From: Prosthecodimorpha staleyi
GTDB lineage: Bacteria; Pseudomonadota; Alphaproteobacteria; Rhizobiales; Ancalomicrobiaceae
Assembly (NCBI RefSeq): GCF_018729455.1
Contig: NZ_JAHHZF010000004.1
Span: 402,781 to 466,780, forward strand
Length of the DNA stretch: 64,000 nt
Reading direction: 5' to 3'
The notes beneath the pieces were generated by a model, which worked only from the letters and a program-made list of their open reading frames with translations, ran no database searches and was not told the DNA's origin. Shown here in pieces: positions 1 through 64,000 of this stretch. A program made the position numbers and the translations under genes. Numbering within the stretch: the stretch's first letter is position 1; every line of letters starts with the position of its first letter.

Positions 1-106
1 GAATCACGGCGTCGCGCAGGGCGGCACCGAGCCGCGGGGGACATCCGTCCCTGGCCGTGGCCAGTGCCAGTTCGAGGGCGGTCTCGATGCGGCCTGCAGC
101 GTCCAT
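1..106 (-). CDS. crtE: Geranylgeranyl diphosphate synthase CrtE, N-terminal fragment
   Basis: Only the first 35 codons are in the window; the gene runs off the left edge. The start is ATG at 106, preceded by GAGGAGCG at a normal distance. The visible peptide contains CPPRLGAALRDAV, the usual N-terminal segment of CrtE-type prenyl transferases just ahead of the GGxRxRP block, which would lie outside. The enzyme would make C20 geranylgeranyl diphosphate for carotenoids and the bacteriochlorophyll tail. It diverges from crtD and shares the control region at 107-207 that holds two PpsR-type sites. The assignment rests on a short peptide plus gene order (crtE next to crtDC), so the family is likely but not proven from this window. 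Confidence 0.72.
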   Translation of the reverse strand, partial: MDAAGRIETALELALATARDGCPPRLGAALRDAVI

Positions 107-126
107 GGCGAGCGCTCCTCCGTGAC

Positions 127-144
127 TGTCAGATATTTTTGACT
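127..144. promoter_or_regulatory. ppsR site: PpsR/CrtJ-type operator, copy 1 (TGT-N12-ACT)
   Basis: TGTCAGATATTTTTGACT matches the known TGT-N12-ACA palindrome of PpsR/CrtJ with one mismatch in the last triplet. It lies 8 bp from a perfect copy at 153-170, the paired arrangement to which PpsR binds cooperatively. It sits between the divergent crtE and crtD starts, so both are expected to be repressed by PpsR when oxygen is high. Confidence 0.75.
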
Positions 145-152
145 TTCATATC

Positions 153-170
153 TGTCCAAAAAATATGACA
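153..170. promoter_or_regulatory. ppsR site: PpsR/CrtJ-type operator, copy 2 (perfect TGT-N12-ACA)
   Basis: TGTCCAAAAAATATGACA is an exact TGT-N12-ACA match in the AT-rich stretch between crtE and crtD. With the copy at 127-144 it forms a tandem pair. The likely regulator PpsR is encoded in this window at 28.0 kb. Confidence 0.85.
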
Positions 171-207
171 CTGCAAGGCAGAGAGTGTCAATCCTGGGAG
201 CCTGGCC

Positions 208-1734
208 ATGTCAGCCCGCGTGGTCGTCATCGGCAGCGGCATGGGAGGTCTCGCGGCGGCGGTCGAACTGGCCACTGCCGGGATGGACGTAACCGTGCTC
301 GAACGCGCCGGACGGCCGGGCGGCAAGCTCGCCGTGATCGACACCCTGGCGGGTCCGATCGATTGCGGCCCGACCGTCTTCACCCTCAAGCCGATCTTCG
401 AGGCGCTGTTCGCCAGCGGCGGTGCGCGGCTCGACGACCATGTCCGGCTGGTGCCGGTCGACGTGCTGGCGCGGCATGCCTGGCCGGACGGCAAGCGGCT
501 CGACCTGCTTGCCGATCCGCTCGAGACCGCCGACGAGATCGGCCGTTTCGCCGGGCCGGGCGAGGCCGGACGCTTCCTCGACTTCTGCCGCGCCGCACGG
601 CACGTCTTCGACACGCTCGACCAGCCCTATCTGAATGCCGACGGGGCGAGCCTCGCCGGGCTGCTGCGCCGGGCAGGCCTGAGCGGATTGCCCGACCTGA
701 TCGCCCTGCGCCCGTTCACGTCGCTCTGGAAGGCGCTCGGCGGCTATTTCCAGGACCCGCGCCTGCGCCAGCTGTTCGCCCGCTACGCGACCTATTGCGG
801 CTCCTCGCCCTTCGCCGCCCCGGCGACCTTGATGCTGGTCGCCCATGTCGAGCGCCTCGGCGTCTTCGCGGTCGAGGGCGGCATGAGCACGATCGCCCGG
901 GCGGTCGCGGACCTGGCGCAGCGCTGCGGCGCGCGCTTCCGCTTCGCCGCGGAGGCGACGCAGATCGTCGTCGCCCATGGCCGCGCCGTCGGGGTGCGGC
1001 TTGCCGACGGCGATGTCCTGCCGGCCGACATCGTGGTCCACAATGGCGACATCGCCGCGCTCGGCGCCGGCCTGCTCGGCGCGGGCGCCGCCCCGGCCGC
1101 GCCCGCGATGCCGCGGCTGACCCGGTCGCTGTCGGCCGTCACCTGGGCGATCGCCGGAGAGGCCTCCGGCTTTCCGCTGGTCCGCCACAGCGTGTTCTTC
1201 TCGTCGGATTACGGGCGCGAATTCGAGGATCTGTTCCATCACCGGCGCCTGCCGACCGAGCCGACCGTCTATGTCTGCGCCCAGGATCGCGAGCAGGACC
1301 GCGAACCGGGCGGCCCGGAACGGCTGCTGGTCCTCGTCAACGCGCCGGCGGACGGCGATCTGCGCCCCCTCGAACCGCAGGAGTTCGCGCGATGCGAGAC
1401 CGCGACCTTCGCCCATCTGAAGCGGCTCGGCCTGACCATCACGGCGGCGGAGAGCCGGATCACGACGCCCGCGGACTTCGCCCGGCGCTTTCCGGCGACC
1501 GGGGGAGCCCTCTACGGGCGGGCGACCCACGGCTGGTCGTCGGCCTTCCGGCGGCCCGGTCCGCGGACCTCGATCCCGGGTCTCTATCTGGCGGGCGGCA
1601 GCGCTCATCCGGGACCGGGCCTGCCGATGGCGGCTCTGTCGGGACGGCTGGCGGCCCTGTCGGCGATCCGGGACTGGACTTCGACCGCCCGGTCCCACCG
1701 GGCGGCTATGCCTGGTGGTACCTCGACGGCGTAA
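208..1734 (+). CDS. crtD: Carotenoid 3,4-desaturase CrtD (methoxy/hydroxyneurosporene desaturase)
   Basis: This 508-residue FAD-dependent desaturase belongs to the CrtI/CrtD family. The dinucleotide-binding motif GSGMGG is at residues 9-14, followed by VLERAGRPGG, and the family's C-terminal flavin motif is seen in LYLAGGSAHPGPGLPMA. The early CGPTVFT block and the position directly before crtC favour CrtD over CrtI; a separate crtI is present at 3.8-5.4 kb. It would introduce the 3,4 double bond after hydration by CrtC. The ATG at 208 follows CCTGGGAGCCTGGCC, giving a plausible ribosome site. The last roughly 20 codons, ending MPGGTSTA, overlap crtC in another frame. Transcription probably starts in the shared crtE/crtD region under PpsR control. 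Confidence 0.88.
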   Translation: MSARVVVIGSGMGGLAAAVELATAGMDVTVLERAGRPGGKLAVIDTLAGPIDCGPTVFTLKPIFEALFASGGARLDDHVRLVPVDVLARHAWPDGKRLDLLADPLETADEIGRFAGPGEAGRFLDFCRAARHVFDTLDQPYLNADGASLAGLLRRAGLSGLPDLIALRPFTSLWKALGGYFQDPRLRQLFARYATYCGSSPFAAPATLMLVAHVERLGVFAVEGGMSTIARAVADLAQRCGARFRFAAEATQIVVAHGRAVGVRLADGDVLPADIVVHNGDIAALGAGLLGAGAAPAAPAMPRLTRSLSAVTWAIAGEASGFPLVRHSVFFSSDYGREFEDLFHHRRLPTEPTVYVCAQDREQDREPGGPERLLVLVNAPADGDLRPLEPQEFARCETATFAHLKRLGLTITAAESRITTPADFARRFPATGGALYGRATHGWSSAFRRPGPRTSIPGLYLAGGSAHPGPGLPMAALSGRLAALSAIRDWTSTARSHRAAMPGGTSTA

Positions 1735-2594
1735 GCGACGACGGCGCGTCGGCGATCACGGTGATCGGCTTCGTCGGCAGCGTGTTCTCGCCCTACTACG
1801 CCTTCGCGCGCCGGCGCGGGGCCGCCGATCCGGAGAATCATGTCGCCATCAATGTCGCGCTCTACGGGCGCGGGGCCGCCTGGGCGATGACCGAGCGTGG
1901 CCGCCGCAGCCTGAAGCGCGGCCCGGACCTGTTGCAGGTCGGGCCGAGCCGGATGCGGCGCGCGGGGCAGCAGCTGATCGTGGAGATCGACGAGATCGCC
2001 GTGCCCTGGCCGCGCCGACTGCGGGGCATCATCCGGCTCGACCTGCCGGCGCTCGGCACCGAAGGCTACGCCCTCGACGACGAGGAGCGCCATGTCTGGC
2101 GGCCGATCGCGCCGGTCGCCCGGATCGAGGTCGAATTCGAGCAACCGCGCCTCGCCTGGCGCGGCAACGCCTATCTCGACCACAATCGCGGCATGGAGCC
2201 GATCGAGGACGGCTTCCGGTCCTGGTCCTGGGCGCGCCTGACCAACCCGGCCGGCACCACGGTCTGCTACGCGGTCGAGGGCCGTCGGGAGGGACCACGC
2301 GGCTTTGCGCTGGCCTTCCCGCCGGCCGGCCCCCCGGCGCCCGGACCGCTGCCGCCCTTCGTCGCCCTGCCGCCGACCCTGTGGCGGATCGCGCGCCCGG
2401 TCGCCTCGGAGGATGCGAGCACCACGCGCATCCTGAAGACGCTCGAGGATGCGCCCTTCTATGCCCGCTCGCTGGTCGCCGCGACGATCGGCGGGCAGCC
2501 CGCCGTGGGCATCCACGAGAGCCTGTCGCTGGATCGATTCCGCCATCCGGTCGTGCAGATGATGCTGCCCTTCCGCATGCCGCGGCGCGCCTGA
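1674..2594 (+). CDS. crtC: Carotenoid 1,2-hydratase CrtC (hydroxyneurosporene synthase)
   Basis: CrtC adds water across the terminal double bond of neurosporene or lycopene in the spheroidene/spirilloxanthin pathway. The frame contains typical CrtC blocks: GGYAWWYLDGVSDDG, then GFVGSVFSPYYA, ENHVAINVALYG, and a C-terminal VGIHESLSLDRF. The start is unclear. The conserved GGYAWWY block is coded upstream of the first close standard start, GTG at 1761, and overlaps the end of crtD in a different frame. No ATG, GTG or TTG lies between the distant ATG at 1392 and 1761. The coordinate given uses CTG at 1674 as the smallest frame that keeps the conserved block; a GTG 1761 start would give a shorter, Rhodobacter-sized protein. 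The gene ends 5 bp before the convergent small ORF. Confidence 0.85.
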   Translation: MDFDRPVPPGGYAWWYLDGVSDDGASAITVIGFVGSVFSPYYAFARRRGAADPENHVAINVALYGRGAAWAMTERGRRSLKRGPDLLQVGPSRMRRAGQQLIVEIDEIAVPWPRRLRGIIRLDLPALGTEGYALDDEERHVWRPIAPVARIEVEFEQPRLAWRGNAYLDHNRGMEPIEDGFRSWSWARLTNPAGTTVCYAVEGRREGPRGFALAFPPAGPPAPGPLPPFVALPPTLWRIARPVASEDASTTRILKTLEDAPFYARSLVAATIGGQPAVGIHESLSLDRFRHPVVQMMLPFRMPRRA

Positions 2595-2599
2595 GCGGG

Positions 2600-2797
2600 T
2601 CATGGCCGCGGCTCGCCCGAAGGGTAGCCCGCGTCGGAAGTCCCGGCAGCGCGCTCGCGCTCCTGGCGTTCGCGCGCCTCGCGCAACCGCTTCAGCGACC
2701 TGAGCTCCCACCAGGCGAAGGCCAGGGCGGGCAGGAACACCAGCATCATCTCGAAGGCCGAGAAGAGCGCCCAGTTGCTGCCGTCGGCCTCGGTCAT
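2600..2797 (-). CDS. Small single-span membrane protein, last gene of the crtIB unit
   Basis: A 65-codon frame starts at ATG 2797, overlapping the crtB stop by 4 bp (ATGA), which argues for coupled translation and a real gene. The protein has one hydrophobic segment at about residues 10-30 (ALFSAFEMMLVFLPALAFAWW), then a strongly charged helix (ELRSLKRLREARERQERERA), so it should be an inner-membrane protein with a charged tail. It is not a family I can name. In Rhodobacter clusters the place between crtC and crtB is taken by tspO, and this protein occupies that place here. It is too short to be TspO, which has five membrane segments. A structural or assembly role beside carotenoid enzymes is only a guess. 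Confidence 0.7.
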   Translation of the reverse strand: MTEADGSNWALFSAFEMMLVFLPALAFAWWELRSLKRLREARERQERERAAGTSDAGYPSGEPRP

Positions 2798-3858
2798 GAC
2801 CTGACCCCGACGCGCACCGGCATCGGCTGCCGCGACGCGCGCCGGCGCTCTTCCTGGATGGTCAGGATTTCGATCAGCCGCGCGGCAGATCCGGGCCGCG
2901 CCGCGGTCGGGCCGGGCCGGTCGGCGGCGAGCCGGGCGATCAGGTCGCACGCGCTGTCCGGAGCGGCCGCGGGGACCGATACCGGCGCGAAGGGCATGGC
3001 CGCCGCGGGCTTCAGCGCCGCCACCACCGCGTCGGCCATCAGAACCAGCTTGCGCCGGCCCGGCACCACCGTGCGGGTCGAGACCGAATCGTGACCGGCG
3101 GCGGCCAGGCGGTGGCCGATCTCGCGGTAGACGAGGCGGGCGGCATGGATCGCCGGGCGGCAATCCGGCGGCAGCAGCGCGATGCCGGCTTCCGCCCGGA
3201 CATAATGGGTCTCGGCCGCCGCCAACAGCCGGGCCACCACCCGGGCGAGGCCCGGCGACGGGACCGGCGCGCCGATCAGCACCGCGCCGTCCAGCCCCTC
3301 GGTGGCGAGCCAGTCGAGCGGCAGATAGAGCCGCCCCGCCCGGGCATCCTCGCCGACATCGCGGGCGATGTTGGTATATTGCATGGCGATGCCGAGATCG
3401 GCGGCACGGGCCAGCGCCGCCTCCGAGCGGCGACCCATCAGTACCGACATCATCATCCCGACCACGCCGGCAACCCGGAACGCATAGGCCTCCAGCGCGG
3501 CCAGATCGGCATAGCGGCGGCCGTCCGCGTCCCAGGCGAAGCCCTCGATCAGGGCCTCGGGCAGGGCGCGCGGCAGATCGATCGTCTCGACGAGATCGGC
3601 GAAAAGGCGCTCGACCGGGCAGGCCCCCGGCCGGCCGGCATAGATGCGATCGAGCCGGCGGCGCAGGTCGGCGACCGCGGCGGCCGGATCGGCGCTGCCG
3701 TCGACCGCATCGTCGGCGGCACGGCAGAAGGCGTAGAGCACGGTCGCCGGCCCGCGCAGCCGCGGCGGCAGCAGCAGCGAGGCCGCGAAGAAGGATTTCG
3801 AGCCCTCCGCGAGGCTCCTGCGGCAGGCGCGCCGGTCAGCGGACGAGAGCATCGGCAT
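2794..3858 (-). CDS. crtB: Phytoene synthase CrtB
   Basis: CrtB condenses two geranylgeranyl diphosphates to phytoene, the first committed carotenoid step. The squalene/phytoene synthase aspartate-rich motifs are present: DDAVD near residues 49-53 and NIARDVGED about 120 residues later, with the early signature SLAEGSKSFFAASLLLP. Length is about 354 residues, normal for the family. ATG 3858 (or the in-frame ATG 3852) is chosen because conserved sequence begins just after it; the open frame continues upstream to 3957 but that part lies over crtI and has no family features. It overlaps the crtI stop by about 20 bp and the next small ORF by 4 bp, so crtI, crtB and the small ORF read as one translated chain. 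Confidence 0.93.
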   Translation of the reverse strand: MPMLSSADRRACRRSLAEGSKSFFAASLLLPPRLRGPATVLYAFCRAADDAVDGSADPAAAVADLRRRLDRIYAGRPGACPVERLFADLVETIDLPRALPEALIEGFAWDADGRRYADLAALEAYAFRVAGVVGMMMSVLMGRRSEAALARAADLGIAMQYTNIARDVGEDARAGRLYLPLDWLATEGLDGAVLIGAPVPSPGLARVVARLLAAAETHYVRAEAGIALLPPDCRPAIHAARLVYREIGHRLAAAGHDSVSTRTVVPGRRKLVLMADAVVAALKPAAAMPFAPVSVPAAAPDSACDLIARLAADRPGPTAARPGSAARLIEILTIQEERRRASRQPMPVRVGVRS

Positions 3859-5371
3859 GGGGCACCACCCGGTCGAGGATGCGGGCCGAGGACAGCACGC
3901 CCGGCAGGCCGGCGCCCGGATGGGTGCCGGCACCGACCAGATAGAGCCCGTCCACATCCTCGCTGCGATTGTGCGGCCGGAACCACGCGCACTGGGTCAG
4001 CACCGGCTCCGGCCCGAAGGCCGCGCCCTTCTCGGCCAGGAAATCGGCGGCGAAATCGAGCGGCGTGGTGACCTTCGAGGTGACCAGCGCGGCGCCGAGC
4101 CCCGGCAAGACCGTCCGTTCCAGCTCGGCCGCGATCGCCTGGCGATAGGGCTCGGCGGCCCGGGTCCAGTCGATCGGCGCATCCAGATTGGCCACCGGCG
4201 CCAGGACGTAGAAGGCATCGCAGCCGGGCGGCGCCAGGCTCGGATCGGTCGCGGTCGGGCGATGCAGGTAGAGGCTGAAGTCTGCCGGCAGGGCGCGGGC
4301 GCCGAAGATCTCTGCAAGCAGTTCGCGGTAGCGCGGGCCGAGCAGGATCGTATGGTGCGGCACCTCCGGATAGGTCCGGTCGGTCCCGAAATACCAGACG
4401 AACAGGCTCATCGACTGCCGCATCCGGCCGACCTTGCGGTCGGTCCAGCGACGGCGCGCCGCCGCCGGCAGGAGCTGGCGATAGGTGGCGGCCGCATCGG
4501 CATTGGAGACGACGATATCGGCCGGGATCGTCTCGCCGCCGACGAGCCGCACCCCGCAGGCGCGCCCCTTCTCGACCAGGATGCGGTCGACGTCGACACC
4601 GTGACGGATCCGCCCGCCCTGTTGTTCGATCAGCCCGACCAGCCCGGCGACCAGGCGGCCGGTCCCACCCATGGCGAAATGCACGCCCCAGCGCCGTTCG
4701 AGTGCGGAGACCAGGACCAACACAGCCGTGGCCGTGAAGGGATTGCCGCCGATGAACAGCGGATGGAAGCCGAGCGCGATGCGCAGGCGTTCGTCCTTCA
4801 CATAGGACGAGACCAGGGCATGCACCGACCGCCAGCCGCCGAGCCGGACCAGTTCGGGCAGCACGCGCGCCATGTCGGCGGCGCGGTCGAAGGGCACGTC
4901 GCCGAGCTTCTCGAAGCCGATGTGGAACATCGCCTCGGCATGGGCGAGAAAGCGCTCGTAGCCCGGGCCGTCGCCGGGCGCCAGACGGTCGACCTCGGCG
5001 CGCATGCGGGCCGGATCGCCCGAGCAGTCGATCGTCGAGCCGTCATGGAAGCGGATGCGGTAGAAGGGATCGATCGGCCGCAGATCGACATCGGCGGCCA
5101 TGTCGCGACCGCACAGAGCCCATAATTCGGCGAAGAGATGCGGGGCGGTGACGATGGTCGGGCCGGCATCGAAGGTGAAGCCGTCCTGCCGATGGACCCG
5201 GGCGCGGCCGCCGGACTGGTCAAGCCGTTCCAGGACGGTGACGCGGTAGCCGCGCGCGCCGAGCCGGATGGCGGCGGCGAGCCCGCCGAAGCCGGAGCCG
5301 ATCACCACCGCATGCGGCTGGCGGCGGACCGGGCGCTCGGCGCGATGCAGCGAGGCGTCGTGTCCGCTCAT
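3836..5371 (-). CDS. crtI: Phytoene desaturase CrtI
   Basis: This 511-residue bacterial CrtI converts phytoene to neurosporene or lycopene using FAD. It has GSGFGG at residues 25-30 in VVIGSGFGGLAAAIRLGARG, the VTVLERLDQSGGRA block, FDAGPTIVTAP, and the C-terminal flavin signature in LYLVGAGTHPGAGLPGVL. Its number of desaturation steps cannot be read from sequence. It starts 4 bp inside the bchO stop (ATGA at 5368-5371) and ends inside crtB. crtA, which often accompanies these genes in Rhodobacter, is absent, so the end product is more likely spirilloxanthin- or spheroidene-type without the keto group. Confidence 0.94.
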   Translation of the reverse strand: MSGHDASLHRAERPVRRQPHAVVIGSGFGGLAAAIRLGARGYRVTVLERLDQSGGRARVHRQDGFTFDAGPTIVTAPHLFAELWALCGRDMAADVDLRPIDPFYRIRFHDGSTIDCSGDPARMRAEVDRLAPGDGPGYERFLAHAEAMFHIGFEKLGDVPFDRAADMARVLPELVRLGGWRSVHALVSSYVKDERLRIALGFHPLFIGGNPFTATAVLVLVSALERRWGVHFAMGGTGRLVAGLVGLIEQQGGRIRHGVDVDRILVEKGRACGVRLVGGETIPADIVVSNADAAATYRQLLPAAARRRWTDRKVGRMRQSMSLFVWYFGTDRTYPEVPHHTILLGPRYRELLAEIFGARALPADFSLYLHRPTATDPSLAPPGCDAFYVLAPVANLDAPIDWTRAAEPYRQAIAAELERTVLPGLGAALVTSKVTTPLDFAADFLAEKGAAFGPEPVLTQCAWFRPHNRSEDVDGLYLVGAGTHPGAGLPGVLSSARILDRVVPHADALVR

Positions 5372-6318
5372 GGCGAGACCTCCGGCATAAGTCCATGGCG
5401 CGTCGCCGCGGCCTCGATCAGCGCCGCGATGCGGCCGGGCGCCTCCTCATGGGCGAGGTGGCCGAGCCCGGCCAGTTCGACGATCTCGGGCCTGGCCAGG
5501 CGGCGGGCCGTCTCGCCGGCCTGACGCGCCGGCACCATGCCGTCGCAGGCGCCGGCGATCAGCAGCACCGGCACCTTCAGACGGGGCAGGTCGCGCAGCA
5601 GCGGTTCCAGATCCCAGCCGGCCATCATGCCGAAGGCGGCGGCGACCTGGTCCGGATCGGCGGCCAGCCGCCGGTAGAAGGACGCGGCGGCCGGATCAAG
5701 CCGCGAGCCGGTGCGCTCCAGGAGACGATCGACCACGGCAGGATCGCGCGCCCGGCGGGCGAAGAAGCGTGGCAGGAGCGGGTTCAGCGCCAGGAACCGC
5801 GCGACCGGCGACACGGCCCGGGCGAGCGGCCCGCCGAAGCCGGCCAGCGCACCGTTCAGACTGACGACGAGACCCGGATGGATGGCGCCGTCGAGGCAGA
5901 GCCGCAACGCGATCGCCGCCCCGGCCGAATGGCCGACGGCGAGGACCGGATCGACCTCCAGCGCGCGCAGCAGCGCCGCCAAGGTCGCCGCCATGCCGGG
6001 CAGGTTGGTGCGGCCGGGCGGCAACGGCTCGCTGAAGCCGTGGCCGGGGAGATCGCACAGCACGACCGTGAAATGCCGGGCCAGCAGCGGCGCCAGCGCC
6101 GCGTAGGAATGCGTCGAAGCGCCGGTGCCGTGGATCAGCAGGGCCGCCGGTCCGGTTCCCATGACCTGGACATGCCACAGGATGTCGGCACGCACGAAGC
6201 GGCTCGCGGCCCGGTTCGGCCAGTCCTGCCCGTCGCGGTCGAACCGCAGGCGCGCCAGCGTGGCGAGCGAGCGCCGCGCCGACGGTGAGGCTGCCGCCAC
6301 CGAGCCCGAAGGGGTCAT
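5368..6318 (-). CDS. bchO: Alpha/beta hydrolase BchO (magnesium chelatase-associated protein)
   Basis: This 316-residue alpha/beta-fold protein shows [30 protein letters not shown] and the nucleophile elbow VGHSAGAA, with [12 protein letters not shown] near the C-terminus. BchO is found next to magnesium chelatase genes in almost all purple-bacterial clusters; its biochemical role is not settled and it is usually described as a putative chelatase accessory factor. In this cluster it does not follow bchD directly: dxs lies between them. It overlaps dxs by 4 bp at its start and crtI by 4 bp at its end, so it is translated in the dxs-bchO-crtI chain. Assignment to BchO rather than a generic hydrolase relies on context and the N-terminal pattern ([12 protein letters not shown]). 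Confidence 0.87.
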
Positions 6319-8159
6319 GACACGAATCCCGGCATGCCGGCGGCGACCAGAACGGGCCGCGCGGCCATGCGCGGACGGACCTGTTCGAGTGCCGACCGGG
6401 CCGTCTCGGCAATGCCGGCCCCGTCGAGCCCGGCCGCCTGGAGCAGGACACCGGGGCCGTCATGGGGCAGGAACCGGTCCGGCAGGGCGAGGGTGCGCAC
6501 GACCAGCCGACCGACCGGCATGCGGGCTTCGGCGAGCAGCCTCAGGACCGCGGTGCCGAAGCCGCCGGCAGCCTCCTCGACCGTGATCAGGACGCGATGC
6601 CGGCGCGCCAGGGACAGGATCAGCTCCGCATCGAGCGGCTTGACGAAGCGGGCATCCGCCACCGTGGCGAAGATGCCGTCGCGGGCCAGCCGGTCGGCGG
6701 CATCGCTGGCGGCGGCGAGCCGGGTGCCCAGCGACAGGATCGCGACATCCTCGCCCTCCGCATAGATGCGGCCGCGGCCGATCGTGAGCACGCGCGCCGG
6801 CTCGGAAAGATCGGCACCGAAGCCGTCGCCGCGCGGGAAGCGGAAGGCGATCGGACCCTCGTCATAGGCCGCCGCCGTGGCGACCATGTCGCGCAGTTCG
6901 GCCTCGTCGGCCGGCGCCATCACGACCATGCCGGGCAGGCAGGCGAGCATCGCCAGATCGTAGCTGCCGGCGTGGGTCGCCCCGTCGGCCCCGACCAGGC
7001 CGGCCCGATCGATGGCGAAGCGCACCGGAAGATGCTGGATCGCCACGTCATGGACGATCTGGTCGTAGGCCCGCTGCAGGAAGGTCGAGTAGATCGCGCA
7101 GAAGGGCTTCATGCCCTCGCAGGCGAGCCCGGCCGCGAAGGTGACGGCATGCTGCTCGGCGATGCCGGTATCGAAGGCGCGGTCCGGGAAGGCCTTGGCG
7201 AAGCGTTCGATGCCGGTCCCGGAGGCCATCGCGGCCGTGATCCCGACGATGCGGCGGTCGTCGCGCGCCTCCGCGATCAGCGCGTCGGCGAAGACCTGGG
7301 TGAAGCTCGGCGCGATCGCCTTCGGCTTGGCCTGCACGCCGGTGGCCGGATCGAACGCGGTGACGCCGTGCAGCCGGTCGGCCGCCTTTTCGGCCGGGGC
7401 ATAGCCGTGGCCCTTCTCGGTGCGCACATGCAGGACGACCGGCCCGCCGCAATCCCGGACCACCTCGAGCGCCTCGACCAGCGCCGCCATGTCGTGGCCG
7501 TCGACCGGACCGCGATAGGTGAAGCCGAGCGCGGTGAACAGGTTCTCGGGCGCATTGGCGCCACCGGCCAGAGCGTCGAGATGGCCCGACAGGGCGCCGA
7601 CCGGCGGCGAGATCGACATGGCATTGTCGTTGATGATGACCGTGACCGGCAGCCCGGAGGCGCCGGCATTGTTCAGGCCCTCATAGGCGAGACCCGCCGA
7701 CAGCGCGCCGTCGCCGATCACGCAGACTACCCGCCCGGGCCGGCCGAGCAGGCGGCGGGCGGCCGCGAAGCCGAGTGCTGCGGAGATGGAGGTGGAGGAA
7801 TGGCCGGCGCCGAACGGGTCGTAGGCGCTCTCGTCCCGCTTGGTGAAGCCGGACAGGCCGCCGCCCTGGCGGATGGTCTCCAGCCGGCCGAGCCGGCCGG
7901 TCAGCATCTTGTGCGGATAGGCTTGGTGGCCGACATCCCAGATCAGGATGTCCTCGGGCGTATCGAACACCCGGTGCAGCGCGATGGTCAGCTCGACCAC
8001 GCCGAGGCTGGCGCCGAGATGGCCGCCGGTTCGCGACACCGAGCGGACCAGCGTGCCCCGCAACTCGTCGGCGAGCCGCGGCAGCAGCGCGGGGTCGAGC
8101 GCCCGGATGTCGGCCGGCACGGCAATGTGGGACAGGAGAGCGTTTCCTTCCGGGGCCAT
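6315..8159 (-). CDS. dxs: 1-deoxy-D-xylulose-5-phosphate synthase
   Basis: DXS makes 1-deoxyxylulose 5-phosphate from pyruvate and glyceraldehyde 3-phosphate, the entry reaction of the MEP isoprenoid pathway. At 614 residues it is near full length. The thiamine diphosphate motif GDGALSAG followed by [13 protein letters not shown] is present, along with [21 protein letters not shown] at the start and the catalytic region [21 protein letters not shown]. The ATG at 8159 follows GAGGTG. A dxs copy inside a photosynthesis cluster would raise precursor supply for carotenoids and the bacteriochlorophyll tail together with pigment synthesis. Its leader, between the bchD stop and dxs, holds the tandem hairpin array at 8172-8294. 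A housekeeping dxs may exist elsewhere in the genome. Confidence 0.95.
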
Positions 8160-8171
8160 GTCAGCACCTCA

Positions 8172-8294
8172 TTGGCGGGGCGAGCCCGCGTGTTGGCGGG
8201 ACGACCCCGCGTTCTGGCGGGACCAGCCCGCGATCTGGCGGGACGAACCCGCATGTCGGCGGGACGGACCCGCAATTCGGCGGGGAAGCCCGCC
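8172..8294. repeat. Tandem array of six 21-bp units, each a GCGGG-N4/5-CCCGC hairpin
   Basis: Units start at 8172, 8193, 8214, 8235, 8256 and 8277; the last is 20 bp. Each contains GCGGG, four or five variable bases, then CCCGC, so each can fold as a small GC stem. The stem bases stay fixed while the loop and the 5-6 bases between units vary. The array fills the 137-bp gap between the bchD stop (8297) and the dxs start (8159), where most joints of this operon overlap or nearly touch. It may slow ribosomes or RNases, end part of the transcripts, or bind a protein. It is not a CRISPR array: units are too short and there are no spacers. Confidence 0.9.
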
Positions 8295-8296
8295 TG

Positions 8297-10051
8297 TCAG
8301 CCGGCGCGACGGGCCGGCACCCTGGAGCGAACCGCCGCGGCGACGACACCGGCATCGGCGCGCGGCAGCGGCAGGTAGGTGGCACCCATCGCCTCGGCGA
8401 GACGACCGGCGCGTGGATTGGGGCGATCGGAAATGTCCAGCATCAGCGTCGGAACGGCGTGGACGCGCAGCCTTGCCGCCGCGGCGAGCGCATCGGCCTC
8501 CGCCCGGGCCCGCCCGCCGGCGCCGTCAAGGGCGACGTTGCCCTGCCCGTCGGTCAGGAAGACGAGGTTCGGCGCCTCGTCGGCCCGTCCCAGACGCAGC
8601 GCCAGCGCGAGCCCAGCCTCGATCGCGGTTGCGAGCGGCGTACCGCCGCCGGCGGCCATGTCGGCAAGGCGGCGCCGGGCCTGGGTGAGCGAACCGGTCG
8701 GCGGCAGCACGGTCTCGCAGGAGCGGCCGCGGAAGATGAGCAGGGCGACGCGATCGCGCCGGACATAGCAATCCGACAGGATGATCTCGACCGCCCCCTT
8801 GGCCTCGGCGAGCCGGTGCAGGGCGGACGACCCGGAGGCGTCGACCAGGAAGACGGTGGTCGAGCGGGCATGTCGGCGATGCCGGCGGATCGCCATGTCG
8901 GCCGGTCGCACCGCGACGATCATGCCGGGCGGCGGCGCGGCACGCAGGCGCTTCATGGGCGCGGCGCGGCGTAGGGTTTCGAGGAGATCGAGCCGTGCGC
9001 CGCCGGTCGGACGGCCGGACCGGCTCGGCAGGGGGCGGCCGCCGGCACCGCGCAGCGTCTTGCGGTCGGGACCGGACCGGCCGTCCGCGCCGGAGCGGGG
9101 GGCCGAGCGGGCCGTGGCGAGACGGGCGAGCAGGTCGGGCGGCAACAGGGCGGCCGTCGCCTCGATCACGCGGTCGGCGAGCGGGCGATCCGACGGATCG
9201 GTGCCCGTCTCGGCGGCGTCGTCCGGGGCATTCGCCGGCGGGGGCGGCGGTTCGGCGGCCTCCGGCTCGCGCGTCGGCCACCGGGTGGCGCGCGGCGCCA
9301 GGACCAGATGGGCGGCAACCACGACATCCTCGTCGGCCGGCACCGGCCGGCCCGCCAGGGCGGCGGAGGCCCGCATGGCGCGCACGGCCAGAATGAGAGC
9401 CCGCGGCGAGGCGACCCCGAGCGCGATGGCGGCTTCGGCAAGCGCGTGAAGAAGCGGATCCGGCAGGTCGACGGCACCGAGCCGCGCCCGCGCCTCCTCG
9501 ATGTCCGGCTCGTCCTCGGGCACCAGATCGGCCAGCCGCACCGCGGACAGATCGACCCGGAAGGCGAGCCGGTCGGTGAGCGCGCCGGGCAGCGGCGGAT
9601 CGTCCGGGCCGCCTTCATCGAGCGCGATGACGATCGGGGGCAGCGTTTGGGCCGAGCGCCGGGCGGTGGCCGGCGGGGCGGTGTCGGACCGGTCGAGCGC
9701 GGCGGCCAGCCGGCCGGCCGTGGCCGTGCCGAGCCGTTCGGCCGACGGCACCACCAGGAGGCCCCCGGCCGCCTCGGCGAGAAGACCGGGCCTGTCGACC
9801 GGACGGCCGGCGGCCAGCGTCGCGGCGACATCGAGCCCGCCGTCGAGGCGGCCCGGATCGATCGAGGCCGGCAGGCGCCGCACAGCAACGTCCGGCCCAA
9901 GCTGCGCGACCAGGCGCTCGACGATCGGGTCGGTCGCGCCGCGCCCGCCGCCGAGAATGAGACCGCCCAGCCCGACCGGATCGACCGCGATCAGATCGGC
10001 GGCCAGAGAGGCATCCGCGAAGGCATGCTGGGACCGGTCGGGGGCGGTCAT
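8297..10051 (-). CDS. bchD: Magnesium chelatase subunit D, BchD
   Basis: BchD is the regulatory AAA+/von Willebrand subunit that works with BchI to drive magnesium insertion by BchH. The 584-residue frame starts at ATG 10051, overlapping the bchI stop by 4 bp. It has an N-terminal degenerate AAA region, a middle proline- and acid-rich linker (EPPPPPANAPDD), and a C-terminal integrin-I domain with the metal-site motif DASGSS in STTVFLVDASGSSALHRLAEAKG and FLTDGQGN. This layout is standard for BchD. The stop at 8297 touches the end of the hairpin array that leads into dxs. Confidence 0.95.
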   Translation of the reverse strand: MTAPDRSQHAFADASLAADLIAVDPVGLGGLILGGGRGATDPIVERLVAQLGPDVAVRRLPASIDPGRLDGGLDVAATLAAGRPVDRPGLLAEAAGGLLVVPSAERLGTATAGRLAAALDRSDTAPPATARRSAQTLPPIVIALDEGGPDDPPLPGALTDRLAFRVDLSAVRLADLVPEDEPDIEEARARLGAVDLPDPLLHALAEAAIALGVASPRALILAVRAMRASAALAGRPVPADEDVVVAAHLVLAPRATRWPTREPEAAEPPPPPANAPDDAAETGTDPSDRPLADRVIEATAALLPPDLLARLATARSAPRSGADGRSGPDRKTLRGAGGRPLPSRSGRPTGGARLDLLETLRRAAPMKRLRAAPPPGMIVAVRPADMAIRRHRRHARSTTVFLVDASGSSALHRLAEAKGAVEIILSDCYVRRDRVALLIFRGRSCETVLPPTGSLTQARRRLADMAAGGGTPLATAIEAGLALALRLGRADEAPNLVFLTDGQGNVALDGAGGRARAEADALAAAARLRVHAVPTLMLDISDRPNPRAGRLAEAMGATYLPLPRADAGVVAAAVRSRVPARRAG

Positions 10052-11124
10052 GACGCGAACACCTCGCGTAGCGCGATCTCGACCCGGGCGGTCGAGCCGA
10101 CATCGTCGAGCGGGTTGCGGCGCAGCCGATGGCGCAGCGCCGACGGGGCCATCCGGCGGATCTGGTCGTCGCCGACCGCCTCGGCGCCTTCCAGCGCCGC
10201 CAGCGCCCGGGCGGCCCTGATGATGGTCAGTTCGCCGCGCAAGCCGTCGGTCCCGAGCGCGATGCACAGCCGGGCGGCGCGCTCGATGGCGGCATCCGGC
10301 ACCGCGACGGATTCGAGCGCCTTGCGTGCGACGACGATGCGGCGGCGCGCCTTCGCCTCGTCCTTGCTCCAGGCCGCCGCGAAGCCGGCCCGATCGCGTT
10401 CGAAGGCGGTGCGCCGCTTCACGACCTCGACGCGCTCCGCCACCGTCGCCGGGGTGCCGACATCGACCGCCAGGCCGAACCGGTCGAGCAGTTGCGGGCG
10501 CAACTCGCCCTCCTCCGGATTGCCGCTCCCGATGAGCACGAAGCGGGCCGGATGGCGCAGGCTGAGGCCTTCGCGCTCGATGACGTTGGAGCCCGAGGCG
10601 GCCACGTCGAGCAGAAGGTCGACGAGATGGTCCTCGAGCAAGTTGACCTCGTCGATATAGAGGAAGCCGCCGTTGGCCCGGGCAAGCAGGCCGAGTTCGA
10701 AGGCCTTCTCGCCGCGGGTCAGGGCCCGTTCCAGGTCGAGTGCTCCGACCAGGCGGTCCTCGGTGGCGCCGAGCGGCAGGTCGACGACCGGGATCGGCAC
10801 TCGCACGACGCGCAGGCTGCGCGGGCCCGCGGCGGCGCAATCCGCGCACTGGCCGTCGCGGTCGTCGGGATCGCAGGCGAACCGGCAGCCGGCCACGGCG
10901 CGGCGCTCCGGCAGCAACGCCGCCAGGGCCCGGACCGCGGTCGACTTGCCGGTGCCGCGATCGCCGAGGATCAGCACGCCGCCGAGACCCGGGTCGACGG
11001 CCGCCAGCATCAGCGCGCGCTTCATCTCTTCCTGGCCGACGATGGCCGTGAAGGGAAAGTGGGTCCGGCCGCGGGCCGGGCCCGTCGCGGCCGTTTCGTC
11101 CGTCTCGTCGACGCGGGTCAGCAT
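10048..11124 (-). CDS. bchI: Magnesium chelatase ATPase subunit I, BchI
   Basis: BchI is the AAA+ motor of magnesium chelatase. The 358-residue protein has FPFTAIVGQEEMKRAL, Walker A GDRGTGKS at about residues 54-61, the family insertion CRFACDPDD with nearby cysteines, Walker B region GGFLYIDEVNLLEDH, and sensor motif LIGSGNPEEGELRPQLLDRFG with its arginine finger. ATG 11124 is preceded by AAGGGGG. It follows hemA by 32 bp and overlaps bchD by 4 bp. Confidence 0.97.
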   Translation of the reverse strand: MLTRVDETDETAATGPARGRTHFPFTAIVGQEEMKRALMLAAVDPGLGGVLILGDRGTGKSTAVRALAALLPERRAVAGCRFACDPDDRDGQCADCAAAGPRSLRVVRVPIPVVDLPLGATEDRLVGALDLERALTRGEKAFELGLLARANGGFLYIDEVNLLEDHLVDLLLDVAASGSNVIEREGLSLRHPARFVLIGSGNPEEGELRPQLLDRFGLAVDVGTPATVAERVEVVKRRTAFERDRAGFAAAWSKDEAKARRRIVVARKALESVAVPDAAIERAARLCIALGTDGLRGELTIIRAARALAALEGAEAVGDDQIRRMAPSALRHRLRRNPLDDVGSTARVEIALREVFAS

Positions 11125-11156
11125 GTCGGTTCCCCCTTGGTCTCTCGCCCGGTCCT

Positions 11157-12371
11157 TCAGGCGGCGACCCGCTCCAGTCCGATGTCCGCCCAGATCTCCG
11201 ACAGGGCGGAGACGAGGTGCTCGATGTCCTCGTTGCTGTGGAACGGCGAAGGCGTGATCCTGAGCCGCTCGGTGCCGCGCGGGACGGTCGGGTAGTTGAT
11301 CGGCTGGACGTAAATGTCGAAGTCGTCGAGCAGGCGATCGGAGATCTGCTTGCACAGCGTCGCGTCGCCGACCATGACCGGGATGATGTGGCTGGGATTG
11401 TCGAGATGCGGCAGGCCGGCCGCATCGAGCCGCTGGCGGACACGCGCGACGCGATCGCGCTGGCGCAGGCGTTCCACCTCGCTCTCCTTGAGGTGCCGGA
11501 TCGACGCCATCGCGCCGGCGGCGACCGCGGGCGGCAGCGCGGTGGTGAAGATGAAGCCGGAGGCGAAGCTGCGGACATAGTCGCAGAGCGCGCGCGAGGC
11601 CGCGATATAGCCGCCGACCACCCCATAGGCCTTGCCGAGGGTGCCCTCGATGACGGTCAGCCGGTGCGCCTGACCGGTCGCCTCGGAGACGCCGCCGCCG
11701 CGCCGACCGTAGAGGCCGACCGCATGAACCTCGTCCAGATAGGTCATCGCCCCATGGGCTTCCGCGACAGCGCAGATCTCGTCGATCGGCGCAATGTCGC
11801 CGTCCATCGAATAGACCGACTCGAAGGCGACCAGCTTCGGCACGTCGGGCGCGACTTCGGACAACTGCCGGTCGAGATCGCGCGGGTTGTTGTGGGCGAA
11901 CACGCGCTTGATGCAGCGGCTCTGCCGGATGCCGTCGATCATCGAGGCGTGGTTGCCGGCGTCGGAGAAGACGACGCAGTTCGGCAGGCGCGCCGCCAGC
12001 GTGCCGAGGCCGGCCCAGTTGGAGACGAAGCCGGAGGTGAACAGCAGCGCGGCTTCCTTGCCGTGCAGGTCCGCCAGTTCGCGTTCGAGCAGGACATGGG
12101 TGTGGCAGTTGCCGGAGATGTTGCGCGTCCCGCCGGCACCGGCGCCGTAGCTGTCGATCGCCTCGTGCATCGCCGCCAGAACGGCCGGATGCTGGCCCAT
12201 GCCGAGATAGTCGTTCGAGCACCAGACGGTCACGTCATGGATGCCGTTCGGGCTGTGCCGGCTCGCCTTCGGAAAGGCGCCGGCATGGCGCTCCAGATCG
12301 GCGAACACACGGTAGCGGCCCTCGGCGCGCAGGGACTGAAGACCGCTGAGGAAAAAGGCTTCGTAATCCAT
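11157..12371 (-). CDS. hemA: 5-aminolevulinate synthase (C4 pathway)
   Basis: This PLP enzyme condenses glycine with succinyl-CoA to 5-aminolevulinate, the first tetrapyrrole step. The 404 residues begin [20 protein letters not shown]; the glycine-rich [13 protein letters not shown] block, [10 protein letters not shown] and the PLP-lysine segment [14 protein letters not shown] are all present. The C4 route is restricted among bacteria largely to Alphaproteobacteria, which supports the taxonomic reading. The start overlaps the puhE stop by one base. The pigment-cluster location matches other purple bacteria where a dedicated hemA copy supplies bacteriochlorophyll. Confidence 0.97.
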
Positions 12372-13213
12372 CAGACTGACCTCGGTGGATGGTCGGCCGC
12401 CGCACGCGGCGGCGGATCGCATGTCAGAACAGGCGGATGCCCGCAGGCACCCGCACGGCGGGATCGGAAGCCCCAGCGCCAAAGAGCGGCGACATCGAGC
12501 GGCAGAACCAGGAAACCGTGTTCGAGGATCGCGAGCCCGACCAGGGTCGCGACCAGGGTCACGGCGGTGGCCAGGAAGGGTCCCGTCTCCGGCGCGATCG
12601 CCGCCGCGACCAGGCCCGCAAACAGGGCCGCGGACACGAGCAATGAGACGGGGAAGAAGGGGTTCATCGGCGCCCGCCGGAAGTAGCTGGCCAGATAGGC
12701 GAGATGGTCCGGCAGGAAGGATTCGCTGAGATTGCGGACGCCGAGGAAGATGTTGACCTTGGTCGACAGCCGCATGCCCCAGAGCGTGAGGAAGGTCCAG
12801 AAGCCGACCGGGTTGGTCCCCCCCGCGACGACCAGCGCGACCACCAGGAGAGAGGCGGCGAGCAGGACCTCGTGATAGAGCACCGTGCCGGCGGCGCCGG
12901 TGAAGCGGCGCCAGCCGCGATCCCCCGCAGCCTGCAGGCCGCGGCGCGGACCGGTGACGAAGCCGGTCAGGAACAGGATCTCGTTCCAGCCCCAGACCGC
13001 GATGGCCGCCGCGAAGGCGAGATGTGCGCCGGCGACCGAGCTGTCGTCCCGCGTCGCCGCCAGCCCCCAGAGCGCCAGCCCCAGGAGCGCCGTGGCCCCT
13101 GCCACGGTCCACGGAAAGGTCCGGCGCGGCAGCCCGTCCAGATAGAGGACGATGCCGGTGCCGAACCACCACAGGAACAGGGCATGGGCGATGGCCAGGC
13201 CGGTTGCGTTCAC
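12371..13213 (-). CDS. puhE: Photosynthetic complex assembly protein PuhE
   Basis: PuhE is a polytopic membrane protein needed for normal reaction-centre and light-harvesting levels in Rhodobacter. The frame has about seven hydrophobic segments and the family blocks [22 protein letters not shown] and [25 protein letters not shown] 13213 is chosen as start: it gives [16 protein letters not shown], aligns with the family N-terminus and has GGGAGG about nine bases upstream. An in-frame ATG at 13243 would start at the edge of the hairpin at 13243-13262. The C-terminal about 30 residues, rich in P, A, H and R, look non-conserved. It follows acsF and abuts hemA with a one-base overlap. Confidence 0.88.
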
Positions 13214-13242
13214 GGATCTCGGGCCTCCCTCCCGGAAATCCA

Positions 13243-13262
13243 CCGCCCCGTCAGCGGGGCGG
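13243..13262. terminator. GC hairpin between acsF and puhE
   Basis: CCGCCCCG-TCAG-CGGGGCGG is a perfect 8-bp stem with a 4-base loop in the 82-bp gap after acsF. It lacks a clear T run in the direction of transcription, so partial termination or message-end protection is more likely than full termination. Confidence 0.55.
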
Positions 13263-13295
13263 CGTCACGCGCGTAGGCGGAAGCGGGCGCCGGGC

Positions 13296-14366
13296 CTACC
13301 AGGCCGGGGCGAGCCGCACCCGGGCCGGCACCGCATTGCGGTTGACCGGCCTCAGATAGAGCCGCGCGAAGGTGACGGCGGCGCCGGAGGCCCACACCAT
13401 CCGCTTCGCCCAGCCGATCACGCCACCCTGCCGGCGCGCCTGTTCGATCCGCTCGGCCAGGTGCCAGAGCCTCTCGAAACCCTGGCGGAAGGCCGGGCTC
13501 TCGATGTCGAGCGTGATCGGGAACACCTGGCGCGAGATCTCGGTCGTCAGCCGGAGCACCTGGTAGTCGTAGTCGGTCGGATCGACCCCGATCGCCTTGT
13601 GGAAGGCCGGGCGCATGTGATCACGCACATACATGGTCGCGTAAACGGCGAGCAGGAAGAAACGCACCCAGTATTCGTTCAGACCGGATGTCAGCTTCGG
13701 GTCCGACCGCATGATCAGCGCAAAGGCCTCGCCATGCCGGAACTCGTCGTTGCACCACTTCTCGAACCACTTGAAGATCGGGTGAAACCGTAATTGCGGA
13801 TGACGCTCGAACTGCCGGTAGATGGTGATGTAGCGCGCGTAGCCGATCTTCTCGGACAGATAGGTCGCGTAGTAGATGAACTTGGGCTTGAAATAGGTGT
13901 ATTTCTTCGCCCGCTTCAGGAAGCCCAGGTCGATGCCGATCCCGGCATCCTTGAGGGCCTCGTTGATGAAGCCGGCATGGCGGGATTCGTCGCGCGTCAT
14001 GAAGCCGAACAGCTCGCGCAATTCGGGGTTCTTGATCCGCCGCTTGATCTCTGCATAGAGCACGCAGCCGGAGAATTCCGCCGTCAGGGAGCTGACCAGG
14101 AAGTCGGTGAACTCCTTGCGCAGATCCTCGGGCAGGTCCTCCATCTTGAAGTCGTCGAACTCGGCGTTCTTCTGGAAATGGCCGCGGTTCAGATCGGCGC
14201 GCATCTCCGCCATGATCTCGTCCCACTCGGCCCGGACCGTCTCCACGTTGAGCGCGTCAAGCGCCTCGCAGTCGGTGGTGTAGAAGCGCGGCGACAGGAT
14301 CGTGTCGGTCTGCGCCATCTCGTTGGTACTGGTCGTGGCGACTGCGCCACCCTCCATCGGGATCAT
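13296..14366 (-). CDS. acsF: Aerobic Mg-protoporphyrin IX monomethyl ester cyclase AcsF
   Basis: AcsF is the oxygen-dependent diiron cyclase that forms the fifth ring of bacteriochlorophyll. The 356-residue protein keeps the diiron ligands: E97 in SLTAEFSG, E127 and H130 in [10 protein letters not shown], and E208 and H211 in [12 protein letters not shown]. No anaerobic BchE is seen here. AcsF presence implies pigment synthesis while oxygen is available, as in aerobic anoxygenic or facultative phototrophs. The start overlaps the upstream small gene by 4 bp (ATGA at 14363-14366), supporting a functional pair with that BciE-like protein. About 15 residues precede the conserved start and may be an extension. 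Confidence 0.97.
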
Positions 14367-14671
14367 GACGGCCTCCCTTCCTGGAAGCCGACCTCGTAGA
14401 GCTCGGTCAGTTCGAGATAGCCGGCGGCCTTGCTGAACAACCAGCCGAGGCGCGAGGCCGGGATCACGGTCGCCTCGCGGCGCACCACGATATGGGCGCC
14501 GAACGGCACGTCGACCGGGGCGTCGTGGACGATCACCTCATCGCCCGGCTCGGGCTCGTAGCCGTCGAGCGAGACATGGGCGTGCAGTCTTTCGGCGGTG
14601 TTCTCGATGTCAACCGTGCAGCCGACACGACGCGGCCGTTGTGGTTCGAACCAGTCCGACATCATGTTCAT
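14363..14671 (-). CDS. bciE: BciE-like cyclase accessory subunit
   Basis: This 102-residue soluble protein lies exactly where Rhodobacter sphaeroides carries bciE, between puhC and acsF, and overlaps acsF by 4 bp. BciE is the extra subunit that alphaproteobacterial AcsF cyclases need for activity. Visible features are [20 protein letters not shown] and the acidic stretch [22 protein letters not shown]; there are no membrane segments or cysteine clusters. I assign it by size, position and alphaproteobacterial context, not by a remembered residue motif, so the family call is good but indirect. Confidence 0.78.
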
Positions 14672-14728
14672 TCCTCCCTCGATGCCAGTCTTCGCCGCCC
14701 CTCGCAGGACGGTTCGGATGGGTCGTCT

Positions 14729-15163
14729 TCAGCCGTGCAGGAGGCGCCCAAACGCCTCCGCATTGCCCGATCCGTACGCTCCCAGGTCGAGCGTCTGGCG
14801 GGTTGCCGGATCCTCCAGCACCAGCCGGCCGTCGACGCGCCGGATCAGGCGGAAAGGCACCTCGGTGCCCACGCCGTAGGTTTTCCGTTCGCGGGCCATC
14901 CCCCTCAGGATGCCGCGGACGAAACCGTTTTCGCCGGACTCCAGCACGACGGTGCCGTGCGGGCCGGTGACCGCGATCGCACCGTTGGGGCGGTCGCGGA
15001 AGATGAGATCGACAGCCTGGACCATCGCCATTTCGGGATGGGCCTGGGTGCCGAGGCCGGTATGCCGGCCGATCCCGGCCGCCACCACCGTCACGGCGAC
15101 GAGCAGGCCGGCTCCCACGATGGCGGCGCGGGGAATGGGGTGTTCGGCGAAGATCTCACTCAT
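14729..15163 (-). CDS. puhC: Photosynthetic complex assembly protein PuhC
   Basis: The 144-residue protein starts at ATG 15163 (MSEIFAEHPIPRAA), has one membrane anchor at about residues 12-32 and a periplasmic beta-rich domain (DLIFRDRPNGAIAVTG, GENGFVRGILRGMARER), the known PuhC pattern. PuhC supports reaction-centre and LH1 assembly. The open frame extends upstream to 15361, but that part lies antiphase over puhB and is not family-like. It follows puhB by 19 bp and precedes bciE by 57 bp. Confidence 0.92.
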   Translation of the reverse strand: MSEIFAEHPIPRAAIVGAGLLVAVTVVAAGIGRHTGLGTQAHPEMAMVQAVDLIFRDRPNGAIAVTGPHGTVVLESGENGFVRGILRGMARERKTYGVGTEVPFRLIRRVDGRLVLEDPATRQTLDLGAYGSGNAEAFGRLLHG

Positions 15164-15182
15164 GGTCCTCTCTCCCCGCCGG

Positions 15183-15827
15183 TCATTCCGCCGCCACGGC
15201 GATGCCGGCCGGCATGCCGTCCCGCATCGGCCTGGCAACCGGGCCGGTCGCCTGCCGCTCGGTACGCTGCAGCGTCTCGGCCAGCCGAGACGCCAGGGCA
15301 TCGACGTCCGGAACGGCGCGCAGCGACGGCTCGGGCCGGGCGAAGCGCCAGGACCGGACATGCGGCCAAAGCGCCAGATAGCTGACCCGGGCGTCCGGCT
15401 TCAGGGCGAAGGCGATGTCGCCACACCCCCGGCTGCGCGGCTTCACGGCCGCCCCGGCGATCACGTCGAAGGGCAGGTTCACGGTCATCGGCAGGGCCAT
15501 GCCGATGCGCAGGACGAGCCGCCGGTCGGTCACGGTGTAGAGCGTCGTCCGCGCGGCGAGCCAGCCGAGCAGGGCCAGGATGCCGATCGCGGCTGCCGCG
15601 ATCGGCAGGATGAAGGCGGCATAGCCGAGCGCGTCCAGCCACCCGGCACCCGCATAGAGCCGGCCCGCGCCGCGCCAGACGAACAGCGCCGCGAAATAGG
15701 CCGCCACCCAGCCAATCCGGAAGGCTGCGAACATCAGGGCCAGCGGGTCGGGCCGGCCGCGCCACAGGATGCGCTCGCCCCTGGGCAGCGCCTCCGGCAG
15801 GCCATCGGGAGCGGGAGCGTCGGTCAC
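15183..15827 (-). CDS. puhB: Photosynthetic complex assembly protein PuhB
   Basis: PuhB helps reaction-centre assembly. The 214 residues begin with GERILWRGRPDPLALM, have about three membrane spans (AYFAALFVW, AFILPIAAAAIGILALLGWL) and a PH-like section with TLYTVTDRRLVLRIGMALPMTVNLPFDVIAGAAVK, typical of this family. The start overlaps the puhA stop by 4 bp (ATGA), and puhC follows after 19 bp. Confidence 0.94.
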   Translation of the reverse strand: MTDAPAPDGLPEALPRGERILWRGRPDPLALMFAAFRIGWVAAYFAALFVWRGAGRLYAGAGWLDALGYAAFILPIAAAAIGILALLGWLAARTTLYTVTDRRLVLRIGMALPMTVNLPFDVIAGAAVKPRSRGCGDIAFALKPDARVSYLALWPHVRSWRFARPEPSLRAVPDVDALASRLAETLQRTERQATGPVARPMRDGMPAGIAVAAE

Positions 15828-16585
15828 AGCCAGCTCTCCGTGCGCTTCGGTTCGGCATAGAGCAGCCCGCCGCCGAAATAGGCGCAGATCTTCTCTTCCT
15901 CCAGGAAGGTCACGAGGTCGGCATTCCGCAGGCCCGGCACCGACTGGAACTGGGCCGCGAAGATCGCGTCGACGCGAAGGATCCGGCGCCGGCCGTCGAG
16001 GGCGGCGAAATTGACCGGGATCAGCACCCGGCGACCGGAGCCGGTCAGTTCCGCCTCGTAGTAGCGGAATATGAACTCGGACTTGTCGACCCAGGCGTCG
16101 ACGATGGTCCCGGCCACCTTGCGGTCACCGCCGATCACCGTCATGCCGCGCGGATCGGGATCCTGCGGGGCCGGATAGAAATCCGTCGCCACCCGCAGCG
16201 GCACGATCTTGGGATCGCCGTCGACGGTCAGATCCGGCTCGTCGAGCCGTTCCGCCCAGGCGGCCGGGCCGACGCCATCGAGCATCGGGTTGCCGGTCGG
16301 GGTCAGCGGCGCGCCCGGCCAGGGCGCGACCGGCACGGCGGCGACCGCGCGGCGATCGATCTTGTCGTCCGGGACCGTGACGGTGCCGCCATGGGGCAGA
16401 TGGAAAGTCTTCGACGGCGGCGGCTCCGGGAAGCCGACGATCGAGACGCGCTCGTTGCTGCGGTCGGACTGGAGCGGATAGCCTTCCCGCTTGTTCTCCC
16501 GATGGAGATAGAAGATCAGGCCGGCGAAGAAGAGCCAGAAGACGTAGAGGACGACCTGCGCCAGGTCCATATTGGGAATACCCAT
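15824..16585 (-). CDS. puhA: Photosynthetic reaction-centre H subunit PuhA
   Basis: PuhA caps the cytoplasmic face of the type II reaction centre. The 253-residue protein has an N-terminal membrane helix (VVLYVFWLFFAGLIFYLH), then REGYPLQSDR, and a cytoplasmic PRC-barrel domain with VVGGDRKVAGTIVDAWVDKSE-like sequence and LIPVNFAALD. ATG 16585 has GGGAGGAAG upstream. The 107-bp space before it, after lhaA, contains two perfect palindromes and could hold a puhA promoter, as in Rhodobacter where puhA is also transcribed from inside the upstream genes. Confidence 0.97.
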   Translation of the reverse strand: MGIPNMDLAQVVLYVFWLFFAGLIFYLHRENKREGYPLQSDRSNERVSIVGFPEPPPSKTFHLPHGGTVTVPDDKIDRRAVAAVPVAPWPGAPLTPTGNPMLDGVGPAAWAERLDEPDLTVDGDPKIVPLRVATDFYPAPQDPDPRGMTVIGGDRKVAGTIVDAWVDKSEFIFRYYEAELTGSGRRVLIPVNFAALDGRRRILRVDAIFAAQFQSVPGLRNADLVTFLEEEKICAYFGGGLLYAEPKRTESWL

Positions 16586-16629
16586 GACTTCCTCCCGGAC
16601 CGCCTCCGCGGCCCTGTTCGGTCAGGCGA

Positions 16630-16649
16630 CGGTCCGCGCGCGCGGACCG
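16630..16649. repeat. Perfect 20-bp palindrome between lhaA and puhA
   Basis: CGGTCCGCGCGCGCGGACCG reads the same on both strands. Its core GTCCGCGCGCGCGGAC recurs in a second palindrome at 63840-63865. Both copies stand beside a second GC palindrome of the CCGG...CCGG kind. Confidence 0.8.
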
Positions 16650-16658
16650 CAGTTCCGG

Positions 16659-16680
16659 CCGGCCCGCCGCGGCGGGCCGG
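16659..16680. repeat. Perfect 22-bp GC palindrome, possible terminator of lhaA
   Basis: CCGGCCCGCC-GC-GGCGGGCCGG gives 10-bp arms around two central bases, 12 bp downstream of the lhaA stop in the direction of transcription. There is no T run, so a rho-independent terminator is uncertain. Confidence 0.65.
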
Positions 16681-16692
16681 ATCGAGCTTGCG

Positions 16693-18126
16693 TCATCCCG
16701 GCAGTTCGGCGAGGCCGAAGCCGCGGGAAGAGCGCCGTCCGGCGGTCTGCTCATAAGTGACGAGCCGGCCGACGAGGGCGAGCGTTGCAAAGATCAGAAT
16801 GATTTCAATCGTGTAGACGACCGAGTAGCCGGTCGCGCGGTCCGACAGGACGGGCCCGAGCAGGCCGCGTTCGGCTGCGGCGCCGACAAGATCGCGGATC
16901 GCCCCGCCGGCAGCGGTGCCGAGGCCGAGTGCGGTCGCCTGGACGGCGCCCCAGGCGCCGAGCGCGAGGCCCTTGTCCTGGGCGTCGTCGCGCCACATGG
17001 CGGCCGTCAGGGTGCCGACCGAGAAGAGCCCGCCGCCGAGCCCGATCAGCAGCGTTCCGGCCAGGAACAAGGGTCCGCTTTCGAGCGGTGCCGCCAGCGC
17101 CACGGCCGCGAAGGCCGGCAGGCCGATCACCGCGCCGAACCCGGCGAGCCGCATCGGATCGGCGCCGTGGCCGAGCCGCCAGCCGGCGAACGAGAAGGCC
17201 GCGAGGGCGCCGACCGCCAGAAGCGCGGTCAGGAGCGTGGTGGCGGAAACCGAGAGATGCATCACCTGGCCGCCATAGGGCTCCAGGACGATGTCCTGCA
17301 TCGAGAAGGCGGCGGTGCCGAGCCCGACCACGACCAGCAGGCGGCGCGCGCCCGGGCGGGACGTGAAGGCGCGCCATTCGTCGCGGAAGCGCGGCATCGG
17401 CACGTCCAAGCGGGTGCGGCCGGGTTCGCGCGCCTCCTGCTTCCAGAGCGCCACCAGGTTCAGCGCCATGGTGGCGGCCGCCGCACCCTGGACGACCTGG
17501 ATCAGACGGACCTCGCTGAAGTCCTTCAGCACCCAGCCGAAGATCAGGCTGGCGGTCACGACGCCGACCAGCAGCATCACGTAGAGCAGCGCCACGACGC
17601 GCGGCCGGTCCTCCTCGCGGGCGAGATCGGTGGCGAGCGCCAGCCCGGCCGTCTGCGTGGTCTGCAGACCGGCACCGACCATCAGGAACGCCAGGGCCGC
17701 CGCGATCGAACCGACCACCTCGTGGCCGTCGCCCTCGCTGGACAGGACAAGCAATGCGAAAGGCATGAAGGCGAAGCCGCCGAATTGCAGCAGGGTGCCG
17801 AACCACAGATAGGGAACGCGGCGCCAGCCGAGCACGGAGCGATGGTTGTCGGACCGGAAGCCGATGAAGGCGCGCAGCGGCGCGAACAGGATCGGCAGCG
17901 CCACCATGGTGGAGACCAGCACGGCCGGCAGGCTCAGTTCGACGATCATGACCCGGTTGAGCGTCCCAACCAGCAGCGCGGTCGCCATGCCGACGGTGAC
18001 CTGGAACAGCGACAGGCGCAGCAGCCGCCCCATCGGCAGCGCCGGGCTGGCCGCATCCGCGAAGGGCAGGTAGCGAAGCCCGAGCTTGCTCCACGCCCGG
18101 GCGAGCCGGAGGGACGGGCCGGTCAT
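16693..18126 (-). CDS. lhaA: Light-harvesting complex assembly transporter LhaA (PucC family)
   Basis: LhaA is a PucC/BCH2-type member of the major facilitator fold needed for LH1 assembly. The 477-residue protein has about twelve hydrophobic segments and family blocks FQVTVGMATALLVGTLNRVMIVE, FAPLRAFIGFRSDNHRS, FSMQDIVLEPYGGQVM and AAMWRDDAQDKGLALGAWGA. ATG 18126 overlaps the bchM stop by 4 bp. The location directly after bchM and before puhA matches lhaA in other purple bacteria. A second family member lies at 30.4 kb. Confidence 0.95.
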   Translation of the reverse strand: MTGPSLRLARAWSKLGLRYLPFADAASPALPMGRLLRLSLFQVTVGMATALLVGTLNRVMIVELSLPAVLVSTMVALPILFAPLRAFIGFRSDNHRSVLGWRRVPYLWFGTLLQFGGFAFMPFALLVLSSEGDGHEVVGSIAAALAFLMVGAGLQTTQTAGLALATDLAREEDRPRVVALLYVMLLVGVVTASLIFGWVLKDFSEVRLIQVVQGAAAATMALNLVALWKQEAREPGRTRLDVPMPRFRDEWRAFTSRPGARRLLVVVGLGTAAFSMQDIVLEPYGGQVMHLSVSATTLLTALLAVGALAAFSFAGWRLGHGADPMRLAGFGAVIGLPAFAAVALAAPLESGPLFLAGTLLIGLGGGLFSVGTLTAAMWRDDAQDKGLALGAWGAVQATALGLGTAAGGAIRDLVGAAAERGLLGPVLSDRATGYSVVYTIEIILIFATLALVGRLVTYEQTAGRRSSRGFGLAELPG

Positions 18127-18820
18127 GTCCTGACGAGCTCCTGTGCCTGGGAGATGTAGAAGCCGCGCGCGACGCGCCGGTTGCGGCCGCGCAGCCAGCC
18201 GCCGAGGCCCGGATGGTCGTCGATGCGGCGGGCGAGACGCGCCGCCGCGATCGGTTCGATGGCCGGGGAACGGTCGCTGCGCGGGAAGAGCTGGCCGACG
18301 GCATGCATGCTGGCGAGCAGCGGCGTCGACGGCGCGAAGGTGAACAGGATCGAGCGGCGGGTGCGCTGCGCCAGGCTCGCCAACACGTCCTCGACATCCG
18401 TCGAGGGGTAGTGGATCAGGCTGTCCATGGCGACGACATGGTCGAAGACGCCGAGCGCGGGGTCGAGCAGGTCGCCGACGACCAGGTCGATCGATCCGGG
18501 GCCGACGCCGGCGAGGCGCTCGCGGCCGAGTTCGATCAGCTTGGGCGAGATGTCGACGCCGACCACCCGGGCGCCGCGCCGGGCGGCTTCCGCCGCCAAG
18601 GCCCCAGTGCCGCAACCGGCATCGAGGATGCGCATGCCCGACAGGTCATGCGGCAGCCAGGACAGGAGCGTGGCGCGCATCTCGTCACGCCCGGCGCGGA
18701 CGGTGCGGCGGATGCGTCCGACCGGCGCGTCGGAGGTCAGCCGCGCCCAGGCGTCCACGGCGGTGCGGTCGAAATAGGTTTCGAGCTGGTGTCGCCGCGC
18801 GGCGTAGGTTTGCGTGGTCA

Positions 18821-18821
<1 letters not shown>
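18123..18821 (-). CDS. bchM: Magnesium protoporphyrin IX methyltransferase BchM
   Basis: BchM methylates Mg-protoporphyrin IX with S-adenosylmethionine, the step after chelation and before the cyclase. The 232-residue protein starts MTTQTYAARRHQLETYFDRTA, family typical, and has the SAM motif ILDAGCGTGALAAEAARRGA followed by VVGVDIS. The start shares one base with the bchL stop and the stop overlaps lhaA by 4 bp. Confidence 0.96.
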
Positions 18822-23445
<4,624 letters not shown>

Positions 23446-23471
<26 letters not shown>

Positions 23472-25059
23472 CGTAAAGTGTCTCCACCGTGATCGACGCG
23501 CAACCCTTGTCGCGGGCGAAGATTTCCGTGTTCCGGCGTGCTTTCCCCCGAACGAAGAAGGGGATCTTGCGCAGCTCGCGCTCCGCCTCTGCGGTCCAGT
23601 CCGGTCCCGTAGCGGCGACCGGGCCCGTCACGGGTACCGGCGCGGGCACGGGCACGGGGGATGCTGCGACCGGCGCGAGGATCGGCTCGGCGGGCGCGGC
23701 GGCGATCGGCGCCACCGAGGCGAGATGCGAGGGCGCGGCGCCATCGGCGAATTCCGGATCGTCCCGGAACATGCCGAGGAGATGCTCCTCGAGGCCCATC
23801 ATCAGCGGATGGACCCAGCTGTCGAACAGCACGTTGGCGCCTTCGAAACCCATCTGCGGGGAGTAGCGCGCCGGGAAGTCCTGGACATGGACCGGCGCGG
23901 AGATGACCGCGCAGGGCACGCCGAGCCGCTTGGCGATGTGGCGTTCCATCTGCGTGCCGAGCACGAGTTCCGGATGCAGGCCGGCGATGCTCGCCTCGAC
24001 TTCGAGATAGTCGTCGGTGATCAGCGCCTCCAGGCCGTAGAGGGCGGCGGCCGTGCGCACCTCGCGGGCGAATTCGCGCTGGTAGGTGCCGAGGCCGACC
24101 ACCGTGAAGCCGAGTTCGTCGCGGGCGACGCGAGCAGCCGCGACGGCGTGGGTCGCATCGCCGAAGACGAAGACGCGCTTGCCGGTCAGGTAGGTGCTGT
24201 CGACGGAGCGCGCGTACCACGGGCTGCGCGCCGTTTCGGCGGCCAGCGCCGGCGCCGGGTCGACCCCAGCCACGGCGGCGACGGCGGCGATGAAGTCGCG
24301 CGTCGCGCCGACGCCGATCGGCACCACATCGACCATCGGCTGACAGAAGCTGCGCGCCAGCCAGGTCGCGGCCTGGCGGCCGGTCTCCGGATAGAGCACG
24401 ACGTTGAAATCGGCCTCGCCCAGGCGGGCGACATCGGCCGCGGAGGCGCCGAGCGGGGCGACCACGGACACGTCGACGCCCATCGAGGCGAGCAGGCGGG
24501 TCACCTCGACCACGTCGTCGCGATGGCGGAACCCGAGCGCGGTCGGCCCGAGCAGGTTGCAGCGGGGCCGACGGTCGGCCGGACGGGCCGGGCGCGGCGT
24601 GCCGGGCGGCGGCGCGGACGGGCCGGCCAGCGCGCGGACGAGATGATAGAAGGTCTCCGACGCGCCCCAGTTCTCCTTGCGCTGATAGGCCGGCAGCTCC
24701 AGCGGGATCACCGGGATGCCGAGGCCGAGCGCCCGGGCGAGCCCGCCCGGATCATCCTGGATCAGTTCGGCCGTGCAGGAGGCCCCGACCAGGACGGCCG
24801 CAGGCCTGAACCGCTCGCAGGCCTCGCGGACGGACTGCTTGAAAAGCTCCGCGGTATCGCCGCCGAGGTCGCGCGCCTGGAAGGTGGTGTAGGTGACCGG
24901 CGGGCGGGCGCCGCGCCGCTCGATCATCGTGAACAGCAGATCCGCATAGGTGTCGCCCTGCGGCGCATGCAGCACGTAGTGGACATCGGTCAGCACGGTG
25001 GCGACCCGCATGGCCCCGACATGGGGCGGTCCCTCATAGGTCCAGACCGTGAGCTGCAT
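23446..25059 (-). CDS. bchB: Dark-operative protochlorophyllide reductase subunit BchB
   Basis: BchB forms the catalytic NB component of protochlorophyllide reductase with BchN. The 537-residue protein keeps D36 ([12 protein letters not shown]), the unusual aspartate ligand of the NB [4Fe-4S] cluster, and [18 protein letters not shown]. An alanine/proline/valine-rich linker of about 45 residues (near 440-486) connects the core to the C-terminal domain [20 protein letters not shown]...IFARDKGC, which is found in most BchB/ChlB. The gene follows bchN by one base and overlaps bchH by 26 bp. Confidence 0.97.
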
Positions 25060-25060
25060 G

Positions 25061-26856
<1,796 letters not shown>

Positions 26857-26904
26857 GCGGCCTCCCTAGCCGTTTTATGAAGGCTAGGACCGAGGGGGCA
26901 CGAG

Positions 26905-26922
26905 TGTCAATCTGGTTTGACG
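26905..26922. promoter_or_regulatory. ppsR site: PpsR-type site in the bchF/aerR control region (TGT-N12-ACG)
   Basis: TGTCAATCTGGTTTGACG matches TGT-N12-ACA except for the last base. It starts 49 bp upstream of the bchF ATG and shares its last two bases with the next near-match at 26921-26938. Confidence 0.6.
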
Positions 26923-26938
26923 TTTTTTTAAAATGACA
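26921..26938. promoter_or_regulatory. ppsR site: PpsR-type site in the bchF/aerR control region (CGT-N12-ACA)
   Basis: CGTTTTTTTAAAATGACA deviates from TGT-N12-ACA at the first base only. With the site at 26905-26922 it makes a close pair in an AT-rich stretch, consistent with PpsR repression of the bchF operon and perhaps of aerR. Confidence 0.6.
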
Positions 26939-26952
26939 CTCGATCGCTCATC

Positions 26953-26969
26953 TGACAGTGAGACTGTCA
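26953..26969. promoter_or_regulatory. 17-bp palindrome TGACAG-N5-CTGTCA upstream of aerR
   Basis: TGACAG-TGAGA-CTGTCA is a perfect inverted repeat in the middle of the bchF/aerR region. Its half-sites resemble PpsR half-sites in inverted order, so it may bind PpsR or another regulator; no regulator is proven. Confidence 0.5.
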
Positions 26970-27089
26970 TGTTTTTTTGTCACCTGCAGCGACGCCTGCG
27001 ATTCCCCACCTTGACAGGATGACTGGACGGGTGTGCCCTAGTGGTCATTCCCGCGCCATTGAAAAGTCGGGATCCATGGGAGGACACCA

Positions 27090-27989
27090 ATGGTCGATGT
27101 TGACCTGGCGTCCGTTGACACGGGTTGTTTCGAAGCGCCAGCGGCGAGGCCGCGACCGCGCGAAGGTCATGTACGCTGCAACGACGACCGTGTTGGTTCC
27201 CCGGATCGCTGGATGCATCTGGCCCGGACCATAGAAAGCGGCATCATTCCGCGGCTGCTCTTGACCTACCGGAGCGACTTGCGTCACACGGCGAACGACG
27301 TTGAGGCCGTCGACTTTGATGCTTCGACACCTGAGACACTTGCGCGCATTGTTTTGAAGCGCCACGACGACGCGGCGCTCAATTTTATCTATCAACTGCT
27401 GGCCAGTGGCCTACCACTCGAATCTGTATTTCTGGACCTGCTCGCGCCGACGGCCCGTTGGCTCGGACATGGCTGGAGCGAGGACGAACTGTCTTTCACC
27501 GAAGTCACCATGGCACTGAGCCGTCTTCAGCGCCTGATGCGGAATCTCGCCAACTCGATGTCTGCCGCGGCCGATCGTTTCAGGCCCGGCGGGCGCATCA
27601 TTCTGGCGACGGTTCCGTCGGAACAACATGTCTTTGGCCTGTTGATGCTTGAGGAGTTCTTCCGGCGTGACGGCTGGGACGTGGAATGCCTGCCTGGATG
27701 CACACGGGAGGACATCATCGCATCAATGAAAAGTCTCCCCGCCCGCGCCATCGGGCTGTCGCTTTCCACGGACGAGCGCTTTGAAGAAATGAAGGGATTG
27801 ATCGCGGAACTACGTAGCCTCCCCGAGGCGAATAGCACCGTGATCATGGTCGGCGGTCGTTATTTCGTCGACAACCCCGACATGGTGAAAGCGGTGGGGG
27901 CGGATTTCACCGCCATTGACGGAAGTCAGGCGATCAGCCACATACACAGCTATATGTCAGAGGAAGCGTACATCTCGGACAGATCCTGA
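27090..27989 (+). CDS. aerR: Cobalamin-binding antirepressor AerR
   Basis: AerR binds vitamin B12 in a light-dependent way and counteracts PpsR/CrtJ. The 299-residue protein has a helical domain with TARWLGHGWSEDELSFTEVT and a B12-binding Rossmann domain with H180 in PSEQHVFGL (the HxxG cobalt-ligand pattern), ending VGGRYFVDNPDMVKAVGADF. About 40 N-terminal residues look non-conserved, resembling the long form known in Rhodobacter; an internal start for a short form is possible. ATG 27090 has GGGAGG upstream. Base composition of aerR and the start of ppsR is visibly lower in GC than the bch genes. ppsR follows after 21 bp. Confidence 0.92.
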   Translation: MVDVDLASVDTGCFEAPAARPRPREGHVRCNDDRVGSPDRWMHLARTIESGIIPRLLLTYRSDLRHTANDVEAVDFDASTPETLARIVLKRHDDAALNFIYQLLASGLPLESVFLDLLAPTARWLGHGWSEDELSFTEVTMALSRLQRLMRNLANSMSAAADRFRPGGRIILATVPSEQHVFGLLMLEEFFRRDGWDVECLPGCTREDIIASMKSLPARAIGLSLSTDERFEEMKGLIAELRSLPEANSTVIMVGGRYFVDNPDMVKAVGADFTAIDGSQAISHIHSYMSEEAYISDRS

Positions 27990-28010
27990 GGCGAGAAGGC
28001 TGACACCGTC

Positions 28011-29438
28011 ATGGATACGACCGCCTTGAAGTCGCTGCAGCGGTTCAAATCGCCCGAATCCTGGTTCTCGGCCGTCGACGCGCGCCATGCAGCCGCACTG
28101 TTCGCCGCCTCGTCCGATGTCAGTCTGATCATCGACGGCAAAGGTGTCGTCCAGGATATCGCCCTCGGCAACGAAGATTACTATCCGCTTGACCTTGAAT
28201 CCTGGATTGGCAAGACGCTGCACGACATCGTCAATATCGACAGTCGCAGCAAGGCAGCGGCGCTGTTGCGCGATGCCACCTTTGACGCCCGCACGCGCTG
28301 GCGTGAAGTGAATGTCGTGATCCCGTCGGGCAGCAGCATCCCGTTAAATTTCACCGCGGTTCGCCTTTCAGCGGACGGGGATGTCGTGCTGTTCGGCCGG
28401 GATCTCGCCACCGAAGCCCGCCTGCAGCAGCGCGTCATCGACATCCAGCGCGAGATGGAGGCCGACTATGCGCGGCTCCGCAACGCGGAATCGCGCTACC
28501 GCCTGCTCTTCCATATGGCGAGCGAGCCGGTGCTGGTCATCGACGCCGAGAATGGTCGGATCACCGAAGCCAACCCGGCGGCCGCCCGTTTCCTCGGCGT
28601 GGCACCGTCACGTCTGGTTGACAAGTCCGTTCGGGACTTGTTCGAACCGACCTCGGCGAGCGGTCTTCAGAGCGCCATGACCATCGCCCGGTCGATGGGA
28701 AAACTGCAGGACCAATCGCTGCGCCTCGCCGATTCCGGGCGGGAAATCATCATGGCGGTGTCGCAATACCGGCAGGATAACCGCCAATTCCTGCTGATGC
28801 GGCTTTCCGTGACGAATACGCCGGAAGGCGAGACGGATTTCCCGTCGACGGCGCTTGAAGTCCTGAAACGTCTTCCGGACGCCTTTGTGGCTTTCAAACT
28901 CGACGGCGAAATTCTCGAGGTCAACAACGCCTTCGTGGACCTCTGCCAGCTCGCATCCGCCGACCTAGCGCGCGGTGCCCATCTGGAGCGTTGGCTCGGA
29001 CGGCCGGGCATCGACTACTCGTTGATCGCCACCAACCTGCGCGACTATGGCTCGCTGCGCGATTTCGCCACCCTCATCCGAGGCGAGCTCGGCGCCCGCG
29101 AAGAGGTCGACGTGACGGCAGTCTATGTTCAGGATGTCGACGAACCCTGCGTCGGCATGCTGATCCGGCCGGTGCGCCGTCGCTCGGCCCTGCCGCTGGT
29201 CCGCGAGGCCGGCGTCCAGTCGACGGTCGAGAACCTGTCCCATTTGATCGGAACCATGCCGCTCAAGGATCTGGTCCGCGAGACCACCGACATGATCGAG
29301 CAGATGTGCATCGAAGCCGCCTTGAAGCTGACCGACGACAACCGCGCGTCTGCCGCCCAGATTCTCGGCCTCAGCCGGCAAAGCCTCTATGCGAAGCTGC
29401 ATCGTTTCGGGCTCGGCGACCTTTCAAGTCAGGACTAG
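28011..29438 (+). CDS. ppsR: Photosynthesis repressor PpsR (CrtJ)
   Basis: PpsR represses bch, crt and puc genes at high oxygen by binding TGT-N12-ACA. The 475-residue protein has an N-terminal PAS region, two further PAS domains (about 150-265 and 280-395; RLLFHMASEPVLVIDAENGRITEANPAA is in the first), a Q-linker-like segment and a Fis-type helix-turn-helix (ASAAQILGLSRQSLYAKLHRFGL). A cysteine at position 433, just ahead of the DNA-binding helices, corresponds to the redox-active cysteine region of Rhodobacter PpsR/CrtJ; further cysteines are at about 317 and 384. It sits after aerR, its antagonist, and before bchG, the usual arrangement. Confidence 0.95.
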   Translation: MDTTALKSLQRFKSPESWFSAVDARHAAALFAASSDVSLIIDGKGVVQDIALGNEDYYPLDLESWIGKTLHDIVNIDSRSKAAALLRDATFDARTRWREVNVVIPSGSSIPLNFTAVRLSADGDVVLFGRDLATEARLQQRVIDIQREMEADYARLRNAESRYRLLFHMASEPVLVIDAENGRITEANPAAARFLGVAPSRLVDKSVRDLFEPTSASGLQSAMTIARSMGKLQDQSLRLADSGREIIMAVSQYRQDNRQFLLMRLSVTNTPEGETDFPSTALEVLKRLPDAFVAFKLDGEILEVNNAFVDLCQLASADLARGAHLERWLGRPGIDYSLIATNLRDYGSLRDFATLIRGELGAREEVDVTAVYVQDVDEPCVGMLIRPVRRRSALPLVREAGVQSTVENLSHLIGTMPLKDLVRETTDMIEQMCIEAALKLTDDNRASAAQILGLSRQSLYAKLHRFGLGDLSSQD

Positions 29439-29510
29439 CCTGAGACGATTTTATTCGGCAGGGAAAAGTTGCGGCGGGCATCATCATGTCGCATTGGATC
29501 GACGCCTGAC

Positions 29511-29528
29511 TGTAAGGTTGACTTGACG
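29511..29528. promoter_or_regulatory. ppsR site: PpsR-type site upstream of bchG (TGT-N12-ACG)
   Basis: TGTAAGGTTGACTTGACG matches the PpsR consensus except at the last base, 29 bp before the bchG ATG. It suggests that bchG and the genes after it have their own PpsR-regulated promoter. Confidence 0.55.
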
Positions 29529-29545
29529 CTCATGACTGTCAAGTC
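29520..29545. promoter_or_regulatory. Inverted repeat GACTTGAC-N10-GTCAAGTC upstream of bchG
   Basis: Perfect 8-bp arms spaced by 10 bp lie directly before bchG. The inner part CTTGAC-N10-GTCAAG with the same spacing recurs at 34248-34269 next to the convergent idi end. A dimeric regulator site or a hairpin is possible. Confidence 0.5.
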
Positions 29546-29557
29546 TACCATGTCCTT

Positions 29558-30442
29558 ATGTCCCTCCCTTCCCTCAAGGCAAGCGTTGAGCTCCTCAAGC
29601 CGATCACATGGTTCGCTCCCATGTGGGCTTTCGGTTGCGGCCTCGCTTCGGCAGGGCGGCCGCTCGGCGAACACTGGGTTCTGGTTGCCGGCGGCATCCT
29701 TCTGACCGGCCCGCTCGTTTGCGCGACCAGCCAGGCGGCGAACGACTGGTTCGACCGGCATGTCGACGCCATCAACGAACCGAACCGGCCGATCCCGTCC
29801 GGCCGCATTCCGGGCCGCTGGGGGCTCTATATCGCGCTCGCCTGGACGGTCCTGTCGCTCGTCGTTTCGGCCGCACTCGGCTCGATGATCTTCGCCGCCG
29901 CTGTATTCGGTCTCGTGCTCGCCTGGTCGTACAGCGCGCCGCCGTTCCGGCTGAAGCAGAACGGCTGGTGGGGCAATGCTGCGGTTGCGGTCTGCTACGA
30001 GGGCCTACCATGGTTCGTCGGCGCCGCCTTGGCGTCCGCCGCCATGCCGACCCCGCAGGCCGTTACCCTGGCGCTGCTCTACAGTGTCGGCGCGCACGGC
30101 ATCATGACGCTCAACGATTTCAAGTCGGTCGAGGGCGACCTGCGCTCCGGCATCCGCTCGCTGCCGGCCCAGCTCGGGGTCGACCAGGCCGCCCGCTTCG
30201 CCTGCTGGGTGATGGCGGTGCCGCAGGGCGTGGTGATCCTGCTCCTGATATCCTGGGGCCGGCCGTACCATGCGGCGCTGATCGGCCTCCTGCTTGCCGT
30301 CCAGATCGTCCTGATGGCTCGGCTTCTGGCTTCCCCACGCGCCCGGGCGCCCTGGTACAACGCCACCGGCACCACGCTTTACGTGCTCGGCATGCTGGCC
30401 GCTGCCTTCGCCATCTCGACGCTCAATGGAGCGGCCCCATGA
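29558..30442 (+). CDS. bchG: Bacteriochlorophyll synthase BchG
   Basis: BchG joins the geranylgeranyl or phytyl tail to bacteriochlorophyllide a in the membrane. This 294-residue UbiA-family prenyltransferase has the aspartate-rich motif NDWFDRHVD at residues 62-70 followed by INEPNRPIPSGRIPGRWGLY, a second motif around LNDFKSVEGDLRSGIRSLP, and about eight hydrophobic segments. It has its own control region with a PpsR-type site and ends in a 4-bp overlap with the PucC-family gene. Confidence 0.95.
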   Translation: MSLPSLKASVELLKPITWFAPMWAFGCGLASAGRPLGEHWVLVAGGILLTGPLVCATSQAANDWFDRHVDAINEPNRPIPSGRIPGRWGLYIALAWTVLSLVVSAALGSMIFAAAVFGLVLAWSYSAPPFRLKQNGWWGNAAVAVCYEGLPWFVGAALASAAMPTPQAVTLALLYSVGAHGIMTLNDFKSVEGDLRSGIRSLPAQLGVDQAARFACWVMAVPQGVVILLLISWGRPYHAALIGLLLAVQIVLMARLLASPRARAPWYNATGTTLYVLGMLAAAFAISTLNGAAP

Positions 30443-31773
30443 CCCCGCACCCTCTCGGCTGGCTCGGCATCCTCCGTCTCGGCCTCCTGCAGACCGCGCT
30501 CGGCGCCATCCTGGTGCTGACCACCTCGACCCTCAACCGCGTCATGGTGGTCGAATATGCCATGCCGGCGGCGGTGCCCGGCCTGCTCGTCGCCCTCCAT
30601 CATGCCTGTCAGGCGCTGCGCCCGCGCTGGGGCTACGCCTCCGATCGCGGCGGCCGGCGCACGCCCTGGATCGTCGGCGGGATGGCCGTGCTGGCCGCGG
30701 GCGGCCTGCTCGCAGCGATCGCGACCGCCTGGATGGCGACGACACCGGCGGCCGGGCTCGTCCTGGCCGTCGCGGCCTTCACGTTGATCGGGCTCGGAGT
30801 CGGCGCCGCCGGGACCAACACACTGATCCTGCTCGCGGAACGGGTCGGGGACGACCGCCGGGCACCGGCCGCCACCATCGTCTGGGTGATGATGATCGCC
30901 GGCTTCATCGTGACCGCCGCGCTCGGCGGCCGCGCGCTCGATCCCTATTCGCCGGAGCGGCTGATCGAGGTCGCGGCGGTGGTCGGCCTGCTCGCCTTCC
31001 TGCTTTCCGTACTCGCCGTCGCCGGGCTTGAAGGACCGGTCCGCGCCCGGGTGCCCGGGGCGACCGCGAACCGGGCAGAGCGCGAGGGCGGCTTCTCGGC
31101 CATGCTGCGGACAGTCTGGGCCGATCCAGTCGCGCGCCGGTTCACGCTCTTCATCTTCGCCTCGATGCTGGCCTATAGCGCGCAGGATCTGATCCTGGAG
31201 CCCTATGCCGGGATCGTCTTCGGAATGACGCCCGGCGAAACGACGCGCCTCGGCGGCCTGCAGAATGGCGGCGTCCTGGCCGGCATGGTCACGGTCGGTC
31301 TGGCCGGACATCTCGCCGGCCGGCGTCCGGGCTTCATCGGCGCGATGATGATCGCCGGCTGCGTCGCCTCGGCCGCCGCGCTGGCGGCGATTGCCGAGAG
31401 CCCGGCGCTGAATCTGCCGATCCGGCCACTGGTCGCCGCGCTCGGCTTCGCCAACGGCGCTTTCGCGGTGGCGGCGATCAGCATGATGATGGATCTCGCC
31501 GGCAGCGGACCGCAGCAGTCTCGCGGCACCCGCATGGGCCTGTGGGGCGCCGCGCAGGCGATCGCCTTCGGGGCCGGAGGGCTGGCCGGAACGGTCGCGG
31601 TCGATGCCGTGCGATGGGCGACCGGGCTCACCGTGACGGCCTATCAGGCGGTCTTTCTGGCCGAGGCCGTGATGTTCCTGGCGTCCGCCCTGTTGGCCTT
31701 GGCCATCGTGGCGCGCCCATCGACGGACCAGACGGCGCTCGGCGCGGGGGAGCGCATCACGCCCGCGGAATGA
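30439..31773 (+). CDS. PucC/BCH2-family transporter between bchG and bchP
   Basis: This 444-residue polytopic protein belongs to the same family as LhaA and PucC. It starts at ATG 30439, overlapping the bchG stop (ATGA), and contains TTSTLNRVMVVEYAMP, HHACQALRPRWGYASDRGG, SAQDLILEPYAGIVFGMTPG and GLWGAAQAIAFGAGG. In Rhodobacter the corresponding ORF between bchG and bchP (ORF428) is a PucC-like protein; it may deliver pigments or aid bacteriochlorophyll handling. Its placement in the bchG-bchP unit suggests a link with late bacteriochlorophyll steps rather than with a particular antenna. Confidence 0.9.
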   Translation: MTPHPLGWLGILRLGLLQTALGAILVLTTSTLNRVMVVEYAMPAAVPGLLVALHHACQALRPRWGYASDRGGRRTPWIVGGMAVLAAGGLLAAIATAWMATTPAAGLVLAVAAFTLIGLGVGAAGTNTLILLAERVGDDRRAPAATIVWVMMIAGFIVTAALGGRALDPYSPERLIEVAAVVGLLAFLLSVLAVAGLEGPVRARVPGATANRAEREGGFSAMLRTVWADPVARRFTLFIFASMLAYSAQDLILEPYAGIVFGMTPGETTRLGGLQNGGVLAGMVTVGLAGHLAGRRPGFIGAMMIAGCVASAAALAAIAESPALNLPIRPLVAALGFANGAFAVAAISMMMDLAGSGPQQSRGTRMGLWGAAQAIAFGAGGLAGTVAVDAVRWATGLTVTAYQAVFLAEAVMFLASALLALAIVARPSTDQTALGAGERITPAE

Positions 31774-31789
31774 CGACCGGGAGGGTCCG

Positions 31790-32989
31790 ATGACCGAGGA
31801 TGTTTTCGAGACGGTGGTGATCGGCGGCGGCCCGGCCGGAGCGACGGCGGCGTCCGATCTGGCGCGCGCCGGCCGGGCCGTTCTGCTGCTCGACCGCGGC
31901 GGCCGGATCAAGCCCTGCGGCGGCGCCATCCCGCCGCGGGCGATCCGCGATTTCGACATCCCTGATCGGCTCCTGGTCGCCAAGGCACGGTCCGCGCGCA
32001 TCGTCGCGCCGTCCGGGCGGACCGTCGACATGGCGATCGAACGCGGCGAGGTCGGCATGGTCGACCGCGAGAGCTTCGACGAATTCCTGCGCGAGCGGGC
32101 CGAGGCAGACGGCGCCGAGCGGCGGACCGGCACGTTCAAGCGGTGCGAGCGCGACGCGCGTGGTCGCCTGCGCATCGTCTGGGCCGACGCGGCCGGTCGC
32201 GAAGTCTCGGCATTGGCCCACCAGGTGATCGGCGCCGACGGCGCCAATTCGCAGGTCGCCCGCCAGTTGCTGCCCGCGCAGGCCCGGCCGCCGCTGGTCT
32301 TCGCCTATCACGAGATCGTCGCCACCGACGGCGTCATGCCGGCCGACTACGACCGCACGCGCTGCGACATTCTCTATGGCGATTCCGTCTCGCCGGACTT
32401 CTACGCCTGGATCTTCCCCCATGGCGCCACGGCCAGCATCGGCACGGGCAGCGCGCAGAAGGGCTTCCCCTTGCGCGAGACGATCGCGCGGCTGCGCTGC
32501 CGGATGGGCCTCGACCAGGCCCGTCTGATCCGCCATGAAGGCGCGCCGCTGCCGCTGAAGCCCTTGAAATGCTGGGACAACGGCCGCGATGTCGTGGTCG
32601 CCGGCGACGCCGCGGGCGTGGTCGCGCCGGCCTCCGGCGAGGGCATCTACTACGCGATGGCGACCGGCCGGCTCGCCGCCGAGGCGGTCGATGCAGCGCT
32701 GACCCGCAACGATCCGCGCCGGCTCGCCGAGGCGCGCCGGGGCTTCATGCGCCAGCACGGCAAGGTGTTCCTGATCCTGCGCATCATGCAGCATTTCTGG
32801 TACGGCTCCGACAAGCGCCGCGAGCGCTTCGTCAGCATCTGCCGCGATCCCGACGTGCAGCGGCTGACCTGGTCCTCCTATCTGGAGAAGGAACTGGTGC
32901 GCCATGAATTCGGCACCCATCTGCGCATCATGATGAAGGACTTCGCCCATCTGTTCGGCATGATCACGCCCTGGGGAACCCGGCCGTGA
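31790..32989 (+). CDS. bchP: Geranylgeranyl diphosphate/bacteriochlorophyll reductase BchP
   Basis: BchP reduces the geranylgeranyl tail to phytyl. The 399-residue flavoprotein starts [25 protein letters not shown] with the dinucleotide-binding motif, then [18 protein letters not shown] and [15 protein letters not shown], and [22 protein letters not shown] in the second FAD motif, all typical. It is 16 bp after the PucC-family gene and shares a GTGA overlap with idi. Confidence 0.95.
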
Positions 32990-34077
32990 GCCGCCCGGAC
33001 CGCGACCGGTCCGGCAAGCCAGCGGCCCTGCGTCTGGCCGGCGGCGCGGAGGGCGGCATCCTGGACCGCAAGGACCAGCATCTCGACATCGTGCTCGATG
33101 GCCGGACGGCCCGCTACCGGCAGGCCGAAACCGGCTTCGAGGCGATCGCCTTCGAGCATTGCGCCCTGCCCGAACTCGATTTCGACGAGATCGACCTCGC
33201 CACGCCGTTCCTCGGCCGGACGCTGCAGGCGCCGTTCCTGATCAGCTCCATGACCGGCGGCCCGCAGCGCGCGGCCGCCATCAACCGGCATCTTGCGGAG
33301 GCCGCCGAGGCCCTCGGCCTCGCGTTGGCGGTCGGCTCGCAGCGGGTCGCACTGTCGGGTTCGGGCGACGGCGGCGTGACGCGCGAACTGCGTCGCCTCG
33401 CGCCGACCATCCCGCTCCTGGCCAATCTGGGCGGCGCGCAGATCGTCGCCGAATACGGCCTGGACGAAGCCCGCCGCGCCGTCGAGATGATCGATGCCAA
33501 CGCGCTGATCATCCATCTCAATCCGCTGCAGGAGATCCTGCAGCCGGAGGGCGACCGCCGCTGGCGCGGAGCGCTCGCCGCCATCGAACGCCTGGTGACG
33601 GCCCTCGATGTGCCGATCGTCGTGAAGGAGGTCGGTTGCGGCCTGTCTGCCCCCGTTGCGCGCCGGCTGTCGGAGGCCGGGGTCGGCATCCTGGACGTGG
33701 CTGGTGCCGGCGGCACCAGCTGGGCGGCGATCGAGGGCGAACGGGCCGAGACCGAGCACCAGCGCCGGGTCGCCGCGGTCTTCTCGGACTGGGGCATCCC
33801 GACCGCAATGGCGATCCGCGCGGTGCGCGAGGCCGTGCCGGGTGCGGTCGTGATCGGATCGGGCGGCGTCCGCACCGGGCTCGATGCCGCCAAGGCGATC
33901 GCGCTCGGCGCCGATCTGGTCGGTCAGGCGGCCGCCGTGCTGGACGGCGCGGTCGCCTCCACGGAGGCTGTGATGGCGCATTTTCGCATCATGGAAGACC
34001 AGCTCCGCGCCGCCTGTTTCTGCACCGCCTCGCCGAACCCAGCGGCCCTGCGCCAGGCCCGCCTGCTCGTCTGCTGA
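32986..34077 (+). CDS. fni: Type 2 isopentenyl-diphosphate delta-isomerase (FMN-dependent)
   Basis: The enzyme interconverts IPP and DMAPP. It has 363 residues, starting at GTG 32986 over the bchP stop. Type 2 features are RKDQHLDI near the N-terminus, [48 protein letters not shown] and the FMN-phosphate loop [22 protein letters not shown]. Placement with dxs in one photosynthesis cluster ties isoprenoid supply to pigment demand. Rhodobacter uses a type 1 idi in its cluster, so the type 2 enzyme here is a lineage difference. Confidence 0.95.
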
Positions 34078-34247
34078 TCTCCGGCCCGGCCTGACCGGAC
34101 CTGCCGGTTCGCCGCTCACGCCACGCCCAGATCAGGTCCCCCCGGGCCAACCCCTCCTGGGCCGGACCGCTGCGGCCCGGGCGGCGGTTCGATGCACGAT
34201 GCGTGACCGCTCTGGAGCAAACCGATCATCGTCGAGGAGCGCGATCG

Positions 34248-34269
34248 CTTGACGCAGCGCGCGGTCAAG
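34248..34269. repeat. Inverted repeat CTTGAC-N10-GTCAAG at the idi/SRPBCC convergence
   Basis: The 6-bp arms with a GC-rich 10-bp centre span the stop of the minus-strand SRPBCC gene. The same arms and spacing occur before bchG (29522-29543). It may be a terminator hairpin for either convergent gene or a protein site. Confidence 0.4.
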
Positions 34270-35140
34270 TCGCACCGACGAAGCGGGCCAGCTTGCCGAG
34301 CGTCTGAAGGCCCAGGGTCTCCGCGCCGAATCCCTTGGCTTCCCGGAATTCCGCAGCGGTGTTGAAGACCATGCCGAGCGTCACCACGGTCGCACCGTCC
34401 TGCTCCTCGAACGAGGCCCAGGCATCGGCATGTTTCGGTCCGTTCTCGCCCCAGTGCAGCGTATAGGCGAAACCGTCCAGCGGCCGGACTTCGCCATAAC
34501 GGTGGTGGTTCGGATAGACGGTACCGTCCGCCGCGATCATATCGAAGACCCATTCGCCGCCCGCGCGGAGGTCGATCCGCTGGGTCCGGCACGAGAACCC
34601 ATCCGGCCCCCACCAGAGCGGAAGCGTCTCGGGGTTCATCCAGGCACCCCAGACCACGGCGCGCGGCGCTTGAATGACCCGTCGCAGCACCATGGTTCGC
34701 GCCGCCACGTCGGCCAGATTGTCCATCCCCGCGCCGAAGCCCTGCCGATAACCCGCTTCCATATCTTCGGCGAGCGAAGAGAGCTGTACCGTCACGGCGA
34801 TCCGACTTCCGTCGCCGGCCGGCGTAAGATCGGCGGTCACCAGCGCCGCCGATTGGGGGACGCCGTCGACGGAAAGGGCCTCGGAATTGACGCTCCGGGC
34901 TTCGGCCTGCAGCACCAGCCAGCGCACCTCGCAGCGAATGGCGGGTTCGCCTGTGATCTTGCACAGCGAAACCTCGCGACCGCCCACCCTGGTGTCGGCC
35001 TCGAGCCATTCGATCGTGACCGATGCCGCAGGCGCTGCCCACAGCGCCCGCGCAGCCGGTGCCGTCCACGCGGCCCACAGTGCCGATACGGGCGCGGCTA
35101 CCGAGCGTTCGAAAGAGAGCGTGGCGAAGCGGCCGCTCAT
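34265..35140 (-). CDS. Tandem SRPBCC (AHSA1-type) domain protein
   Basis: The 291-residue protein contains two AHSA1/START-like domains in a row: residues about 5-140 (FERSVAAPVSALWAAWTAPAARALWAAP) and about 148-290 (LRRVIQAPRAVVWGAWMNPETLPLWWGPDGF, GGEWVFDMIAADGTVYPNHHRY). Single-domain forms are commonly paired with an ArsR regulator. The second domain shows the usual WWGPDGF and MVFNTAAEFREA patterns; the first is more divergent. Ligand and function are unknown. It is downstream of an ArsR-type gene at 35.3 kb and is probably controlled by it. Confidence 0.82.
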   Translation of the reverse strand: MSGRFATLSFERSVAAPVSALWAAWTAPAARALWAAPAASVTIEWLEADTRVGGREVSLCKITGEPAIRCEVRWLVLQAEARSVNSEALSVDGVPQSAALVTADLTPAGDGSRIAVTVQLSSLAEDMEAGYRQGFGAGMDNLADVAARTMVLRRVIQAPRAVVWGAWMNPETLPLWWGPDGFSCRTQRIDLRAGGEWVFDMIAADGTVYPNHHRYGEVRPLDGFAYTLHWGENGPKHADAWASFEEQDGATVVTLGMVFNTAAEFREAKGFGAETLGLQTLGKLARFVGAT

Positions 35141-35304
35141 CGGCTCGCCCCTTCCGCATCGGCGTCCCGCCGTCGCATCGTCCGGCCACGGCCGGTGCTC
35201 CCTGCCGTGCGCGTCTTCTGGCTTTGTAATGCGCCGCGACGGGCGGAGGACGAAGGCGGTGCACCGCAGCCGGGCGCATGTCCAAGGCTCAGGGTCGTCA
35301 TCAT
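35137..35304 (-). CDS. Possible 55-residue ORF between arsR and the SRPBCC gene
   Basis: A frame starts at ATG 35304, overlapping the ArsR stop (ATGA), and ends TGA over the SRPBCC start (ATGA). The double overlap is what one expects from a translated middle gene. The protein (MMTTLSLGHAPGCGAPPSSS..., then arginine-rich GRGRTMRRRD) has no recognisable domain and looks like low-complexity sequence. It may be only a coupling frame or chance. Confidence 0.3.
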   Translation of the reverse strand: MMTTLSLGHAPGCGAPPSSSARRGALQSQKTRTAGSTGRGRTMRRRDADAEGASR

Positions 35305-35642
35305 GTCCGGCTTTCCTTCATCAAGGCCATCACGCAGGCGTCCAAACGATCGAGCCGGGCTTCCCAGAGCGCCCTCTGGTCGTCGATCCAGGTCCGCGGT
35401 GCCGACAAGGCTTCGGGCACGAGTGCGCAGGTTCGGACCCGCCCATCCTTGGACGTCGCAATCAATCCCGCCGCCTCCAGGACCGAGAGGTGACGCATCA
35501 CCGTCGGCAGGCGCAGTCCGGTCGGATCGGCCAGTTCCTTGACCGGCGCCGGCCCGCGGGCGAGCCGGGTCAGCATCGTCCGTCGGGTCGGATCCGCGAG
35601 GGCATGGAAGACCTGCGAGAGATCGGGATCATGCTTAGTCAT
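35301..35642 (-). CDS. ArsR-family transcriptional regulator
   Basis: A 113-residue winged-helix protein beginning MTKHDPDLSQVFHALADPTRRTMLTRLARG, the pattern of ArsR regulators that accompany SRPBCC genes. The recognition region is VKELADPTGLRLPTVMRHLSVLEAAGLI. No CxC metal-site motif is seen, so a metal sensor is unlikely. ATG 35642 is chosen over the upstream ATG at 35657 because family homology starts there. The upstream 180 bp to the epimerase stop hold no other gene. Confidence 0.88.
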   Translation of the reverse strand: MTKHDPDLSQVFHALADPTRRTMLTRLARGPAPVKELADPTGLRLPTVMRHLSVLEAAGLIATSKDGRVRTCALVPEALSAPRTWIDDQRALWEARLDRLDACVMALMKESRT

Positions 35643-35821
35643 ACAGCTAACTATCACGTCGATGGACGGTGTGGAAGAGACAGTTACCCGGGCGGCTAAC
35701 TTTTCTCAGGCGCCTGTCCGTCCGATGCGACCCTGGCTGCCGGATCCGCACATGCTCCCCGGCGCTCCCGATGCAGCCAGCGTTTTCCGATCGGAGCCGG
35801 TCGTTCTGGTCGGGCCTTGCT

Positions 35822-36790
35822 TCAGGTCGGCTGCTCGCGGCCGAAGGCGGTCCAGCGGATTGTGGAGGCGAGATCGTGGCGGCAGCGGAAGCCGAGATCG
35901 CGGGCGGCCGCGTCCGGAGAGGACGGTGCCGGGCGGCGATGGCGGAAGCCGGCGAAGCCGGTCGACGGTTCGGGGCCGCATTCGACCGCAAGGTCGGGCA
36001 GGACCGTCCGCACCGCATCGACGAAGCCGGCAAGCGTGACCGTCCGACCCGTCGCGATGGTATAGACCCGGGCTTCCGGGTGCGACGCATCCAGGGCCGC
36101 CACATTGGCATCGGCGCAGTCGCGCGCGTCGACGAACTCCTCCTCGCCGCCCCAGAGCAGATAGGGATCGTCGAGCGCCATCGGCCGACCGCACCGGCCG
36201 GCCGCGATCAGGCTGTCGAGCAGGCGGCCGGGCACGCTGGTCGACGGCCCGCCGTCCGAACCGATCACGGCGCCGTAGCGCAGAACGATGGCGTCGAGGC
36301 CGTAGAGGTCGTGATAGACCAGCGCCATATGCTCGCCGGCAAGCTTGGTCGCGGCATAGATGCTACCCGGCCGCTCCGAGACGACCGCCATGCGGACATC
36401 CTCGCCGATCGGCTCCGGCCCGAGCGAACCGAAGACCGAGTAGGTGACCGTGGTCGAGCTGGCGACCACCACCCGTCCGATCCCCGCCTGCCGCGCCGCC
36501 TCCAGCACGTTGGTGGTGCCGAGCACGTTGACCTCGACGCCGCGGCGCGGGTCCTGGCGGATGCCGGTCGACAGCATGGCGGCCGTATGGACGATGCGGG
36601 TGATGCGGTGATGGTGGAGGATCGCCGCCAGCGCGGCGAAGTCGGTCACATCCGCGACGACCGCCGTGACATCGCCGGCGACCGGCGGCGGCGGTTTCAC
36701 GTCGGCGAGCACGACCGCCTCGCCGCGCGCCGCCAACCGCTCGGCGGTCAGCCGGCCGATCAGGCCGGCGCCTGTGACCAGGATCGTCAC
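35822..36790 (-). CDS. NAD-dependent epimerase/dehydratase (extended SDR)
   Basis: The 322-residue protein starts at GTG 36790 (MTILVTGAGLIGRLTAERLA), with the NAD motif GAGLIG at residues 7-12, serines in VVVASSTTVTYSVFG and the catalytic YAATK. It resembles sugar-nucleotide or sugar-acid epimerases of the extended SDR class; the substrate cannot be read. The start overlaps the EthD-like gene stop (GTGA). It belongs with the gntR-EthD unit, divergent from an FAH-family hydrolase, so a role in the same catabolic route is likely. Confidence 0.8.
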   Translation of the reverse strand: MTILVTGAGLIGRLTAERLAARGEAVVLADVKPPPPVAGDVTAVVADVTDFAALAAILHHHRITRIVHTAAMLSTGIRQDPRRGVEVNVLGTTNVLEAARQAGIGRVVVASSTTVTYSVFGSLGPEPIGEDVRMAVVSERPGSIYAATKLAGEHMALVYHDLYGLDAIVLRYGAVIGSDGGPSTSVPGRLLDSLIAAGRCGRPMALDDPYLLWGGEEEFVDARDCADANVAALDASHPEARVYTIATGRTVTLAGFVDAVRTVLPDLAVECGPEPSTGFAGFRHRRPAPSSPDAAARDLGFRCRHDLASTIRWTAFGREQPT

Positions 36791-37125
36791 GCGACTGGAC
36801 CGGTTTCGCCGGCCTCCTCCATCACCAGATGATAGACGCGCCCATCGAACGGCCCCATCGCCTCGGCGATGCGCGCGCGCACCTCCTGGCGGACCGGGCT
36901 CGCCAGGGCGGCCTCCATGGCGGCGAGATCGTCGAACCAGAGTTCGAAGGTCATGTAGACGCTCGGCGCGCCGGGCTCCTGCTCGGCCGCCCGCCGGAGC
37001 GTCGCGCGGCGCAGGCCCGGATAGCGGGCGATGGCCGGCAGCACGCCGTCGCGCATGCGGGCGTCGAAGCCGGCGCGTTCGGCTGGCGGGACGGTGCCTT
37101 CCAGGACGGCGGTACGGATGATCAA
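36787..37125 (-). CDS. EthD-like small dimeric alpha-beta barrel protein
   Basis: A 112-residue frame starting at TTG 37125 with GAAGGGAT upstream; TTG is the only start that fits because the gntR stop overlaps it (TTGA). The protein begins IIRTAVLEGTVPPAERAGFDARMRDGVLPAIARYPGLRRATLRR and contains YMTFELWFDDLAAMEAALASPVRQEVRARI, the pattern of EthD/ABM-type ferredoxin-like barrels. These proteins often act beside dehydrogenases and hydrolases; the exact task is unknown. Confidence 0.75.
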   Translation of the reverse strand: MIIRTAVLEGTVPPAERAGFDARMRDGVLPAIARYPGLRRATLRRAAEQEPGAPSVYMTFELWFDDLAAMEAALASPVRQEVRARIAEAMGPFDGRVYHLVMEEAGETGPVA

Positions 37126-37835
37126 GGCTTCGATCCCTTCGGGGCGAGGAGACGGGCGACCGACGTCTCGGTGTTGGTCAGGTGGCGGTCCATCAGATCG
37201 GTGGCACGGACCGGGTCGCGGTCGAGCACGGCGGCCATGATGGCGGCATGTTCCGCGTTGATGTCGCGCACTTCCGCCTCTGCCTCGTGATGATGCAGAA
37301 GCCGGACCTTGCGGTAGCGCTCGGAGTGGTCCGCCAGCGTCGCCCAGAATCGGAGCAGCCACTTCGATCCGCAGGCCGACACCAGCGCGAGATGGAAGCG
37401 CCGATGCTGCGCTTCCCAGCGCGCGGCGGCCTCCCGGTCGCCCGGATCGGCAGGCAGCGGCGTGCGTGACAGCAGATGCATGCTGGCGACGATCTCGGCC
37501 TCCCAGTCCGCCCCACCCCGCGCCATGGCGGCGGTCAGGCACAAACGCTCGATCGCCCGGCGGGTCGCCATGATGTCCGCGAGTTCGTCGAGCGAAGCAT
37601 CCGTCACGCGCGCGCCGCGATTGGTCTCGCCCTCGACCAGGCTCTCCGAGGCGAGGCGCATCAAGGCCTCGCGGATCGGCGTCAGGCCCAGGCTGTAGCG
37701 GTCCTGCAGGTCGGCCGCGCGCAGACGCTCGCCGGGCATCAGGTCGCCATGCAGGATCTCGCCGCGCAGGCGGCGATAGGCCCGCTCGGCCTGTGAGAGC
37801 GATTCGAGGTCGTCCGTGTTGAGCAGGCCGTTCAT
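37122..37835 (-). CDS. GntR-family regulator with FCD ligand domain
   Basis: This 237-residue FadR-subfamily regulator has an N-terminal winged helix (AYRRLRGEILHGDLMPGERLRAADLQDRY, then GLTPIREALMRLASESLVEG) and a C-terminal all-helical FCD domain with the expected histidine and aspartate residues (EAQHRRFHLALV). It divides the EthD/epimerase unit from the divergent FAH gene and most likely controls both via the 14-bp palindrome at 37879-37892. Confidence 0.93.
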   Translation of the reverse strand: MNGLLNTDDLESLSQAERAYRRLRGEILHGDLMPGERLRAADLQDRYSLGLTPIREALMRLASESLVEGETNRGARVTDASLDELADIMATRRAIERLCLTAAMARGGADWEAEIVASMHLLSRTPLPADPGDREAAARWEAQHRRFHLALVSACGSKWLLRFWATLADHSERYRKVRLLHHHEAEAEVRDINAEHAAIMAAVLDRDPVRATDLMDRHLTNTETSVARLLAPKGSKP

Positions 37836-37878
37836 GGCAGGCCGAATCCGGTTCCGGCAGAATTTGTGTTGACAGTCA

Positions 37879-37892
37879 GATTTTATAAAATC
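37879..37892. promoter_or_regulatory. 14-bp perfect palindrome, probable GntR operator
   Basis: GATTTTATAAAATC lies midway in the 88-bp gap between gntR and the FAH gene. It follows TTGACA at 37869-37874, which could serve as a -35 element for the FAH gene. Position and symmetry suggest autoregulation. Confidence 0.6.
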
Positions 37893-37923
37893 ATCCTTCC
37901 TTCATAGCAAAGGAAAAATCGAC

Positions 37924-38844
37924 ATGCCGAACGACATTGCCCCGGGCCGCTGGTCGCTTGCGACCGTGGACCGCGCGGGAACCGCGATCGCGTGCCTGGA
38001 AGTCGGGGACGCCGCCTATGCGCTGGAGCCGAGCCTCGCCAGGGCCGGCCTTGCGGGCATGACCCGCGTCATCGACCTCTTCGACGACTGGGACCGCTCC
38101 AGCACCGCGCTCGACCGCGCCGCCAGCCTGGTCGACGAGACCGACCGGATCGCCTTCGACCGCCGCCTCGCGCCCCTGCAGTATCCGGGCAAGATCCTCT
38201 GCGCGGGGGCGAACTATTTCGACCATCTCGCCGAGATGGGCATGCCGGGGGCCAAGAAGGAGGAACAGCGCCTGTTCTTCTTCATGAAGCCGCCGCGCAA
38301 CGCCATCGTGGGCGAGGGCCCGACCGTGCATATGCCGATCGGCACCCGTGCCTTCGACTGGGAAATCGAACTGGCCGCCGTGATCGGCCGCACGGCCCGC
38401 AATGTCAGTCCGGAAGCGGCGCTCGACCACGTCGCCGCCTACACGGTTTCGGTCGATTTCTCCGCCCGAGACCACAATCGGGCGCCCGAGACCTTCTACA
38501 AGCTCGACTGGGTGGCCGGGAAGGCGAACGACACCTGTTGTCCGATCGGTCCTCGGCTGGTGCCGGCCTCGACGTTTGCCGACCCGCAGGCGATCGGGCT
38601 GAAGCTTTCGGTCAACGGCGAGATCAAGCAGGACGGCAGTACCGCCGACATGATCTTCTCGATCGCCGAACAGATCTCGATCGCGTCGCGGATCATGACG
38701 CTCGACCCGGGCGACCTGATCCTGACCGGTACGCCGGCCGGCGTCGGCATGCCGAAGCAGACCTTCCTCAAGGTCGGCGATCGGGTCGATGCCGAGATCG
38801 AGGCGATCGGCCGGCTTTCCGTCACGATCCAGGCGCCGCGCTAG
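37924..38844 (+). CDS. Fumarylacetoacetate hydrolase (FAH)-family protein
   Basis: The 306-residue protein has the FAH fold motifs: LQYPGKILCAGANYFDHLAEMG, FFMKPPRNAIVGEG, the metal-ligand pair in FDWEIELAAVIG, then VDFSARD, and LILTGTPAGVGM near the end. The family includes acylpyruvases, 2-keto-4-pentenoate hydratases and diketo-deoxy-sugar-acid hydrolases. With a TRAP importer, SDR and epimerase nearby, hydrolysis of a diketo sugar acid is a reasonable inference, but an aromatic meta-cleavage product is not excluded. The start ATG 37924 follows AAAGGAAAAATCGAC. Confidence 0.9.
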   Translation: MPNDIAPGRWSLATVDRAGTAIACLEVGDAAYALEPSLARAGLAGMTRVIDLFDDWDRSSTALDRAASLVDETDRIAFDRRLAPLQYPGKILCAGANYFDHLAEMGMPGAKKEEQRLFFFMKPPRNAIVGEGPTVHMPIGTRAFDWEIELAAVIGRTARNVSPEAALDHVAAYTVSVDFSARDHNRAPETFYKLDWVAGKANDTCCPIGPRLVPASTFADPQAIGLKLSVNGEIKQDGSTADMIFSIAEQISIASRIMTLDPGDLILTGTPAGVGMPKQTFLKVGDRVDAEIEAIGRLSVTIQAPR

Positions 38845-38902
38845 CGATCGGCCCGCGATCTTGCGTCCGGCAAAGGTCGGGTTGAACGGACGACGCAGTC
38901 AT

Positions 38903-38952
38903 GGCGTGAGCGGTTCGGATGCCGAGACGGATGGCACCGAGCCGCTCACGCC
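38903..38952. terminator. 50-nt strong hairpin after the FAH gene
   Basis: Arms GGCGTGAGCGGTTCGG and CCGAGCCGCTCACGCC pair with one G-U, and inside them TGCC/GGCA pair again, giving about 20 base pairs around a 9-base loop. It is 58 bp after the FAH stop and 172 bp before dctP. It has no T run and may be a terminator or a stability element separating the two genes. Confidence 0.6.
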
Positions 38953-39124
38953 TGAACCAGGAGAGCCCATTCCGCTCGGATCGGTCCGGTTCGAAAGGCG
39001 GGAGCGGCTCGAGGAACTCAAGCGGCGGCCTTGCCCGAGCGGCAAAGGCTGCCAGCGGCCGCGGAAGCGGCCAGGCTGCCCGACGAGATCCGTCCGGCGG
39101 CGAATATCCGAGAGGGGTAGACCG

Positions 39125-40123
39125 ATGAGACAATTCCTCGCCTTCGCCGCCGCTGCCGTCGTTCTGACGGCTCCGCTGTGCCTTGCCGGCGCGGCACCCG
39201 CCGCCGCCGAAACCGAGATCCGCATCTCCACCGCCGCGCCCGACCAGTCGCCGCTGTCGGATGCCTTCCGTGCCATCAAGGCCCGGATGGAGGCGAAGTT
39301 CCCGGGTGAACTCAAGATCTCCGTCCATACCGCCAGCGCATTGTTCCGCCAGGGCACCGAACTGCCCGCCATGCAGCGCGGCAACCTGGAAATGGCGAGC
39401 CCAGTCACTTTCGAGATCGAGGCGCAACTTCCCGAATACGGGGTTTTCAGCGCCGCCTATCTGTTCCGCGACGCCGACCACCTGATCAAGACCTTCCGGT
39501 CCGACATCGGTGCCGAGTTCACCAAAGACGTCGCCGACAAGATGGGCATCGTCATCCTCGACACCGCCTATCTCGGCACCCGCAACGTCAATCTGCGCAA
39601 CGACAAGCCGGTCAAGGAACCCGTCGATCTTGCCGGCGTGAAGATGCGCATGCCGCCCGGGCCGGCCTTCCAGACGCTCGCCAAGGCGCTCGGCGCCACG
39701 GCGGTGTCGATGCCGATCACCGAGGTCTATCTCGGCCTCAAGACCGGTTCGATCGACGCCCAGGACAACCCGACCAACATGACCCGTGACTGGAAGTTCC
39801 ACGAGGTGACCAAGCAGGTGATCCTGACCCGTCATCTCGTCCAGCCGGTCTTCATCGCCATGGCCAAGCCGGCCTTCGACAGGCTCTCGCCCGCCCAGCA
39901 GACGGAGTTGCGCGCGGCGGCCCGCGAGGCGGCCGACCAGGAGATCGCCAAGACGCTCGCCGACGAAAAGGCGGCGATCGAGACCTTCACGCAGGCCGGC
40001 ATCAAGGTGGTCGATCCCAACGTTCCGGCCTTCCGGGCCGCGGTCATGGACGAATACCGCAAGGCCGGCATGACCGAGAAGTGGAAGGCGGGCCTCCTCG
40101 ACCGCATCACGGCAATCCGGTGA
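39125..40123 (+). CDS. dctP: TRAP transporter solute-binding protein (DctP)
   Basis: The 332-residue periplasmic protein has a Sec signal peptide (MRQFLAFAAAAVVLTAPLCL...PAAAE). The mature part has DctP features: RQGTELPAMQRGNLEMASPV, NVNLRNDKPVKEPVDLAGVKMRMPP with the carboxylate-binding arginine, and ITEVYLGLKTGSIDAQDNP. It delivers an organic acid, probably a sugar acid or dicarboxylate, to the DctQM membrane unit encoded next. ATG 39125 has GAGAGGGG upstream. The stop overlaps the dctQ GTG. Confidence 0.92.
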   Translation: MRQFLAFAAAAVVLTAPLCLAGAAPAAAETEIRISTAAPDQSPLSDAFRAIKARMEAKFPGELKISVHTASALFRQGTELPAMQRGNLEMASPVTFEIEAQLPEYGVFSAAYLFRDADHLIKTFRSDIGAEFTKDVADKMGIVILDTAYLGTRNVNLRNDKPVKEPVDLAGVKMRMPPGPAFQTLAKALGATAVSMPITEVYLGLKTGSIDAQDNPTNMTRDWKFHEVTKQVILTRHLVQPVFIAMAKPAFDRLSPAQQTELRAAAREAADQEIAKTLADEKAAIETFTQAGIKVVDPNVPAFRAAVMDEYRKAGMTEKWKAGLLDRITAIR

Positions 40124-40698
40124 CGGCGGCCGGCACGAGGGGGTGCGGCCTCGCCTCCTCGTTTCGCCGCGCGGCCGGCTTCCTGTCCGCCGCCGGCATC
40201 GCAGTCGTCTTCGCGCTCTTCGTCTACGGCGTCGCCATGCGCTACCTGTTCGACCGCCCGGTCGGCTTCGTCGACGAGGCGGTCACGCTGATCAGCGTCT
40301 GGTCGACCTTCTGGACCGCCGCCTTCGTGCTGAAATGGCCGGAGCACATCGCCTTCGACGTGGTCTATGCGAACGTCGCGGCGCCGGCGCAGCGGGTCCT
40401 CCTCCTCGCCGGGGCGACCGGCTTCGTGATCCTGATGGGCGCGGCGATGCCCGGCATGGTCGACTACACGCTGTTCCTCTGGCGCGAGCGGACCGACGTC
40501 ATGTTGCTCCGCCTCGACTGGGTCTACGCGGTCTTCCCCGCCTTCTTCGCCGTCATGCTCCTGCGCTTCGTCCTCGTCATCCGCCGCCTCGTCGGCGCAG
40601 GCTGGCGTGCCGAGGTGGCGCACTGGTCGGGCGCGGACCTCGACGGCGGCGACGACGGCCCCGACACGACACGCAACACAAGCGAAGGTGGCGCATGA
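40120..40698 (+). CDS. dctQ: TRAP transporter small membrane subunit (DctQ)
   Basis: A 192-residue four-span membrane protein that starts at GTG 40120 overlapping the dctP stop (GTGA). FALFVYGVAMRYLFDRPVGFVDEAVTLISVWSTFW is the DctQ pattern. The C-terminal about 30 residues (GADLDGGDDGPDTTRN) are acidic and unusual. It overlaps dctM by 4 bp. Confidence 0.9.
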   Translation: MTAAGTRGCGLASSFRRAAGFLSAAGIAVVFALFVYGVAMRYLFDRPVGFVDEAVTLISVWSTFWTAAFVLKWPEHIAFDVVYANVAAPAQRVLLLAGATGFVILMGAAMPGMVDYTLFLWRERTDVMLLRLDWVYAVFPAFFAVMLLRFVLVIRRLVGAGWRAEVAHWSGADLDGGDDGPDTTRNTSEGGA

Positions 40699-41987
40699 CC
40701 ACGGGCCTTTGGACGCTCCTCGCCACCGTGGTGATCGGTGGACTGGTCAGGCTGCCGCTGGCGCTGGTCATGTTCGCCGGTGGGGCCGCCTATCTCTTCG
40801 CCACGAGGCAGGATATCGGCCTGCTGGTCGGGCAGGTGATGAACCAGATGACGGCCATGTATGTCCTGGTCGCCATCCCGATGTTCATCCTGGCCGCCAA
40901 TTTCATGAATGCAGCCTCGATCTCGGATCGCCTCTGGGCCGCCGCCAATGCCCTGGTTGGCCGGTTCCGCGGCGGGATGGGCCACGTGACCGTCGTGGTC
41001 AGCATGATCTTCTCCTCCATGAGCGGCAGCGCCGTCACCGACGCGGCCGGTCCCGGCCTGGTCGCAACGCGCCAGATGCAGAAGATCGGCGGCTATCCGG
41101 CCGGTCTCGCCTGCGCCATCACGGCGGCCTCGGCGACCATCGCGCCTATTATCCCGCCCTCGATTCCGCTCGTCATCTACGCGCTGATCTCCGGCGCCTC
41201 GATCGGTGCGCTCTTCCTCGCCGGCCTGGTGCCCGGTGTCCTGATGGGCGGGGCCTTGATGCTGGCGATCCGGGCCGTGGCGGGGCGCCGGGACCTTCCG
41301 GTCGGCGAGGTCGTGCCGATCCGCGAGATGCCGGCGGTGTTCGGCCGCGCCGCCCTGTCGTTGACGCTTCCGGTCGTGCTGCTCGGCGGCATCTGGACCG
41401 GGATCTTCACGCCGACGGAAGCCGCCGCGGTGGCAGCCTTCTGGGCCCTGATCCTGGGCGCGGCCGTCTATCGCCGCATCGGCTTCGCGACGCTCGGTTC
41501 GGTGTTCGGCGAGAGCGCGCGCCAGTCGGCCGGCACCATGCTGCTCATCGCCAGCGCCTTCATCCTCAACTACGCGATCGCCAACGAGGGCCTCGCCGCG
41601 CGGCTGGCGCTCGCCATCACGGACTTGCAGCTCGGCCCCCTGCAGTTCATGGGGCTCGTCAACCTGCTCTTCCTGGTGCTCGGCTGCTTCCTGGACGGGT
41701 CGGTCATGATGCTGGTCTTCGTGCCGCTGATCCTGCCGAGCGCGAAGGCGCTGGGCATCGACCTGACCTATTTCGGCATCATCGTGACGCTGAACTTCAT
41801 GATCGGGCTGATCACGCCGCCCTACGGCCTGCTGCTCTTCGTCATGGCCTCGTTGACCCGGGTGCCCCTCGTGCTGATCATCCGCGAGATCTGGCCCTTC
41901 GTGCTCGCGCTCGGCGGCGTGCTGGCGATGCTGACGCTGTTCCCGTCGATCACCCTCTTCCTGCCGCACCTGTTCGGCTACGAGTGA
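40695..41987 (+). CDS. dctM: TRAP transporter large permease (DctM)
   Basis: This 430-residue permease has about twelve membrane segments and the DctM motifs: IPMFILAANFMNAASISDRL, MIFSSMSGSAVTDAAGPG, ASATIAPIIPPSIPLVIYA, FTPTEAAAVAAFWALI and TLNFMIGLITPPYGLLLF. ATG 40695 overlaps dctQ. It completes a three-gene sodium-driven importer whose substrate likely feeds the FAH/SDR enzymes beside it. Confidence 0.94.
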   Translation: MTTGLWTLLATVVIGGLVRLPLALVMFAGGAAYLFATRQDIGLLVGQVMNQMTAMYVLVAIPMFILAANFMNAASISDRLWAAANALVGRFRGGMGHVTVVVSMIFSSMSGSAVTDAAGPGLVATRQMQKIGGYPAGLACAITAASATIAPIIPPSIPLVIYALISGASIGALFLAGLVPGVLMGGALMLAIRAVAGRRDLPVGEVVPIREMPAVFGRAALSLTLPVVLLGGIWTGIFTPTEAAAVAAFWALILGAAVYRRIGFATLGSVFGESARQSAGTMLLIASAFILNYAIANEGLAARLALAITDLQLGPLQFMGLVNLLFLVLGCFLDGSVMMLVFVPLILPSAKALGIDLTYFGIIVTLNFMIGLITPPYGLLLFVMASLTRVPLVLIIREIWPFVLALGGVLAMLTLFPSITLFLPHLFGYE

Positions 41988-41994
41988 GATTGCG

Positions 41995-42732
41995 ATGTCC
42001 GAACCGACCATCGAGACCGCCTTCGTCACCGGTGCCGCCCAGGGCATCGGATGGGCCACCGCCGAACGGCTGGCCCGCGACGGCTTCCGGGTCGTCGCCA
42101 TGGACCGTTCGGCCGAACGGCTCGGCGAAGCCGTCGCCGGGCTTGCCGCCACGGGCCTCGACATCGTCGCCCGTCCGGTCGACATCTGCGATCGCGCGGG
42201 TGTTGCCGCCGTGCTCGCCGCCGAGGCGCGCGTCGACGTCATGGTCACGGTCGCGGGCCTCTACCAGGACGCCGCCTTCCTCGACCTCGACGAGGACTCC
42301 TTCCGCCGCATGCTCGACGTGAATGTGGTCGGTACCTTCATCCCGGCCCAGGAGGCCGCACGACGGATGAAGCCCGGCGGGCGGATCGTCACCATCTCGT
42401 CGCGCGGTGCGCTCGGCGGCACCCGCTTCGCCCATTATGTCGCCTCGAAGGCAGCCGTGATCGGGCTTACCCGCGCCATGGCGATGGAACTGCGCACGGC
42501 CGGCATCGCGGTCAATTCCGTCGCGCCCGGCTTCACCGACACGCCGATGACCCGCTCGGCCCCGACCGAAATGTTTGCCGCCTGGGAGGCGCTTGAGCCG
42601 TCCGGCAAGGCCGCGAGCCCCGCCGAGATCGCCCACGCCATCGCCTTTCTTGCCAATCCGGCGACGCGTTTCGTCACTGGCCAGACGCTGTTCGTCGACG
42701 GCGGCAAGTCGCTTGGCGGCCTCTCCATCTGA
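41995..42732 (+). CDS. Short-chain dehydrogenase/reductase
   Basis: The 245-residue classical SDR has TGAAQGIGWATAERLA at the N-terminus, serine in IVTISSRGALGG, YVASKAAV as the catalytic YxxxK and the end block FVTGQTLFVDGGKSLGG. It lies 8 bp after dctM, in one transcript with the TRAP genes. Oxidation of a sugar acid or keto acid brought in by the transporter is likely; the exact substrate is not readable. Confidence 0.9.
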   Translation: MSEPTIETAFVTGAAQGIGWATAERLARDGFRVVAMDRSAERLGEAVAGLAATGLDIVARPVDICDRAGVAAVLAAEARVDVMVTVAGLYQDAAFLDLDEDSFRRMLDVNVVGTFIPAQEAARRMKPGGRIVTISSRGALGGTRFAHYVASKAAVIGLTRAMAMELRTAGIAVNSVAPGFTDTPMTRSAPTEMFAAWEALEPSGKAASPAEIAHAIAFLANPATRFVTGQTLFVDGGKSLGGLSI

Positions 42733-42776
42733 CCGGGCGGCGCAGGCCATGCCTCGCCGCTCCGTGCCGGGCCTGG

Positions 42777-43904
42777 TCAGGTCCGCCTGTCGACCGTGAC
42801 GCTTGCAAGCGCCTCCTCGTCGACCTCGATGCCGAAGCCGGATCCGGCCGGCAGATGCGAGGCGCCGTCATCGAGCCGGATCGGCTCGCGCAGGATCTCC
42901 ACCCCGAGCACGTAGCGCGAGGTGTAGAATTCCGCACCGAGACAGATGTTGGGCGTCGCGGCGACGAGGTGGATGCCGGCCGCGAGCGCGATGCCGGCCT
43001 CGTACATCGTGCCGCCATAGGCCGGCATGCCGGCCGCGCCCGCGATGGCGGCGATCGTGCGCGCCGCTGTGAAGCCGCCGGCCTTCATGAGCTTGATCGA
43101 CACCGCATCCGCATAGCGGCGCGAGACCAGATCGATCGCCTCCGCGGGCGAGAAGACGCTCTCGTCGGCCAGGATCGGCGTGTCGATCGCGCGGGCGAGA
43201 TCGCCCATCGCATCGCGCTGGTCGCGCTTCACCGGCTGCTCGATGAAGCCCGGCGCGAAACGCTCCATGTCGCGCAGCTTGGCGACCGCCCCATAGGGTT
43301 CGAGGCCCTGGTTGTAGTCGATCCGGATCTCGGCATCGTCGGGCAGCCGCGTCTTCAAAGCCTCCAGGCGGACGAGGTCCTCCCGATGCGTCAGGAAGCC
43401 GGTCTTGACCTTGAAAAGACGGACTCCGTCGGCCAGCCGCTCCTCCAGAAACAGAAGATCGGCCTCGAAGTCCGGATTGGCGATCGAGACGGAAAGCGGA
43501 ATCCGATCCCGAAAGACCCCGCCGAGCAGTGCCGCCACCGGAACGCCTGCAATCCGGCCCCACAGATCGTAGAGCGCCATTTCGACGGCCGCCTTGGCCT
43601 CGCCATGACCGACGATGGCATGGGCTGCCTCGTCCATGATCCGCGCGACCTCGCTGGCCCGCCGACCGATCAGCAAGGGTCTGAGATAGACGTCAATCGC
43701 GGCCGCGTTCGCCTCCGCGGTGCCCGAGAAGACGGCCCAGGGCGCCGCCTCGCCCCAGCCGACGCTGCCGTCCTCGGCTTCGAGCCGCAGGACGACACCC
43801 GGCAGCACCTTCTCGACATCGCCGACGCCGTGGCGCCGTTTCATCTTCAGAGGCCAGCGAACGAAACGGACGTCGAGGGCGCGGATCGTGTCTGCGTAGA
43901 TCAT
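42777..43904 (-). CDS. Enolase-superfamily enzyme, muconate-lactonizing subgroup
   Basis: The 375-residue protein has the MLE-subgroup catalytic pattern: FKVKTG (the KxK pair), then RIDYNQG, FIEQPV, LADESVF and the late lysine in VSIKLMKAGG. This subgroup holds muconate cycloisomerases, dipeptide epimerases, N-succinylamino acid racemases, hydroxyproline-betaine epimerase and cis-3-hydroxyproline dehydratase. It overlaps an amino-acid ABC permease gene by 4 bp, so an amino-acid-like substrate is more likely than muconate. It faces the SDR gene across 44 bp. Confidence 0.85.
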   Translation of the reverse strand: MIYADTIRALDVRFVRWPLKMKRRHGVGDVEKVLPGVVLRLEAEDGSVGWGEAAPWAVFSGTAEANAAAIDVYLRPLLIGRRASEVARIMDEAAHAIVGHGEAKAAVEMALYDLWGRIAGVPVAALLGGVFRDRIPLSVSIANPDFEADLLFLEERLADGVRLFKVKTGFLTHREDLVRLEALKTRLPDDAEIRIDYNQGLEPYGAVAKLRDMERFAPGFIEQPVKRDQRDAMGDLARAIDTPILADESVFSPAEAIDLVSRRYADAVSIKLMKAGGFTAARTIAAIAGAAGMPAYGGTMYEAGIALAAGIHLVAATPNICLGAEFYTSRYVLGVEILREPIRLDDGASHLPAGSGFGIEVDEEALASVTVDRRT

Positions 43905-44575
43905 GCGGTCTCTCTTTGGCCGGACAGCGCGTTTCCGAGCCGGCGTGCGATAAGCGTGGCGGGAAAAAGGATCAGGAAGTAAATAGCGGCGATGATCGTG
44001 TAGACTTCGAGCGGCCGGTAGGTCTCCGCCGTGATCAGCGTCGCATTGTAGACCAGATCGGGAACCGCGATCACCGAGATCAGCGACGTGTTCTTCAGCT
44101 GGATGATAGTCTGGTTCACGAAGGGCGGCAGCATCCGCTTGACCGCCTGCGGCAACACGACCAGGCGCAGGACATACCAGGGCCGCAGGCCGAGCGCCCG
44201 TCCCGCATCCCACTGGCCGCGTTCGATCGATTCAATGCCGCCGCGGAAGATTTCCGCATAGAAAGCGCCGACATAGAGCGAGAGCACCCCCACGGCCGCG
44301 ACCTGGGGCGGGATGTTGACCCCGATGACGACCGGGAAGGCATAGTAGAACCAGATGATCTGCACGAGCAGCGGCGTGCAGCGGAAGATCTCGACGTAGC
44401 CCATTACCAGCCAGTTCGCCAGCCGCCAGCGCTTCAACTGGATGGCCGCGCACAGGAAGCCGATGATCATCCCCAGAAAGGCCGTGCCGATCGTGTACAG
44501 GAATGTGTAGGCCGCCCCGAGCCAGAACAGGTGCGAGTACTTCCAGAGGATGCCGAAGTCCCAAATGTAATTCAT
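43901..44575 (-). CDS. Polar amino-acid ABC transporter permease (HisM type)
   Basis: The 224-residue protein begins MNYIWDFGILWKYSHLFW, has about five membrane segments, and carries FRCTPLLVQIIWFYYAFP, SAYYAEIFRGGIESIERGQWDAGRALGL-like sequence and LPQAVKRMLPPFVNQTI, where the cytoplasmic loop contacts the ATPase. ATG 44575 is used; an upstream ATG at 44743 only adds an implausible RRRR-rich leader. The gene is between an SBP gene and the enolase-superfamily gene. No ATPase gene is found nearby. Confidence 0.9.
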   Translation of the reverse strand: MNYIWDFGILWKYSHLFWLGAAYTFLYTIGTAFLGMIIGFLCAAIQLKRWRLANWLVMGYVEIFRCTPLLVQIIWFYYAFPVVIGVNIPPQVAAVGVLSLYVGAFYAEIFRGGIESIERGQWDAGRALGLRPWYVLRLVVLPQAVKRMLPPFVNQTIIQLKNTSLISVIAVPDLVYNATLITAETYRPLEVYTIIAAIYFLILFPATLIARRLGNALSGQRETA

Positions 44576-44681
44576 GGTTCCGCCGCGCCTTCGACGCCGC
44601 GCCGATCGCGGCATCGAGCAGTGTGGGTCCGCGCCGCCATCCGGTCCAGCATCGCCCGAAGTGTCGTCCTGGCGTTGAAGT

Positions 44682-44701
44682 TCCGGCGATCCGTCGCCGG
44701 A
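44682..44701. terminator. Stem-loop between SBP and permease genes
   Basis: TCCGGCGA-TCCG-TCGCCGGA is a perfect 8-bp stem with a 4-base loop in the 251-bp spacer 44576-44826. With the hairpin at 44791-44822 it can lower permease expression relative to the binding protein. Confidence 0.55.
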
Positions 44702-44790
44702 GGTCGTTTCGAGGCCGCCGAGGGGGCGGCGGTCGTTCGGCACGCGAATGTCTCAGGCCGCCATCGCAGGAGAGACATCCGCGTGGTTTC

Positions 44791-44822
44791 GCCGGTCCGG
44801 TGCCTCGGCATCGCGGACCGGC
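44791..44822. terminator. Stem-loop right after the SBP stop
   Basis: GCCGGTCCG and CGGACCGGC form a perfect 9-bp stem around 14 bases, only 4 bp after the binding-protein stop codon in transcription order. Hairpins at this spot often keep binding-protein mRNA levels above those of permeases. Confidence 0.6.
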
Positions 44823-44826
44823 GGCA

Positions 44827-45720
44827 TCAGATGTCGAGATCGACCGGCAGCGCGTCGGGGCTGACGCCGCTCAGCTGCAGACCCGACTGGAACCACTCGC
44901 GCATCTGGCCGATACCGCGATTGTAGTCGACCCAGGTCGACAGGAAGTCGTGCCAGCGCTGGTCCGTCTCGCGCCGGATGCCCATGCAGCTGGCAATGGC
45001 AAGTTTGGGCTTGTCGAGGATGCGGTAGGTCCCGAGATTCGGGTTCTTGGCAACGGCCGTGAGGCCGAGGATCAGCGCGATCACGGTGCCGTCGGCACGG
45101 CCCGAGGCGATCTCGAGCATGACCTCGTCGCGCGTCTTGAGCGTCTTGATCTGCGCCTTGGGGGCGAAGCGCCGGGCCGCCGTCTCGTTGGCCGACCCCG
45201 CATCCACGGCAAGCCGCAGATCGGGGTTGTTGATCTCGCCCCAGGTCTTCAGATCGAGGCCCTTGCGCAGGATCGCACCGAACGGATGGTTGAAGACCGG
45301 GCGGGTGAAATCGATCACCAGCGCGCGCTGCGGCGTGGCCGACAAGGCGAAGGCGATGTCGATCTTGCCCGACTGCAGCTCAAGAACGGAATTGCCGTAG
45401 GTGGATTCGGTGAATTCAAGCTTGGCGTCGAGCGTCTTGGCGATGTCCTTGGCCATCTCGATGGCAAAGCCGGACCATTCGCCGGTCGAGAGGTTCTTCT
45501 GGAAATAGGGCAGCTCGCCCGGCAGCACAGCGATCCGGACCACCTTGCTGGAGCGGACCCGCTCAAAGGTCGAATCCGTGGCGACTTGGGCTTTCGCCGG
45601 CGCCGCCGCCGCAAGGGAGGCGAGGGTGCCGAAGCCGAGCGCCAAGCCGAGTGCCTCGCGCCGATTCTGTCCCTCCGTAGCGGTGTCCCGCATCTCCTGA
45701 TCTGGCGTTACGTCACTCAT
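44827..45720 (-). CDS. Amino-acid ABC transporter substrate-binding protein
   Basis: The 297-residue protein starts at ATG 45720 behind a strong AGGAGG. Its leader has twin arginines (NRREALGLALGFGTLASLAAAAPAKAQ), so export by Tat is likely, unusual but known for such proteins. The mature part has the type 2 fold pattern VRIAVLPGELPYFQKNLSTGEWSGFAIEMAKDIAK, ALSATPQRALVIDFTRPVF and LRLAVDAGSANE. The gene is divergent from a LysR regulator that probably controls it. Confidence 0.88.
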   Translation of the reverse strand: MSDVTPDQEMRDTATEGQNRREALGLALGFGTLASLAAAAPAKAQVATDSTFERVRSSKVVRIAVLPGELPYFQKNLSTGEWSGFAIEMAKDIAKTLDAKLEFTESTYGNSVLELQSGKIDIAFALSATPQRALVIDFTRPVFNHPFGAILRKGLDLKTWGEINNPDLRLAVDAGSANETAARRFAPKAQIKTLKTRDEVMLEIASGRADGTVIALILGLTAVAKNPNLGTYRILDKPKLAIASCMGIRRETDQRWHDFLSTWVDYNRGIGQMREWFQSGLQLSGVSPDALPVDLDI

Positions 45721-45856
45721 GTCGCCCTCCTGCCTGGCTCGCGGATCCCCATTCGCGGGCGGACCCTCTGACGGCGTCGATTGTGACCACAGGGCGACAC
45801 TCATTTCCAATTCCGGATTCCGAGGTCGCTATAAACTCTGCTAATAGTTCGGTCCC

Positions 45857-46786
45857 ATGAAGTTCAATCAGCTCGAAGTCTTCTGCACCCTGATGACCGC
45901 CGGGACCATGACCCGGACATCGGAACTGCTCGGCATCACCCAGCCGGCCGTCAGCGTCGCGATTGCCGGCCTCGAACGCGATCTGGGTTTTGCCCTGTTC
46001 CACCGGCGCGGAGGCCGGCTGGTGCCGAAGGAGGAGGCCCGCAACCTCTTCACCTATGCGATCCGGTCGCTGGAGGCGATGAGCCAGACGCGGCTGGCGG
46101 CCGACCAGATTCGCCAAGGCCGCCTCGGCACGCTGGCCATCGCGGCCTATCCAAGCATCTCGGTGGCGTTCGTTCCGAGCCTCCTGACACAGTTCCGTCG
46201 CGACCATCCGGACATCGAGATTCGGCTGGTCACCCGCAGTTCGCATGTCATCCGGGATTTCGCTTCGGCCAGGCAATTCGACATCACGATCAGCGAATTG
46301 CCGGTGTCCCACTCCGAAATGGCGATCGAGCCGGTCGCGCTCGAATGCCTGTGCATGATGCCGCTGGGCCATCCGCTGGCATCCCGGGAAACGATCACGC
46401 CGCACGATCTCGATGGCGTTCCGTTCGTCTCTATCCTGCGCGACCACATGACCTTTCCGCAGATCGCCGCCGCCTTCCAGACCGCCAACGCCCAGCGACG
46501 CGTGGTGGCCGAGGTGCAGTATTTCATGTCGGCCGCCGCGCTGATCGCCGACGGCAACTGCGTCGGCATTATCGATCCGATCACGGCCGGCACTTACGCG
46601 GGCCGGGCGGTATTCCGCCGCTTCGTGCCGGCCATCCGCTACGAATTCGGCCTGATCACCTCCAGCGAAGGGGAGTTGTCGATCCCGGCCCGCAACTTCC
46701 TGCGCCTGCTCAGGGCCGGACTTGAGGCGGTGCAGAGCGGCGCCCGGACCCTGTCTCGGCAGGACGCTGCGGCCATAGGCGCCTGA
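45857..46786 (+). CDS. LysR-family transcriptional regulator
   Basis: The 309-residue protein has an N-terminal winged helix (MKFNQLEVFCTLMTAGTMTRTSELLGITQPAVSVAIAGLERDLGF) and an effector-binding domain. It is divergent from the amino-acid SBP gene across 136 bp, the classical layout for LysR control of the neighbouring operon. The gene has lower GC than its neighbours. Confidence 0.93.
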   Translation: MKFNQLEVFCTLMTAGTMTRTSELLGITQPAVSVAIAGLERDLGFALFHRRGGRLVPKEEARNLFTYAIRSLEAMSQTRLAADQIRQGRLGTLAIAAYPSISVAFVPSLLTQFRRDHPDIEIRLVTRSSHVIRDFASARQFDITISELPVSHSEMAIEPVALECLCMMPLGHPLASRETITPHDLDGVPFVSILRDHMTFPQIAAAFQTANAQRRVVAEVQYFMSAAALIADGNCVGIIDPITAGTYAGRAVFRRFVPAIRYEFGLITSSEGELSIPARNFLRLLRAGLEAVQSGARTLSRQDAAAIGA

Positions 46787-46842
46787 TCAGGCGGTTCGAG
46801 TCGCATGCCCATGCACAATCGACCGGCGCCAGACTTGCAGCC

Positions 46843-46878
46843 GACGATCGGCGTCGGGCCGGCGTGACGCCGATCGTC
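46843..46878. terminator. Strong hairpin between convergent lysR and permease genes
   Basis: GACGATCGGCGTC and GACGCCGATCGTC give a perfect 13-bp stem with a 10-base loop, in the 153-bp gap where lysR (plus) and the permease gene (minus) converge. It is a probable two-way terminator although T runs are lacking. Confidence 0.75.
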
Positions 46879-46939
46879 CACGGCGGCGCGTCGCCCCCCG
46901 ATACCGTTCCGGCCCGCCCGGAGCCGAACATGATGATCC

Positions 46940-47620
46940 TCAGCGCGTCACGGTCCATCTGCGTTCCAGCACCCGCAGGCCGCGGGTCAGAACGAGGATG
47001 ATCGCGAGATAGATCAGGCCCGCCACCAGGAAAACTTCATAGGGTGCGTAGGTTCGCGCCACTTCCAGCCGTGCCATTCCGGTCAGGTCGAGAATCGTGA
47101 TCGTGCTGGCGAGCGAAGTCGCCTTGATCGTCAGCACGATCTCGTTGCTGTAGGCGGGAAGCGCAGAGCGGATCGCCAGCGGCAAGACAACGGTCCGCAT
47201 GGTCGAATACCAGCTGAGACCGAGGGCGCGGGCGGCTTCGACCAGACCGGACGGCACGTTGCGCATGGCGCCGGCGAACAGCTCGCCGCTATAGGCCGCG
47301 CCGTTGAGCCCCAATGCGATGATCAGACACCAGAAGGGATCGCGCAGGACCGTCCAGGCGAAGGAAGTCCGGACCCAGACGAACTGGCCGGCGCCATAGT
47401 AGACGAGAAAGACCTGGATCAGCGCCGGCGTGCCCCGAAAGAACAGGATATAGGCCTGTGCCGGAACGTTCAGGAGCGGCGTCCGTGCGTTGCGCGCGAA
47501 GGCGAGCGGGACGGCGATCACGAGTGCGAGCAGAAGGATCAGAAGCGAAAGGCGGCCGGTCATGCCGACGCCCTGCCAGAGCTTCGGCAGCACTTCGACC
47601 ATCAGGCTGAAGTCGAGCAT
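46940..47620 (-). CDS. Polar amino-acid ABC transporter permease
   Basis: A 226-residue HisM/GlnP-type permease starting MLDFSLMVEVLPKLWQGVGMTGRLSLLILLLALVIAVPLAF. It has ILFFRGTPALIQVFLVYYGAGQF and SGELFAGAMRNVPSGLVEAARALGLSW, then LPLAIRSALPAYSNEI. It forms a pair with the permease gene just upstream (stop at 47622), so both would form a heterodimeric channel. Confidence 0.92.
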   Translation of the reverse strand: MLDFSLMVEVLPKLWQGVGMTGRLSLLILLLALVIAVPLAFARNARTPLLNVPAQAYILFFRGTPALIQVFLVYYGAGQFVWVRTSFAWTVLRDPFWCLIIALGLNGAAYSGELFAGAMRNVPSGLVEAARALGLSWYSTMRTVVLPLAIRSALPAYSNEIVLTIKATSLASTITILDLTGMARLEVARTYAPYEVFLVAGLIYLAIILVLTRGLRVLERRWTVTR

Positions 47621-47621
47621 C

Positions 47622-48284
47622 TCAGCGCCTCTCGAAACCGAGGTTGGCCCGGCGCTCCGCATACCGGAGCAGGATTGTCGAGAGACCCGTCATGACGAGA
47701 TAGAGGCACGCCGCAGCGAGGTACCACTTGAACGGCTCGCGCGTGGCCCCGGCGGCCATCGATGCCGAGCGCATCAATTCCTCCAGGCCGACGACCGAAA
47801 TCAGCGATGTCTGCTTGAGCAGGATGATCGATTGATTGCCGAAGGCCGGCAACGCGACCCGCCACGCCTGCGGCAGAACGATCCGCAGGAAGAGGATGGG
47901 AGCCGGCAGGCTGAGGGCGCGCGCCGCTTCGATCTGTCCGATCGGGACGGCCAGGATGGCACCGCGGAAGATCTCGGTTGCGTAGGCTCCGAAGACGAAG
48001 GCGAGCGACGCGACCCCGGCAGCGAACTCGCTCACCTCCACGGTGCGGCCGAACAGCCGGGTCAGGGCGATGGTGCCGCCGAAGAACACGATCAGGATGA
48101 TGATCAGATCGGGCGTTCCCCGGACCACGATCGTATAGGCCTCCGCGACGGTGCGCAGCGGACGCGACGTCGAGAGCTTCGCCATCGCGCCCAAGAGGCC
48201 GAAGGCCGCGCCGAAGAGGATCGCGGATAGCGCGACGCCCAGCGTGATCAGCGCGCCAAACATCAGCTGCGGCAGATAACCCAT
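47622..48284 (-). CDS. Polar amino-acid ABC transporter permease
   Basis: A 220-residue permease from ATG 48284 with MGYLPQLMFGALITLGVALSAILFG, TIVVRGTPDLIIILIVFFGG, YATEIFRGAILAVPIGQIEAARALSL and LPQAWRVALPAFGNQSIILLKQTSLISVV. It sits one base ahead of its partner. Neither of these two genes, nor the 43.9-kb copy, is next to an ATPase gene. Confidence 0.92.
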   Translation of the reverse strand: MGYLPQLMFGALITLGVALSAILFGAAFGLLGAMAKLSTSRPLRTVAEAYTIVVRGTPDLIIILIVFFGGTIALTRLFGRTVEVSEFAAGVASLAFVFGAYATEIFRGAILAVPIGQIEAARALSLPAPILFLRIVLPQAWRVALPAFGNQSIILLKQTSLISVVGLEELMRSASMAAGATREPFKWYLAAACLYLVMTGLSTILLRYAERRANLGFERR

Positions 48285-48325
48285 CGGTGCGGCCGTGCCT
48301 TGCTGGAAGGAGGGACGGGTCGGCC

Positions 48326-48931
48326 TCAGGCCGCATCCCGCTTTTCGAGACGGCGGAACTGCTCGACGACCGGGCTGTCCGGCCAGGCCAGGACACGGTC
48401 GCGATAGGTCCGCTCGCGGCCGTAGACGATCCAGGCATCGTCCGGGCTGCCGATGACCTCGTCGATCCGGAAGAGATCCGGATGCTGGCTGGCATATTCG
48501 AGATAGACGAGGCCGGAGTCGTACTCCCCGGACAATAGCTTCTCGTAGATGAACGGGATCGAGCTTTCGTGGAACCGATGCGTCCAGCGCGACAGATCGG
48601 CGTAGCTTTCGGTCGCGGGCCGCAACAATCCGATGGATGTCGGGGTCTCGACCGACTTCCGGGTCAGGATCGCCAATTCCTTGCTGGGCGAAATGAAGGT
48701 GTCGACCACGAACATGGATTTGAAGTGCGCTCCCATTGTTTTCGGAGTATCCGGATGCACCGCGCACTGGATGATGTAGTCGATCCGCCCGTTCAAAAGA
48801 CCGTCTGCCGCCACAGAAAAGTCGTCGACAAAGACGATCCGGGCACCGACAATGCGATGAAAATCGATATATCGCTTCGTTACCAACTCATGATTGGTTC
48901 CGCTCGGGCCGAGCGTTGCGAAAGTGATCAC
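48326..48931 (-). CDS. Prephenate-dehydratase-like (type 2 periplasmic-fold) protein
   Basis: GTG 48931 is chosen because GGGGAGA lies seven bases upstream; an ATG at 48946 has no ribosome site. The 201-residue protein opens ITFATLGPSGTNHELVTKRYIDFH, close to the TLGPxGTxxE block at the start of prephenate dehydratase domains, but the later dehydratase TRF motif is not seen and there is no ACT domain. No signal peptide is visible, so it is cytoplasmic. Its place between a binding-protein gene and two permease genes suggests it acts on, or senses, the imported compound. Enzyme activity is uncertain. Confidence 0.6.
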   Translation of the reverse strand: MITFATLGPSGTNHELVTKRYIDFHRIVGARIVFVDDFSVAADGLLNGRIDYIIQCAVHPDTPKTMGAHFKSMFVVDTFISPSKELAILTRKSVETPTSIGLLRPATESYADLSRWTHRFHESSIPFIYEKLLSGEYDSGLVYLEYASQHPDLFRIDEVIGSPDDAWIVYGRERTYRDRVLAWPDSPVVEQFRRLEKRDAA

Positions 48932-48959
48932 TGAGCATCTCCCCATCTTTTTGAGGAAA

Positions 48960-48985
48960 GGAGAGCCGGAAGGTCCCGGCTCTCC
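48960..48985. terminator. Stem-loop after the second SBP gene
   Basis: GGAGAGCCGG-AAGGTC-CCGGCTCTCC, a perfect 10-bp stem with a 6-base loop, begins 6 bp after the SBP stop. It probably attenuates transcription into the downstream genes. Confidence 0.65.
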
Positions 48986-48991
48986 GCATCC

Positions 48992-49777
48992 TTATTCGCC
49001 CATCAGCTTGAAGGGGAAGTACTTCTTGGAAATGGTCTCGTAGGTACCATCGGCGATGATCTCGGCGAGTGCCTTGTTCACCCGGTCGCGCAGGTCGGTA
49101 TCCTCCTTGCGCATGGCAATGCCGTTGCCTTCGCCGAGGAGGCCGCCCTTCAGATCCGGGCCGACATACTCGTAATCGGCGCCCTCGGGCTTCTTGAAGA
49201 AACCGGAATAGCTCGTCAGCTTGTTCTGAAGCATGAGATCGATACGGTCGGCCAGGAGATCAAGCTCGACATCGGTCGTCTTGTCGTAGACGACGATCTC
49301 CGATTTCGGGTAGGTCTTGATCAGGAAGTCGTGCTGGATCGATCCACGCTGCACGCCGATCCGCTTGCCGGCCAGGCCGTCCGGCGAGGCATCCTTGATG
49401 GCGCCTTTGCGTGCGACGAACTGGGAGATGGTTTCCTTGTACCGGTTGGAAAAGGCAACCTGCTCCTTCCGTTTCGCAGTAATTCCCATACTGGCGACGA
49501 TGAGATCGTATTTCTTGGCGTTCAGCCCCGGAATGATCCCGTCCCAGTCCTGCGCGATAAATTCGCACTGCACCTTCATGCGGTCGCAGATCGCGTTGCC
49601 GATATCGATATCCCAGCCGACCAGCTTGCCGGACGTCTCCCGGTAGTTCCACGGCGGGTAGGTTCCTTCGGTTGCAAGCTTCAGGCGTTCCTGAGCAGAA
49701 ACCGCCGTCATCATGAATATCATGATCATGGCCGCCAGAGAGGCGGCGATCGACATGCCGTGACGAGTATTTCGCAT
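48992..49777 (-). CDS. Amino-acid ABC transporter substrate-binding protein
   Basis: The 261-residue protein starts at ATG 49777 with AAGGAGAG upstream. It has a Sec signal (MRNTRHGMSIAASLAAMIMIFMMTAVSAQ). The mature protein has LKLATEGTYPPWNYRETSGKLVGWDIDIGNAICDRM, DWDGIIPGLNAKKYDLIVASM and RIGVQRGSIQHDFL, patterns of the lysine/arginine/ornithine/histidine-type binding proteins. A longer frame up to 49882 lacks a signal and ribosome site. It heads the unit SBP, stem-loop, PDT-like gene, two permeases. Confidence 0.92.
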   Translation of the reverse strand: MRNTRHGMSIAASLAAMIMIFMMTAVSAQERLKLATEGTYPPWNYRETSGKLVGWDIDIGNAICDRMKVQCEFIAQDWDGIIPGLNAKKYDLIVASMGITAKRKEQVAFSNRYKETISQFVARKGAIKDASPDGLAGKRIGVQRGSIQHDFLIKTYPKSEIVVYDKTTDVELDLLADRIDLMLQNKLTSYSGFFKKPEGADYEYVGPDLKGGLLGEGNGIAMRKEDTDLRDRVNKALAEIIADGTYETISKKYFPFKLMGE

Positions 49778-50102
49778 CGATCTCTCCTTGCCCTCGCATG
49801 AGAACAATTCGGAGCGGGCCGCGAAATTGCTTTCGCTATGCTCCGGATTCCGAAAACTGGAGACCAGGGTGCTGGACGCCATGGCGCGGCGTCAACATGG
49901 GAAGATAAATTTTCATGGCATGAAGAATTTGTCTCGGCCGCCAGCCTGCTGCGGGCTTTCCTGGTCGCCTGCCCATCGCCTGCAGGACCGAGCGGAAGCG
50001 GGAGCACGGTCCGATCTGAGCGACCCGCCCTGATCGGAGAAAGGGCGTGCGCAGCCCATGATGGAACGCGCATCGTCCGATCCTTTCAGATCGGATGATA
50101 TT
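49778..50102. other. 325-bp intergenic region with promoter of the SBP unit
   Basis: No gene is seen. It holds the leader of the downstream SBP gene, an AT-rich segment at 49907-49930 with an imperfect palindrome, and a small hairpin at 50077-50096 (TCCGATC-N6-GATCGGA) close to the XRE-cupin stop. Confidence 0.6.
49907..49930. promoter_or_regulatory. Palindrome TTCATG-G-CATGAA, possible operator
   Basis: The centre TTCATGGCATGAA (49912-49924) is a perfect 6-1-6 palindrome; arms extend to AAATT on both sides with a one-base bulge. It lies about 130 bp before the SBP start and is a candidate site for the adjacent XRE-cupin regulator. Confidence 0.5.
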
Positions 50103-50828
50103 CTAGGCGCGCAGATTGATCACGACCGACAGCAGGTTGACCGGACCTTTGAGGATTTCCTCGGCCCCGTGCACTGCGTTGGCATCGAACAGAAGAGAGT
50201 CCCCGGCCCCCACGTCGAGCATGCGGTCGGCATAGCGGAACTTCATCGACCCGGACAGAATATACATGAACTCTATGCCGGTATGCTGGAAGCTTGCACT
50301 GCCGGAACCGGTCTTTTCGATCTTCACGAAATAGGGTTCGACATAGATTTCGCCTGACAGAAGATGGCCCAGAAGTTCGTAGGAATGGCCCGATTTCGAT
50401 CCGCGCCGATCGACAATCAAGCCCTGTCCTGCCCGTACGAAAGAGCAGTCGCGCCGGTTGTCATAGCTCGCGAAGAGGCGCGCGACCGGCACCTCCAGAG
50501 CTCGCGCGATCGAAGCGATCGACATGAAGGAGGGGTGTGCCGTCCCGCGCTCGATCTTCGACAGCATGCCGTTGGACAGGCCCGCCCGGGCCGCCAGTTC
50601 GACCGTCGTCAACCCGGCCGCCCGTCGCAGGGAGCGGATTTGCTCGCCGACCGAGCTGGCGAGCGCGTGCGCCTCGTTGGTCTTGGTACGTCCGGGATCC
50701 TCCGGCCCGCGCTCCGGTCCGGGATGCACGGTCGGCGCGCGCATGGTCGGCCGATGACGGGTCATCATCCCCAATGTGCCGCGACTGATGCGCTTCTTTT
50801 CCATGACGTCCGTCTGTTCGATCGGCAC
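50103..50828 (-). CDS. XRE-family regulator with C-terminal cupin domain
   Basis: The 241-residue protein has an unstructured N-terminus of about 60 residues, a helix-turn-helix at about 60-118 (GEQIRSLRRAAGLTTVELAARAGLSNGMLSKIERGTAHPSFMSI) and a cupin barrel at about 150-237 (ASFQHTGIEFMYILSGSMKFRYAD, GDSLLFDANAVHG). Such HTH-cupin proteins regulate amino-acid, polyamine or amine catabolism genes. The start is GTG 50828; ATG 50804 is an alternative. It probably controls the SBP-permease unit downstream. Confidence 0.9.
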   Translation of the reverse strand: MPIEQTDVMEKKRISRGTLGMMTRHRPTMRAPTVHPGPERGPEDPGRTKTNEAHALASSVGEQIRSLRRAAGLTTVELAARAGLSNGMLSKIERGTAHPSFMSIASIARALEVPVARLFASYDNRRDCSFVRAGQGLIVDRRGSKSGHSYELLGHLLSGEIYVEPYFVKIEKTGSGSASFQHTGIEFMYILSGSMKFRYADRMLDVGAGDSLLFDANAVHGAEEILKGPVNLLSVVINLRA

Positions 50829-50997
50829 CGGCTCCCGGAACCCGCCTCATGCGGACGCGCATGCCGCAGGCCGCCGTCAAGCGCCGGCCGGCCCCTTGTC
50901 GGCCAGCGGTATCCGGGCCTGAAGCCATCGGTGCGCCAGCCCCGCCGGTTCGTCAAGCCGGCGGCCACGGCGGAACGGCAGGGACGCCATGCGGCAA

Positions 50998-52493
50998 TCA
51001 GGCCGGCCAGGCCGCGGCGGCGTCGAGCGGATAGATCGGACGGCGGACGCGGCGGTAGGGGAGCTTGGTCAGGTCGGGCGAACACAGGCCGCCGCCGTCG
51101 CAGACGATCACGCGGCCGGCGATCGGTTCGAAGGCGGCGCGGAAATGCTGCATCGACTTGACCGCGAGCACGCGCTTGTCTTCGGGCACGATGCCGAAGG
51201 CGCGGAACTGTCCGAGATCGAGCATCTGCGCCGCGTTCGAAATGACCAGCAGGTCGAGACCGCCGACGCGCAGCACAGCGGTCGGCCCGAAGCTGCCTTC
51301 GAGCCCGCCGATCATCAGCCCCTCGCCGACATAGCGGCCATCCGAGAGGTGGCGCAGTTCGCCCTCCAGCACCAGCGGGCCGCCACCGATGCGCGGATCA
51401 GTCTTGCCGCCGAGCGCGACGCGCACCTGCGATCCGACCGGATGGCGCGCCAGTTCGGCGACGGCCTCCGCATCGACAAGCCCGCCAAGCGCGGCATCCT
51501 CCACGCCGGCGGCGAGCAGCGCGGCGAGCAGCGTGGTGCTGTCGCCATAGGCGCCGCCGCCGGGATTGTCGGCATAGTCGGCGATCACCAGCGGGCCGCT
51601 GGCGGCATCGAAGTCGCGCGCCTCGGCGGCCGCGGCCTCGACGGTCAGGAAGACGTTCGGGCTTTCGTGGCGCCGGTCCCACATGTCGCGGGCGAGGCCG
51701 TGTGCGAAGGCGCGATGGCGGGCAAGATCGCCCTGGCAGGTGACCAGCACGGTCGGCCCGGTCTCGGCGATGTCGGCATTGCCGAAGCCGCCGTCGACCG
51801 AGACGGCGAACACGTCCGGCTCCTGCTCGTAGGCGATCGCGGCGGCGATGCGGGCGACCATCGGCCCGATATCGGTGCGCCCGCCGGTCACCTCCTCCAG
51901 CATCGGCGGTGCCTCGCGCAGGGTTATGGGCGCGATCTCGCCCGCCATCGTCCGGCGCAGGATCTCGGCCGCCTGGACGGCGCGCTCGCGCATGTCGACA
52001 TGCGGATAGGTCTTGTAGGCGACGATGATCTGCGCGTGGCGCACCATCGCGGCGGTGACGTTGGCATGCGGATCGAGCGTCAGACCGATCGGCAGGTCCG
52101 GACCGACGATGGCGCGGATGCGGGCGAGCAGTTCGCCCTCGCCATCCTCCAGATGCTCGGCGACCATCGCGCCGTGCAGCCCGAGCAGGATGCCGTCGAG
52201 CCGGTCGCGCTCGGCCCGGACGGTGTCGACGATCAGCCCCGCGATGGTCTCGTAGGCCTCGCGGGCGACCGGTCCCGACGGCGTGGCGCCGGTGCTGATC
52301 GGGTGGACGACCTGCCAGCTCTCGCGTCGGGCGACATCGAGGAAGCCGGCGAGCGGCGTGTTGGCGTCGCCGCGCGCCTCGATCGCCGCGTCGCCGGTGA
52401 ACCAGTAGCGCTGACGGAAGGAGTCGAGCGTCGCGCCGATGCGGCTGAAGGTGTTGCTCTCGTGCTGGAATTCCGCGGTGAGAATGGTGCGCG

Positions 52494-52497
<4 letters not shown>
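50998..52497 (-). CDS. M81-family metallopeptidase (MlrC-like)
   Basis: The 499-residue protein begins MTRTILTAEFQHESNTFSRIGATLDSF. QHESNTF, LLGLHGAMVAEHLEDGEG, GLTLDPHANVTAAMV and KTYPHVDM carry the conserved metal-binding and catalytic residues of the M81/MlrC family, named from microcystin breakdown. Many members sit, as here, next to a dipeptide ABC importer; they are thought to cut small unusual peptides or amides. The end overlaps nothing; the start overlaps the ABC ATPase stop by 4 bp. Confidence 0.9.
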
Positions 52498-53470
<973 letters not shown>

Positions 53471-53474
<4 letters not shown>

Positions 53475-54430
53475 GCGCTCCTCCCGAGCGGGTGGAAGCA
53501 GGCGACGCGCGACGCGCCGATCATCGCGGGGATTGGCGCCTCGGCCCGGCAGCGCGCCGAGACGGCCGGGCAGCGCGGCGCGAAGCGGCAATGCGCCGGA
53601 TAGTCGGTCAGACCCGGCACCTGGCCCGGAATGCCGATCAGCGTGCCCCGGGCCTGGCCCTCGACCGGGATGCAGCCGATCAGCGCCCGCGTATAGGGGT
53701 GGTACGGCGCGGCGAAGATCGTCTCGACCGGTCCGGCCTCGGCGATGCGGCCGGCATAGAGCACCACCACCCGGTCGCAGGCCTGTGCGACCACGCCCAT
53801 GTCGTGCGTGATCAGCACCAGCGCCAAGCCGCGCGCCTTCACCAGATCGACCATCAGGCGGACGATCTGCGCCTGCACGGTCACGTCGAGGGCGGTGGTC
53901 GGCTCGTCGGCGACCAGCAGATCGGGATCGCCGGCCAGCGCCATGGCGATAACGATGCGCTGCTTCATGCCGCCGGACAGTTGGTGCGGATATTGTCCGT
54001 GGACGACGGCGGCGCGCGGGATGCGCATCGCCTCCATCAGGTCGAGGCTGCGCGCCTTCGCGGCCCGTCCGTCGAGCCCGCCATGCAGGCGCGAAACCTC
54101 GTCGATCTGGGTGCCAATGGTGCGGATCGGATCGAGCGAGGTCATCGGGTTCTGCGTCACCAGCGCGATGCGCCGGCCGCGCAGGCGGCGGTGCAACTCC
54201 GGCGGCCGGTTGGCCAGTTCGACGCCGTCGAAAACGATCGAGCCGGCCCGGACCTCGCCGCGGATCAGCGGCAGGAGGCCCATCAGCGCCATGGCGGTCA
54301 GCGACTTGCCCGAGCCGCTCTCCCCGACCAGCCCGAGCACGGCGCCCCGGTCGAGCGAGAAACCGATCTCCTGCACCGGCGTGAAGCGGCCGATGCCGAT
54401 GGTGAGCCCTTCGACCTCCAGCAGCGCCAT
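53471..54430 (-). CDS. Dipeptide/oligopeptide ABC transporter ATPase (DppD type)
   Basis: The 319-residue protein has GESGSGKSLTAMALMGLLP, VTQNPMTSLDPIRTIG, LSGGMKQRIVIAMALAGDPDLLVADEPTTALDV and the C-terminal CRFAPRCPAVSARC segment. Together with the DppF-type protein it drives the importer. It ends with a 4-bp overlap onto the DppF-type gene and begins one base after the DppC-type gene. Confidence 0.93.
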
Positions 54431-54431
54431 C

Positions 54432-55277
54432 TCAGCTTTCCCTCAGCCGATTGCGGATCTGCAGGGCGTCGATCAGCGCGTCGCCGTAGAGATTGATCGC
54501 CACCACGGTGATCGCGATGGCGAGGCCCGGGAAGACGATGACCCAGGGCGCCAGGAACATCTGGCCGACGCCCGCGCTCATCATCGCGCCCCAGCTCGGC
54601 AGCGGCGGCTGGGCGCCGAGACCGAAATAGCCGAGCGTCGCCTCCAGCACGATCGCATCACCGGTCGCCAGCATGCCGGCGACCAAGACAGGCGTCAGGG
54701 CATTCGGGACCAGGTGGCTGAGCAGGATATGGGCATGGCCGGCGCCAAGCCCGACGGTCGCCTCGACATAGGTCTCGCCCTTCAGGGCGATGATCTGCGC
54801 CCGCGCCAGCCGGGCGAACTGCGCCATGTAGCCGACCGTGATCGCCACCGCGGTCGAGCCGAGTCCGGGCCCGAGGATGGCAATCAGCACCAGCGCGATC
54901 AGGATTTCCGGAAAGGCCCAGGTGAGATCGACCACCGCCATCAGGAGCCGGTCGGCCCAGCCGCCCGCATAGCCGGCGATCGCCCCGAAGACGAGGCCGA
55001 GCGCCACCGAGGCGCCGATCGACGTGACCGCAACGCCGAGCGAGATGCGCGCGCCGTGCAGGATGCGGGAGAAGAGATCGCGGCCGAATTCGTCGGTGCC
55101 GAGCAGATGCGCGGACGAGGGTGGCAGGTTCGCCTGCATCAGGGACTGCACGTCATAGGCATAGGGCGCCAGACGGTCGGCGAAGATCGCGGCAACGACG
55201 ACGCCGACGAGAACGATCGCCGCGGGCGCGCCCCGGGCGGTCCGGGCGGCGGAGAGAAGGGCCGTGCCGATCGCCAT
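54432..55277 (-). CDS. Dipeptide ABC transporter permease (DppC type)
   Basis: The 281-residue permease has about six membrane segments and the typical NLPPSSAHLLGTDEFGRDLFSRILHGARISL and VDLTWAFPEILIAL blocks, with EATLGYFGLGAQPPLPSWGAMM. It is one base after DppB and before DppD. Confidence 0.94.
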   Translation of the reverse strand: MAIGTALLSAARTARGAPAAIVLVGVVVAAIFADRLAPYAYDVQSLMQANLPPSSAHLLGTDEFGRDLFSRILHGARISLGVAVTSIGASVALGLVFGAIAGYAGGWADRLLMAVVDLTWAFPEILIALVLIAILGPGLGSTAVAITVGYMAQFARLARAQIIALKGETYVEATVGLGAGHAHILLSHLVPNALTPVLVAGMLATGDAIVLEATLGYFGLGAQPPLPSWGAMMSAGVGQMFLAPWVIVFPGLAIAITVVAINLYGDALIDALQIRNRLRES

Positions 55278-55278
55278 C

Positions 55279-56205
55279 TCAGCTCATCCTGTCGCGCACG
55301 CGCGGATCCATCGCCGCCTGGGCGAGATCGCCGACCAGCGTGCCGAGCATCACGCCCATGCCGAGCATCAGGAGACAGCCCTGCACGACCGGATAGTCGC
55401 GCTGGCCGAGCGAGGTGATCAGGAGCGACCCGAGGCCCGGCCGGGCGAAGACATATTCGACCGTCACCGCGCCGCCGAGGATCCAGCCGACCTTGAGGCC
55501 GAGGATCGTGACCACCGGCATCAGCGCGTGGCGGACCAGGTGGCGGAAGAAGATGCGCCGCCGGGTCAGGCCCTTGGCGTGCAGCAGGGTGACGAAGTCC
55601 TGCTGCGCCACCTCGACGAAGGCGGCGCGCGTGACCCGGGCGATCAGCGCGACGCCGCCGATGCCGACGGTCAGGACCGGCAGCACCAGGGCGTCCCAGC
55701 TGCGCGCGCCGGAGACCGGAAACAGCCCGAGCTCGACGGCGAAGATCAGGATCATCAGGAGGCCGAGCCAGAAGCTCGGCAGCATCGATCCCATCAGGAT
55801 GCCGGCCATGACGATGCGGTCGAACCACGATCCCGCAAAATAGGCCGCCGCCGCCCCGACCGAGACGCCGACCACGGTCGAGAAGACCAGGGCGGAGAGC
55901 CCGAGCGCGAGGCTGTAGGGCAGATTGGCGAGGATCAGGTCGAGCACCGGCTGCTTCAGGATGATTGCGTCGCCGAGATCGCCGGTCAGTGCCGCCTTCA
56001 GCCAGAGCGCGTATTGGACGACCAGCGGCCGGTCGAGCCCGAACTTGGCGGCCAGTTCCTGGCGCCGCTCGGCCGACGCCCCGATCTGCAGCATGTGGTC
56101 GATCGGGTCGCCGGGCACGAGGTGGACGATCAGGAAGACGATCGCCGACATGGCCAGGAAGACCGGGAGGAGCATGACCATACGTCTGACGAAATAGCCG
56201 AGCAT
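55279..56205 (-). CDS. Dipeptide ABC transporter permease (DppB type)
   Basis: The 308-residue permease starts MLGYFVRRMVMLLPVFLAMSAIVFLIVHLVPGDPIDHML, the standard DppB opening, and includes RAAFVEVAQQDFVTLLHAKGLTRRRI and GSLLITSLGQRDYPVVQGCLL. About six membrane segments. It forms the channel with the DppC-type protein. Confidence 0.94.
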   Translation of the reverse strand: MLGYFVRRMVMLLPVFLAMSAIVFLIVHLVPGDPIDHMLQIGASAERRQELAAKFGLDRPLVVQYALWLKAALTGDLGDAIILKQPVLDLILANLPYSLALGLSALVFSTVVGVSVGAAAAYFAGSWFDRIVMAGILMGSMLPSFWLGLLMILIFAVELGLFPVSGARSWDALVLPVLTVGIGGVALIARVTRAAFVEVAQQDFVTLLHAKGLTRRRIFFRHLVRHALMPVVTILGLKVGWILGGAVTVEYVFARPGLGSLLITSLGQRDYPVVQGCLLMLGMGVMLGTLVGDLAQAAMDPRVRDRMS

Positions 56206-56256
56206 CCCGAACCTTCCCGTTCGCCGGCGCCCCGACGCCTCATTTGGAGAGACGGC

Positions 56257-57828
56257 TCAGTTGGAGACCTGGGCGTCGAGGATCGTCTGGCTGGTCAGCC
56301 GCGTGCCGCGGATGGTCTCCGGCAGCTTCAGGCGACGGGTCGAATAGGCGAAGACGTTGGCCGGCTCGTAGATCGGCGCGAAGGCATATTGCGAGAGGAT
56401 ATACTCGTGATAGGCCTTGAAGTTGGCCACACGCTCGTCCCAGGTGCGCGACTTGGTCATGGCGGTCACGTTCAGCTCTTCCGCCTTCGGATCGTCGAGC
56501 ATCGACACGTTCGGATAGCCGGCGCGGCGGGCGGCGAAGAACCAGTCGATGATATCGGCATTGGTCCAGGAATAGGAGCGGACGGCGAGCTGGTGCTCGG
56601 TCTTCTTCTTGTACTGGGCGTTGATCGTCGAGGCGTCGAAGATGGTGATGTCGGCGGCGAAGCCGACCGCCTTCAGCTGCGACTGCACGACCTCGACCAG
56701 CCGCTTGAACTCCGTGCCGTTGGAGGTCCACAGCTTGACCTGCAGCCGGGCGCCGTCCTTGGCGCGGATGCCGTCCGGCCCGACCTTCCAGCCGGCCTCT
56801 TCGAGCAGCTTCTTGGAGCGCTCGGGATCGTAGGAGATCTGATATTTCGGATCGATCTTGGCCTCCTGCAGGCTGGAGATCAGGAAGCCGTTGGCGGTGT
56901 TGCCGACACCGCCATAGAGCGACTGCCAGATGCTCTTCTGGTCGATCGCATAGGCGGCGGCCGCGCGCACCTTGATGTCGGTGAAGGGCGCCGACTGGGT
57001 GTTGATCGGCATATAGACGATCTCGGTGCCCGGGATGGTCATCACCTTGACGGACTTCTCCGCCTTCAGGCGCGGCATGAAGTCGACCGGCACGGTATAG
57101 AGCAGATCGACGCCGCCGGTCTGCAATTCGAGGAAGGCGGTGGAATCCTCGGGGATCTCGCGCACGGTGATCTTCTTGATCTTGGCCGGGCCGCGGTTGA
57201 CCGAAAGATCGGAACCCCAGGTGAAGTCGTCGTTGCGCACCAGAACGGTCTGCTGGCCGACGGTGAACTTCTCCATCTTGAACGGCCCGGTGCCGACCGC
57301 CGCCGTCACGCCATACTTGTCGCCGAGCGCGTCATAGGCCTTGGGCGAGGGAATGCCCATGAAGGACGAGGCGAGGTTGAAGAGCAGGTTCGGGTCCGGC
57401 GCCTTCATGTGGAAGCGCACGGTCAGGTCGTCGACGACCTCGACCCGGTCGACCTTGGCGACCGTGTCGGCATTCTCGGTGCCGGCGAATTTCGGCACCC
57501 ACCACGCGATCACCTTGGCGTTGAAGGGCTCGCCGTCGTGGAACTTCACGCCGGGGCGCAGCTTGAAGGTCCACTGCATCCCGTCCGGGGTCTGGTCCCA
57601 GGACGCGGCCAGCGAGGGATGGAAGCTCTGGTCGGCATCCTGCAGCACCAGCCGGTCGTAGATCAGCGAATTGGCGCTGTTCAGCCGGGTGGCGGTGATC
57701 GGGTTGTAGCTCGGCGTGCCAACCTCGCGGGCGGTGATGGCGAAGGTCACCTCCTGTGCCGGCGCCGACACGACCGCGCCGAGGAGCGCGGCGGCGGAGA
57801 GGACAGTCACTCGGAACGGCAACGTCAT
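56257..57828 (-). CDS. Dipeptide-type ABC transporter substrate-binding protein
   Basis: The 523-residue family 5 binding protein starts at ATG 57828 with GGAGGAG upstream. A signal peptide (MTLPFRVTVLSAAALLGAVVSAPAQ) precedes VTFAITAREVGTPSYNPITATRLNSANSLIYD, LRPGVKFHDGEPFNAK and DIKVRAAAAYAIDQKSIWQSLYGGVG, family patterns. It is first in the importer unit and lies 47 bp after the rpiR-type gene. Peptides or modified amines are plausible cargo given the M81 enzyme. Confidence 0.93.
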   Translation of the reverse strand: MTLPFRVTVLSAAALLGAVVSAPAQEVTFAITAREVGTPSYNPITATRLNSANSLIYDRLVLQDADQSFHPSLAASWDQTPDGMQWTFKLRPGVKFHDGEPFNAKVIAWWVPKFAGTENADTVAKVDRVEVVDDLTVRFHMKAPDPNLLFNLASSFMGIPSPKAYDALGDKYGVTAAVGTGPFKMEKFTVGQQTVLVRNDDFTWGSDLSVNRGPAKIKKITVREIPEDSTAFLELQTGGVDLLYTVPVDFMPRLKAEKSVKVMTIPGTEIVYMPINTQSAPFTDIKVRAAAAYAIDQKSIWQSLYGGVGNTANGFLISSLQEAKIDPKYQISYDPERSKKLLEEAGWKVGPDGIRAKDGARLQVKLWTSNGTEFKRLVEVVQSQLKAVGFAADITIFDASTINAQYKKKTEHQLAVRSYSWTNADIIDWFFAARRAGYPNVSMLDDPKAEELNVTAMTKSRTWDERVANFKAYHEYILSQYAFAPIYEPANVFAYSTRRLKLPETIRGTRLTSQTILDAQVSN

Positions 57829-57875
57829 GGCGGGCACTCCTCCTGAAACCAGGCGTGGATGGTGAGCGGGCGATG

Positions 57876-58754
57876 TCACGATTTCGGACCGGACGGATCC
57901 CCGGTGTGACCGGTGAACCGTGCATAGAGCTCGGAGACCTTGGTCATGCGCGCCTCGACGGCGGGGCCGATCTCGATCGACACGGCGTTCATGAACAGGT
58001 TGACGAGGCTTGCCATCTGGGCGGTCGAATCCCAGAACAGATTGAACTCCGTCGGAACGGCCAGCAGTTCGGAGACGAGGCCGCGCCCCCAGTCACAGAA
58101 AGCGTCGGTGACCAGGGTCACGGGCACGCCGATCGCGGTCGCCTCGCGGGCGACGACGCGGGCAAGTCGCGAGTATCGACGAGCCTCGAACAGGACGAGA
58201 GCGGTGTTCTCGACATCGGTCGCGAAAAGCTCGGCGAAATGACCGCCTTCCAGGTCCAGCAACTGCACACCGTCGCGCAGATACTGAAGCTGGTAGGCGA
58301 ACATCTGCGCCATGGCGCGTTCGGTCTGGAAGCCGCAGACGAAGACGCGGCGCGCCGTGGTCAGCCGTTGAACGACCCTGCGGAATTCCGGGCTCTGGGC
58401 GATCTCGTAGACGGCGACGAGGCCGGCAATCTCCAGTTCCAGCGACCGGCCGAGCGGGTTCTCGGCCTCGCGCGCCTGGGCCTGGAAATCACGCAGCCGA
58501 TCGGCGATCAGCCAGGGCCGGTCGCCGAATTCCTGACCGAGCTGCTGCTTCAGATCCTTCAGGTTGTCGTAGCCGATCGACCGGCAGAAGCGGCCGACGG
58601 TCGCCTCGCTGACCTCGACCTTCTCGGCCAGCGTCGCTGCCGTCTCGAAAGGGATGGTCTCGGGGCGGGCCAGGATATAGGCGGCAAGCGCGCGGTCGGC
58701 CTTCGTCCCGTCGACGAGACATGCCTCCAACCGCTGCCGCATCGGACCGTCCAT
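57876..58754 (-). CDS. RpiR-family regulator (HTH plus SIS domain)
   Basis: The 292-residue protein has an N-terminal RpiR helix-turn-helix (AAYILARPETIPFETAATLAEKVEVSEATVGRFCRSIGY) and a SIS domain (about 125-290; VFVCGFQTERAMAQMFAYQL). SIS domains bind phosphosugars, but in many transport regulators they sense other ligands. ATG 58754 has AGGAGAG upstream. It likely regulates the M81/Dpp unit and the divergent oxidase gene. Confidence 0.9.
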   Translation of the reverse strand: MDGPMRQRLEACLVDGTKADRALAAYILARPETIPFETAATLAEKVEVSEATVGRFCRSIGYDNLKDLKQQLGQEFGDRPWLIADRLRDFQAQAREAENPLGRSLELEIAGLVAVYEIAQSPEFRRVVQRLTTARRVFVCGFQTERAMAQMFAYQLQYLRDGVQLLDLEGGHFAELFATDVENTALVLFEARRYSRLARVVAREATAIGVPVTLVTDAFCDWGRGLVSELLAVPTEFNLFWDSTAQMASLVNLFMNAVSIEIGPAVEARMTKVSELYARFTGHTGDPSGPKS

Positions 58755-58926
58755 GGGGCCTCTCCTGGCGGGGGTCCCGCCTTCTGGATCGAAACTCTGT
58801 CCGTTTTCTTGCAATAGGTCAATATGCGAAAACTTTCTTGCAGTTTCGGTCGCCCCGGCGTATTCGCCGAAGAGTGACGTGCCCCGCCGGCGGCGGAACG
58901 GCACCTGGCAGGCCAAGGGTCGAACG

Positions 58927-60045
58927 ATGGCAACGGCTGATTTCCTGGTCATCGGGGCCGGCATTTCCGGCGCGGCGGCGGCCCATGCCCTGGCGGCGCA
59001 CGGGTCGGTCCTGCTGCTCGAAGCCGAAAGCCTGCCCGGGCATCACGCGACCGGCCGCTCGGCGGCGCTCTACACGCCGAATTTCGGCACCCCGCTGGTC
59101 TGCCGCATCAACGCGGCCGGGCGCGCCTTCTTCGAGACCCCGCCGGACGGCTTTGCCACCGCACCGCTGCTCCGCCGCCGCGGCGGCCTGACCCTGGCGA
59201 AGCCCGGCGAGGAGGCGCGCCTCGCCGAAGTGCTGGCCGCCGCGACGCCGCGCGATCCGATCGAGCGGATCGGGGCCGCCGAGGCGGCGCGGCTGGCGCC
59301 GGTGATGCGCGCGGACCTGATCGGCGCGGCCGCCTATGAGCCGGGCGTCGCCGACATGGACGTGGCGACGATCCACCAGGGTTTTCTCCGGGGGCTGCGC
59401 CGCCGCGGCGGGCGCCTGCTCTGCAACGCGCCCGTGACCGCGCTCGTCCGCGAGAACGGCGTCTGGACCGTGACCGCCGGAGCCGAGACCCATCAGGCGC
59501 CGTTCGTGGTCAATGCCGCCGGCGCCTGGGGCGACGTGATCGGCCGGATGGCGGGCGCCGCACCGCAGAGCCTGCAGCCGAAGCGGCGCACCGCGATCGT
59601 GGTCGCCCCCCCGGCCGGACTCGTCGTCGCCACCATGCCGCTGGTCGAGTTCGTCGGCCACAGCCCCTATCTGAAGCCCGACGGCGGGCGCCTGATGGCC
59701 TCGCTTGCCGACGAGACGCCCGTCCCGCCGCAGGACGCGCAGCCGGACGACATGGACGTGGCGGTGCTGGCCGACTGGCTGGAGCGGCACACGCATCTCG
59801 CCATCCGCACGCCGCCGCGCGCCTGGGCGGGTCTGCGCAGTTTCGTGCCCGACCTCAACCCCGTCGCCGGTTTCGATCCGGAGCGCGCCGGCTTCTTCTG
59901 GCTGATCGGACAGGGCGGCTTCGGCATCATGATGGCGCCGACCCTGGCGCGGATCACCGCCGAACTGATCACGACCGGCGCCTTGGCCGACGACCTCGTC
60001 GCCCTCGGCATCCGCGCCGAGGATCTGGCGTCGCGGTCGCGCTGA
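58927..60045 (+). CDS. FAD-dependent oxidoreductase (DAO family)
   Basis: The 372-residue protein begins MATADFLVIGAGISGAAAAHALAAHGSVLLLEAES with the GxGxxG motif and then GHHATGRSAALYTPNFG. Later blocks VVNAAGAWGDVIGRMAG and WAGLRSFVPDLNPVAGFDPERAGFFWLIGQGGFGIMMAP are typical of D-amino-acid, sarcosine or glycine oxidases. It is divergent from the RpiR-type gene and may oxidise amines released from the peptides taken up by the neighbouring importer. Start at ATG 58927 after AAGGGTCG. Confidence 0.88.
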   Translation: MATADFLVIGAGISGAAAAHALAAHGSVLLLEAESLPGHHATGRSAALYTPNFGTPLVCRINAAGRAFFETPPDGFATAPLLRRRGGLTLAKPGEEARLAEVLAAATPRDPIERIGAAEAARLAPVMRADLIGAAAYEPGVADMDVATIHQGFLRGLRRRGGRLLCNAPVTALVRENGVWTVTAGAETHQAPFVVNAAGAWGDVIGRMAGAAPQSLQPKRRTAIVVAPPAGLVVATMPLVEFVGHSPYLKPDGGRLMASLADETPVPPQDAQPDDMDVAVLADWLERHTHLAIRTPPRAWAGLRSFVPDLNPVAGFDPERAGFFWLIGQGGFGIMMAPTLARITAELITTGALADDLVALGIRAEDLASRSR

Positions 60046-60071
60046 CGGCCGACCTGCGAGGACCGCGAGCG

Positions 60072-60953
60072 CTACCGGGGCGCCGGGCCGGCCGCGTCGT
60101 CGAGGCTGGCGATCAGGCAGTTGACCAGTTGCAGGCCCGCGGTGGTCAACAGGGCGTGCTTGTAGAAGAGGCCGATTCGGATTGTCTCCAGCGGCGGAAA
60201 GCCGTCCTCGGCGGTCAGGACGACCATGTCGGGCAGGAGCGTCTTGCGCGTCAGCGCCGTGACACCGAGGCCGACGCTGACCGCCTTCTGCAGCCCGCCG
60301 ATTTCCGGATTGGTATAGGCGACCCGCCAGGCGCGCCCGGCCGAGCGGAGCGCCGCGAACATGCGCCGGCGATATTCGCAGCCCTCCGGATGGGCGGCCA
60401 GCGGCACCGGCTGAAGCCGCCGGACATCGTTGAGGCGGGAGCCCGCCCAGATCGGCTGCTCCTCCCAGGCGCGCACCAGATAGGGATTGGCCTCGGCGCC
60501 GAGCAGGCCGACGACGATGTCGAGTTCGTTGCGGTGCAGCCGATCGAGGATGTCGCGCGACAGGCCGCAGACGATCTCGACATCGACCAGGTGCCGCTCT
60601 CGGATGAAGTCCGAAATCGCCTCCTGCAGGAAGGCCACGGCGAAATCCGTCGGCAGACCGATCCGCAACGTTCCGTGCGCGTGGCGGGCGAGGAGCTTGG
60701 CGACGGCCTCGTCGTTGAGGCGCAGCAACTGCCGCGCATAGACCGCCAGCGCCTCGCCGTCCTCGGTCAGCTTCAGGAGCCGCCCCTCGAAGACCATCAG
60801 CTTCTTCTCGAGCAGGTCCTCCAGTCGCTTCATCTGCAGACTGACCGCCGGCTGCGAGCGGTTGAGCACCTCCGCGGCCCGGGTATGGCCGCCGAGATCG
60901 ATTACCGTCACGAAGGCACGCAGCAGGTCGATCGGTAGATTGATTTCGTTCAA
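60072..60953 (-). CDS. LysR-family transcriptional regulator
   Basis: The 293-residue protein has the LysR N-terminus (MNEINLPIDLLRAFVTVIDLGGHTRAAEVLNRSQPAVSLQMKRLEDLL). It is divergent from the btpA-type gene; the gap between them contains inverted TGTCGA/TCGACA motifs spaced by 21 bp, possible operator halves. It converges on the oxidase gene. Confidence 0.93.
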   Translation of the reverse strand: MNEINLPIDLLRAFVTVIDLGGHTRAAEVLNRSQPAVSLQMKRLEDLLEKKLMVFEGRLLKLTEDGEALAVYARQLLRLNDEAVAKLLARHAHGTLRIGLPTDFAVAFLQEAISDFIRERHLVDVEIVCGLSRDILDRLHRNELDIVVGLLGAEANPYLVRAWEEQPIWAGSRLNDVRRLQPVPLAAHPEGCEYRRRMFAALRSAGRAWRVAYTNPEIGGLQKAVSVGLGVTALTRKTLLPDMVVLTAEDGFPPLETIRIGLFYKHALLTTAGLQLVNCLIASLDDAAGPAPR

Positions 60954-61024
60954 TTGCGTCCCCTTATGAAGGCATGTCGAGAATAAATTTTTCTATATGG
61001 ATCGACAAGGGCATAGTGGCTCGC

Positions 61025-61777
61025 ATGAACCGTCGTGCCTTCCATCGCCTCTTCCAGTCGCCCGGCCCGGTGGTGTTGCCGGTCGTCCATGTGCTGGACG
61101 CCGAGCAGGCCGCGCGCAATGCCGCAGTGGCGATCGCCGAGGGGGCGCCCGGCCTGTTCCTGATCAACCACGACTTCGCCTATCCGGACCTGCTGCCGAT
61201 CGTCCGCCATCTGCGGCGGCTCTGGCCGGACCTCTGGCTCGGGGTCAACTTCCTGGCCGTGACCGGGCGCGAGGCCTTCCCGGTGCTTGGCGACCTCGCC
61301 TGCGAGGGCGTCCGCATCGACGCCTATTGGGCCGACGATGCGTGCATCGACGAGCGCCGGCCGCCGGAATCCCAGACGGAAGCCAAGGCCGTCGATGCCG
61401 CGCGTCGCGCTTCCGGGTGGTCGGGCCTCTATTTCGGCGGCACCGCCTTCAAGAAGCAGCGCGCGGTCGATCCGGAGGATTTCGCCGCGGCCGCCGCCAC
61501 GGCGACGCACTTCATGGACGCGGTCTGCACCTCCGGAACCGCCACCGGACAGGCGGCCGATCTCGGCAAGATCGCGACGTTCCGCGACGCGATCGGCGAC
61601 GGCACCCTGGCGCTCGCCTCTGGCATCACGCCCGAGAATGCCGCCGCCTATGCGGGGCATGTCGACGCCTTCATGGTCGCGACCGGGATCAACACGCCCG
61701 GCGACTTCTACAACATCGACCCGGAGCGGTTGCGCGCCCTGCTCGCGATTTGCCGCCAACATGGAGCCCGGCTGTGA
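61025..61777 (+). CDS. BtpA/SgcQ-family TIM-barrel protein
   Basis: The 250-residue protein begins MNRRAFHRLFQSPGPVVLPVVHVLD and has GAPGLFLINHDFAYPDLLPIV, GLYFGGTAFKKQR and ALASGITPENAAAYAGHVDAFMVATGI, a phosphate-binding TIM-barrel pattern of the BtpA family. The name comes from a cyanobacterial photosystem I stability factor, but most members are metabolic. ATG 61025 is used; GTG 61016 has AAGGG closer, and ATG 60974 is possible. The stop overlaps the phosphoribosyltransferase GTG. Function here is unknown. Confidence 0.8.
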   Translation: MNRRAFHRLFQSPGPVVLPVVHVLDAEQAARNAAVAIAEGAPGLFLINHDFAYPDLLPIVRHLRRLWPDLWLGVNFLAVTGREAFPVLGDLACEGVRIDAYWADDACIDERRPPESQTEAKAVDAARRASGWSGLYFGGTAFKKQRAVDPEDFAAAAATATHFMDAVCTSGTATGQAADLGKIATFRDAIGDGTLALASGITPENAAAYAGHVDAFMVATGINTPGDFYNIDPERLRALLAICRQHGARL

Positions 61778-62400
61778 CCCACGACAAGGGCCCGCGGAAC
61801 GACCGCTGGTATCTCTCCCTGATGGCGCCGAACACCAAGGGCGAGCGCTTCGCCTGGCTCGATCCGACCTCGATCTACATCAACGGATCGGCCTTCGCCG
61901 ACCTGCTCGACGATCTCGTCGCCGATCTCGACGGCCTGGTGGTCGATGTGGTGGCCGGGCTCGACGCGATGGGCTTTGTGCTCGGCTCGGCCCTGGCGAC
62001 CCGGCTCGGCGTCGGCTTCCTGCCGATCCGCAAGGCCGGCAAGCTGTGCGTCGAAACCGACCGCGTCGCCTTCACCAACTATTCCGGGCGCAACCAGGAC
62101 ATGGAGATGCGCAAGCCGGCCTTCGCGGCCGGTACCAAGGTGCTGGTCGCCGACCAATGGATCGAGACCGGCGGCACGGTCGACGGCGCGATCCGGCTGG
62201 TCGAGCGCCAGGGCGGACGCGTCGTCGGCCTCGCGGCCATCGCCATCGAGGAGAACGCCACCACCGACGCCTACCGCGCCGCCTATCGCTGCGTGTCGGG
62301 CGTGCAGCAGGGTTCTATCTGGCAGGCCGAGTGCAATCGGCAACGCCTGACCAGCTTCGAGACCTACGACCCGCAGCGCAGCTTTCCGGCGATCCGATGA
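61774..62400 (+). CDS. Phosphoribosyltransferase-like protein
   Basis: The 208-residue protein starts at GTG 61774 over the btpA-type stop (GTGA). It has the PRPP-binding signature VLVADQWIETGGTVDGAIRLVE and DVVAGLDAMGFVLGSALATRLGVGFLPIRKAGKL, close to adenine or xanthine phosphoribosyltransferases. The acidic pair usually seen in the PRPP loop (DD) is altered to DQ, so activity may differ. Fusion by overlap with BtpA suggests a joint pathway on a ribosylated ring. Confidence 0.82.
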   Translation: MTHDKGPRNDRWYLSLMAPNTKGERFAWLDPTSIYINGSAFADLLDDLVADLDGLVVDVVAGLDAMGFVLGSALATRLGVGFLPIRKAGKLCVETDRVAFTNYSGRNQDMEMRKPAFAAGTKVLVADQWIETGGTVDGAIRLVERQGGRVVGLAAIAIEENATTDAYRAAYRCVSGVQQGSIWQAECNRQRLTSFETYDPQRSFPAIR

Positions 62401-62423
62401 CATCCCGGCCCGAGCCGTCCGCG

Positions 62424-63224
62424 TCACATCTCCCGCATGCGGGCCGCGTAGGGGGCCAGGATGTCGCGCAGGTCGGTTTCGGTCCGGCTGCCGAGCAATG
62501 CCCGCTCTTCGACATGGTCGAGATGGGCATCCATGATCGCCGCCGCACGCGCGCCGTCGCCGGCGACCAGCGCCTCGATGATCTCGACATGCTCGGTCGC
62601 GCCGCATTCGGCCGAATGCGGGCGCCCATACATGGCGAGAATCAGCGAGCAGCGCGAAACGACCTCGGTCACGTAGCGGATCAGCAGCGCATTGCCGGTC
62701 AGGCGGGCGAGCGAGAGATGGAATTCGCCGGCGAGCCGGATCGATTCGGGATCGTTGCTGCCGATCGCGCGCCGTTCGCGGCGGACCAGATCGCGCAGAT
62801 GCTCGACGGCTTCGGCGGAGAGCTTTCCGGCCAGGCTTTCGGCGACGATGCGCTCGATGCCGCGGCGGACCAGAAACACCTCGCGGGCCTCGTCGAGGGT
62901 CGGGTTGGCGACGAAGGCGCCTCGGTTCGGCTTCAGTTCCACGAGCCCCTCCACGGCGAGGCGCCCCAGGGCCTCGCGGGCGATCGTCCGACTGGCTCCG
63001 AAGGCCTCTCCGATCGCATCCTCCGGGAGCTTCGCCCCGGGGGTCAGGCGCTGTTCGATGATCGCCTGGCGGAGGGCTTCGTGAACGGCTTCGGTCCGGG
63101 AGGCCGGTGGCTTGGCGCCCCCGGCTCCGACCATCGGGTCGATCCGGATCGGCGGACCCTTGCCCTTGGCGGTCGGGTCGTTCACGTCCCGATCCAGGCT
63201 GCGAACGTCCTTGATATGCAGCAT
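62424..63224 (-). CDS. GntR-family regulator with FCD domain
   Basis: The 266-residue protein has an N-terminal extension of about 40 residues, the winged helix (HEALRQAIIEQRLTPGAKLPEDAIGEAFGASRTIAREALGRLAVEGLVEL) and a C-terminal FCD domain (LAGEFHLSLARLTGN, IIEALVAGDGARAAAIMDAHLDHVE). It begins 6 bp after the deaminase stop and converges on the phosphoribosyltransferase gene 23 bp away. It probably controls both strands' genes in this module. Confidence 0.92.
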   Translation of the reverse strand: MLHIKDVRSLDRDVNDPTAKGKGPPIRIDPMVGAGGAKPPASRTEAVHEALRQAIIEQRLTPGAKLPEDAIGEAFGASRTIAREALGRLAVEGLVELKPNRGAFVANPTLDEAREVFLVRRGIERIVAESLAGKLSAEAVEHLRDLVRRERRAIGSNDPESIRLAGEFHLSLARLTGNALLIRYVTEVVSRCSLILAMYGRPHSAECGATEHVEIIEALVAGDGARAAAIMDAHLDHVEERALLGSRTETDLRDILAPYAARMREM

Positions 63225-63229
63225 CGAGA

Positions 63230-63724
63230 TCACTCTCCCATTTTCATCGCGGTCCAGGCCGCGATCACTTCGACCGCCTCCGCCTCCCGATGGCGGCTGA
63301 CCTGCATGGAGCCCGCATCGGCCGGCACGGCGCAATCCGCCCGCAGGCGCGCGACGTCGATCGGGTGGCGCATGGCGGTCGTGAGACCGTCCATGGCCTG
63401 ACCGGCCCCGCCGCTCGAGGCCGCATAGTAGAGCCGGCGAATGCCGGCGATATGCATGGCCGCGATGCAGAGCGCGCAGGGTTCGCAGGAACTGTAGAGT
63501 TCGCAATCCGAAAGGTCCACGCATTCGAGCCGCCGGCCAGCATCCCGGATCGCCTCGGTCTCGCCATGCGAGGTCGGGTCGAAATGCGCCTTCGAGTGGT
63601 TCAGGCCCTCGCCGACGATGGTCCCGTTGCGGACCACCACCGCCCCGAACGGCTCGGTGCCCGGCTCGCCGAGGGCCCGGCGCGAGATCTCGATCGCCCG
63701 CTGCATGAATCGCTCTTCGTACAC
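63230..63724 (-). CDS. Cytidine/deoxycytidylate-type (nucleobase) deaminase
   Basis: The 164-residue protein starts at GTG 63724 (MYEERFMQRAIEIS) with GGGAGA upstream. It carries the zinc-deaminase motifs HGETEAI and SSCEPCALCIAAM. The length and the PFGAVVVRNG block fit guanine deaminase or related nucleobase deaminases rather than tRNA-specific TadA, which seldom sits with ABC genes. It is followed by GntR after 6 bp and preceded by an importer ATPase gene. Confidence 0.85.
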   Translation of the reverse strand: MYEERFMQRAIEISRRALGEPGTEPFGAVVVRNGTIVGEGLNHSKAHFDPTSHGETEAIRDAGRRLECVDLSDCELYSSCEPCALCIAAMHIAGIRRLYYAASSGGAGQAMDGLTTAMRHPIDVARLRADCAVPADAGSMQVSRHREAEAVEVIAAWTAMKMGE

Positions 63725-63794
63725 GGTCTTCTCCCTGGATGATTGTGTGGGCCGGCATCGCGGCCGGGGCGTGCCGGCAGCCTGAAATGCCGCG

Positions 63795-63816
63795 CCGGGC
63801 CGCCGAGGCGGCCCGG
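63795..63816. repeat. 22-bp GC palindrome upstream of the deaminase gene
   Basis: CCGGGCCGCC-GA-GGCGGCCCGG has perfect 10-bp arms with two bases between. It closely resembles the palindrome at 16659-16680 and is paired with the one at 63840-63865, in the 174-bp gap between the ATPase and deaminase genes. Confidence 0.75.
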
Positions 63817-63839
63817 ACGGGCCATGGGCGAAATGGCAT

Positions 63840-63865
63840 CCGCAGTCCGCGCGCGCGGACTGCGG
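63840..63865. repeat. 26-bp perfect palindrome after the PotA-like gene
   Basis: Bases 63840-63865 are fully self-complementary, reading CCGCAGTCCGCGC then GCGCGGACTGCGG. The core GTCCGCGCGCGCGGAC is shared with 16630-16649. Confidence 0.85.
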
Positions 63866-63898
63866 TCCGTCGCCGGTCGGTCTCATCGACCGCCGGGA

Positions 63899-64000
63899 TC
63901 ACTCGGTCTCGGGCAGCAGCCAGGCGTGGCGCGGTTCCCAGGCCAGATGCACGGCCCGCCCGGGCACGAGATCAAGCGCCTCGATCTCGTGCTGCTGCTT
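63899..64000 (-). CDS. ABC transporter ATPase (PotA-like), C-terminal fragment
   Basis: Only the last 33 codons are visible, running off the right edge. The peptide EALDLVPGRAVHLAWEPRHAWLLPE resembles the end of the TOBE domain of spermidine/putrescine-type ATPases (xxGxxVxLxWxPExxxxLP). With the deaminase and GntR it probably belongs to a nucleobase or amine uptake unit whose other genes are outside the window. Confidence 0.65.
   Translation of the reverse strand, partial: KQQHEIEALDLVPGRAVHLAWEPRHAWLLPETE

Follow-up and report, generated by a model that had tools for sequence, protein, structure and literature searches.

In the puf operon of Rhodobacter, pufBA RNA is stabilised at its 3' end by a hairpin, and deleting this hairpin alters the ratios of the products (PMC10253847); multiple hairpins of this operon are said, in a passage of PMC7509114, to hinder endonuclease cleavage. 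REP sequences and BIMEs are short extragenic palindromes, sometimes clustered or in tandem, for which roles in mRNA stabilisation and termination have been proposed (passage of PMC3733652). The junction between bchD and dxs in the DNA analysed here, a stretch of 64,000 nucleotides from Prosthecodimorpha staleyi (the window), recalls both: as in puf, stem-loops separate neighbouring co-directional genes of a photosynthesis cluster, and as in REP/BIME elements, short extragenic palindromes are reiterated in tandem. Locus-specific tandem hairpin arrays in bacteria were not described among the top matches listed by a literature search that covered few of the subscription journals.

A tandem hairpin array between bchD and dxs

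On the minus strand of the window the genes acsF-puhE-hemA-bchI-bchD-dxs-bchO-crtI-crtB form a run, in which crtB scores under the curated cut-offs of its families. bchD and dxs are separated by a gap of exactly 137 bp (8160-8296), nearly all of which is taken up by six units of the form GCGGG-N4/5-CCCGC. The original prediction had presented this as the only gap in a tightly joined run; its size is exact and it is the largest of the run, but there are others (94 bp in crtI/crtB, 52 bp in acsF/puhE and 32 bp in hemA/bchI). The genome has a second dxs gene at G000:C2:28182-30050, which is 63% identical to that of the photosynthesis cluster. The features of the junction are as follows.

8297..10051, minus strand: bchD, magnesium chelatase subunit D, upstream of the array (NF009943.0, 572.3 bits against a cut-off of 571)
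8297..8299, minus strand: bchD stop codon TGA, 3 nt before unit 1
8175..8293, minus strand (the sense strand): tandem hairpin array, six units GCGGG-N4/5-CCCGC
8280..8293, minus strand: unit 1, first after the bchD stop, loop CUUC, stem of 6 bp counting the neighbouring bases
8259..8273, minus strand: unit 2, loop UCCGU
8238..8252, minus strand: unit 3, loop UUCGU
8217..8231, minus strand: unit 4, loop CUGGU
8196..8210, minus strand: unit 5, loop GUCGU
8175..8189, minus strand: unit 6, loop CUCGC
8167..8170, minus strand: GAGG, probable ribosome-binding site of dxs as read from the sequence, 4 nt past the last unit
6315..8159, minus strand: dxs, 1-deoxy-D-xylulose-5-phosphate synthase, downstream of the array (TIGR00204.1, 733.9 bits against a cut-off of 465.95)

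The GCGGG/CCCGC stem is present in 6/6 units, which confirms the six tandem units with invariant stems that had been predicted. The 21-bp period given with them holds for the unit starts on the plus strand; in the sense direction the first step is 20 bp, since the unit nearest to bchD has a 4-nt loop. Five pairs of neighbouring units with at most 3 mismatches were found against 0.37 expected, a number reached in 0 of 100 shuffles, and the array is beyond chance. The RNA of 8157-8310 folded better than its dinucleotide shuffles (z -3.09, with 0 of 200 as good), and Rfam models run against 7000-9500 gave no match up to E = 1.

The junction in related genomes

The array was compared with the same junction in Prosthecomicrobium hirschii strain 16, now Prosthecodimorpha hirschii (family Ancalomicrobiaceae), which belongs to the genus of the window's genome and is 93.5% identical to it across 20 kb around the locus. 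The announcement of the P. hirschii genome (PMC4653794) leaves photosynthesis genes unmentioned, though the genome carries the bchD and dxs of the cluster. Its gap extends for 221 bases after the bchD stop codon and holds ten units, so that the comparison of unit number in relatives which had been proposed with the prediction yields 10 against 6; both genomes are drafts and assembly could have affected these numbers, though the arrays are short and their units unlike one another in sequence. Unit 1 is common to both species, lying 3 bases past the stop codon on the same stem, with the loop CUUC in the window's species and CUUU in P. hirschii. The two species agree in all of the final 14 bases leading up to the dxs start, and the middle of the array is not alignable one to one.

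Among the 16 units of the two species, stems deviated in 0 of 160 cells, compared to 13/60 in loops and 27/72 in spacers (jointly 40/132), where the loop and spacer counts come from columns of 12 units each, with 5-nt loops or 6-nt spacers, and a deviation is any departure from the commonest letter. The difference gives a Fisher p of 4e-16, a value not to be taken literally as the units are related. The earlier observation that stems are kept while loops change thus holds in two species, and it holds as well across the class of arrays described below. At fourfold-degenerate (silent) sites the two species differ in 66 of 399 positions of dxs and 86 of 431 of bchD (17-20%); that the stems are fixed despite this divergence indicates that something holds them fixed. 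Because they never vary, the bchD-dxs array alone cannot separate pairing from letters.

The chief rival to a functional reading, possible if somewhat unlikely in our judgement, is a minisatellite driven by slippage and devoid of function. Replication would stall or slip out of register on short GC-rich palindromes, which would thereby be duplicated; loops and spacers would drift, and the stems would look fixed either because only units with intact stems are duplicated or because one arm corrects the other in hairpin-templated repair. Such homogenisation should level loops and spacers too, yet no two of the 16 units have both loop and spacer in common while all 160 stem cells are invariant.

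A coding repeat was also considered and rejected. The original prediction had pointed out that the period keeps the frames open on both strands, which is true of the window; in P. hirschii, however, full units of 20, 21 and 22 bp shift the frame, there is one antisense stop, and no common peptide results.

In a wider search of 397 genomes from the order, only two, both Prosthecodimorpha, had the exact two-unit pattern. A bchD match was present in 74 of these 397 genomes, and among the best 30 loci dxs adjoins bchD in five, namely in three Prosthecodimorpha genomes and in two genomes of one other family. The bchD-dxs gaps of the latter two (100 and 116 bases) contain no array. In the third Prosthecodimorpha genome, a more distant congener (G013), the gap is of 44 bases and holds one 6-bp hairpin with other letters (z -2.0, with 9 of 200 shuffles as good).

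Hairpin arrays elsewhere in the genus

P. hirschii was sampled in 100 stretches of 20 kb (2 Mb, about a third of the genome), 98 of them evenly spaced and two (L165 and L166) picked because they contain the photosynthesis cluster; from the window's genome 0.46 Mb was read. In the P. hirschii sample, 31 arrays were made up of three or more perfect hairpins sharing a 5-bp stem, whether coding or not and counting the dxs array, compared to 3 in one shuffle; arrays of at least four units numbered 6, compared to 0 in one shuffle. Two such arrays were found in 400 kb of the window's species (0 in three shuffles) and two in the window itself. GC-matched control DNA (300 kb) gave 0, about 4.7 being expected at the P. 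hirschii rate, and loci of other genera (175 kb) gave 1, compared to 3 in three shuffles. The bchD-dxs array seems to be a member of a wider class of arrays in the genus whose letters are specific to each locus. Three consecutive hairpins with the stem CGCCG were seen at 25582-25694 of the window, and may be coding.

Among the repeats that Tandem Repeats Finder called in P. hirschii, a hairpin consensus was seen for 27 of 94 intergenic ones (12.8 expected), the sequence varying between arrays, and for 18 of 66 coding ones (14.1 expected); in the window's species the corresponding numbers were 3 of 7 (0.7 expected) and 1 of 7 (1.7 expected). In the control DNA, with genes not separated, 3 of 16 repeats had a stem of at least 5 bp. 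The intergenic excess thus amounts to a factor of about two, and individual arrays of the class may have arisen by chance. The 27 include the dxs array and also L167:11355, which is probably coding and was excluded from the tests of covariation, gene position and stem variation. Genes were called by a crude finder seeded with known genes, which assigned 79% of the sample to coding sequence against a published 87.8% (PMC4653794), so that some "intergenic" arrays may lie in genes.

Stem variation was examined in 27 intergenic hairpin arrays, all those admitted by the rule (25 of P. hirschii and 2 of the window's species), with the dxs array left out. Stems deviated in 64 of 1295 cells (4.9%) as against 180 of 1504 (12.0%) elsewhere in the units, and 0 of 2000 rotated masks were as low. 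For 19 arrays called coding the values were 64/665 and 90/745, and 302 of 2000 rotated masks were as low. Hairpin-consensus repeats called inside genes thus show no clear stem excess, which speaks against a minisatellite as the source of the pattern.

Changes within the stems give a thinner signal. In 24 hand-picked arrays 53 pairs were changed; in two of them both bases had changed with Watson-Crick pairing retained, 14 had become G-T and 29 were broken. At L136:14708-14939 of P. hirschii, 11 units carry GGTCGG/CCGACC and a twelfth GGTCGG/CCGGCC with a G-T pair, whereas the orthologue in the window's species (L231) has GGCCGG/CCGGCC in 3/3 units; a T-A and a C-G pair have therefore replaced each other nearly throughout, with pairing kept. 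The window's species also has, in a single unit at L172, CGGCG/CGCCG in place of CAGCG/CGCTG, a change from A-T to G-C.

P. hirschii and the window's species have 12 and 3 units at L136, 5 and 3 at L172, and 6 and 6 at L197, and hairpins behind stop codons have been multiplied in P. hirschii at L195 (5 against 1 in the sister species) and L170 (3 against 1); a seventh locus, L171, gave no clear count and was left out. With bchD-dxs included, the number differs at five of the six loci compared, as a slippage-driven minisatellite would have it. The locus-specific letters fit that reading as well, as do the replacement of one stem pair right across the L136 array, which resembles concerted evolution, and the occurrence of the class twice between divergent genes.

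Relative to the flanking genes, and counting the dxs array, 15 hairpin arrays were co-directional, 8 convergent and 2 divergent. Tandem repeats without hairpins lean the same way (36, 18 and 12, respectively), and since this lean towards the 3' side is common to them, position is weak support for a role in RNA.

Folding and transcription signals at the junction

In the equilibrium fold, the mean probability of the local stem was below 0.02 in 4 of 6 window units and below 0.15 in 9 of 10 P. hirschii units. The first hairpin reached 0.52 and 0.57 in the two species and one further window unit 0.93, the others being taken up in larger rods. As rods of paired units are favoured, the hairpins could exist separately only as kinetic products; otherwise it is the rods that matter. 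The predictions did not support a role of the array in insulating the ribosome-binding site of dxs, whose openness is put at 0.29 in both species when the array is present, at 0.39 and 0.48 when it is removed, and at 0.34 when the array is shuffled.

A scan of 7600-8900 found no terminator-like site, and no unit of the array is followed by a T-run, findings that leave the earlier proposal of a ratio between gene products set by termination unsupported as far as intrinsic terminators go. They also count against a transcription attenuator, in which the row of hairpins would pause RNA polymerase and part of the transcripts would end, with Rho or without it, lowering dxs-bchO-crtIB relative to bchD. 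Rho requires an unstructured C-rich stretch, which such dense structure would hide. Tandem terminator-like rows behind genes do exist in the genus, with 3-6 hairpins each at L115:9988-10102, L197:3814-4010, L170:306-408 and L195:1766-1889 and with T-rich tails at L115 and L197; all in all we consider an attenuator at bchD-dxs improbable.

A palindromic repeat with a nested hairpin, about 50-68 bp long, occurs in dispersed copies that are 76-86% alike. One stands at L197:4256-4335 of P. hirschii; the 2.46 Mb read from both species gave 11 matches, that one included, of which 10 lie between called genes, and the repeat was seen at nine sites elsewhere in the genome of the window. It is possibly a REP- or MITE-like element.

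The same letters elsewhere

The genome search for further copies that had been suggested with the prediction was carried out, and the two-unit pattern with 0-2 mismatches proved to be confined to the bchD-dxs locus; with up to 3 mismatches there were 15 matches, compared to 31 for the reversed pattern. In 2.4 Mb of both genomes (L109-L228), hairpins of the form GCGGG-N4/5-CCCGC numbered 30 against 109 in one shuffle, about a quarter. All-GC hairpins overall are slightly in excess in the same 2.4 Mb. Within the window, unit matches with at most 1 mismatch, array included, numbered 18 where 30 were expected.

These counts concern the possibility, to us a remote one, that the array is a row of DNA sites in which GCGGG and CCCGC half-sites follow every 10-11 bp on one face of the helix and are bound by a regulator or a chromosome protein. 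The half-site spacing follows from the sequence, and steps of 20-22 bp with fixed letters in both species would suit it. The same hairpin is nevertheless avoided elsewhere, with no sign of a regulon; P. hirschii units drift up to 3 bp off the 21-bp grid, the periods of the other Prosthecodimorpha arrays range from 15 to 40 bp, and no sigma-70-like promoter was found in 7600-8900 by a scan that covers the sigma-70 type only. The protein-bound array proposed earlier loses ground, given the rarity of the 5-bp hairpin elsewhere and the range of periods.

The same letters in other bacteria were rejected as relatives of the array: of 30 stretches in a scan of genome contigs P. hirschii was the sole alphaproteobacterium, and the other 29 (from Streptomyces, Chloroflexota, Gallionellales and others) appeared by eye to be short GC-rich repeats, often with identical loops. 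In a Gallionellales MAG (L048, L057, L065), rows of GCGGGTCACACCCGCC stand behind GTAGG at four places and resemble clustered GTAG-type REPs.

A possible role in the RNA

The explanation we favour, to which we give about an even chance, is that the array arose by tandem multiplication of an intercistronic hairpin behind a stop codon and acts on the RNA in the manner of the puf hairpins. Among termination, RNase protection and protein binding, the three modes of action named in the original prediction, RNase protection appears the most plausible. The hairpin just behind the bchD stop occurs in both species that have the array, and units of the same stem and different loops follow it up to the dxs ribosome-binding site. 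In a shared transcript, the array would close off the hemA-bchI-bchD segment at its 3' end with a structured barrier. Such a barrier could slow 3'-to-5' decay and keep endonuclease off the junction, giving different lifetimes to the bchD side and the dxs-bchO-crtI-crtB side. More units would make it stronger or more robust, and slippage would let their number change quickly.

This role in RNA is favoured by the site directly behind a stop codon, by the lack of a sigma-70-like promoter or a terminator in the scanned region, and by the sense-strand tetraloops of the GNRA or UUCG kind at L115, L197, L170 and L195. GNRA and UUCG tetraloops are stable. The role in RNA is weakened by the rods at equilibrium, by a ribosome-binding site whose openness is not raised and by the 3' lean common to other repeats; further counterpoints are that the array occurs in two sister species only and that covariation in the class is thin (2/53).

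A broader proposal, which we put forward tentatively and think rather unlikely, is that Prosthecodimorpha generally multiplies hairpins behind stop codons into arrays with locus-specific stems that can be exchanged in concert. Unit number would then be a fast-evolving dial for the lifetime or the read-through of a single operon segment, with bchD-dxs as the example from the photosynthesis cluster. If the arrays do act on RNA, orthologous junctions would offer a natural series of hairpin numbers (1/3, 1/5, 3/5, 6/10 and 3/12), and how many hairpins are needed to protect or end a message would become directly testable.

Comparison with known systems

REP sequences differ from the bchD-dxs array in forming one family with many genomic copies, an unpaired GTAG/CGTC tag at one end and often a tie to a RAYT transposase, whereas the bchD-dxs letters stand at one locus. 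The end tag is absent from the bchD-dxs units, the spacers of which begin with C and end variably, CGTC occurring only across loop and stem. A PF01797 search for the RAYT (Y1) transposase gave 0 matches in the window's genome, and in the control it was positive in 5 of 14 genomes. With the two-unit pattern at one locus, no end tag and no Y1 transposase (a usual and not a strict criterion), membership in the REP/BIME family was rejected. ANTAR two-hairpin sites need six-base loops, and on this requirement they were rejected too.

Several arrays of the genus (L115, L197, L170, L195) are like tandem intrinsic terminators in being rows of terminator-like hairpins; the bchD-dxs units differ from these in having no T-runs and in lying between closely spaced co-directional genes. 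Bacterial minisatellites (VNTRs) share with the array its tandem units and a number that differs between sister species (6 and 10), but its stems, like those of the class, vary far less than the rest of the unit. Compared with puf, the bchD-dxs junction is another one and bears 6 or 10 small tandem hairpins with the same stem. If the favoured reading is right, a puf-like hairpin control of photosynthesis messages would have been built independently at a junction of bacteriochlorophyll and isoprenoid-carotenoid genes.
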